Origin: Flavobacteriales bacterium
GTDB taxonomy: Bacteria; Bacteroidota; Bacteroidia; Flavobacteriales_G; JALEGO01
Direction: 5' to 3'
Assembly: GCA_020631045.1 (NCBI GenBank)
Contig: JAHDHZ010000005.1
Location: 39,831-77,046, forward strand
DNA: 37,216 nt
Shown: piece by piece, positions 1-37,216 of the stretch
Numbering within the stretch: position 1 is the stretch's first letter
Layout: every line of letters begins with the position of its first letter
The notes under the pieces: model-generated
The model's input: the letters and a program-made list of their open reading frames with translations, nothing else
Told to the model about the DNA's origin: nothing
Database searches by the model: none
Program-made: the position numbers and the translations under genes

Positions 1-672
1 GATATGATTAAAAATGGTTACAAAGCCTTTTTAAAAGAAAAAAAAGTTGATGAAGACAAAGTTGTCGTGCTCTTTGAGATGACTCTTAACAATTTAAACA
101 CAGATGGTACTTTAGATGAGCAAGACTTTTTAGATCGTGCAGAAATTTTATGCTCTTTGGGTCAGACTGTACTTATTTCAAATTATTCTCAGTATTATAA
201 ATTGGTTGAGTATTTTTCACGATTTACCAAAGAGCGTATGGGCTTGATTATGGGCGTGCCTAATTTGACTGAAATTTTAAATGAGAAATATTATCATACC
301 CTTTCGGGAGGAATTTTAGAGGCTTGTGGAATTCTATTTAATAGAGATTTAAAAATATACTTATACCCATTTTTAAATACACAGGCCGATCAATTGATCA
401 CATCAGAAAGTATAGAAGTGCATCCAAGATTACAGCCTTTGGTAGATTATTTGGTGTCTAATAAAAGAGTACGCGATTTAAAAGATACTGACCAATCTTT
501 GCTCAATATTTTCTCTGATGATGTAATTGCCGCTATCAAGCAAGGAAAGACAGGTTGGGAATCAAAAGTGCCTACTTATGTTGACAACATTATCAAAGAA
601 AATAATTTATTTGGATTTCAAGATCAAAAGGTTATTCAGACAAACAAACATGCCTCTGACATTGAAGTTTGA
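1..672 (+). CDS. Conserved Bacteroidota protein of unknown function, 3' part
   Basis: The reading frame is open to the left edge of the window. The Asp codon at 1-3 is in frame with the ATG at 4, so this is probably the C-terminal 220 or so residues of a longer protein. I recognise it as resembling a cytoplasmic family widespread in Flavobacteriales, but annotations of that family are inconsistent and I cannot assign a reaction. Visible features are a core with the segment VLISNYSQYYKLV near residues 56-68, the sequence IMGVPNLTEI near 82-91, no signal peptide, no membrane helix and no cofactor motif. It lies 80 bases upstream of thioredoxin on the same strand. Certainty is high that it is coding and low for function. 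Confidence 0.7.
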   Translation, partial: DMIKNGYKAFLKEKKVDEDKVVVLFEMTLNNLNTDGTLDEQDFLDRAEILCSLGQTVLISNYSQYYKLVEYFSRFTKERMGLIMGVPNLTEILNEKYYHTLSGGILEACGILFNRDLKIYLYPFLNTQADQLITSESIEVHPRLQPLVDYLVSNKRVRDLKDTDQSLLNIFSDDVIAAIKQGKTGWESKVPTYVDNIIKENNLFGFQDQKVIQTNKHASDIEV

Positions 673-752
673 AAAAAGTTTAAATACCTTTTTGTAGTCA
701 TTTATTTTTTTGGTAAGTTCACTGAACATTTCAATTATATATAGAAAATAAA

Positions 753-1070
753 ATGGCTTTAGAAATAACAGATTCAAACTTTCAAGAGGTAGTCTTAAAT
801 AGTGATAAACCAGTTTTGGTTGATTTTTGGGCAGAGTGGTGTGGACCCTGCAGAATGGTAGGACCTATCGTTGAACAAATTCACGACGAATACCAAGGCA
901 AAGCAGTAGTTGGTAAGGTAAATGTAGACTCAAATCCAGAGATCTCAGCTAAGTATGGTATTCGAAGCATACCTACAATTTTATTCATTAAAAACGGAGA
1001 GATTGTAGATAAGCATGTAGGAGCTGCTGCAAAAAATATTTTGGCAGAAAAATTAGATGCCCAATTATAA
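753..1070 (+). CDS. trxA: Thioredoxin
   Basis: A complete 105-residue thioredoxin, the usual length for a cytoplasmic single-domain form. The redox site is WCGPC at residues 29-33 (Cys30 and Cys33), preceded by VDFWAEW. The cis-proline segment IRSIPT follows near residue 75, with the usual conserved Gly-rich end. There is no signal peptide, so it should act in the cytosol as a general disulfide reductant fed by thioredoxin reductase, which is not in this window. The gene is followed by a clear intrinsic terminator at 1092-1125. The start is fixed by the fit to the family N-terminus. Confidence 0.97.
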   Translation: MALEITDSNFQEVVLNSDKPVLVDFWAEWCGPCRMVGPIVEQIHDEYQGKAVVGKVNVDSNPEISAKYGIRSIPTILFIKNGEIVDKHVGAAAKNILAEKLDAQL

Positions 1071-1091
1071 GAAAATACATATCTGATAAAG

Positions 1092-1125
1092 AAAAGCCAG
1101 GAAGATTCAAATCCTGGCTTTTTTT
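1092..1125 (+). terminator. Intrinsic terminator after trxA
   Basis: A perfect 9-bp stem (AAGCCAGGA at 1094-1102 with TCCTGGCTT at 1112-1120) encloses a 9-base loop. A T run reaching 1125 follows, and A residues before the stem extend the pairing. It lies 22 bases past the trxA stop and ends only 7 bases before the ATG of the next gene at 1133, so it also forms the immediate 5' context of that gene. Confidence 0.9.
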
Positions 1126-1132
1126 ATAGCAT

Positions 1133-2032
1133 ATGATTCAAGCAAATTTTACACATAAGATTGGTACGCTAAAGCTTTGGGCCAAGCAGGCAGTAATTGG
1201 ATTTATAACTGGGTTGCATAAAAGTCCTTTGCATGGATTCTCTGTAGAGTTTTCAGAACACAGAGCATACAACCAAGGGGAGTCAACCAAACACATTGAT
1301 TGGAAATTATTTGCAAGAACTAATAAATTATACACCAAGAAATACGAAGAAGAAACCAATTTAAGGTGTCAATTTGTCTTAGATGTTTCGTCTTCTATGA
1401 ATTTTAAAGATCAAGCTACATCAAAGCTTGAGTTTTCAATAGGTTCAATTGCTTGTTTGATAGAACTTTTAAAAAAGCAAAGAGACGCTTATGGGCTTAC
1501 ATTATTTTCAGATCAGGTGCATTTACATACCGATCAGAAAAATTCATCGACCCACCAGCAATTTATGCTCTCTACTTTAGAAAAGCTTTTAAATCAAAAC
1601 CAAGCTAAGCAAACGGCTTTGGTGGATGCCTTACATCAAACAGCTGAAAAATTACCCAGAAGATCTTTAGTAGTTATTTTTTCTGATATGCTAAGTTCGA
1701 ATGCTTCTGAAGATGAACTTTTTTCAGCCCTTCAGCATTTAAAGCACAGAAAACATGAGGTGATCATGTTTCACGTTGCAGATCATCAAAAAGAATTGCA
1801 TTTCGAATTTGAAGACCGTTTATATGAGTTTCAAGATTTAGAGACCAAACAAAAAATCAAACTCCACCCTAACGAAGTAAAAGAACTCTATGCCAAACAG
1901 ATGGGGAACTACATTGATGAATTAAAAACAAAATGTGGGCAATATTTAATTGATTTTGAGATGATAGACATTCGTCAGCCAATTGATGAAGTTTTGCGTG
2001 CATATCTGATGAAACGTAACAGAGTTCATTAA
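1133..2032 (+). CDS. DUF58 / von Willebrand factor A-like protein
   Basis: A 299-residue protein of the DUF58 family. Diagnostic features are FSEHRAYNQGE (39-50), HIDWKLFAR (54-62, the family's DW signature), and a vWA-type MIDAS start DVSSSM (Asp84, Ser86, Ser88). A later TALVDAL segment near 165 and IFSDM near 190 match the remaining metal-site positions. DUF58 proteins usually sit with MoxR AAA+ ATPases and BatA/BatB-like proteins; none is in this window. No membrane segment is evident. The ATG is 7 bases after the trxA terminator T run, leaving no room for a separate promoter. The protein family is certain; the cellular role is not established. Confidence 0.88.
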   Translation: MIQANFTHKIGTLKLWAKQAVIGFITGLHKSPLHGFSVEFSEHRAYNQGESTKHIDWKLFARTNKLYTKKYEEETNLRCQFVLDVSSSMNFKDQATSKLEFSIGSIACLIELLKKQRDAYGLTLFSDQVHLHTDQKNSSTHQQFMLSTLEKLLNQNQAKQTALVDALHQTAEKLPRRSLVVIFSDMLSSNASEDELFSALQHLKHRKHEVIMFHVADHQKELHFEFEDRLYEFQDLETKQKIKLHPNEVKELYAKQMGNYIDELKTKCGQYLIDFEMIDIRQPIDEVLRAYLMKRNRVH

Positions 2033-2037
2033 ATTTG
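2030..2037 (+). promoter_or_regulatory. TAnnTTTG -7 element before icmF
   Basis: TAAATTTG matches the Bacteroidota -7 consensus exactly, and the icmF ATG starts 5 bases after its last G. No convincing -33 TTG lies at the expected spacing, so this is a candidate only. If used, the transcript would be leaderless or nearly so. Confidence 0.4.
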
Positions 2038-2041
2038 TATC

Positions 2042-5000
2042 ATGCAAGAATCAACTCCTTATTCTCCGAAGAACAAGATTAGAATTGTAACGGCAGCTTC
2101 TTTGTTTGATGGCCACGATGCGGCGATCAACATCATGCGTCGTATTATTCAGGCCAGTGGGGCTGAAGTGATTCACCTAGGGCACGACAGATCAGTAGCT
2201 GAAATTGTGAATTGTGCCATTCAAGAAGATGTTCAGGGCATTGCCATTACCTCTTATCAAGGAGGCCATATGGAGTTTTTCAAATATATGTTTGACTTGC
2301 TCAAGCAAAAGGGGTGCGGGCACATTCAAATTTTTGGCGGAGGGGGCGGAACCATTTTGCCCAGTGAGATTCAAGAGCTACACAAGTACGGTATTGCTAA
2401 AATTTATCACCCTGATGATGGTCGAAAAATGGGCTTGCAAGGCATGATCAATGATTTGCTTGAAAAAGCAGATTTTGCAACTGGCAACTTCAAGGTTGAT
2501 GAAAAAAAGATCACTCAGACCAATCATATCGAAATTGCTAGGCTGATTTCTGGTGCTGAGAATAGTTATGAACAACATCAATCAATCATAGAAAATCTTT
2601 CTGATCTCGCTAGCAAAGCAAAAACACCTATTTTAGGCATTACAGGTACGGGAGGCGCAGGCAAATCTTCTTTGGTGGATGAGCTGGTGCGTAGGTTTTT
2701 AAATACGTTTAAGGCCAAAAAAATTGCTATTATTTCGGTAGATCCCTCAAAAAGGAAGACTGGAGGTGCTTTGCTTGGAGATCGCATCAGAATGAATGCA
2801 ATTTTTAATGAGCGTGTGTATATGCGTTCTTTGGCAACTAGGCAGTCAAATTTGGCGCTTTCTAAATATGTAGATCATGCTTTGAAGATTGTGGGTGCGG
2901 CTGGCTTTGACTTAATTGTACTAGAGACTTCTGGTATTGGGCAATCTGATACTGAAATCATAGAGCATTCGAATATGTCAATGTATGTGATGACTCCAGA
3001 ATATGGAGCGGCTACTCAATTAGAGAAGATTGACATGCTTGATTTTGCTGATATTATAGCCCTGAATAAGTTTGATAAGCGTGGAGCGCAAGATGCACTT
3101 AGAGACATTCAAAAGCAATATCAGCGCAATCACAACTTATGGGATAACGACCCCAAAGAAATGCCTGTATTTGGTACAATTGCTTCTCAGTTTAATGATC
3201 CGGGCACCAATAACTTATTCATTCAGATTTTAAATATTTTAGATAATCGAGTAGGCACTACTTTTTCAAAAGGTTTAGATTCAGAATCTACACAGAGTGA
3301 GAAAATCTATATTATTCCACCCAAAAGAGTACGCTATCTTTCTGAAATATCTGATTGTGTAAGAGCTTATAATAAAAAGGCTGAGCAACAAAGACAAATT
3401 GCCAATGATTTATACGCCATCCACACAACGCTCCATCAAGCTGACGACACATTAAAAGCTGGCTTGCAAAAGATGTATGAGCAAAAGTTACTTGATTTAG
3501 ATCCTAAGCATAAAATTATAATTGATGGATGGCAAGAAAAGGTTCAGCGCTATAAAAATGATGTATACACTTTTAAGGTTAGAGACAAAGAAATTAAGAT
3601 AGATACCTACACTGAATCACTTTCTCATAATAAAATCTCAAAGGTGAGCTTGCCTAGTTTTTCTGCCTGGGGAGATATTCTAAAGTGGAATCTACAAGAA
3701 AATGTACCTGGAGAGTTTCCTTATGCTGCAGGCGTTTATCCATTTAAACGAGAGGGAGAAGACCCTACAAGAATGTTTGCAGGTGAGGGTAGTCCAGAAC
3801 GTACCAATAAGCGTTTTCATTATGTTTCTAAAGGTCAACCCGCAAAGCGCTTATCGACGGCTTTTGATTCGGTGACCCTGTATGGTAGAGATCCGCATAA
3901 GAGACCTGATATATACGGAAAAGTGGGCAATGCTGGGGTGTCTATTTGTTGTTTGGATGATGCTAAGAAATTGTATTCTGGTTTTGATTTGTGCGATGCT
4001 AAAACTTCAGTTTCAATGACCATTAACGGACCTGCGGCGATCATGATGGCTTTTTTTATGAATACGGCCATTGATCAGCAATGCGAGAAGTACATCAAAG
4101 AGCATGGCCTAGAAAAAGAGGTTGAGCAAAAAATCAAAGCATTGTATAAAGACCATGAAGGCTTAAGGCCAAAATACAACGCAGAAATCCCTGATGGTAA
4201 TGATGGATTGGGCTTGATGCTGTTGGGTGTGACAGGCGATCAAGTACTAGATAAACAGGTGTATGAAGAAATAAAAGCTCACACGCTCACCAAAGTGAGA
4301 GGTACCATTCAGGCTGATATTCTAAAAGAAGATCAGGCTCAGAATACTTGTATTTTTTCAACTGAATTCTCATTGAAATTGATGGGAGATGTGCAGCAAT
4401 ATTTTACTGATCATAATGTTAGAAATTTTTATTCGGTATCAATCTCTGGCTATCACATTGCAGAGGCAGGTGCCAATCCTATTTCTCAATTGGCATTCAC
4501 TCTAGCCAATGGGTTTACCTATGTAGAGTATTACCTTTCCAGAGGGATGGACATCAATAGCTTTGCTCCTAATCTATCATTTTTCTTTTCAAATGGCATT
4601 GATCCTGAATATGCAGTAATTGGTAGAGTAGCGCGTAAAATTTGGGCCAAAGCTATGCGCGATTTGTACGGAGCGAATGCTCGAAGTCAAAAACTGAAGT
4701 ACCATATTCAAACATCAGGTAGAAGTTTACATGCTCAAGAAATCAGTTTTAACGACATTAGGACAACACTACAGGCTTTGTATGCAATTTATGACAATTG
4801 TAACTCTTTACACACCAATGCCTATGACGAGGCGATTACTACCCCAACTGAGGAGTCTGTAAGAAGGGCAATGGCCATTCAATTGATCATCAACCATGAA
4901 TTAGGGCTAGCAAAAAATCAAAATCCTTTACAAGGAGCGTTTATCATTGAAGAATTGACTGATCTGGTTGAAGAAGCTGTGATGTTAGAGTTTGATCGCA

Positions 5001-5398
5001 TTACTGAGAGAGGGGGAGTGTTAGGTGCTATGGAAACAATGTATCAGCGAGGTAAAATTCAAGAAGAGAGCATGTATTATGAAACCTTGAAGCATACAGG
5101 TGAGCTGAAGATCATGGGGGTCAATACTTTTTTGAGTGCTGAAGGCTCACCAACTACTTTGCCAAGAGAGGTAATTCGGGCTACAGAACAAGAGAAACAA
5201 GATCAAATTCATACAGTAAACAATCTTTATAAAGTGAGAGAAAAACAAGCTAAAGTAGAACTTAGCTCCATTGAAAAAGCTGCTTTGAACAATCAAAATG
5301 TATTTGATCAGCTTATACATGCTACTAAGCATTGTTCAATTGGTCAAATCACTGAAAAGCTCTTTGAAGTAGGAGGGCAGTACAGAAGAAATATGTGA
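2042..5398 (+). CDS. icmF: Fused isobutyryl-CoA mutase (B12 domain, GTPase chaperone, mutase)
   Basis: This 1118-residue protein joins three parts of an adenosylcobalamin-dependent acyl-CoA mutase. The N-terminal B12-binding domain carries DGHD with the cobalt-ligand candidate His25. A MeaB/ArgK-type GTPase follows with P-loop GTGGAGKS (202-209) and NKFD near 343. The C-terminal half is the substrate-binding TIM-barrel domain. Two residues known to set specificity in IcmF are kept: Phe579 in MFAGEG and Gln767 in AQNTCIF, where methylmalonyl-CoA mutases have Tyr and Arg. This supports isobutyryl-CoA/n-butyryl-CoA interconversion rather than methylmalonyl-CoA. The extra stretch around 720-760 (GNDGLGL, LLGVTGD) also occurs in other long IcmF proteins. 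The start follows a possible promoter and comes 9 bases after DUF58. The stop overlaps the next gene. Confidence 0.95.
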
Positions 5399-6261
5399 TG
5401 AGAAAAAAGTTATTGGCAAGCATGTTGCTCACCATTACCCTTATTCAGCTTGTTGTAGGTTATGTGCTAGGGCAAAACTTCACAAAGTCAGATAAAAGAA
5501 TTACCCGTTTATTAAAAAAACAGAGTTTAGATTTTAAGATAGACTATCTCAACGTTAGAGACTCAAAAATCAGACTGTTGTCAGTTAACCATAAGGGAGC
5601 AAAACCTATAAAAAATATATTTTTTATTCATGGGGCTCCGGGCTCCTTAACCGCATTTGAATCGTATTATACGAACAAAGAATTATTAAAAGAGTTTAAT
5701 GTTTATTGTGTTGATCGCATAGGGTATGGGAAAAGTACTCAAACTACTCAAATAGAAATAGAGGAGCAGGCAGAGTCTTTCATTCAGTTAATCGATCAAG
5801 TCAAATTAGATTATTCAAATACATTATTGGTAAGCCATTCTTTTGGAGGAGCGATTGCTGCATCAATGACCTATGCTCGCCCAAGCTTTAAAGCACATTT
5901 AATGTTAAATCCCGTGATTAGTTCAAAAGCTGAAAAGATTTTTTGGTATTCAAAAATACCATTGATGATCCCCTTTAGGTGGCTTAGCTCAAATGCTTTA
6001 ATCTCTGCGGCTCTTGAAAAATTAGCACACCCTAATCAGTTGAGTGTGATTGAAAAAAAGTACAAACACATCAAAGTACCTACAGTAATGTATCAGTCTA
6101 AAAAAGACAATTTAGCGCCTATTGAACATTTACAAGATGCGCAAGAGTTATTTGATTCGGCATTTTTTAGCTTTAAGTTGTTTGAAGATCAGGGTCATTT
6201 ACTACCCTTTAAGTCACCTGAACTTGTATTGAAAGGCATAAACGATCTAGATAAAGATTGA
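5398..6261 (+). CDS. Alpha/beta hydrolase with N-terminal hydrophobic segment
   Basis: An alpha/beta-hydrolase-fold protein of 287 residues. The oxyanion-hole region is FFIHGAPGS (75-83) and the nucleophile elbow is SHSFGG with Ser148. The likely acid is Asp237 (KKDNLAP) and the likely catalytic base is His267 (DQGHLLPF). Residues 5-24 form a hydrophobic helix after MRKK, so the enzyme is probably membrane-anchored or exported. I chose ATG 5398, which overlaps the icmF TGA in a TGATG junction typical of translational coupling; a GTG one codon earlier is possible. The substrate is unknown. Coupling to icmF suggests but does not prove a link to acyl or ester metabolism. Confidence 0.87.
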   Translation: MRKKLLASMLLTITLIQLVVGYVLGQNFTKSDKRITRLLKKQSLDFKIDYLNVRDSKIRLLSVNHKGAKPIKNIFFIHGAPGSLTAFESYYTNKELLKEFNVYCVDRIGYGKSTQTTQIEIEEQAESFIQLIDQVKLDYSNTLLVSHSFGGAIAASMTYARPSFKAHLMLNPVISSKAEKIFWYSKIPLMIPFRWLSSNALISAALEKLAHPNQLSVIEKKYKHIKVPTVMYQSKKDNLAPIEHLQDAQELFDSAFFSFKLFEDQGHLLPFKSPELVLKGINDLDKD

Positions 6262-6300
6262 GAGAAACTAGGAAAAAAACACAGACCAATGACCAGAACT

Positions 6301-6846
6301 TTAAACCTGAAATTTACTGAGGTGTTTGGCTTTAATATCTTTGAAAAAAGCTTTGATTTGAGGCATGTCTTTGTCAATATCTCCAGAGCTTTCAAAAACA
6401 GGGCCAACGCCACAGATCTTTTTTTCATAATCTAAATACCCAAAAACAATGGGCACACTGGCTTTTTGAGCGATGTAATAAAAGCCTTTTTTCCAATTAG
6501 GATTTGCAGAGCGCGTACCTTCTGGCGTGACGCCAATCACTAAGTCATCATGATCTTTGAAAAAAGAAGCAACTTGAGTAGTCAAGTCTGTTTTTTTACT
6601 GCGCTCTACAGGCATAGCACCAAAAGTTTTTAAGATCCACCCAAAAGGAGGTTTAAATAAGTCTTTTTTAGCTAAAAATCTAAAATTAATGCCCATGGCC
6701 CATACACCTAGAGGAGCATATAATCCGTCCCAATTAGAAGTGTGTGGAGCACCTACAATGACATATTTTTTAATATGGCTAGGTACATTAAATAGGGTTT
6801 TCCAACCTAACAGTTTGAATAAAAATTTAGCTAAGGCTTGATTCAT
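6301..6846 (-). CDS. PlsC-like acyltransferase
   Basis: A short (181-residue) lysophospholipid/glycerolipid acyltransferase-fold protein. It has the HX4D catalytic motif as HTSNWD (His35, Asp40), the acceptor-side segment GAMPVERS near 76-83, and the EGTRS motif as TPEGTRS (Glu109 to Ser113). It lacks an obvious long transmembrane anchor and is shorter than canonical PlsC, resembling compact soluble-type family members found in Bacteroidota. A role in transfer of an acyl chain to a phospholipid or related acceptor is inferred; the substrate is not determinable. Its start overlaps the ribH stop by 4 bases (ATGA), making it the last gene of the long minus-strand run. Confidence 0.88.
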   Translation of the reverse strand: MNQALAKFLFKLLGWKTLFNVPSHIKKYVIVGAPHTSNWDGLYAPLGVWAMGINFRFLAKKDLFKPPFGWILKTFGAMPVERSKKTDLTTQVASFFKDHDDLVIGVTPEGTRSANPNWKKGFYYIAQKASVPIVFGYLDYEKKICGVGPVFESSGDIDKDMPQIKAFFKDIKAKHLSKFQV

Positions 6847-7319
6847 AGACTTTTTTGAACATAAATCATCTCAAGAGCAGTAGCAGCTGCTTCAATACCC
6901 TTGTTGCCCAGTTTACCGCCACTTCGATCAATTGATTGTTGCAAAGTGTTGTCAGTTAAGACTCCAAAAACGACAGGTTTGTTGTATTTTAAACTTACGT
7001 CTTTAAGACCTTGAGCAACTGCTTGGCAGACAAAATCAAAGTGTTTGGTTTGTCCTTGAATCACACAACCAATGCAAATCACCGCATCAAAATTTGAAGC
7101 TTCAAACATGCTTTGAGCGGCAAGAGCAAGTTCAAAACTTCCAGGAACCCATACCTGCTTGATCACGCCTACATCTTGTTGCTTTAACAAGTCAACACAG
7201 CCTTTGGTTAAGTTTTCAGTGATTTGAGAATTCCAACGAGAAGTGACTACTGCAATTTTGTAGCCACTGGCCTTAAGACCTTTAGGAAGATCAACTTTTG
7301 AAAGATCAGCGCTGGCCAT
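6843..7319 (-). CDS. ribH: 6,7-dimethyl-8-ribityllumazine synthase
   Basis: A full-length 158-residue lumazine synthase, which condenses 5-amino-6-ribitylaminouracil with 3,4-dihydroxybutanone 4-phosphate in riboflavin synthesis. Recognisable parts are VVTSRWNS near 23-30, VPGSFELALAAQ near 57-68, CIGCVIQGQTKHFDFVCQA (with the catalytic His in the KHFD stretch), and the phosphate-binding end GVLTDNT followed by DRSGGKLGNKG. No other rib genes are in the window. The start codon overlaps the upstream TPR gene's stop by one base and the stop overlaps the acyltransferase start, indicating co-transcription. Confidence 0.97.
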   Translation of the reverse strand: MASADLSKVDLPKGLKASGYKIAVVTSRWNSQITENLTKGCVDLLKQQDVGVIKQVWVPGSFELALAAQSMFEASNFDAVICIGCVIQGQTKHFDFVCQAVAQGLKDVSLKYNKPVVFGVLTDNTLQQSIDRSGGKLGNKGIEAAATALEMIYVQKSL

Positions 7320-8029
7320 TATTTATTTGCAAGAAGGCTTGCGCGCTGCATGTATTTATCAATCATGCGCGCTTCTTCAGCTGAAGGGTAGTCACTTTTA
7401 ATTGTCTTGTAAAGTTCAAGAGCTGAAGAAAAATCAGCTTGTTTTTCAAGTAATTGAGCGGCTTTCATCAAATAAATAGGTGCGGTAAATTCGTTTGGAA
7501 CATCAGCAGCCTTTTGATAGAAGTCAATAGCTGAATCTAAGTCTTCTTGTTCAGCATAGGCATCGCCTGTAGCTCCAAGACTCACTGCTTTTAGATTTAC
7601 ATCATCTGTAGAAAAATCATTTAGGTAATCAATAGCGCCTGCAAAGTCACCTGTTCTTAAAGCGCAGATTCCAGCATAGTAATTGGCTAAATTACCCATT
7701 GGCGTTGCGCTATACTCATCTATAATTTCAATAAATCCTTTAAATTGAGCTCCACCATTTAAGGCCAATGCGAAAGAATCTTTTTCAAAATAGCTTTCTG
7801 CAATAAAGCTTTCTGCTTGAGCTTCTTTAACAAGAGGCTTATAATAAAGATTTTTATAGGCTAAGTATCCGCCAATCACGATCACTAACCCGAAGAGAAT
7901 ACTGTTGATGGTTGTTTTGTTATCGCTGTAATATTTCTCAGCTTGCTGTTGCATGTCAACTACTGCATCTTCAGTATTTTCTAGTGTTTGCTCAACAACT
8001 TGCTTTGCTTCTTTGATTTTTTCTGCCAT
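7319..8029 (-). CDS. Membrane-anchored TPR protein (YfgM-like)
   Basis: A 236-residue protein. A charged N-terminal 38 or so residues with heptad-like spacing are followed by a single transmembrane helix (about 43-59, ILFGLVIVIGGYLAYKN). A soluble domain of tetratricopeptide-like helical repeats follows (for example LGNLANYYAGICALRTGDFAGAI-type pairs, near 120-225). The topology and size match YfgM-like proteins, which elsewhere associate with SecYEG and periplasmic chaperones. Placement next to yidC is consistent with a role in membrane or export biogenesis, but that is inference. It overlaps ribH by one base, and a -7-like element lies 20 bases before the start. Confidence 0.85.
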   Translation of the reverse strand: MAEKIKEAKQVVEQTLENTEDAVVDMQQQAEKYYSDNKTTINSILFGLVIVIGGYLAYKNLYYKPLVKEAQAESFIAESYFEKDSFALALNGGAQFKGFIEIIDEYSATPMGNLANYYAGICALRTGDFAGAIDYLNDFSTDDVNLKAVSLGATGDAYAEQEDLDSAIDFYQKAADVPNEFTAPIYLMKAAQLLEKQADFSSALELYKTIKSDYPSAEEARMIDKYMQRASLLANK

Positions 8030-8048
8030 AGTACTTTTTTTAGCGCTT

Positions 8049-8056
8049 CAAATATA
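8049..8056 (-). promoter_or_regulatory. TAnnTTTG -7 element before the TPR gene
   Basis: Read on the minus strand this is TATATTTG, an exact match to the Bacteroidota -7 consensus, with its last G 20 bases before the ATG at 8029. No good -33 element was found at the usual spacing inside the end of yidC, so it is a weak candidate for a TPR-ribH-acyltransferase sub-operon promoter. Confidence 0.35.
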
Positions 8057-8062
8057 GTAATT

Positions 8063-9931
8063 CTATTTTTTCATTCCTCTTTGCTTGGCCATTTCTTCCA
8101 TGCGTTTTTGAAATGAAGATTTTTTCACGTTTTTGTTTTTCTTTTTATTCGCCTCAATCTGAGCTCTGAGTTTATCTTCATTGATCATGAATTTTTTAAT
8201 GAAGAATTGCTGAATCAAAGAAATGCAATTTGACAAAAAGTAGTAAAAACTTAAAGCGGCTGAATAACCATTGAAAAAGAAGAGCATCATAACAGGCATG
8301 ATGCTAGTCATAAGCTTCATTTGTTGAGCTTGAGGCCCTGATGGCATCGATGTAGAATTCATGTTGTATTTAGAATAAAGGTAAATAGAGATGGCCATTA
8401 AAATGGTAAACAAACTCACATGAGATCCATAAAAAGGGATGTTGAATCCAAGCTCATAAATAGAATCATAACTAGATAAATCATTTGCCCATAAAAAGCT
8501 TTTTTGACGCAATTCAATAGAGGCAGGAAAAAACTTGAACATAGCCAGTAAAATAGGCATCTGAATCAAAGCGGGAATACAGCCTGAAAGCGGGCTTACA
8601 CCTGTTTTTCTATACAGGGCCATAGTGGCTTGTTGTTTTTCTAAAGGATCTTTGTTTTCATACTTTTTATTCAAGGCATCAACCTCTGGTTTGATCAATT
8701 TCATTTTGGCACTTGACACATAACTTTTGTAGGTAATGGGCAATAAAATAGTTTTAATAATCAAAGTTAAAAGCAGAATGATTAAGCCATAATTGACAAG
8801 ACTTTTATCTAAAAAGTTGAAGGTAGGAATGATCACATATTTATTGACCCATCCGAAAATACCCCAGCCTAAATTTAACTGATCTTCAAGACCCAAATTC
8901 ATAGATTGTAAGGTTTGGTAATGGTTAGGACCATAGTAGAATTGCATATCAAATTGAGTGTTGTTCACAGCGCGCATGGGGAGGCTAAGGCGAGCGAGCA
9001 TGCCTTCGTTGTAAATGGTGTCTTCTTCGTTTACAGCTACAGTTTCTATGAATGCTCCGGTTTTGCCAAAGGCGAAGTTCGCTTTAGCCATCAGCGAAGA
9101 AGAAAAAAACTGTTGCTTGAATGACACCCAGCGTGTCTTGGCAATCAAATCTTCTCTTTCATAAGCACTTTCTGTAATGTAACTGGGGTCTTCTCTGTCG
9201 TATTTATAATAGACGCTTGAAAGATTTCTTGAGTTTTTAATGTTTTTTTCTTGAGCAATTGTGTACATGCTCCAATCTAAAATAAACTCTTCTGAAGAGG
9301 CAAATAATAAATCTTGCAGGTTTTCAGTTTTCACTGAAAGGTCAAGCAAAAAGGCATCATTCAACTTATAAGAAAGCATCAATTTTTCTTGATTCTCTCC
9401 CCTTAATACAAAGTCAACAGCCGAATCACTTTTATTGACTGACTCAAAGTACAGTGCTGATGTCTTGGCCAGCGTGCTCGAATTTCTTGAACTGTAATAG
9501 CCTAAAGAAAGGTTTGAAGAATCTGCATCAATCAACTCTAAAGGCTTTTGGTCATGAGTTTTATGATTTTTTAAAATCACTGAGCTTACGCGAGCCCCTA
9601 GAGCATCTATAGTTACTTTTAGTTCGCTGTTTTCTAAAATAACTTGTTGGTTTACTCCTCTTGTGTGGTTTGCAAAAATTCCGTAGGTTATTTTCTCTCT
9701 AGCCAATTGAGCTGAGTCTATGACACTTGAATGGCTTGAATCAGAGCTAAAAACATGAGGTGTTTGTTCAATATTTTGAGCTGTGCCAGAAGTATTTTGC
9801 TCAAGGCGTTCTAAAGAGTCTCTCTTTTGATTGTAGGCTTGAAGTTCAGCATCAGTGGGTTTCATGTACCACATGTATCCAAAAAATACAGCGGCCATCA
9901 ACAAAAAACCAGTAGTTTGATTCTTATCCAT
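8063..9931 (-). CDS. yidC: Membrane protein insertase YidC
   Basis: A 622-residue YidC/Oxa1-family insertase, the long form with a periplasmic domain typical of Gram-negative bacteria. It begins with a transmembrane helix (about 6-24), continues with a large periplasmic beta-domain (about 30-350), and ends with the conserved membrane core. The core contains LLTLIIKTILLPIT (about 383-396), SGCIPALIQMPILLAMFKFFP (about 451-471) and further helices to about 580, followed by a Lys-rich tail. The conserved hydrophilic-groove Arg appears as Lys in LIIKTI, a change I note but do not interpret. It lies between pyrG and the TPR gene on the same strand. Confidence 0.96.
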   Translation of the reverse strand: MDKNQTTGFLLMAAVFFGYMWYMKPTDAELQAYNQKRDSLERLEQNTSGTAQNIEQTPHVFSSDSSHSSVIDSAQLAREKITYGIFANHTRGVNQQVILENSELKVTIDALGARVSSVILKNHKTHDQKPLELIDADSSNLSLGYYSSRNSSTLAKTSALYFESVNKSDSAVDFVLRGENQEKLMLSYKLNDAFLLDLSVKTENLQDLLFASSEEFILDWSMYTIAQEKNIKNSRNLSSVYYKYDREDPSYITESAYEREDLIAKTRWVSFKQQFFSSSLMAKANFAFGKTGAFIETVAVNEEDTIYNEGMLARLSLPMRAVNNTQFDMQFYYGPNHYQTLQSMNLGLEDQLNLGWGIFGWVNKYVIIPTFNFLDKSLVNYGLIILLLTLIIKTILLPITYKSYVSSAKMKLIKPEVDALNKKYENKDPLEKQQATMALYRKTGVSPLSGCIPALIQMPILLAMFKFFPASIELRQKSFLWANDLSSYDSIYELGFNIPFYGSHVSLFTILMAISIYLYSKYNMNSTSMPSGPQAQQMKLMTSIMPVMMLFFFNGYSAALSFYYFLSNCISLIQQFFIKKFMINEDKLRAQIEANKKKNKNVKKSSFQKRMEEMAKQRGMKK

Positions 9932-9947
9932 GTAAATTTTTGAAAGG

Positions 9948-9955
9948 CAAATTTA
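9948..9955 (-). promoter_or_regulatory. TAnnTTTG -7 element before yidC
   Basis: The minus-strand sequence TAAATTTG matches the -7 consensus exactly and ends 17 bases before the yidC ATG. No TTG lies at 19-21 bases upstream. It falls in the 58-base pyrG-yidC gap, the largest gap in this minus-strand run. Confidence 0.4.
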
Positions 9956-9989
9956 CAGATTTAAAATCGAGTTTAATTCAGATCTTGAT

Positions 9990-11645
<1,656 letters not shown>

Positions 11646-11679
11646 TTATAACAATGCGTGTAAAGACCTAAATTAAAAA

Positions 11680-12189
11680 TTATTGCCAGCTACTATACAG
11701 TTTGTAGTTTTTTGAAAGTCGATCAGTAAGGTCTTGTATTTCTGTTGGATTCAACGACTTTTTAAACACGGCAGGATTTCCTGCATATAAAGTTCCTGAC
11801 TCAACAATGGTGCCTTCTTTGACAATACTGCCTGCTGCTACAATGCTGTTCTTTTTGATGTGCGCACCATCCATCACAATAGCTCCCATGCCAATTAAGA
11901 CATGATCTTCAATCACACATCCATGAACAATCGCATTGTGCCCAACAGAGACTTGAGATCCGATTTGGGTGGTAAACTTTTGATATGTACAATGTATAAC
12001 AGCTCCGTCTTGTATATTCGTGTGTTGACCAATTACAATTTTATTGACATCTGCACGAATTGTAGCATTATACCAAATTGAGCACCCTGTACCTATTTGA
12101 GCATCGCCAATGATGGTAGCGTTTTCTGCAATGAAACAGTCTGGATCGATCTTAGGTGAAATGCCCTGGATGGATTTGATTAAAGCCAT
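11680..12189 (-). CDS. Gamma-carbonic-anhydrase-like left-handed beta-helix protein
   Basis: A 169-residue hexapeptide-repeat protein of the gamma-carbonic anhydrase/YrdA/PaaY group. Regular [IV]-x-x-[AG] hexapeptides run through most of the chain. The three zinc-ligand histidines are at the expected places: His66 (AVIHCT), His84 (VGHN) and His89 (IVHG), with Gln60-Asp61 before the first. Whether it hydrates CO2 is uncertain because many close relatives show no measured activity. The ATG overlaps the aldehyde dehydrogenase stop by one base (TAATG), so the two are translationally coupled. Confidence 0.9.
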   Translation of the reverse strand: MALIKSIQGISPKIDPDCFIAENATIIGDAQIGTGCSIWYNATIRADVNKIVIGQHTNIQDGAVIHCTYQKFTTQIGSQVSVGHNAIVHGCVIEDHVLIGMGAIVMDGAHIKKNSIVAAGSIVKEGTIVESGTLYAGNPAVFKKSLNPTEIQDLTDRLSKNYKLYSSWQ

Positions 12190-13559
12190 TAAGAAAGACG
12201 TTTTAATGCAAATTTTAAGAAGTTGAATTTGCTTTTGTTGATGGGTGGATATTTTTGTGGAATATCAAATAAGAACGAACGCTTCATAACAGGTTTTAAA
12301 TGAGAGAGCGTATCAAATCCAAACTTACCATTATACGCCCCAAATCCACTTGAGCCAACTCCACCGAAAGGCAAGTATGCACTGGTCATATGCATGATGG
12401 TCTCATTTACGCAAACTCCACCACTGGAAGTGTTTGCAATGATTTTTTCGATAAAACTTTTTTGTTTAGAAAACACATAAAGAGACAATGGTTTGGCCAT
12501 GGAATTAATAATTTCAATGGCTTTTGAAACATCTTTAAAAGTAATGAATGGCAAAAGAGGTCCGAAGATTTCTTCTTGCATGATTTTATCATTTAAGGTA
12601 ACCCCATCAATTAAAGTGGGGGCAATATATCTGTCTTTTGCATCAGTTTGACCCCCAAATACGATCTTACCATCTATTAAACCTTGAACCCTTCTAAAAT
12701 GCTTGTCAGAAATAATACGAGGCAAGCTACTGCTTTGAGGATTTTCTGAATAAAAATTGATGATTTCATCTTTGATGGCATTGATTAAGGCCTCTTTAAT
12801 GTTGTGATGAACCAAAATGTAATCTGGTGCGACACACGTTTGTCCGGCGTTTAAAAACTTGCCCCAAACCAAGCGTTTTGCAGTTACCTTTAAATTGGTA
12901 TGCTGATCAACAATAGCAGGGCTTTTTCCACCCAACTCAAGCGTGCAAGGTGTTAAGTGCTGAGCAGCTGCTTTGTGAATAATTTTGCCCACCATAGTGC
13001 TGCCTGTGAAAAAGATATAATCAAATTTTTCTTTTAAAAGTTCTGTAGTCTGTTCAACACCTCCCTGAACAACTGAGACAAGATCTTGATTGAACGATTC
13101 AAAGAGCTTAGCAATGAGTTTAGAAGTGTGCGCAGAGATCTCAGAGGGTTTTAAAATAGCAGTATTTCCTGCAGCTAGAGCAGCAATTAATGGACCAACA
13201 ATCAGTTTGAAGGGATAGTTCCATGAAGCCATCACAAGAGTTACGCCATAAGGCTGGGCAAGCATATAGCTCTTTCCCGGAAAATACATCAAGGGTGTGT
13301 GTGCTTTTCTTGGGCTCATCCACCCCTTTAAATGCTTGAGTGCAAAATCAATTTCTGCAATACAGGTTCCGATTTCTGTCACATAGGCTTCTTCTTTGTG
13401 TTTCTTTAAATCATTAAAAAGAGCTGTTTCAATAGCTGTTTGGTGCTCTAAAATAAGCTTTTTCAGGTCTGTAAGCGCCTGTTTTCTTGCTTTTAAGGAG
13501 CGCGTTTGATTTGACTTAAAGTAAGCTCTTTGTCTATCAATGAGTGCAGAGTAGTTCAT
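12189..13559 (-). CDS. Aldehyde dehydrogenase, class 3-like
   Basis: A 456-residue NAD(P)-dependent aldehyde dehydrogenase of the shorter class 3/fatty-aldehyde type. Catalytic residues are intact: Asn114 (ASWNYP), Glu208 (LELGGKSP) and Cys242 (NAGQTCVAPD). The Rossmann segment FTGSTMVGK (184-192) and EEIFGPLLP are also present. No C-terminal transmembrane anchor like that of eukaryotic fatty aldehyde dehydrogenase is evident. It probably oxidises medium or long-chain aldehydes to acids; the natural substrate cannot be read from sequence. The start overlaps the upstream methyltransferase stop by 4 bases and the stop overlaps the next start, so it sits mid-operon. Confidence 0.95.
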   Translation of the reverse strand: MNYSALIDRQRAYFKSNQTRSLKARKQALTDLKKLILEHQTAIETALFNDLKKHKEEAYVTEIGTCIAEIDFALKHLKGWMSPRKAHTPLMYFPGKSYMLAQPYGVTLVMASWNYPFKLIVGPLIAALAAGNTAILKPSEISAHTSKLIAKLFESFNQDLVSVVQGGVEQTTELLKEKFDYIFFTGSTMVGKIIHKAAAQHLTPCTLELGGKSPAIVDQHTNLKVTAKRLVWGKFLNAGQTCVAPDYILVHHNIKEALINAIKDEIINFYSENPQSSSLPRIISDKHFRRVQGLIDGKIVFGGQTDAKDRYIAPTLIDGVTLNDKIMQEEIFGPLLPFITFKDVSKAIEIINSMAKPLSLYVFSKQKSFIEKIIANTSSGGVCVNETIMHMTSAYLPFGGVGSSGFGAYNGKFGFDTLSHLKPVMKRSFLFDIPQKYPPINKSKFNFLKFALKRLS

Positions 13560-14305
13560 TTTGTTGCAATAAAAATGTGATCTGAAGGTTCTAATCCAAA
13601 GTTACGAAAACCCTCAATCTTTGAAACGTAATTGAGTACTTCAAGCTGAAAGCCCGCAGCCTTGATGCGCTGCTTAAAATCAGCTTTGCTGTAGATTCTT
13701 ACATGATCTTTTTGTCCAAAAAGCTGTGTTCTTTTAGCCTCAGAAAACACCTCATTGAAAGGCTCTTCAATAGTCTTTTGATTATGAAAAGGAACCTGTA
13801 ACAAAAGCATTCCACCAGGTTTTAAAATTCTATAAAGTTCTTGCAGTGCTTTTTGATCTTCTTTGATGTGTTCAAGAACATGATAGCAAATAATCAAATC
13901 AAAGCTTTGATCTGCGCAAGCTATTTGTGTGATGTCATATTGTTGGTCACATACATCACTTTCATAATCAGTTGTTGTATATTGAAGGTGTTTAAGCGCT
14001 CTTATTTTTTTTGCCAAATATTTTTGTGCAGAGAAGTGCAGCACTCTAAGAGGTTCTTTTTTAGAAAAGATTTGCTGGTTTAAAAAATGCCACAGAATCC
14101 TTGAGCGAGAAAGAGAGCCACAGTTGGGGCAGAGCTTGCCAGTTTTATGGTCAATGAATTTGCGTAAATGAACCTCGCACAATAAACATCTTGTTTGTTT
14201 GCCTTTGTAAAAAAGGGTAACTAAGCTTCTAAATTGCTGCTCAAAGCGTAAAATTATTTGCCTAGGAACAATCCAAAATACAATTGATTTAAGTGTTTGG
14301 TACAT
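13556..14305 (-). CDS. SAM-dependent methyltransferase with zinc-ribbon-like N-terminus
   Basis: A 249-residue protein. The N-terminal 70 residues carry two CxxC pairs, CLLC and CPNC about 20 residues apart, suggesting a small zinc ribbon. The rest is a class I methyltransferase: motif I is the atypical LRVLHFSAQKY (no GxGxG), then YHVLEHIKEDQKALQELYRILKPGG and LQVPF, as in type 11 enzymes. The substrate is unknown. It starts 17 bases inside the end of the glycosyltransferase gene and overlaps the aldehyde dehydrogenase start, so it is part of a glycan- or lipid-modifying gene string. The atypical motif I recalls other family members with VLHFAPE-type loops. Confidence 0.85.
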   Translation of the reverse strand: MYQTLKSIVFWIVPRQIILRFEQQFRSLVTLFYKGKQTRCLLCEVHLRKFIDHKTGKLCPNCGSLSRSRILWHFLNQQIFSKKEPLRVLHFSAQKYLAKKIRALKHLQYTTTDYESDVCDQQYDITQIACADQSFDLIICYHVLEHIKEDQKALQELYRILKPGGMLLLQVPFHNQKTIEEPFNEVFSEAKRTQLFGQKDHVRIYSKADFKQRIKAAGFQLEVLNYVSKIEGFRNFGLEPSDHIFIATK

Positions 14306-15170
14306 TGAAAATTTTATGCAAATGATGTAGGCGCCAAAGATCGAATAAAAATAGCGAAGGGCTTTTAGATTTGAGTTGATTTTTCAGTTTGTCAAGTACC
14401 TTAAAACTTAAGAAATGGTGCAATTGTAATGCTTTAAGCTTCAAATAAACATTTAAGATTTTAACTTGTTGTTGCTCGATTTGCTTATTGTGATATAAGT
14501 TCTTTAGGTTTTCTAGCGCATTAATCGATTTTGATAAAAATACATCTTTTGATTCTAAGCCTAGATGAATGGCAGCATTGTCGATGTGTTTGATTTGAAT
14601 CAGGTTTGATTTAAAGAATTGACCCATCGCTAAATCTTCGTAGCCATAGCCTTTAAAGTTTTTAATTTTGGGGAGTTTTAAAAACAAAGACTTTTGAATT
14701 AAAAAATTGGTAGAACAAAAGCTCCTATGGGGTTTTAGATTTCTTTGTTGAGCGCTTATGGATTCTCTTTTTTTACCATAAGTGTAGTGTAGAAGATGCT
14801 CTGGCTTATGAGTTGGTTTATAAGTTCTTCCTCCATATGTAACTTGTGCTGTTTTATGGTTTAAATAATATTCAATGAACTTTGGGTTTACAATGGCATT
14901 GTCACAATCTAAAAAAAGAAGAAGGTCAAATTGAGCTTTTAAAGCAAGTGTATGTCGAATCTTGGCTCTGCCTTGGTTGATCTGAAGCCTTTCATAAGAG
15001 CAGTGAGCAAGATTGCTACATACATCTGAATTGTTTTTACAGGTTTCTTGTGAGGCATCATCGATGCAAAGTATTTCAAATTCAAAGTTTAGCCTCCTGC
15101 ATTGTTCATGCAATGTTTTGATCAATCTGCTTGAGTCAAAATTGTATATTGGAATTAAAATAGAGAGCAC
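14289..15170 (-). CDS. Glycosyltransferase family 2
   Basis: A 293-residue GT-A fold glycosyltransferase. It starts with MLSILIPIYN, has the nucleotide-binding acidic pair in IDDAS (Asp37-Asp38), the metal-binding DxD as LDCD (Asp88, Asp90), and a downstream GYGYEDLAMG stretch (about 177-186) that fits the acceptor/base region of family 2. No transmembrane helix is evident. The donor and acceptor sugars cannot be told from sequence. It lies one base after the FtsE-like gene stop and overlaps the methyltransferase by 17 bases, so the block is likely co-transcribed. Confidence 0.9.
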   Translation of the reverse strand: MLSILIPIYNFDSSRLIKTLHEQCRRLNFEFEILCIDDASQETCKNNSDVCSNLAHCSYERLQINQGRAKIRHTLALKAQFDLLLFLDCDNAIVNPKFIEYYLNHKTAQVTYGGRTYKPTHKPEHLLHYTYGKKRESISAQQRNLKPHRSFCSTNFLIQKSLFLKLPKIKNFKGYGYEDLAMGQFFKSNLIQIKHIDNAAIHLGLESKDVFLSKSINALENLKNLYHNKQIEQQQVKILNVYLKLKALQLHHFLSFKVLDKLKNQLKSKSPSLFLFDLWRLHHLHKIFNVPNT

Positions 15171-15171
15171 A

Positions 15172-15846
15172 CTAAGGAGCTACTTGCTCAATGAGTTTAC
15201 CATTTTCACAGCGCAATGTTCTTGATGGAAATTTCTTTAAAATTTCAAGATCATGTGTGGCAATAATTACACTTTTACCTGCGTTGCAAATATCAAATAA
15301 GATGCGCATGATCTCCTCAGAGGTTTGAGGATCAAGATTTCCTGTAGGCTCATCAGCCAAAATAAGTTCAGGGTCATTGAGCAATGCTCTTGCAATGGCG
15401 ACTCTTTGTTGTTCACCGCCCGATAACCTATGAGGCATCACATAGCCTTTCTCTTCTAACTTCACCTCATTTAAAACATCTAAAATACGCTGCTGTATTT
15501 TCTTTTTGTCTTTCCATCCGCTTGCTTTTAGAGCAAACAATAAGTTATCATAAACACTTCGGTCATAAAGCAGTTGAAAATCTTGAAACACAATACCTAA
15601 CTTTCTTCTTAAAAAAGGAATTTCGCTGGTTTTGAGTTTCTGTAAGTCAAAATCAACAACGCTTCCTTGAATGTTTTTAGGTTTGATCTCTGCGTAAAGT
15701 GTTTTTAGTAGAGAACTCTTGCCACTGCCTGTTTTTCCGACCAAGTACAAAAGCTCTCCGGCAAAGACTTTTAATTGGATGTCATGCAATACAGAAATAG
15801 CGTTTTGTTTGATTTCTGCCTGGGTAATATCTACAATGGTATTCAT
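15172..15846 (-). CDS. ftsE: FtsE-like ABC transporter ATPase
   Basis: A 224-residue ABC ATPase, the size of FtsE/LolD-type proteins. All motifs are present: Walker A GKTGSGKS (37-44), Q-loop FQDF (87-90), signature LSGGEQQR (141-148), Walker [10 protein letters not shown] (161-169) and the H-loop His198 (ATHD). FtsE with FtsX controls septal peptidoglycan hydrolases; FtsX is not encoded nearby, a common arrangement in Bacteroidota. LolD is the main alternative identity. The start overlaps the upstream siaC-like gene by 4 bases (ATGA), tying its translation to the SiaB-SiaC modules. Confidence 0.85.
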
Positions 15847-16223
15847 GAAGTAGAGATGGCTTCAAGAGTGAGAGAAACTTGCGCAAGTTTGGTGAAATCT
15901 TCGCCAATTTGACGAATAGATTCATCATCATGTTCATGTTTCCAGAAAATAGCTATGTTGCCCAGTTTATCGAGTTTGTGCACTTTTTTAAGCAATTCAA
16001 AAATTGAAATAATTGAAGAAGAACTGATGTAAGAGAGGTTAAATTCAAGCTTGTAATCTTTGTTGTGCAAAGGCTCAAAGCCTTCAAACCACTCTAAGAT
16101 AGGAGCATAAAATTTTTTGCTGTTTTCAGGAAAAGATCTGCCTTCAAATAAAAAGTATCCCTTAATTGGGTCTAAAATGATTTGAGGTGTTGTTTTTGAG
16201 GCCTCTACAATTAGTTTTCTCAT
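15843..16223 (-). CDS. SiaC-like phosphoprotein (DUF1987), copy 2
   Basis: A 126-residue protein of the SiaC/DUF1987 family, with the family start TPQIILD and the GRSFPENSKKFY segment (28-39). In Pseudomonas aeruginosa, SiaC is phosphorylated on Thr68 by the kinase SiaB, dephosphorylated by SiaA, and in unphosphorylated form activates the diguanylate cyclase SiaD. Here the aligned residue is Ser68 within YISSSS (65-70), whereas the upstream paralogue keeps Thr68; the following Lys is also lost. It lies 2 bases after a SiaB-like kinase and overlaps ftsE by 4 bases. The partner that it controls is unknown; no SiaD or SiaA is in the window. Confidence 0.85.
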   Translation of the reverse strand: MRKLIVEASKTTPQIILDPIKGYFLFEGRSFPENSKKFYAPILEWFEGFEPLHNKDYKLEFNLSYISSSSIISIFELLKKVHKLDKLGNIAIFWKHEHDDESIRQIGEDFTKLAQVSLTLEAISTS

Positions 16224-16225
16224 AA

Positions 16226-16810
16226 TTATAAATTTGAAGGTACTTGAACAGAAAACATCAGAAAACTCATGTGCTCATTGATGGTTTCAATCTTGTAAGT
16301 AAGGTTGAAATTGCTTTTTAAACAAAGGGTGATTAAACCCAATCCGGCGCCTCCCTTCTTTGAAATTTTACCTTCAGAAAGAATGTTCAAATATTGAGCT
16401 TTGAGCTCATCATAGTTGCTGTTTAAATATTTGTTTAATTTATTGGATAATGGTCGAACAGCTTCTGTGGCAATAAAATTGAAAGTATCTAAACGATAAG
16501 TATCATCTGATTTAGAGACGAAACAAAATTGTTGGTCAAAATTAAGTTGAGTGAAAGTGCCATGAATTTTGAGATTTTGCAACAATTCAATGACGCATGA
16601 AAAAAAGGATTTTCTGCCTCTTTTTGAAAAGCCAGACAAAAGCATATCAGAATCTGATGTGCTCGCAATCTGTTCTATATCTGAGGTAGAAATGTTTTTG
16701 AGCGCAGCATATTTGATGACACGACCAGTCTTATTGAGCACAGTCTTGTGTGACTCAAATTGATTAAGAATGAGTGTTTGGAGTTTGTTATGAACTGAAA
16801 TCTCAAGCAT
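16226..16810 (-). CDS. SiaB-like protein kinase (DUF6272), copy 2
   Basis: A 194-residue GHKL-fold kinase of the SiaB type. The N-box-like helix reads ELLQNLKIH (75-83, Glu75, Asn79, His83) and the glycine-rich ATP-lid region is GGAGLGLI (153-160). It has no sensor, membrane or receiver domain, as expected for SiaB, which phosphorylates SiaC. It lies between two siaC-like genes, 7 bases after copy 1 and 2 bases before copy 2, and is most simply the partner of copy 2. Its sequence has diverged well away from the other SiaB copy apart from the ATP-site motifs. An anti-sigma-factor kinase is the alternative fold assignment. Confidence 0.82.
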   Translation of the reverse strand: MLEISVHNKLQTLILNQFESHKTVLNKTGRVIKYAALKNISTSDIEQIASTSDSDMLLSGFSKRGRKSFFSCVIELLQNLKIHGTFTQLNFDQQFCFVSKSDDTYRLDTFNFIATEAVRPLSNKLNKYLNSNYDELKAQYLNILSEGKISKKGGAGLGLITLCLKSNFNLTYKIETINEHMSFLMFSVQVPSNL

Positions 16811-16817
16811 TTAAACC

Positions 16818-17201
16818 TTACTCTTCTTTGACTTCAATCATTTTAAACGGAAGCTTTAAGATAGCCTCGTAGTCTTCTCCTGCCTCTAGCATATCTTCAT
16901 CATCTTCTTCATAATGCCAATTGACTTGGACAGCACTTTTTGAATCATGAATAGCTTCGAGCTTTTTAAGTAAATCTAAAATACACTTTGATGAGCTTGT
17001 ATTAAAATATTCTAATTGAATGTTTACCGTTGTGTTTTCATTAGCATTACTTTCGTATTCACTTAACCAATCAATGACGGGCTTGTAAAAAGCAACTGAG
17101 TTTTCAGGGATAGACCTTCCTTTAATGACAAGTACACCTGACTCTTGGTTGAGTTCGATTTCAGGGGTTTTAGTAGAACCTTCTATGTTGAGTGTTTCCA
17201 T
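16818..17201 (-). CDS. SiaC-like phosphoprotein (DUF1987), copy 1
   Basis: A 127-residue SiaC/DUF1987 protein. It has KTPEIELN (11-18), GRSIPENSVAFY (28-39), and the phospho-acceptor region YFNTSSSK (65-72), which places Thr at position 68, the same number as the known phosphorylated Thr68 of Pseudomonas SiaC. The fold is related to STAS-domain anti-anti-sigma factors. This copy is the canonical one of the two; the downstream copy has Ser at 68. It lies 11 bases after the first SiaB-like kinase and 7 bases before the second, giving a B-C-B-C order. Confidence 0.88.
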   Translation of the reverse strand: METLNIEGSTKTPEIELNQESGVLVIKGRSIPENSVAFYKPVIDWLSEYESNANENTTVNIQLEYFNTSSSKCILDLLKKLEAIHDSKSAVQVNWHYEEDDEDMLEAGEDYEAILKLPFKMIEVKEE

Positions 17202-17212
17202 GTGTTATAAAA

Positions 17213-17761
17213 TTAGTAGTTTGTAGAAATAGTAATTTCAAGAGTGAAAAAATACGTTTTTTCGTCAACTTTATGAAATTCAAAATTCAATTTATTCTGA
17301 GACTTTCTTCTCATGTCAATCAGGCCGAGTCCGCCACCGCCTTTACTTGAGATTTGTCCATTGTTTAAGATTTCTTTGTGATAAGCTTTTAAAGATTCAA
17401 GATCTAAGCTGTTGATGTGCTCAATGCGCTCTTTTAGACCTTCAATATCATTTGAAGAAATGTAATTTCCAGTAAAAATTTTGAAGTTCTCAGTCTGCCT
17501 TGAGACCATAAAAATTGCAGATGAGTTTTCAATTTCTATGGTTGGATCAGGCTCATCAGTATGGTGGTATAGGTTTTGAAGGCATTCTACCAAGATGTTG
17601 TACATTTTTTTCTTGGTTTTGTTTGATACGTCAGACTCTTTCAGCTTACTTTCAAGAATGTCAAGCATTGAAGAGAGCACATCTTTGCTTGCATCTCCCT
17701 TGTAGGAAAGCAAAATGTTGCCGTTAGTCATTTTCTCGTATAGCTGATAAGTGTTTACCAT
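17213..17761 (-). CDS. SiaB-like protein kinase (DUF6272), copy 1
   Basis: A 182-residue GHKL-type kinase, first gene of the minus-strand run. The ATP-binding helix has ECLQNLYHH (59-67) and the glycine-rich lid is GGGGLGLIDMRRKS (141-154), a typical ending for this family. No sensory or membrane domain is present. By homology with Pseudomonas SiaB it should phosphorylate the SiaC-like protein encoded 11 bases downstream, on Thr68. A TAnnTTTG element lies just upstream in the 71-base divergent gap shared with a methyltransferase gene. What signal it reads is unknown. Confidence 0.86.
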   Translation of the reverse strand: MVNTYQLYEKMTNGNILLSYKGDASKDVLSSMLDILESKLKESDVSNKTKKKMYNILVECLQNLYHHTDEPDPTIEIENSSAIFMVSRQTENFKIFTGNYISSNDIEGLKERIEHINSLDLESLKAYHKEILNNGQISSKGGGGLGLIDMRRKSQNKLNFEFHKVDEKTYFFTLEITISTNY

Positions 17762-17779
17762 TGCTGATCAGGCTTTACA

Positions 17780-17808
17780 CAAATATAAAATTTAATTGAA
17801 CAGTACAA
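17780..17808 (-). promoter_or_regulatory. Candidate promoter for the siaB-siaC-ftsE run
   Basis: On the minus strand a TTTG/TTG (CAA at 17806-17808 on the plus strand) is followed after 18 bases by TATATTTG (17780-17787), an exact TAnnTTTG. The element ends 19 bases before the siaB-like ATG. The spacer is slightly shorter than the usual 19-21. It lies in the divergent gap 17762-17832. Confidence 0.5.
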
Positions 17809-17832
17809 AGAAGTTCATTTACTTTGCACATT

Positions 17833-18579
17833 ATGCAGTGGTTTGAATCATGGTTTGATACCTCATATTATCATACACTTTATGGCCAAAGAGATGAGCA
17901 AGAAGCAACTAAATTCATTCAAAATTTAAATAATTTTTTAAATCATGTAAAACCATCAAAAGCACTTGATTTGGCTTGCGGAAAAGGCAGGCATGCACGT
18001 TCTTTGAGTGCCCTAGGGTATGATGTCTTGGGGGTGGATTTATCTTCTCAAAGCATTGCCTTTGCCAAACAATTTGAGCAAGAGCGACTTAGGTTTGAAG
18101 TTAGAGATATTAGAGCTGATCATGGCTTAGAACAGTTTGATTTGATTTGTAGTTTGTTCACCAGCTTTGGATACTTTGACGATGATGATTCTGATCTTAA
18201 AATATTGAACAGTGTCTATCAAGCTCTAAAGGTTAGGGGCGCTTATGTATTGGATTTTTTCAATGCTAATTTGGTTTATAATCAAATTAAAGACCATACT
18301 ATCGAACAAACTAACTCTTTTGATCATCTAAGAATTTCAACAAAAAAATACATTAAAGCCGGTTTTGTCTACAAAGACATTGAGGTAATTGATGTTGAAG
18401 AGCAAAATAAAGTACAAAATTTTCAAGAGCGTGTAAAGTTGATCAATTCAGAAGAATTTTTAGATCTTTTTAAAAAATCTTGCTTTGAAAACATTCAGTT
18501 TTTTGGCAGTTACAAGCTTGATGAATTTGATCGCAATTCATCACCCAGGTGTATTGTTATTGCTGAAAAATTAGGTTAA
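17833..18579 (+). CDS. SAM-dependent methyltransferase
   Basis: A 248-residue class I methyltransferase of the type 11/25 group. Motif I is LDLACGKGRHA (residues 47-57) and the acidic end of beta-2 is VLGVDLS. The later steps LICSLFTSFGYF and GAYVLDFFNAN fit motifs II and III. I placed the start at the ATG (MQWFESWFD...), which matches the usual N-terminus of these Bacteroidota proteins; the frame also reads back to a TTG at 17824. The substrate is unknown. It is divergent from the siaB-like gene and 31 bases upstream of the peroxiredoxin. Confidence 0.88.
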   Translation: MQWFESWFDTSYYHTLYGQRDEQEATKFIQNLNNFLNHVKPSKALDLACGKGRHARSLSALGYDVLGVDLSSQSIAFAKQFEQERLRFEVRDIRADHGLEQFDLICSLFTSFGYFDDDDSDLKILNSVYQALKVRGAYVLDFFNANLVYNQIKDHTIEQTNSFDHLRISTKKYIKAGFVYKDIEVIDVEEQNKVQNFQERVKLINSEEFLDLFKKSCFENIQFFGSYKLDEFDRNSSPRCIVIAEKLG

Positions 18580-18584
18580 TTTTG
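18554..18584 (+). promoter_or_regulatory. Peroxiredoxin promoter
   Basis: A TTG at 18554-18556, a 20-base spacer and an exact -7 element TAATTTTG at 18577-18584 form a good match to the Bacteroidota promoter. The -7 element overlaps the methyltransferase stop codon, and the peroxiredoxin ATG lies 27 bases beyond it. No Shine-Dalgarno sequence is present between. Confidence 0.7.
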
Positions 18585-18610
18585 TAGCATTAAATTCATA
18601 AATTAAAATC

Positions 18611-19243
18611 ATGTCAGTATTAGTTGGTAAAAAAGCTCCAATATTTACAGCAGAAGCAGTAATAAACGGGGTAGAAGTAGTAGAGAAATTTTCATTAGAA
18701 CAGTATATTGGAAACAAAACAGTATTGTTTTTCTTTTATCCAAAAGATTTCACTTTTGTGTGCCCTACAGAATTGTTCGCTTTTCAAGAAAAATTAGCAG
18801 AGTTTGAAAAGAGAAATGTAGCGGTAGTTGCTTGTTCTACTGATACTCCTGAGTCTCACTGGGGATGGTTGCAAATGGAGAAAAATAAAGGAGGAATACA
18901 AGGTGTTACTTATCCGATCGTAGCAGATACTACAAAGACTATCAGTGAAAATTTTGGCGTATTAGCAGGCGATTATGATTTAGATGAAAACGATCAATTG
19001 GTAGCTTCTGGCCCAATGATTGCTTACCGTGGATTATTCCTAATCGACAAAGAAGGCATGGTGCAGCATCAAATTGTAAATAATTTTCCTTTAGGAAGAA
19101 ATGTAGATGAGGCCTTAAGAATGGTAGATGCCCTACAGCATTTTGAAAAGCATGGTGAGGTTTGTCCAGCAAACTGGCAAGAAGGTAAAGAAGCTATGAA
19201 TGCCACTCATGAAGGCGTTGCTGAGTACTTAGCTGCGCACTAA
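18611..19243 (+). CDS. 2-Cys peroxiredoxin (AhpC/Prx1 type)
   Basis: A 210-residue typical 2-Cys peroxiredoxin that reduces hydrogen peroxide and organic hydroperoxides. The peroxidatic site is PKDFTFVCPTE with Cys51, the conserved Trp-containing segment is SHWGWL, and the resolving cysteine is Cys185 in GEVCPANW. The C-terminal helix is long, which in this family often means sensitivity to over-oxidation, although I do not see a clear YF motif. Thioredoxin encoded at 753-1070 could be its reductant. It has its own promoter and a strong terminator, so it is probably expressed alone. Confidence 0.96.
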   Translation: MSVLVGKKAPIFTAEAVINGVEVVEKFSLEQYIGNKTVLFFFYPKDFTFVCPTELFAFQEKLAEFEKRNVAVVACSTDTPESHWGWLQMEKNKGGIQGVTYPIVADTTKTISENFGVLAGDYDLDENDQLVASGPMIAYRGLFLIDKEGMVQHQIVNNFPLGRNVDEALRMVDALQHFEKHGEVCPANWQEGKEAMNATHEGVAEYLAAH

Positions 19244-19266
19244 CAAAGTAACTAAATAGTGTAAAA

Positions 19267-19299
19267 GAAAAGCTCTGAATTTTATTCAGGGCTTTTTTT
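19267..19299 (+). terminator. Intrinsic terminator after peroxiredoxin, possibly bidirectional
   Basis: A 10-bp stem (19271-19280 with 19284-19293, one G-U pair) has a 3-base loop and a run of T to 19299. An A-rich stretch (19262-19271) precedes it, so the hairpin would also be followed by a U run if transcribed from the right. It is the only clear terminator downstream of the convergent ZIP gene. Confidence 0.85.
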
Positions 19300-19333
19300 G
19301 TAACCTTATGGTTCTTGTATCGTACAACTAACC

Positions 19334-19465
19334 ATGAAAAAGAAATTAGTCAATCAAAAATGTTCTTGTTCGAACTGTAATTGTAGCAATTGTTCATGTA
19401 AAAAGTGTGATGAGCAGTGTCCTTGTCAAAAGTGTGACTGTGATAATTGTGCCTGCTGTAATTAG
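19334..19465 (+). CDS. Cysteine-rich metallothionein-like small protein
   Basis: A 43-residue ORF that starts MKKKLVNQK and contains 14 cysteines at 10, 12, 15, 17, 20, 22, 25, 29, 31, 34, 36, 39, 41 and 42, a third of the protein. They form two blocks of seven: C-x-C-x2-C-x-C-x2-C-x-C-x2-C (10-25), then DEQ, then the same pattern with the last spacing lost (29-42). There is no His and no aromatic residue, as in metallothioneins, and the CxCxx spacing recalls fungal copper thioneins. It is too short for usual gene calls. Its stop overlaps the stop of the convergent ZIP metal transporter by 4 bases. Metal binding is inferred; it could also be redox-active. No good promoter is visible between the terminator and the ATG. 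Confidence 0.75.
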   Translation: MKKKLVNQKCSCSNCNCSNCSCKKCDEQCPCQKCDCDNCACCN

Positions 19466-20280
19466 CCTAGCGCAACATCTAAAATCATCATCACTGTAAA
19501 GCCAATGATAAAACCAATGGCAGCTACATCGGTGTACTTGTCTTGTTGTGTTTCGGGAACAACCTCTTCAATCACAACATAGATCATAGCTCCAGCTGCA
19601 AAAGAAAGTGCATAGGGCAATATGGGTTCAAATTGCATGACTGCAACTGCGCCCAAAACGCCTGCTACTGGCTCTACAATGGCTGATAGTTGGCCATACC
19701 AAAAACTTTTAAATCGGCTCACTCCACTTCTTCTAAGTGGCATAGAAACAGCTATTCCTTCCGGAAAATTTTGAATGCCAATACCAATTGCCAATGCAAT
19801 GGCTCCACCTAATGTAGCGCCTTTAAAACCAAGAGCTGCTCCACCAAATAAAACACCAACAGCTAATCCTTCTGGAATGTTATGTAATGTGATGGCCAAT
19901 ACCAGTAATGTTGTTCTATGCCAATTGGTTTTAATGCCTTCTTTTTCAGATTCTTTAAAGTTGATATGCAGGTGTGGCAAAATCTTATCTAATGCAAATA
20001 AAAATAAAGCACCTGTCACAAATCCAACTGCAGGAGGTAACCATGAGATGCCTCCCTTTGCCTCGGTCATTTCTATGGCAGGAGCCAGCAAAGACCAATA
20101 ACTAGCAGCAATCATCACTCCACCCGTAAACCCTAACATACCATCTAGCAAACTTCTTTTCATGGATTTAAATAAAAATACAAGAGAAGCACCAAGAGCA
20201 GTTAATCCCCATGTAAATAGCGTAGCAATTAGAGCTTGAAGGTAAGGTGGGTATTGAGAGAAAAAATCAACTAAATTCAT
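19462..20280 (-). CDS. ZIP-family metal transporter (GufA/ZIP11-like)
   Basis: A 272-residue membrane protein with about eight hydrophobic helices, the expected number for ZIP. The metal-binding helices show HNIPEG (133-138) and NFPEG (171-175), with the cytoplasmic-loop histidines LPHLH (102-105) before them. The FTGGVMIAASYWSLLAPA start and overall pattern place it with GufA/ZIP11-like members, which move zinc and related divalent ions. Direction and ion selectivity are not determined. Its tail overlaps a cysteine-rich protein gene on the other strand. A TAnnTTTG element lies 15 bases before the start in the gap shared with metK. Confidence 0.93.
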   Translation of the reverse strand: MNLVDFFSQYPPYLQALIATLFTWGLTALGASLVFLFKSMKRSLLDGMLGFTGGVMIAASYWSLLAPAIEMTEAKGGISWLPPAVGFVTGALFLFALDKILPHLHINFKESEKEGIKTNWHRTTLLVLAITLHNIPEGLAVGVLFGGAALGFKGATLGGAIALAIGIGIQNFPEGIAVSMPLRRSGVSRFKSFWYGQLSAIVEPVAGVLGAVAVMQFEPILPYALSFAAGAMIYVVIEEVVPETQQDKYTDVAAIGFIIGFTVMMILDVALG

Positions 20281-20294
20281 GCATAGACTTTATC

Positions 20295-20302
20295 CAAAAG
20301 TA
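20295..20302 (-). promoter_or_regulatory. TAnnTTTG -7 element before the ZIP gene
   Basis: The minus-strand sequence TACTTTTG is an exact consensus match ending 15 bases before the ZIP ATG. No -33 TTG at the right spacing was found. The 82-base divergent gap to metK also holds a near match, TACTTTAG at 20338-20345 on the plus strand. I see no SAM riboswitch structure there. Confidence 0.4.
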
Positions 20303-20362
20303 AGAAAATAATAGATCGATTTTTGAGTTTTTTGATGTACTTTAGCTGCTCAATTCTTTATT

Positions 20363-21619
20363 ATGGCATATTTATTTACCTCAGAATCAGTTTCAGAAGG
20401 ACATCCAGACAAAGTAGCAGATCAGATTTCTGATGCGTTGATCGATCATTTTTTGGCATTTGATAAAGATTCTAAAGTTGCTTGTGAAACCCTTGTAACT
20501 ACAGGACAAGTAGTCTTAGCTGGAGAGGTAAAGTCTTCAACTTATTTAGATGTGCAAAAAATTGCAAGAGATGTGATCAATCGCATTGGATACACTAAGA
20601 GTGAGTATATGTTTGATGGAAATTCATGTGGAGTTTTCTCAGCCATTCACGAACAGTCTGCTGATATTAATCAAGGAGTTGAACGTAAAAAGAAAGAAGA
20701 GCAAGGCGCTGGTGATCAAGGTATGATGTTTGGATATGCTACAAATGAAACAGAAAATTACATGCCTTTGGCTTTAGACCTTTCACACAGAATTTTAAAA
20801 GAATTAGCAAAGGTTCGAAGAGAAAATAAAAAGATCAAGTATTTAAGACCCGATGCAAAATCTCAGGTGACCATAGAATATGATGACAATCATAAGCCTA
20901 TCAGAATTGACTCAATTGTTGTCAGTACACAACACGATGATTTTGACGCTGAGGCTAAGATGCTCAAGAAGATCAAAAAAGACATTGTAGAGATTGTGAT
21001 TCCAAGAGTTGTGAAAGGATTAAAACCTTCGATTAAAAAATTATTCAAAGGAAAGATTACCTATCACATTAATCCTACCGGAAAATTTGTGATCGGAGGG
21101 CCTCACGGAGATACGGGCTTAACAGGTCGTAAAATCATTGTAGATACCTATGGTGGAAAAGGTGCTCATGGTGGAGGAGCTTTCTCTGGAAAAGACCCTT
21201 CAAAGGTAGACCGTTCAGCAGCATATGCCACCCGACACATTGCCAAAAACTTAGTGGCTGCGGGGGTATGTGATGAAGTATTGGTACAAGTCTCTTATGC
21301 CATCGGCGTGGCAAAACCCACCAATATTTTCGTCAACACCTACGGAACGGCTAAAGTAAAACTCACTGACAGTCAGATTGCAAGCAAGATCGTAAAACTC
21401 TTTGATATGCGTCCTTACGCCATTGAGCAGCGTTTGAAACTACGAACGCCTATTTATTCTGAAACGGCCGCTTATGGGCACATGGGCAGAACACCTGAGA
21501 AAAAAACTTTGGTCTTTAAAGATGGTTCAGGCAAAGAGAAAAAGGTAAAAGTAGAGACCTTTACCTGGGAAAAACTTGATTATGTCTTAAAGATCAAGAA
21601 GGCTTTCTCAATTAAATAG
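20363..21619 (+). CDS. metK: S-adenosylmethionine synthetase
   Basis: A complete 418-residue methionine adenosyltransferase making SAM from methionine and ATP. Signatures include [15 protein letters not shown] (11-25), the segment [12 protein letters not shown] (ATP-binding hexapeptide region), [21 protein letters not shown] and the P-loop-like [19 protein letters not shown]. It is a little longer than the E. coli enzyme, with the extra length mid-protein and a Lys-rich tail. The product serves the several SAM methyltransferases in this window, but that is general metabolism and not evidence of a dedicated link. It ends 5 bases from the convergent DinB-like gene with no visible terminator. 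Confidence 0.98.
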
Positions 21620-21624
21620 ATGGT

Positions 21625-22143
21625 TTAAAGATTTTCTTTTGTTTTCTTGATGTGGTGCTGTGTATGGTAAATAGTAAAATACAACATTTCTCGAATTACA
21701 ATTTTTCCAATCAAAGGGTGAGGCAGTAAAATCGCATCGAGCTCGTCTTCTGAGAATTTATCTAGATGCTCAATCAGTTTATCTAATTTGTGCTTCACCT
21801 TATCTAGGAGTACTTGCTTTTGATCAAACTTTACAAAATCTGGTGTATATGGCGAATCTTTTGGCGCTCCTTTTTCTCTAAGAATTTCTTCATAGTAAGT
21901 AACAAGTTGATCATAAGTCTTGACAGGTTTGTCACTAGTGCCCATCATCTTAATGGCCATTTTAGGGTAACCTAACCCATCAGAAAGAGGCTTTAAACTT
22001 AAATATATATGCAAGAGTTGTTGACCGGCTGACCACTTGTCGTTTATTTGCTTTTCAAAAGCTTCTTGCTCTAAAGCAGCTACAAGGTCAAATAATGGTG
22101 CAAAGCTTTGATCGAGTTGGGCGATAATGGCTGATTTATTCAT
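21625..22143 (-). CDS. DinB-like four-helix-bundle protein
   Basis: A 172-residue protein of the DinB/YfiT-like superfamily. The first helix gives way to KWSAGQQLLHIYLS with His45, and the last helix has YHTQHHI, giving His160 and His164; together these form the three-His metal site of the superfamily. Members include thiol transferases using bacillithiol or mycothiol and proteins of unknown function, so no reaction can be assigned. The start lies inside the end of the alpha-2-macroglobulin gene (8-base overlap), implying coupled translation with it. Confidence 0.83.
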   Translation of the reverse strand: MNKSAIIAQLDQSFAPLFDLVAALEQEAFEKQINDKWSAGQQLLHIYLSLKPLSDGLGYPKMAIKMMGTSDKPVKTYDQLVTYYEEILREKGAPKDSPYTPDFVKFDQKQVLLDKVKHKLDKLIEHLDKFSEDELDAILLPHPLIGKIVIREMLYFTIYHTQHHIKKTKENL

Positions 22144-25100
22144 GTGTAGGATTTATAGTTAAACGTTGCCCATTACTCAAGGCTTTAAATTCTGGTGCAT
22201 AAGCACATTGAATATCGGCAGGTCCTGAAGAGAATTTTCCTGAAAAACTGGCCTTTAAATCGTATTCAAATACATGGGTGCCTTTGGGCAAGAATTCAAA
22301 AAAGACATCATGAGAGGCCATTTTAGGGCTTTCATAAAACCACAAATCATTGCGGTAGGTATAATTTGATTTTTGATTGATGGGCTCGAGTCCGGCTGGG
22401 CGAAAATCACGCAATTGAACAAAGGCAAAGTCTTGATTGGTTGCAATGACCATGCGCACTTTTATTTTATCGCCTACCTCAATGGGGCTGCTCTCATCGA
22501 TCTTGATGAGCTGGTCATCTTGAAGTTTAAAAAAGGCTTTTTTAATTGAGATTTCAGGGTGATTGTGCGCCTTAGTAAGGTCAAGATTTTCAATAAACTG
22601 CTCATAAATAGCCCCCCAACAAACCGAGTTTGATTCATTTTTAATTTCAATTTTATGAGCAGCATCTGATAAATTCAAAGGCATATTTATATAGCCTAAT
22701 GTTTTTGCATCAGCATCAATGGGTAGAGTTTTGCCATCAATTAAAACCTGAGGCAGACTTGTTTGTGAAAAAGTATCTTCAGATAAAAGGGCAAAACACG
22801 CTTGAGCTGTAGTTTTATGGTTGGTCCAACGTTGGGTACGTTTATTAGAGAGCAGCCATTTTTTAATTTGGTTTACGGTATGCACATCATTTAACACTTC
22901 GTCGAAGGCCTCAAGCATGGTGGTGTGCACTTCAATATTATTTTCATAATAAGAACTGCCCAACAGATGTTTTTTAACATAGAAGCCTAAGCGCTGATCT
23001 GTAATGCTATTTTGGGTGATGATCTCAAGCATTTTTTCGGCAAGTTCTTGATGTTGATCTCTTTTTTCAATGAGTGCCGTCATTGGCAATAGCCTTAAGG
23101 GAAGGGTTTTGTAATGCGCCCCGATTTTACCTTTAAAATAGGCGTATGCTTTTTGTGCATTACCTTCAATATTGATCTGACTAAAATAGCTACGGGCATA
23201 TAAAATTTGTATGATATAGCCTGATGGCCTGTAAGATTTATCGTGAGTATATTTCTTAATATCTTCATAGCTTTTGAGCACTTGCCCATCAAGATATTTT
23301 ATGGCCTTGTTGATCAATTGAGCATTGAAATCTTTGTTCAGATTTTTCTTTTTCAATTGCCCAATGCCTTGCAGTATATAGGCGGTGATGTAGGTGGATG
23401 AACGCATAGACTTGATCCATGGCCAGCCACCATCTGAGTTTTGAAGCCGCACAAGCAGATCGTGCAATTCGTTTGTTTTTTGGGGCAAATAATTTTCATC
23501 TAACAACAAGCCTAAGTCTTTAATTTGAGCATGTTCATTTAAGGCCTCGCGTACCCAAGGGGAAGCTTGCAAGGGTATTTCTTTGAAGTCTTGATTGGTT
23601 TGCAGATTTGATTTGCCTTGATCATTACTGCTTAAGACTTTGATTTGATTTCTGATCGATGGTTGACGCTTTAAAACCTGTTGTACCAAAACATCTGAAA
23701 ACCACTGAGCAAAAACAGCGGCAGCGGCATTTAAGTTCAAGTCTTCATGGCGCACATCAAGTGCCTTTATAACATGCATGTTGGGGTTGAGGGCCAACTC
23801 TAAGGTATAATCATGGTTTTTTCCTGCCTTAATGGTTTGCGTGTATACTTCATTTTTAGAGGCATACAATAAATGCGTATGGGTCATTTGTTTTTCATTT
23901 GAAAGCAATGGAATTTCTTTGATGATATGATCATCTAAGCCTCGACTTTTGATGTGATAATCAATTTGCAAGACAGAGGCTGATAAAGGGCTTTGTAATG
24001 GGGTGCTTAGGCTTAACATATTTTGATCAGAAGTTAAATTCAGCGCTTCTTTTGAGATATCAAGTAACTTAGATTGTTGAAGTCTGTCAAAAACTTGTAC
24101 ATGCGTCTTCACATTTAAGGGCCTATTTTCAGTTTTTTGAATGGCATACTTTAAGTTAAGTTGATCGGAAGCTCTTAAAAATTGTGGAATATGCAGTTTA
24201 GCCATCAAGGGGCTAGCACTTATGATCTCTTTTGTTAAGATCTTGTGATTTAATGATTGATCATGCCCAATAAGCACCATTTTAAATTTTGAGAGCTGAT
24301 CGGTTGCCTTATAGTTGAAATGCAGGATTGAATCATTGGGGGTAAGCCTAGGAAAAAAGAATACATGGTCATTGAAATTGGTTCGAGCAGCACTTTTTTT
24401 AGGCGGTGCATCAGCAATCTTTTTACTGGAGGGCCTGCTAGAAGCTTCATCGATTTCTCCTTCACCTACCATCACTGCATCTGCAATAACTTCAACATTC
24501 GCTTTTGATTTCATCATACTAACGCGAGGTGTAGCCATATCTTCATGCCATCCAAAGCCTCTCCCAAACCTTCTGTTTTGAAACAGTGCCCCTGAAAACC
24601 AATCGATTTGATTGAATGGATGTTGATAGTATTCAATGCGGTATTTTGCTTTTTGGTAAGTATTCAGTCTTTGAGATCTGGCAAGATTAAAGCCATAATG
24701 TTCAATGTGATAGCGCGCGTAGTTTTTTTGAAAAATATCCAGTACAGGGTGGTAAGGCTCAATTTTATCAAGTGCAGCATCATACATAAACCCTAACCAT
24801 TGAGTGTTGGGTCTGGTGAGTAGTGATACTTTTTGGGTACTTGAAGGCTTAATTTTTTTAGAGAGCTCTAAAAACAAGGTTTTTAACTCTTTTTGATGGG
24901 GTACAGAAATGCCAATATTTTGTTCATAAAACTGGTTGTTTAAAAGTGCATTAACATGCACAAAAAGCCCGCCTTCATGTGCTTTTTGAATCTCAAATTC
25001 AATGCTTTGTGCTTTTTTATTTAAGACAAGCTGTTTTTCAAAAACAGGCTTTCCTAAATGTTCGATCACCACTTTTGTGGGCAATTGATTGCTTGAAGAA

Positions 25101-27994
25101 GCAAGATCTAATTTGAGCGTTTCACCAGCTTTGTATTGTGTTTTTGGCTCACAGATCCATAATACATCAGTACTGGGTATTAGCTTTGATTTTGAGTCAT
25201 AGCATGAAAAGAAATGCTCATAATCAACCTGTTGTTGGTTTTCATCAACTGCTTTTAAACTCAGCTTGTACAGCCCAGAAGAAAGGGTTTCAAGTACTGA
25301 TAAATCAATTACAGAATCTTGAGCAGTATTGAGTTGTTGATTAAATAGGGTCTGAACAGATTTAAATTTTGATGGATGGGATTTTCCATTATATAGATAA
25401 TTTGAAAAATGCTTTTCAAAGCTCAATGAATCAATTAAGCTATATTCAGCAGCAGAAAAAGGCCTTTGTTGGATGGATGTTTTAGGCGTTTTAAGCTTTT
25501 CAATCGTCGCTTGCACCTCAGTATCTAGTGACACACCCATTAAATTTTGAGCTCTAATCTCAACGCTTGGAAGTGCTGAAAGACTGATTTTTTCAGGCAT
25601 ATTACTTGAAAGCACTATTGATCTATGCCCACAAATGATGGTTTTCTCAGTAAATTGACTCTCACCATTTTCATCGATCACTTGCACTTCTATGGTGAAA
25701 TGGTATTGGGCGTATTGATCTGGTTGTTGGCTTTGCTCACCTGTTAGGGCAAAGCTTAAAGAAGCTTTGCCTTTTTTATTAGTTGTTCTACTACCACTGT
25801 AGACCAATAACTGATCTGAGGGTGTTGGAGGAGAAGCCCAGAAGTAACAAAAACGCGGATAACGTTTTGCGCGATAGACCTTGTATGTCACCTGAGCATT
25901 TTGAAGATCTAAGCCATTGAAATAAGCCGCGTGTATATCTACAGAGATATTTTGATTTAAAGCAAAACCATCTTGAATATTTTGCACCTTGACCTCAAAA
26001 CTAGGCGCTTTATATGCTTCTATTCTAATTTGGTGGTAGGCATTGTGCGTGTTTGATCTAAAATGAAAAGTGCCATTCAAAAGACCTTTAGGCAACACAA
26101 AGCTTGATTCAAAACTGCCAAATTCATCAGTTGTAAAATCTTTTGTCTCTAGCTTTTGATGGTTGGCATCATACAGGCTAAGCTCAAGGGCTTCTTTTTG
26201 AAGCAAGCGTCTTTTTTGCCCTTCTTTTTCAATGACAATGCCTTTGATGTACACATGGTCACCTGGTTTGTATAATTTGCGATCGGTAAATAGATAGGTG
26301 TGCTTTTCTGGGCGCAGGGTGTATCTATTTTTGTAGACTGAAACATTGTCATGATAGATCGAATCTTTGCCTAAGAAAATTTTCACCATAAAATTGTGAT
26401 GATTTTGCTTGTCGATCAATTGTTTTAAGGCTTCTTGCTCATGCATTTCACCTTTGAAGGTAAGCATGTATTCATAATCTCTTTGTTGAGCATTGTAGTT
26501 ACGCTTGTAGAATTCTATTTTGGCTTTTTTAATGTTTTTGCCACTTATGCGGTCTTTGATTTGAAAATGATTCTGCTCGCCAATTTTCTCTTCTATCAAC
26601 GCCAAATTGCTCACCCAAAACTGTTGCATTTGCACTTGAGTATTGGTATTGAAATCTTTATTATTACTTATCAATAGTACATATGGCCCGTTTGTTAAGC
26701 CCTGAAGCATAAATTCAGCAGAGTGTGATTTAAAATCTGTAAAAGCCTTTAAATCAAGCATTTTTTCAGCGATTGCCTTTTGTTTGAGTAAATAATTGAT
26801 TTTTTGAGCGTTGCGCATTGATCGCACCTGTTGTTTGTAGGTTAAATATTCAATAGGAATAATGCGGTAATATAGGTGGTTGATGTTTTTGTGCTCTACC
26901 CGACAAAGAGAAGGCGTGTTAATGTTGAGTACTGAGGGTAGGCTTACTGAGAATTGTGGGGCTAAAATTTGTGCCTTTAGTGCCAAGCAAGATTGGGCTT
27001 TTGAAGAGAGGCGAGCGTGGGCTTTGTCGCAAACCTCAAGGGCTTTTTTGAATTGTTGTTTTGAGTTGTAGTGGCTAGCCAGTTTGTAATAAACATGAGA
27101 AAGAGCAGTTTGGCTATTGTATTGCTTTATTAAATCTTTAAGGTATTGTATATAAAAGGCATCGGTAGTATTGTTTGTTTGGCCTTTTAAATAATCAATG
27201 TATTGAATGCGGTGGTGTAACTGCTCTTCAGCAGTTATGTTTTTAAGCCCGAGCAGCGTTTTGTATGTGTTAAAAATGATGACTTGTACATTGTTTGAAT
27301 CTCTATCTGATATATCAAGGGCACTTAAGTCAGAAAAAAATAGCTGTTGGTTTAAAAATAAAGGTTGCGCTTCTAAGTAAATTCCCTGAAGGGTTTTTAG
27401 TTGTTCAAGTATATTTTTTAGACTAAAGCTATATAACGATTGGGCAGTATTTTTTTGCTCTTTTAAAAGGGCTGTGAAATTGACAAGGTCAGTTGTGTTG
27501 TGTGCTTTTGAGTATTTAAGAGCAAGACGCGCATGTTGAAGAATCTTGTCTTTAAAGTTTAGAGGTGACCATTCTTGAATGGCGTTTAGGGGTAGGCCCC
27601 TAAGCGCCGTTTTTTGTTTGATGTGGTGCTGGTTATAAGAAAGGTATTTGGCATAGCATTCAGCTAAGAAGGTGTGGGTAAATCCAAGCATTGCACCTTG
27701 TTGATTCTTGGCAAAATCTTCAAGCAAGACGATGCTTTGTTTAAAATCGTTTTCTTTTATATGCGCATTGATGTTGGCTTTGTACACCAATGTTTTAAGC
27801 ACTTGAATTTGCTTATCTTCATCAAGGGCTTTTTGGTGCAAAACCTCAATTTTTTCAAGGGCATCTTTGCTCTTGCGATCTTGCATGAGTTTTTCAATAG
27901 CCTTCCACTCAGATTTAAAATCTTGTGCATTTTGACCTTTGGCAAAAGCAGTATGAACAATTAAAAGAATATAGATCAGTAAAAGACGCATCAT
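22136..27994 (-). CDS. Alpha-2-macroglobulin family protein lacking the thioester motif
   Basis: A 1952-residue exported protein. Residues 1-20 form a signal peptide (LLLIYILLIVHTAFA). A helical N-terminal region to about 350 contains TPR-like pairs. The MG2 domain follows near 565 (TDRKLYKPGDHVYIKG), then a low-complexity Ala/Ser/Lys/Glu-rich linker at about 1158-1205 where the bait region sits in relatives. Next are the A2M domain near 1208 (VFFFPRLTPNDS) and an alpha-helical thioester-type domain from about 1395 (DGGWPWIKS near 1521). The usual CxEQ thioester is replaced by AAAA at 1423-1426. Bacterial A2Ms are thought to trap proteases in the periplasm; YfaS-type forms also lack the thioester. 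No penicillin-binding protein 1C lies alongside. Confidence 0.93.
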   Translation of the reverse strand: MMRLLLIYILLIVHTAFAKGQNAQDFKSEWKAIEKLMQDRKSKDALEKIEVLHQKALDEDKQIQVLKTLVYKANINAHIKENDFKQSIVLLEDFAKNQQGAMLGFTHTFLAECYAKYLSYNQHHIKQKTALRGLPLNAIQEWSPLNFKDKILQHARLALKYSKAHNTTDLVNFTALLKEQKNTAQSLYSFSLKNILEQLKTLQGIYLEAQPLFLNQQLFFSDLSALDISDRDSNNVQVIIFNTYKTLLGLKNITAEEQLHHRIQYIDYLKGQTNNTTDAFYIQYLKDLIKQYNSQTALSHVYYKLASHYNSKQQFKKALEVCDKAHARLSSKAQSCLALKAQILAPQFSVSLPSVLNINTPSLCRVEHKNINHLYYRIIPIEYLTYKQQVRSMRNAQKINYLLKQKAIAEKMLDLKAFTDFKSHSAEFMLQGLTNGPYVLLISNNKDFNTNTQVQMQQFWVSNLALIEEKIGEQNHFQIKDRISGKNIKKAKIEFYKRNYNAQQRDYEYMLTFKGEMHEQEALKQLIDKQNHHNFMVKIFLGKDSIYHDNVSVYKNRYTLRPEKHTYLFTDRKLYKPGDHVYIKGIVIEKEGQKRRLLQKEALELSLYDANHQKLETKDFTTDEFGSFESSFVLPKGLLNGTFHFRSNTHNAYHQIRIEAYKAPSFEVKVQNIQDGFALNQNISVDIHAAYFNGLDLQNAQVTYKVYRAKRYPRFCYFWASPPTPSDQLLVYSGSRTTNKKGKASLSFALTGEQSQQPDQYAQYHFTIEVQVIDENGESQFTEKTIICGHRSIVLSSNMPEKISLSALPSVEIRAQNLMGVSLDTEVQATIEKLKTPKTSIQQRPFSAAEYSLIDSLSFEKHFSNYLYNGKSHPSKFKSVQTLFNQQLNTAQDSVIDLSVLETLSSGLYKLSLKAVDENQQQVDYEHFFSCYDSKSKLIPSTDVLWICEPKTQYKAGETLKLDLASSSNQLPTKVVIEHLGKPVFEKQLVLNKKAQSIEFEIQKAHEGGLFVHVNALLNNQFYEQNIGISVPHQKELKTLFLELSKKIKPSSTQKVSLLTRPNTQWLGFMYDAALDKIEPYHPVLDIFQKNYARYHIEHYGFNLARSQRLNTYQKAKYRIEYYQHPFNQIDWFSGALFQNRRFGRGFGWHEDMATPRVSMMKSKANVEVIADAVMVGEGEIDEASSRPSSKKIADAPPKKSAARTNFNDHVFFFPRLTPNDSILHFNYKATDQLSKFKMVLIGHDQSLNHKILTKEIISASPLMAKLHIPQFLRASDQLNLKYAIQKTENRPLNVKTHVQVFDRLQQSKLLDISKEALNLTSDQNMLSLSTPLQSPLSASVLQIDYHIKSRGLDDHIIKEIPLLSNEKQMTHTHLLYASKNEVYTQTIKAGKNHDYTLELALNPNMHVIKALDVRHEDLNLNAAAAVFAQWFSDVLVQQVLKRQPSIRNQIKVLSSNDQGKSNLQTNQDFKEIPLQASPWVREALNEHAQIKDLGLLLDENYLPQKTNELHDLLVRLQNSDGGWPWIKSMRSSTYITAYILQGIGQLKKKNLNKDFNAQLINKAIKYLDGQVLKSYEDIKKYTHDKSYRPSGYIIQILYARSYFSQINIEGNAQKAYAYFKGKIGAHYKTLPLRLLPMTALIEKRDQHQELAEKMLEIITQNSITDQRLGFYVKKHLLGSSYYENNIEVHTTMLEAFDEVLNDVHTVNQIKKWLLSNKRTQRWTNHKTTAQACFALLSEDTFSQTSLPQVLIDGKTLPIDADAKTLGYINMPLNLSDAAHKIEIKNESNSVCWGAIYEQFIENLDLTKAHNHPEISIKKAFFKLQDDQLIKIDESSPIEVGDKIKVRMVIATNQDFAFVQLRDFRPAGLEPINQKSNYTYRNDLWFYESPKMASHDVFFEFLPKGTHVFEYDLKASFSGKFSSGPADIQCAYAPEFKALSNGQRLTINPTHE

Positions 27995-28011
27995 TCAAAT
28001 TTAAATAGTTT

Positions 28012-29028
28012 CTATGCCAATTCAAGCTCATCTATGATCTCACTTAAGTAATTTTCATAGGGTACTTGAATTTTCTTTGGCTGATTGTGGTTTAAATCAT
28101 GTACTTTTTGCAGGTATTCTTGTTCTAACTGTCCTTTAGTGGCCTTTGCAATCACGAGCTTTTCAAGTTTACATACATCCATCAATGAAGAATAGCCTGC
28201 TCTACAAAAAACCACCTTGCTTTTTGAGATGAGTTCTTGAAGCTCTTCGGTTGAGAGATGATTGAAAAAATGGATGTTGTTGATCGATGTTGTTTTTGTT
28301 TGGGTTGGATTTCCGCCCAAAAGTGCAATATTTTGAGTTGAATCTCGATGCTTGTGTATAACTTCATTCATAAAAACAGTACGCTCAGGATCAGGACCCG
28401 AAATGAGATACAGTTTATCAAACAAAATATCTGCCAAACAGACTTTGTTAAAGCGCGAGAGTAAACCAATATATTTTACATGTTTAAGTTTTAAAGTATT
28501 TTCAGAAAGCTTTTGAGCTAAGCGTTCACCATCTTTTAAATCAGGCACCCATACCTCATTAAATTGCTTGGCAAAATACCCTACGATATGTTTGAAACAC
28601 AGGTTGATGATTGCAGAGCTACTTATCAAGTTTAATTGATGGGTCATTAAAATGCTTTTAACCTCAGGGTGAAATAGTCCGTATCTGTTATCTGAGAGAA
28701 CAAGATTTATCTTGTGTATTTTTACGATTTTTTTCAATACAAAATGCTCTTTTACAATTCCCCAAGAAATTTTGGGCAGTTGCAGCAGCATTGAACTCCA
28801 AAATGGCATTTTTGCGTAGTATTTAACATCATAATCTTTAAATTCAATTGTCTGAACGCCCAGATCTTCTTGCTCAATAAAAGCCTTTGCTTTACCTGAA
28901 CTGGCTACAATTACTTCATAGCCTCTTTCTTGAAAACCCTTAATCACAACAATACAGCGAGCAGCATGCCCAAGCCCCCAATTTAAGGGGCAGATCAAAA
29001 CACGCTTGTTGTTCTTTGTGAGCTTCAT
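28012..29028 (-). CDS. Glycosyltransferase, GT-B fold (MurG/GT28-like)
   Basis: A 338-residue GT-B protein. The N-terminal half opens with RVLICPLNWGLGHAARC, the GxGH-type loop of family 28 and related enzymes, and the C-terminal half has a nucleotide-sugar segment, SGPDPERT, and FCRAGYSSLMDVC near 273-285, typical of the donor-binding side. There are no transmembrane helices. The exact acceptor is unknown; it is not MurG itself, judging by missing MurG signatures. It lies 17 bases upstream of the alpha-2-macroglobulin gene and is divergent from an SDR with only 12 bases between start codons. Confidence 0.85.
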   Translation of the reverse strand: MKLTKNNKRVLICPLNWGLGHAARCIVVIKGFQERGYEVIVASSGKAKAFIEQEDLGVQTIEFKDYDVKYYAKMPFWSSMLLQLPKISWGIVKEHFVLKKIVKIHKINLVLSDNRYGLFHPEVKSILMTHQLNLISSSAIINLCFKHIVGYFAKQFNEVWVPDLKDGERLAQKLSENTLKLKHVKYIGLLSRFNKVCLADILFDKLYLISGPDPERTVFMNEVIHKHRDSTQNIALLGGNPTQTKTTSINNIHFFNHLSTEELQELISKSKVVFCRAGYSSLMDVCKLEKLVIAKATKGQLEQEYLQKVHDLNHNQPKKIQVPYENYLSEIIDELELA

Positions 29029-29036
29029 TACTTTTG
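29006..29036 (+). promoter_or_regulatory. SDR promoter inside the divergent glycosyltransferase gene
   Basis: A TTG at 29006-29008, a 20-base spacer and an exact TACTTTTG at 29029-29036 form a strong Bacteroidota promoter match. The -33 element lies within the first codons of the divergent glycosyltransferase. The GTG start at 29041 is 5 bases past the element, so the mRNA should be leaderless or nearly so. Confidence 0.7.
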
Positions 29037-29040
29037 CTAG

Positions 29041-29745
29041 GTGTCAAAATTAGCGTTAATTACCGGATCAACTAAAGGCCTGGGGCTTGAAATTACAAAG
29101 CTCATGCTTTCAAAAGGCTATGATGTGTTGTTGTCTTCTCGTAATCAAGCGCAATTAGAAAGCCTTAAAAAAGAGCTTGAAGTAAAGCATCCACAACAAA
29201 CAGTACATGTGCATGCAGTCAATTTTTCAGATGCTACTCAAACTATCTACTACCTTGAGCAAATCAGTAAACTAAGTGCTAAAATAGATGTAGTGTTTAA
29301 CAATGTTGGGCTTTACCTTGAAGATGACTTAAGTGAAGCCAAAGATGTGTTCGATCAAGTGATGCAGGTAAATCTCAAGTGTCATTATTTAATTACCAAA
29401 CGATTGTTGCCTGAGTTTTTAAAACAAAACAAAGGGTATTTTTTTACCATTTGTTCAGCTTTAAGCAAACAGGTGCGCATTCAAGCTGCGAGTTATTCAA
29501 TTGCCAAACACGGACTTTATGCTTTGCATAAATTGCTAGTTCAGCAAACCAAAGACACTAAAGTGAAAGCTACGGCCTTTTTGCCTGGCTCAATGAATAC
29601 GGCTTCATGGGAAAATATACAGGCTCCTCGTTTAGAGTTTATTCAGCCTAAAGATGTTATTTTAGCGATTGAAGCTTGCTTGTCAAGTTCTGAATATGCA
29701 CAGACAGATGAAATTATACTCAACTCAAAAAACAGTCAATACTAA
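29041..29745 (+). CDS. Short-chain dehydrogenase/reductase
   Basis: A 234-residue classical SDR. The cofactor motif is GSTKGLG (8-14, TGxxxGxG type), NNVG is at about 88-91, and the catalytic YxxxK is YSIAK near 158-162 with an upstream Ser in CSALSK. The GTG start is supported because the Rossmann strand LALITG begins immediately after it, no later start would keep the fold, and a promoter sits just before. The R/K pattern suggests NADP(H). The substrate is unknown. Its stop overlaps the trmB start (TAATG). Confidence 0.9.
   Translation: MSKLALITGSTKGLGLEITKLMLSKGYDVLLSSRNQAQLESLKKELEVKHPQQTVHVHAVNFSDATQTIYYLEQISKLSAKIDVVFNNVGLYLEDDLSEAKDVFDQVMQVNLKCHYLITKRLLPEFLKQNKGYFFTICSALSKQVRIQAASYSIAKHGLYALHKLLVQQTKDTKVKATAFLPGSMNTASWENIQAPRLEFIQPKDVILAIEACLSSSEYAQTDEIILNSKNSQY
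29045..29052 (-). promoter_or_regulatory. TAnnTTTG -7 element for the glycosyltransferase
   Basis: The minus-strand sequence TAATTTTG matches the consensus exactly and ends 17 bases before the glycosyltransferase ATG. It lies inside the second to fourth codons of the divergent SDR gene. The best TTG is only 16 bases further upstream, a short spacer. Confidence 0.45.
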
Positions 29746-30425
29746 TGGGAAAAGACAAACTTAGACGCTTTGCTGAGATGGAAACCTTCTCTAATGTCAT
29801 TCAACCTTCTTTAGATGAAGTATTGAACAAAGATTACTGCCTTAAAGGCAAATGGTATGAAGAGTTTAACAGAAAAGCACCTTTGGTATTAGAACTTGCT
29901 TGCGGAAAAGGAGAGTTTACAGTTGCTGGTGCTTTGAAAGATGCTTCAAAAAACTACATTGGCATTGACATCAAAGGCAATCGCATGCACAGAGGAGCAA
30001 AATTTTGTTTAGAAAACAATCTTACCCACGCACGGTTTTTAAGAACACGCATAGATTTTATCACCTCGTTTTTTGCCCCAGATGAAGTTGATGAAATCTT
30101 TATTGTCTTTCCCGACCCGCAACCTCAAAAACCAAGAGCTCGAAAGCGACTAACCTCGATGATGTTTATTGAGCGTTACAAACAAATTTTAAAAAAACAG
30201 GGCGTCATCCACCTTAAAACAGACAACAAAGGCTTTTTTGATTTTACCCTACAAGTGATCGAAGCACAAGGTTTTGAATTGATTGTGGCCTCAGATGACA
30301 TCTACGGAAAACCCAAAAACGATTTGATTCCTGAGATTGTCTATGAGACCAAAACCCATTATGAAAAACTTTTTTTAAAAGAAGGCAAAACCATGTGTTA
30401 TTTAAGATTCAAGGTGCATGAATGA
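29745..30425 (+). CDS. trmB: tRNA (guanine-N7-)-methyltransferase
   Basis: A 226-residue TrmB, which makes m7G46 in the variable loop of tRNA using SAM. The SAM motif is LELACGKGEFTVA near 49-61, followed by YIGIDIKGNRMHRGAK and the family-specific FPDPQPQKPRARKRLT near 121-136, which corresponds to the DPWxKKRHxKRR segment in proteobacteria. The C-terminal TxYE-like part reads YETKTHYEK. Start and stop overlap the neighbouring genes, indicating a tightly coupled string with the SDR and the alkyltransferase-like protein. Confidence 0.95.
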   Translation: MGKDKLRRFAEMETFSNVIQPSLDEVLNKDYCLKGKWYEEFNRKAPLVLELACGKGEFTVAGALKDASKNYIGIDIKGNRMHRGAKFCLENNLTHARFLRTRIDFITSFFAPDEVDEIFIVFPDPQPQKPRARKRLTSMMFIERYKQILKKQGVIHLKTDNKGFFDFTLQVIEAQGFELIVASDDIYGKPKNDLIPEIVYETKTHYEKLFLKEGKTMCYLRFKVHE

Positions 30426-30750
30426 TTTTTATCTGCAAGTCTTTGAAGTGGTAAAGCTTATTCCAAAAGGCAGAGTGAGCTCTTATGGGGCAATTGCCAA
30501 AGCTTTAGGTACGGCAAAATCATCAAGAATGGTAGGTTATGCCATGAACTTATCGCACAAGCATGATCCTAAAATTCCGGCGCATCGCGTAGTGAATCGC
30601 AACGGGCTGCTCACTGGCAAACACCATTTTGCTAGTGCCACCCAAATGCAAGAGCTTCTAAATAAAGAAGGTGTTCAGGTCATCGACGATAAAGTATGTA
30701 ATTTTGAGCATCTCTTCTGGGATCCTATTAAAGAGATTAAAGTAGAGTAA
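30418..30750 (+). CDS. Alkyltransferase-like protein (ATL, Cys replaced by Ala)
   Basis: A 110-residue protein that corresponds to the DNA-binding domain of O6-alkylguanine-DNA alkyltransferase. The active-site PCHRV is PAHRV (54-58), with Ala55 in place of the alkyl-acceptor Cys. The arginine-finger residue (Arg37 in SSRMVG) and Tyr23 are kept. This is the pattern of ATL proteins, which bind O6-alkylguanine and feed it to nucleotide excision repair rather than repairing it. The start lies 8 bases inside trmB. Confidence 0.9.
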   Translation: MNDFYLQVFEVVKLIPKGRVSSYGAIAKALGTAKSSRMVGYAMNLSHKHDPKIPAHRVVNRNGLLTGKHHFASATQMQELLNKEGVQVIDDKVCNFEHLFWDPIKEIKVE

Positions 30751-30784
30751 GTATAGAGAAATCCATCCACCCAAAAAAAGCACC

Positions 30785-31861
30785 ATGAACCAGCAAGAAG
30801 TATTAAACGCCCTTTCATTTGTCATAGAGCCTGACTTGAAAAAAGACATTGTAGCCCTTGATTTAATCTCAGATTTGAACATTCAGGGCAATGCAATTTC
30901 TTTTACTCTTAAGGTGAGTAATCCTGCGATGCACAACAAAAAGCGCATTCAAGAGGCCTGCGCGCATCATGTGCAAAAAAAGTTTAAAGATGCCCAGCTC
31001 AACATCAATGTCGTGGCTCTAGGAGATTCCAAAGACAGAAAGCCCGAACACAGAACCATCATGCCAGGGGTCAAACACATTATAGCAGTCTCTTCTGGTA
31101 AGGGAGGTGTTGGTAAGAGTACCATTACAGCGAACTTGGCTGCTGGAATGGCCCAGAAAGGGTATAAGGTAGGCTTGGTTGATGCAGATATTTATGGCCC
31201 TTCAATTCCTATGATGTTTGATGTGATGGATCAAAAGCCAGCGGTCAAAGACATTGATGGCAAGCAATTAATGATTCCGGTTGAAAATCACGGGGTAAAG
31301 ATCTTATCGATCGGCTTTTTTGCAGACATTAATCAGGCGGTAATTTGGAGAGGTCCTATGGCGTCAAAAGCCTTAAAACAAATGTTTAGAGATGTATATT
31401 GGGGCGATTTAGATGTCGTGTTTATTGACCTTCCGCCCGGAACGGGAGACATACATTTGACTTTAGTGCAAGCTGTTCCAATTACAGGAGCCTTAGTGGT
31501 CTCAACTCCTCAAGATGTAGCGCTGGCAGATGCTCGAAAGGGTATTAATATGTTTCAGAATCCCAATTTAAAAATTCCAGTTTTGGGCTTGATTGAAAAC
31601 ATGTCGTATTTCTCTCCTCCTGAATATCCTGACAAGAAATATTATTTATTTGGCGAGCACGGTACGCGCAACTTGGCACAAGAAATGAAGATTGATTTGT
31701 TGGCTGAAATTCCGATTGTAGAAAGTATAAGAAAGGCCGCAGATGTGGGGCGCCCTGCCGTGTTGCAGCAAGACACTTTACAGGCCGAGAAATTCTCAGA
31801 GTTGTGCGCCAAAATTGAGCAAGATATTCTTAAAGGCCAGCAAGTCGAATCTGTTTTGTAA
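30785..31861 (+). CDS. Mrp/ApbC-type iron-sulfur carrier ATPase
   Basis: A 358-residue protein with an N-terminal MIP18/DUF59 domain (1-75) and a C-terminal ParA-like P-loop ATPase. The deviant Walker A GKGGVGKS is at 105-112, followed by VDADIYGPSIP and DLPPGTGD, both hallmarks of Mrp/Nbp35. These proteins bind and hand over Fe-S clusters. The C-terminal CxxC seen in E. coli Mrp is absent here (IENMSYFSPPEYPDKKYY), as I recall for other Bacteroidota Mrp proteins. It lies 9 bases upstream of a NifU-domain scaffold, which fits a shared role in Fe-S delivery. Confidence 0.95.
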   Translation: MNQQEVLNALSFVIEPDLKKDIVALDLISDLNIQGNAISFTLKVSNPAMHNKKRIQEACAHHVQKKFKDAQLNINVVALGDSKDRKPEHRTIMPGVKHIIAVSSGKGGVGKSTITANLAAGMAQKGYKVGLVDADIYGPSIPMMFDVMDQKPAVKDIDGKQLMIPVENHGVKILSIGFFADINQAVIWRGPMASKALKQMFRDVYWGDLDVVFIDLPPGTGDIHLTLVQAVPITGALVVSTPQDVALADARKGINMFQNPNLKIPVLGLIENMSYFSPPEYPDKKYYLFGEHGTRNLAQEMKIDLLAEIPIVESIRKAADVGRPAVLQQDTLQAEKFSELCAKIEQDILKGQQVESVL

Positions 31862-31866
31862 ATTTG
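31859..31866 (+). promoter_or_regulatory. TAnnTTTG -7 element before the NifU-domain gene
   Basis: TAAATTTG matches the consensus exactly and includes the mrp stop codon TAA. The ATG of the next gene starts 5 bases after its G, the same geometry as at icmF and the SDR. No -33 TTG stands at the proper spacing, so co-transcription with mrp is more likely than independent initiation. Confidence 0.3.
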
Positions 31867-31870
31867 TAAT

Positions 31871-32107
31871 ATGAGCATGAGTGAACTAGAAGCAAAAGTT
31901 GAGAAGGCTTTAGATGAAATTCGCCCTTTTTTGCAAAAAGATGGAGGAGATGTTACATTAATAGAAGTAGATGCTTCAAACATGGCAAAGGTTTCTTTCG
32001 AAGGAGCCTGTAGAACCTGTTCTATGAATACCATGACCTTCACTTCAGGTGTTGAAGATGCCATAAAAAGAAACGTTCCTGAAATCAATGGAGTGATATC
32101 TGTTTGA
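31871..32107 (+). CDS. NifU C-terminal-domain Fe-S scaffold (Nfu)
   Basis: A 78-residue single-domain NifU C-terminal protein. The CxxC that binds or passes a [4Fe-4S] cluster is in GACRTCSMNTMTF with Cys47 and Cys50, and the family start ALDEIRPFLQKDGGDV is intact. It lacks the A-type domain found in NfuA, as expected for the short form. The position 9 bases after the Mrp ATPase suggests that the two act together in cluster transfer. A terminator-like hairpin lies beyond its stop, right before rimP. Confidence 0.94.
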   Translation: MSMSELEAKVEKALDEIRPFLQKDGGDVTLIEVDASNMAKVSFEGACRTCSMNTMTFTSGVEDAIKRNVPEINGVISV

Positions 32108-32134
32108 ATTTCTCGAAAAAATGCGTTAAATTCG
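32103..32134 (+). promoter_or_regulatory. Candidate promoter for rimP-nusA-infB
   Basis: TTTG at 32103-32106 is followed by a 20-base spacer and TAAATTCG at 32127-32134, one mismatch from TAnnTTTG. It overlaps the end of the NifU-domain gene. Initiation here would give a leader of about 45 bases that includes the hairpin at 32159-32179. Confidence 0.5.
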
Positions 32135-32158
32135 CAAAAGATTTGAGATTTGTAGATG

Positions 32159-32179
32159 AGGGCTTTTGGCCCTTTTTTT
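32159..32179 (+). terminator. Hairpin with T run directly before rimP (terminator or attenuator)
   Basis: A 5-bp GC-rich stem (AGGGC at 32159-32163 with GCCCT at 32169-32173) has a 5-base loop and a run of seven T to 32179. Only 5 bases then separate it from the rimP ATG at 32185, so no promoter fits after it. It may end nfu transcripts, attenuate rimP, or both. Confidence 0.65.
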
Positions 32180-32184
32180 ATTGG

Positions 32185-32646
32185 ATGGATAAACAAAAAG
32201 TTATAGAAGCCCTTGAGGGGCATTTAAGCCAAAGCGATTTATTTTTGGTCGATGTGCAGTTAGATGCGTCGAACAACTTGCGTGTTTTTGCTGACAAACC
32301 ATCGGGCATTACCATTGAAGAATGCAAACAAATTAGTCGTTTTATTGTCTCTGAGTTTGATAGAGAGGTAGAAGATTATGCTTTGCAGGTGAGCTCTCCT
32401 GATTTGTCAAAGCCTTTTAAAGTGCATGCTCAATATCAAAAGAATATTGGCAGAGAGATACAGGTAAAGACAGAAGATGAAAAGCTCAAAGGCGAATTGT
32501 TAGAAGTCTTAGAAGATCAAATCAAGCTTTCTTACACTGAGGTGTTAAGAGAGAAAAAGAAAAAAATCAAAGTTCAAAAAGAATTGGCCATTCCTTTTGA
32601 ATCTATTGTTGAGGCCAAAACGGTTATTTCATTTAAAAAAAGATAA
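32185..32646 (+). CDS. rimP: Ribosome maturation factor RimP
   Basis: A 153-residue RimP, needed for 30S subunit maturation. The N-terminal alpha/beta domain opens IEALEGHLSQSDLFLVDVQLD and includes the SGITIEECKQISRFI segment; the C-terminal SH3-like domain follows (about 85-153, EVSSPDLSKPFKVH-like and IGREIQVKT). The frame stays open upstream to 32104, but that extension passes through the hairpin and T run and looks unlike RimP, so I chose ATG 32185. It is 3 bases upstream of nusA, forming the conserved rimP-nusA-infB cluster. Confidence 0.93.
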   Translation: MDKQKVIEALEGHLSQSDLFLVDVQLDASNNLRVFADKPSGITIEECKQISRFIVSEFDREVEDYALQVSSPDLSKPFKVHAQYQKNIGREIQVKTEDEKLKGELLEVLEDQIKLSYTEVLREKKKKIKVQKELAIPFESIVEAKTVISFKKR

Positions 32647-32649
32647 GCC

Positions 32650-33885
32650 ATGAATACTGATGAGTTAATTGATTCGTTTTCAGATTTTAAAGAGATTAAA
32701 AATATTGATCGTGAGACGATGATGCATATTTTAGAAGATGTTTTTCACAGCATGCTCAAGAAAAAATATGGAGAAGAAAGCAATTGCGATGTGATTGTAA
32801 ATACTGATAAAGGACACTTAGAATTGTATCACTACAGAGATGTGGTCGCAGATGGAGCGCTTGAAGATGGATTGAATCAGATTGAGCTTTCTAAAGCAAT
32901 GGTAGAGATTCCTGACGTTGAGGTAGGTGAAGAATATGCAGAGAGTGTTCAGATCTCAGATTTTGGTCGAAGAGCCATTCTTTCATTGAGACAGAATCTA
33001 GCTTCTAAAATTCACGAGCTTGAAAAAGATGGAATTTACAAAAAATACAAAGATAGAGTAGGAGATATCATTGCTGGTGAGGTACATCAAATTTGGAAGC
33101 GCGAAATTCTCATATTAGATGAAGATGGCAACGAACTGGTTTTGCCAAGAAATGAACAGATACCCAGTGATTTTTATAAGAAAGGAGACAGCATTTCAGC
33201 TGTTGTAGCAGGTGTTGAAATGAAAAACAACACACCAATCATTATCTTATCAAGAACTTCACCGGTCTTTTTAGAGCGTTTATTTGAAAGAGAAGTGCCT
33301 GAGGTATTTGATGGATTGATTACTATAAAAAACATCGTTCGTGAGCCAGGGGAGCGTGCAAAAGTTGCAGTAGAATCATATGATGACCGTATTGATCCAG
33401 TAGGAGCATGTGTTGGTATGAAAGGAGCGCGTATTCACGGTATTGTAAGAGAGCTCAGAAACGAGAATATTGATGTGATTAATTTCACCAACAACATTCA
33501 GTTGTACATTTCAAGAGCGTTAAGCCCTGCTAAAATTACTTCTATTGAGCTAGATGATGAGACTAAAAGAGCAAAGGTGTTTTTACAACCAGATCAAGTT
33601 TCTCTGGCTATTGGCAAGGGTGGATACAACATTCGTTTGGCAGGAAAACTTACTGGTTACGAACTTGATGTATTTAGAGAAGGCGCTGTTGAAATAGAAG
33701 ATGTTGATTTAGATGAATTTGCAGATGAAATTGATCACTGGATCATTGACGAGCTTAAATCTATCGGATGCGATACAGGAAAGAGCGTGCTTGAAATTAG
33801 TAAAGAAGATCTAGTGAAAAGAACTGATTTAGAAGAAGAAACCATTGATGAGGTGATTTCAATCTTAAAGTCAGAATTTGAATAA
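32650..33885 (+). CDS. nusA: Transcription termination/antitermination factor NusA
   Basis: A 411-residue NusA. The order is an N-terminal RNA-polymerase-binding domain (1-125), the S1 domain (about 135-200, VGDIIAGEVHQIWKREILILD), KH1 with DPVGACVGMKGARI near 250-263 and KH2 with VSLAIGKGGYNIRLAGKL near 317-334. An acidic C-terminal helix-hairpin-helix-like segment follows, shorter than the two acidic repeats of E. coli NusA. The gene lies between rimP and infB in the usual order. NusA is itself a factor for pausing at hairpins, relevant to the leader hairpin upstream of rimP. Confidence 0.97.
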   Translation: MNTDELIDSFSDFKEIKNIDRETMMHILEDVFHSMLKKKYGEESNCDVIVNTDKGHLELYHYRDVVADGALEDGLNQIELSKAMVEIPDVEVGEEYAESVQISDFGRRAILSLRQNLASKIHELEKDGIYKKYKDRVGDIIAGEVHQIWKREILILDEDGNELVLPRNEQIPSDFYKKGDSISAVVAGVEMKNNTPIIILSRTSPVFLERLFEREVPEVFDGLITIKNIVREPGERAKVAVESYDDRIDPVGACVGMKGARIHGIVRELRNENIDVINFTNNIQLYISRALSPAKITSIELDDETKRAKVFLQPDQVSLAIGKGGYNIRLAGKLTGYELDVFREGAVEIEDVDLDEFADEIDHWIIDELKSIGCDTGKSVLEISKEDLVKRTDLEEETIDEVISILKSEFE

Positions 33886-33918
33886 ATAATAAGAAAATAA
33901 GAATAGAATTTTAGATAT

Positions 33919-36501
33919 ATGTCAGCTGTTAAACGATTAAGTAAAGTAGCAAGAGAATTCAACCAATCTATAGGGGAGATTGTTGATTTTCTTTCTTCAA
34001 AGGGCCACCAGGTTGATCCTAACCCGAATGCAAAGGTGCAGCCCCAAATGTATGATTTATTGGTCGCTGAGTACCATGCAGATAAGGCTGTAAGAGAAGA
34101 GGCCAAAAATGCTGGTGTTAACAATGCTGACAAACAGTCTATTTCGCTTGAGGAGTCTACCCCTAAAAAGACTAAAAAAGCTGAATCTGAAGAGATCATC
34201 ATCAAAAACATAGAGAACGCAGTTTCTACCATTAAAGCAAAAGCCCCAGAAGGGGCTAATCCTAATGTGGTTGGTAAGATTGATCTAGATCAGTTTTCAA
34301 AAAAGAAAAAAGAGGCTGAGGTAGAAAAGCCAGTTGAGGCCCCCAAGCCAGAGGTTAAAAAAGAAGAGAAAAAGAAGCCTGAAACAGAAACCATTAAGGC
34401 AACTGCTGAAAAGTTGACAGGGCCTAAGGTGGTCAAAAAAATTGAGTTGCCGGTTGAAAAACCAAGAACACCAAAATCACAAGATTCAAATGAAAAGCGC
34501 AAGCGTAAAAGAATCGTTAAAGATGGTCGTGTTGACGTGCGTTCTGAAGGACAGCGCTTCAAGAAAAATCAAAAAGGTAAGCAACCTAGAACTTCTGAAC
34601 TTTCTGAAGAAGAGATTCAAAAGCAAGTACGTGAAACCTTAGCGCGTTTAAGTTCTAAAGGAAAGTCAAAAGGCTCTAAACACAGAAAAGCGAAAAGAGA
34701 AGAAGCTGCCCAAGCCATGCAGCAAGAAGCTGAAAAAGTAGCAGCAGAAAAGAAGATCTTAAAGGTAACAGAGTTTGTCACAGCCAATGAATTGGCTTCG
34801 ATGATGGATGTTGCTGTGACTGATGTTATCTCTGCTTGTATGGCATTAGGCCTTTTTGTATCTATCAACCAACGATTAGATGCAGAGACGATTTCAATTG
34901 TAGTAGAAGAGTTTGGATACACAGTTGAGTTTACCTCTGCTGAGGTACAAGAATCAATTGTCATTGAAGAAGACAAGGCTGAAGATTTAGTTGAAAGAGC
35001 TCCTATTGTAACCATCATGGGACATGTTGATCACGGTAAAACATCGTTGCTTGATTACATTAGAAAATCAAATGTTACTGACGGTGAAGCTGGTGGAATT
35101 ACTCAACACATTGGGTCTTATTCTGTGAACTTCAATGATAAAAAAATAACCTTTTTAGATACACCTGGCCACGAGGCCTTTACTGCGATGCGTGCGCGTG
35201 GAGCACAAGTAACTGATGTAGTAATTATTGTGATTGCCGCTGACGATTCAATCATGCCTCAAACAAAAGAGGCCATCAATCACGCTCAGGCAGCTGGTGT
35301 ACCGATGGTCTTTGCCATCAATAAAATTGATAAAGAAGGAGCAAAACCTGATAAGGTGCGTGAAGAGCTATCAGCGTTAAACATCTTAGTTGAAGATTGG
35401 GGCGGAAAGTTTCAATGTCAAGAAATTTCGGCCAAAAGAGGTACCAATATAGACGAATTACTAGAAAAAGTGTTGCTTGAAGCTGAAATGCTTGAATTGA
35501 AAGCCAATCCAAGTAAAATGGCAGTTGGTACGATCATTGAATCTTCTTTAGACAAAGGTAGAGGGCACGTAGCTAATCTCTTAGTACAAGCAGGAACCTT
35601 AAAGATCGGAGATCCTATGGTAGCAGGAAGCTATGCCGGAAAAGTAAAGGCCATGTTCAACGAGAATGGCGAGAGCATCAAGCAAGCAGGTCCGTCTTCT
35701 CCTGTATCTATACTTGGATTAGATGGAGCGCCAAGTGCAGGTGATAAATTCAACGTCTTAGCTGACGAGAAAGAAACAAAATCTATTGCCACTAAGCGTC
35801 AGCAATTAATGCGTGAGCAAGGGATTCGAACTCAGAAGCACATCACGCTTGATGAAATTGGGCGTCGTTTGGCTATTGGAGACTTTAAAGAATTGAATGT
35901 AATCATCAAAGGTGATGTTGCTGGTTCAATCGAAGCCTTAGCAGATTCTTTATTGAAACTTTCTACTGAAAAAATTCAAGTAAATGTCATTCACAAATCT
36001 GTAGGTCAGATTTCTGATTCTGATGTATTGTTGGCCTCGGCCTCTGATGCGATTATTGTTGGTTTCCAGGTAAGACCTTCTGCAAGCGCTAGAAAACTAG
36101 CTGAAAAAGAGCAAATTGACATCAGATTATATTCTATTATTTACAAGGCTATTGAAGAATTGACAGCGGCTATGGAGGGCATGCTTGCTCCGACCATTAA
36201 AGAAGAAGTTGTTTGCAACATAGAGATCAGAGAAGTATTTAAAATCTCTAAAGTGGGTACAATTGCTGGATGTTTTGTAACTGATGGTAAAGTGTCAAGA
36301 AACACAAAAGTACGTGTTATTCGAGACGGAATAGTGATTCATACTGGAGATCTAGGCTCTTTAAAACGTTTCAAAGACGATGTGAAAGAAGTTGCTAAGG
36401 GCTATGAGTGTGGATTAAACATTGAGAAGTTTAACGACATTCAAGTGGGTGATTTAATTGAAGGGTACGAAGAGGTTGAGGTGAAAACCAAATTGGCTTA
36501 A
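33919..36501 (+). CDS. infB: Translation initiation factor IF-2
   Basis: An 860-residue IF-2. An N-terminal IF2N-type helix ([14 protein letters not shown]) is followed by a long, Lys/Glu-rich, low-complexity linker (about 60-285), a second IF2N-like domain, and the GTPase from about 360. GTPase motifs are GHVDHGKT (368-375, G1), DTPGHE (414-419, G3) and NKID near 468 (G4). The two beta-barrels and the C-terminal fMet-tRNA-binding domain complete it, with the [10 protein letters not shown]-type segment near the end. The linker is acidic/basic-mixed and is the most variable part. It is followed after 5 bases by the next gene. Confidence 0.97.
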
Positions 36502-36506
36502 CACTG

Positions 36507-37216
36507 ATGAAACTCGGAATTATTCTTGAGGGTAAAACTCCACCAGATAAGAGAGTTGGTCTAACGCCTGATCAATGTAAGACAATCGTCGAGCAGTATA
36601 ATGAGATCAAAATTTTTGTTCAAAAAAGTGCTATTCGATGTTTTTCTGATCAGCAGTATACAGACGCAGGCCTAGAGTTGGTTGATTCAGTTGATTTTTG
36701 TGATGTTATTGTTGGAGTCAAAGAAGTGCCTTTAGATATGTTGAGTAAAGAGAAGACGCACGTCTTTTTTTCTCATACAGCAAAAAAACAGCCATACAAT
36801 CGTAGGTTGTTACAAGAAATTCTAAAGCAAAACATTAACCTAATTGATTACGAGTACATTACCAATGATGATGGCAGACGATTAATCGGATTTGGCAGGT
36901 ATGCAGGTATTGTTGGAGCATACAATGGCTTTTTGACATTTGGAAAAAAGCACGAACTCTTTAATTTAAAACCCGCTTTTCAGTGCGAAGATCGCAAAGA
37001 AATTGAACGAGAATTAGATCAAATTCATCTTGGAGCTATTAAAATAGTATTGACAGGATCAGGAAGAGTAAGCAGGGGAGCAAGAGAAATTTTAGAACAT
37101 CTAAACGTTAAAGAAGTAACTCCTAATGAGTTTATGACTCAAAACTTTGATGATCCTGTGTTTACCAACCCATTGATTAAAGATCTATATCAACGCAAAG
37201 ATGGCAAGTTGTTTGA
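36507..37216 (+). CDS. Saccharopine/alanine dehydrogenase-like protein, 5' part
   Basis: An open frame of 236 codons from ATG 36507 runs off the right edge of the window. The N-terminal domain begins KLGIILEGKTPPDKRVGLTP, the start pattern of the alanine dehydrogenase/transhydrogenase N-domain and of LYS1-type saccharopine dehydrogenase. Later parts are LIDYEYITNDDGRRLIGFGRYAG-like (about 112-135) and the nucleotide-binding strand IKIVLTGSGRVSRGA (about 180-193). The FG-x-x-AG pattern favours the saccharopine-dehydrogenase-like branch over alanine dehydrogenase. The substrate is uncertain. It starts 5 bases after infB and is probably in the same transcript. Confidence 0.85.
   Translation, partial: MKLGIILEGKTPPDKRVGLTPDQCKTIVEQYNEIKIFVQKSAIRCFSDQQYTDAGLELVDSVDFCDVIVGVKEVPLDMLSKEKTHVFFSHTAKKQPYNRRLLQEILKQNINLIDYEYITNDDGRRLIGFGRYAGIVGAYNGFLTFGKKHELFNLKPAFQCEDRKEIERELDQIHLGAIKIVLTGSGRVSRGAREILEHLNVKEVTPNEFMTQNFDDPVFTNPLIKDLYQRKDGKLF

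Follow-up and report, generated by a model that had tools for sequence, protein, structure and literature searches.

An attenuator-like hairpin in the leader of rimP-nusA-infB, conserved in position and predicted fold among the Bacteroidota examined

The rimP-nusA-infB locus

The window, meaning the whole 37,216-nucleotide stretch of Flavobacteriales DNA that was analysed, carries rimP, nusA and infB as consecutive genes separated by gaps of 3 and 33 nt, downstream of genes for Mrp-type and NifU-like (Nfu) proteins. A preliminary description, made from the sequence alone, had named this gene order as mrp-nfu followed by rimP-nusA-infB, and Pfam confirmed each assignment. The closest NusA proteins in a collection of named genomes are from Bacteroidota, Crocinitomicaceae and other Flavobacteriales included, from which phylum Bacteroidota and class Bacteroidia were deduced. 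Between nfu and rimP lie a promoter-like box and a short hairpin, the latter beginning 50 bases past the Nfu stop codon. The features of the locus, in window positions, are as follows:

32103-32106, plus strand: candidate −33 element TTTG, read from the sequence with the consensus given in PMC7366714; a frequent tetramer, hence weak evidence
32127-32134, plus strand: −7 box TAAATTCG, one mismatch to the TAnnTTTG consensus
32139, plus strand: predicted transcription start (A), placed from a box at −12 to −5 as given in PMC9723704
32158-32174, plus strand: terminator hairpin with a GGGC-TTTTG-GCCC core and outer A-T and G-T pairs
32173-32179, plus strand: T7 tract, read from the sequence, and predicted premature 3′ end
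32185-32646, plus strand: rimP, first gene of rimP-nusA-infB (Pfam RimP_N, DUF150_C)
32650-33885, plus strand: nusA, the proposed feedback regulator (Pfam NusA_N, KH domains)
33919-36501, plus strand: infB, encoding IF2 (Pfam IF-2)

The TTTG element and TAAATTCG are separated by 20 bases, and the box is of the TAnnTTTG type described as the Bacteroidota promoter consensus in PMC7366714 and PMC9723704. Directly 3′ of the box is CAAAAG (32135-32140). The stem is formed by GGGC (32160-32163) and GCCC (32169-32172), extended by A32159 and G32158 pairing with T, and its loop side contains CTTTTG (32163-32168). Only five bases separate the T7 tract from the rimP ATG at 32185. On re-check, all of these positions agreed with those first reported, the five-base spacing included. 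With transcription starting at A32139, the leader RNA would measure about 41 nt to the end of the T7 tract and the 5′ UTR 46 nt. Two other hairpins were seen in the window: one at 32111-32148 in read-through RNA, pairing UCUCGAA with UUUGAGA around a UGCG/CGCA inner stem and overlapping the promoter box, and a strong terminator-like hairpin at 27577-27612, with 16 pairs and a GGGG-TAGG-CCCC core.

Taken in isolation, the window proves nothing about the hairpin, because a terminator scan of positions 27000-37216 runs at chance level (eight sites, the rimP hairpin among them, with 6.9 expected). The hairpin is weak, at −9.9 kcal/mol for 32139-32179, and its stem ranks 123rd in stability among the 125 hairpin leaders described below. 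At the gathering threshold, neither the Rfam rimP leader (RF01770) nor any other Rfam family matched the window. At a relaxed threshold RF01770 scored 19.0 bits against a gathering cut-off of 47 (E = 1.1), a match that was dropped as proof since similar scores were reached there by unrelated families. A covariance model (R1) trained on 63 leaders, with the window's own family excluded, gave its best match in the window at 32148-32187 (21.5 bits, E = 0.0034). Over the whole of the bacterium's own genome, the rimP site came 23rd of 46 listed matches, because other hairpins of this genome look alike, and several genomes gave ten or more matches. In practice the model recognises terminators in general, and it was set aside as proof of specificity. 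One of the look-alikes, lying directly after an open frame (G000:C62), even shares the CTTTTG loop. A pattern search of the same genome for a box-like TTYG followed by a GGG/CCC hairpin and T5 returned nine matches, two of which overlap and are the rimP leader; three others fall within open frames of one strand or the other, three immediately follow open frames, and the last is locus L253. The hairpin is an ordinary terminator by its sequence and unusual by its position.

Conservation of the hairpin and the promoter box

The hairpin in the window's class: The preliminary description had proposed a comparison of this leader in related genomes as a check. In the window's class, 149 genomes were searched, 137 had a RimP match and the upstream regions of 130 were read. 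A terminator-like hairpin within 140 nt of the rimP start was found in 125 of these 130, as against 60 of 2600 dinucleotide shuffles; the T-rich run after the stem is required by the search rule and is not independent evidence in the relatives. An energy-based rule recovered the hairpin in 124 of 130 genomes (44 of 520 shuffles), missing G046, G126, G044, G100, G136 and G066. In a named sample from a different collection, consisting partly of the same genomes (80 loci, three without a RimP match, 77 counted), the hairpin was found at 76 of 77 rimP loci. The hairpin before rimP is real and conserved by these sequence comparisons, and not a product of chance.

The five genomes missed by the hairpin rule are of several kinds. 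G052 has a hairpin near rimP by pattern search that the automatic rule overlooked, and G061 passes the energy rule; both were counted as misses. G066 (L116/L224), likewise counted as a miss, has a GGGGACACCGTCCCC hairpin some 230 nt ahead of its RimP match, which could reflect a longer leader or something else in between. G100 and G136 (L082 and L098, members of one family) have no rimP hairpin by either rule and carry a TAnnTTTG-like box, an arrangement in which the attenuator has apparently been lost. Automatic start-codon choice was wrong in some genomes, for example G037 and G052, which were kept in the counts. For G051 and G131, which were counted as hits and left out of the model, the rule scored a different hairpin higher, one that lies further upstream.

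The promoter box and its spacing: The opposite strand also passes the hairpin rule in 72 of 130 genomes, because many copies have a run of A ahead of the stem and therefore resemble bidirectional terminators, so the rule by itself gives no direction, which is supplied by the box. Of the 125 hairpin leaders, 119 have a strict TAnnTTTG no more than 70 nt upstream of the stem, and 122 have the box when TTCG is allowed, compared with 5/124 in a control segment, 5/125 on the other strand and 5/125 in a coding segment. In the named sample, the strict box was present in 61 of 76 leaders. The gap from box to stem is narrow, with 10th and 90th percentiles of 16 and 28 nt over 122 leaders, and the other examined genome of the window's genus (G001) has the same octamer, TAAATTCG, in the same place. 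A joint rule, with the box within 36 nt of the hairpin and the hairpin within 140 nt of the start, was satisfied by 120 of 130 rimP genes and by none of the control genes (recA 0/28, SHMT 0/24), for which the hairpin alone scored 2/28 and 2/24. These control counts exclude one recA and three SHMT loci without a motif to place the start, as well as three SHMT loci that were weak or partial (L395-L397). For rimP itself, in the 25 genomes of the 30-genome control panel where it was covered, the hairpin was present in 22 and the joint rule held in 20. In the 450 nt upstream, Nfu was found in just 3 of 130 genomes; the hairpin therefore goes with rimP and not with the upstream gene.

The stem within the class: The class consensus stem is GAGGGGAC/GTCCCCTC, with an exact GGGGAC...GTCCCC in 51 of 130 genomes. 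The 5′ arm contains more G than C in all 125 class leaders, G051 and G131 being scored on their further-upstream hairpin. Compensated changes are in excess, with both sides of a pair changed in 38 cells against 14.2 in shuffles and none of 500 shuffles as high, under a control that ignores relatedness. Across the 149 genomes GGGGAC-N3-8-GTCCCC occurs at 91 sites, 51 of them rimP leaders, and the reversed-pattern control about 127 times; the motif is not enriched genome-wide, yet over half of its copies stand at rimP. The window lacks the exact motif. Its stem is AGGGC/GCCCT, that of the other genome of its genus AGAGAGG/CCTCTCT, and those of two other family genomes GAGGG/CCCTC and AAGAGGG/CCCTCTT.

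The stem in other classes: Outside the class, 88 genomes of the same phylum had a RimP match and 66 were covered. The energy rule, with larger loops allowed, found a hairpin in all 66 (56 of 264 shuffles) and a stricter rule in 47 of 66; in a few genomes the best hairpin is not the one adjacent to rimP (G205 under the energy rule, G220 and G221 under the stricter rule). The stems differ between lineages and recur, with small variations, within their own: TCGCCCC...GGGCGA, of opposite polarity, in f66; AAAGTGGGG in f67; GTGAGCG in f73; and ATAGCCCG...CGGGCTAT in f64 and f69. Of the 66 leaders, 43 have a G-rich 5′ arm and 19 a C-rich one, with four ties. In the genomes of the phylum covered here, the place and predicted fold of the rimP leader are kept and the GGGc...gCCC signature is not. 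Loci L299-L338 and most of L269-L298 are the other-class loci at which stem sequence and polarity change between lineages. A sequence code in these stems, read by a co-evolving protein of the operon (the KH domains of NusA, or RimP), is a speculative and rather unlikely explanation for such changes.

Proposed mechanism and alternatives

A probable transcription attenuator of the rimP-leader type: The proposal of a promoter-proximal, attenuator-like hairpin in the rimP leader has gained support, as the element is conserved in the class and, with other stems, in the examined rest of the phylum. We regard the element as probably a rimP-leader transcription attenuator before rimP-nusA-infB, with a probability of about three in four. 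RNA polymerase would start near 32139 from the TAAATTCG promoter and make an RNA of about 41 nt, after which it would either stop at the hairpin and T7 tract or read through into rimP-nusA-infB. The ratio of stopping to read-through would probably be set by a protein acting on the polymerase. NusA is known to stimulate hairpin termination. Being the product of the second gene, NusA would be the most likely such protein, more NusA leading to more stopping; if attenuation does occur, we lean towards NusA as the effector, by analogy with other bacteria. The start site, termination in vivo and the role of NusA are all three inferred.

The preference for a protein over an RNA-only switch follows from the leader itself. 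Measured from the predicted start through the T-run, it has a median length of 44 nt in 122 leaders. The RNA that precedes the 3′ arm has a folding energy of 0.0 kcal/mol in the window and a median of −0.1 kcal/mol over 121 leaders, with a pre-structure of −3 kcal/mol or stronger involving the 5′ arm in 9 of the 121; folding this part of the window's predicted leader revealed no antiterminator helix. Both this analysis and that of chance helices below placed the start two bases downstream of the start based on PMC9723704. So short a leader, with next to no structure ahead of the hairpin, makes a switch by RNA alone unlikely and leaves a polymerase-bound protein as the natural alternative.

A possible pause or stability element: The hairpin might instead act as a NusA-sensitive pause site or as an RNA-stability element, with little RNA released. 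The low rank of the window's stem in stability would suit such a role, NusA acts on hairpin pauses as described in PMC12288461, and the hairpin also lies within the predicted 5′ UTR of read-through RNA. Set against this are the T-rich run after the stem, as in terminators (in the relatives required by the search rule), and the short RNA ending at such a site in the same operon of Streptococcus agalactiae, as described in PMC4448216. We consider this explanation unlikely, though it is the best placed of those competing with attenuation.

A possible terminator of mrp-nfu: The hairpin could be only the terminator of the upstream genes, with the rimP operon starting elsewhere. In favour of this, it lies 50 bases past the Nfu stop codon, and similar hairpins of the same genome stand at gene 3′ ends, for example G000:C62 and C82, directly after open frames. 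However, a promoter box is present between the nfu stop codon and the hairpin, at a distance from the hairpin that is conserved in relatives, the hairpin stays although Nfu was found upstream in just 3 of 130 genomes, and five bases are all that is left before the ATG. An exclusive role of this kind is improbable, while a rimP attenuator may also stop read-through from nfu.

Possible translational control: After read-through, the leader might instead control translation. In the best fold of 32139-32245 (−24.0 kcal/mol), rimP codons at 32204-32214 pair with the 5′ arm (32158-32168) and enclose a second stem, whose loop holds the AUG. This form is not shared, since 116 of 122 leaders keep the terminator hairpin when folded in the same way, and the reading is very improbable.

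A possible RNA-only switch: The preliminary description had further proposed that CAAAAG (32135-32140) pairs with CTTTTG (32163-32168) in read-through RNA from mrp-nfu to form a competing helix, and an attenuator built on this pair as its antiterminator can be dismissed almost entirely. The two six-base segments match perfectly, but a match as good arose in 267 of 2000 shuffles of the upstream sequence. Among relatives, 13 of 125 have such complementarity, where shuffles give 8.8%, and in the three other genomes of the family it reaches 3-4 nt at most. The helix is worth −2.2 kcal/mol (32135-32168) against −9.9 for the terminator, and CTTTTG is also the loop of the 3′ terminator G000:C62. Four of the six CAAAAG bases also precede the predicted start at 32139. 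When read-through RNA was folded from nine start points lying between 31871 and 32108, the proposed pairing appeared in none of the best folds and the terminator in seven. In the remaining two, which start at 31871 and 32000, nfu-coding RNA takes up the 5′ arm instead, by a margin of 2.8 and 2.3 kcal/mol. These folds make some competition possible in untranslated read-through RNA, by a helix other than the one proposed; most of this competition would probably be blocked by ribosomes translating nfu.

Relation to known rimP and nusA leaders

The rimP-leader family: Naville and Gautheret (2010; PMC2965389) described a family of rimP leaders, for which NusA was proposed as the best candidate effector. 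According to the main text of that work, the leader is a terminator with a G-rich 5′ and a C-rich 3′ arm (GGGc...gCCC) and a T-run, located 4-130 nt before rimP and without a larger conserved element in most species. The window agrees in both respects, its T7 tract ending 5 nt before the ATG and its arms reading GGGC...GCCC. It differs in having a TAnnTTTG-type box followed by a predicted leader of about 41 nt, and stems in other parts of the Bacteroidota diverge in sequence and even in polarity. The string ‘Bacteroid’ is absent from the main text of PMC2965389. RF01770, the Rfam rimP leader of Gammaproteobacteria, aligns with the window at its 3′ terminator (GGGCU....GCCCUUUUUUU), with a score below the cut-off. 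By position, predicted fold and 5′-arm polarity the window's element is a member of the rimP-leader family, though it falls short of that Rfam cut-off.

Proposed feedback by NusA: In Bacillus subtilis, NusA is autoregulated by termination in its leader (Mondal 2016, as described in PMC12288461); nusA likewise lies downstream in the same gene row here, and a dependence on NusA is proposed by analogy. An Escherichia coli precedent for regulation by NusA is cited in both PMC2965389 and PMC4448216. The rimP-nusA operon of S. agalactiae yields a short RNA whose 3′ end falls at a predicted intrinsic terminator, 31 nt past the start site, and NusA feedback has been suggested for it (PMC4448216, in its account of this operon); as a streptococcus and not a member of Bacteroidota, it is likened to the window by description and not by sequence. 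The predicted leader in the window is very short, with little room for RNA switching, and would offer a minimal test bed for protein-controlled intrinsic termination. Lineage-specific stems, in turn, would make any reading of the hairpin sequence by NusA directly testable by stem swaps.

Leaders in Bacteroidota: No account of the rimP leader through Bacteroidota was found in the literature covered, with supplements and most subscription journals outside its scope, and both the reach of the leader in this phylum and its lineage-specific stems appear to be new. The closest precedent is an RNA-seq study of Flavobacterium psychrophilum, in which a structured 5′ element before rimP is described as common to other Flavobacteriaceae genera, with no Rfam match reported and no mechanism given in its description of the element (PMC9723704). 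That element shares phylum and gene with the window's hairpin and is likened to it by description, not by sequence. The comparison suggests that the structured rimP 5′ element of F. psychrophilum is the known rimP-leader attenuator, and the comparative evidence presented here extends the rimP-leader family to the examined Bacteroidota genomes.
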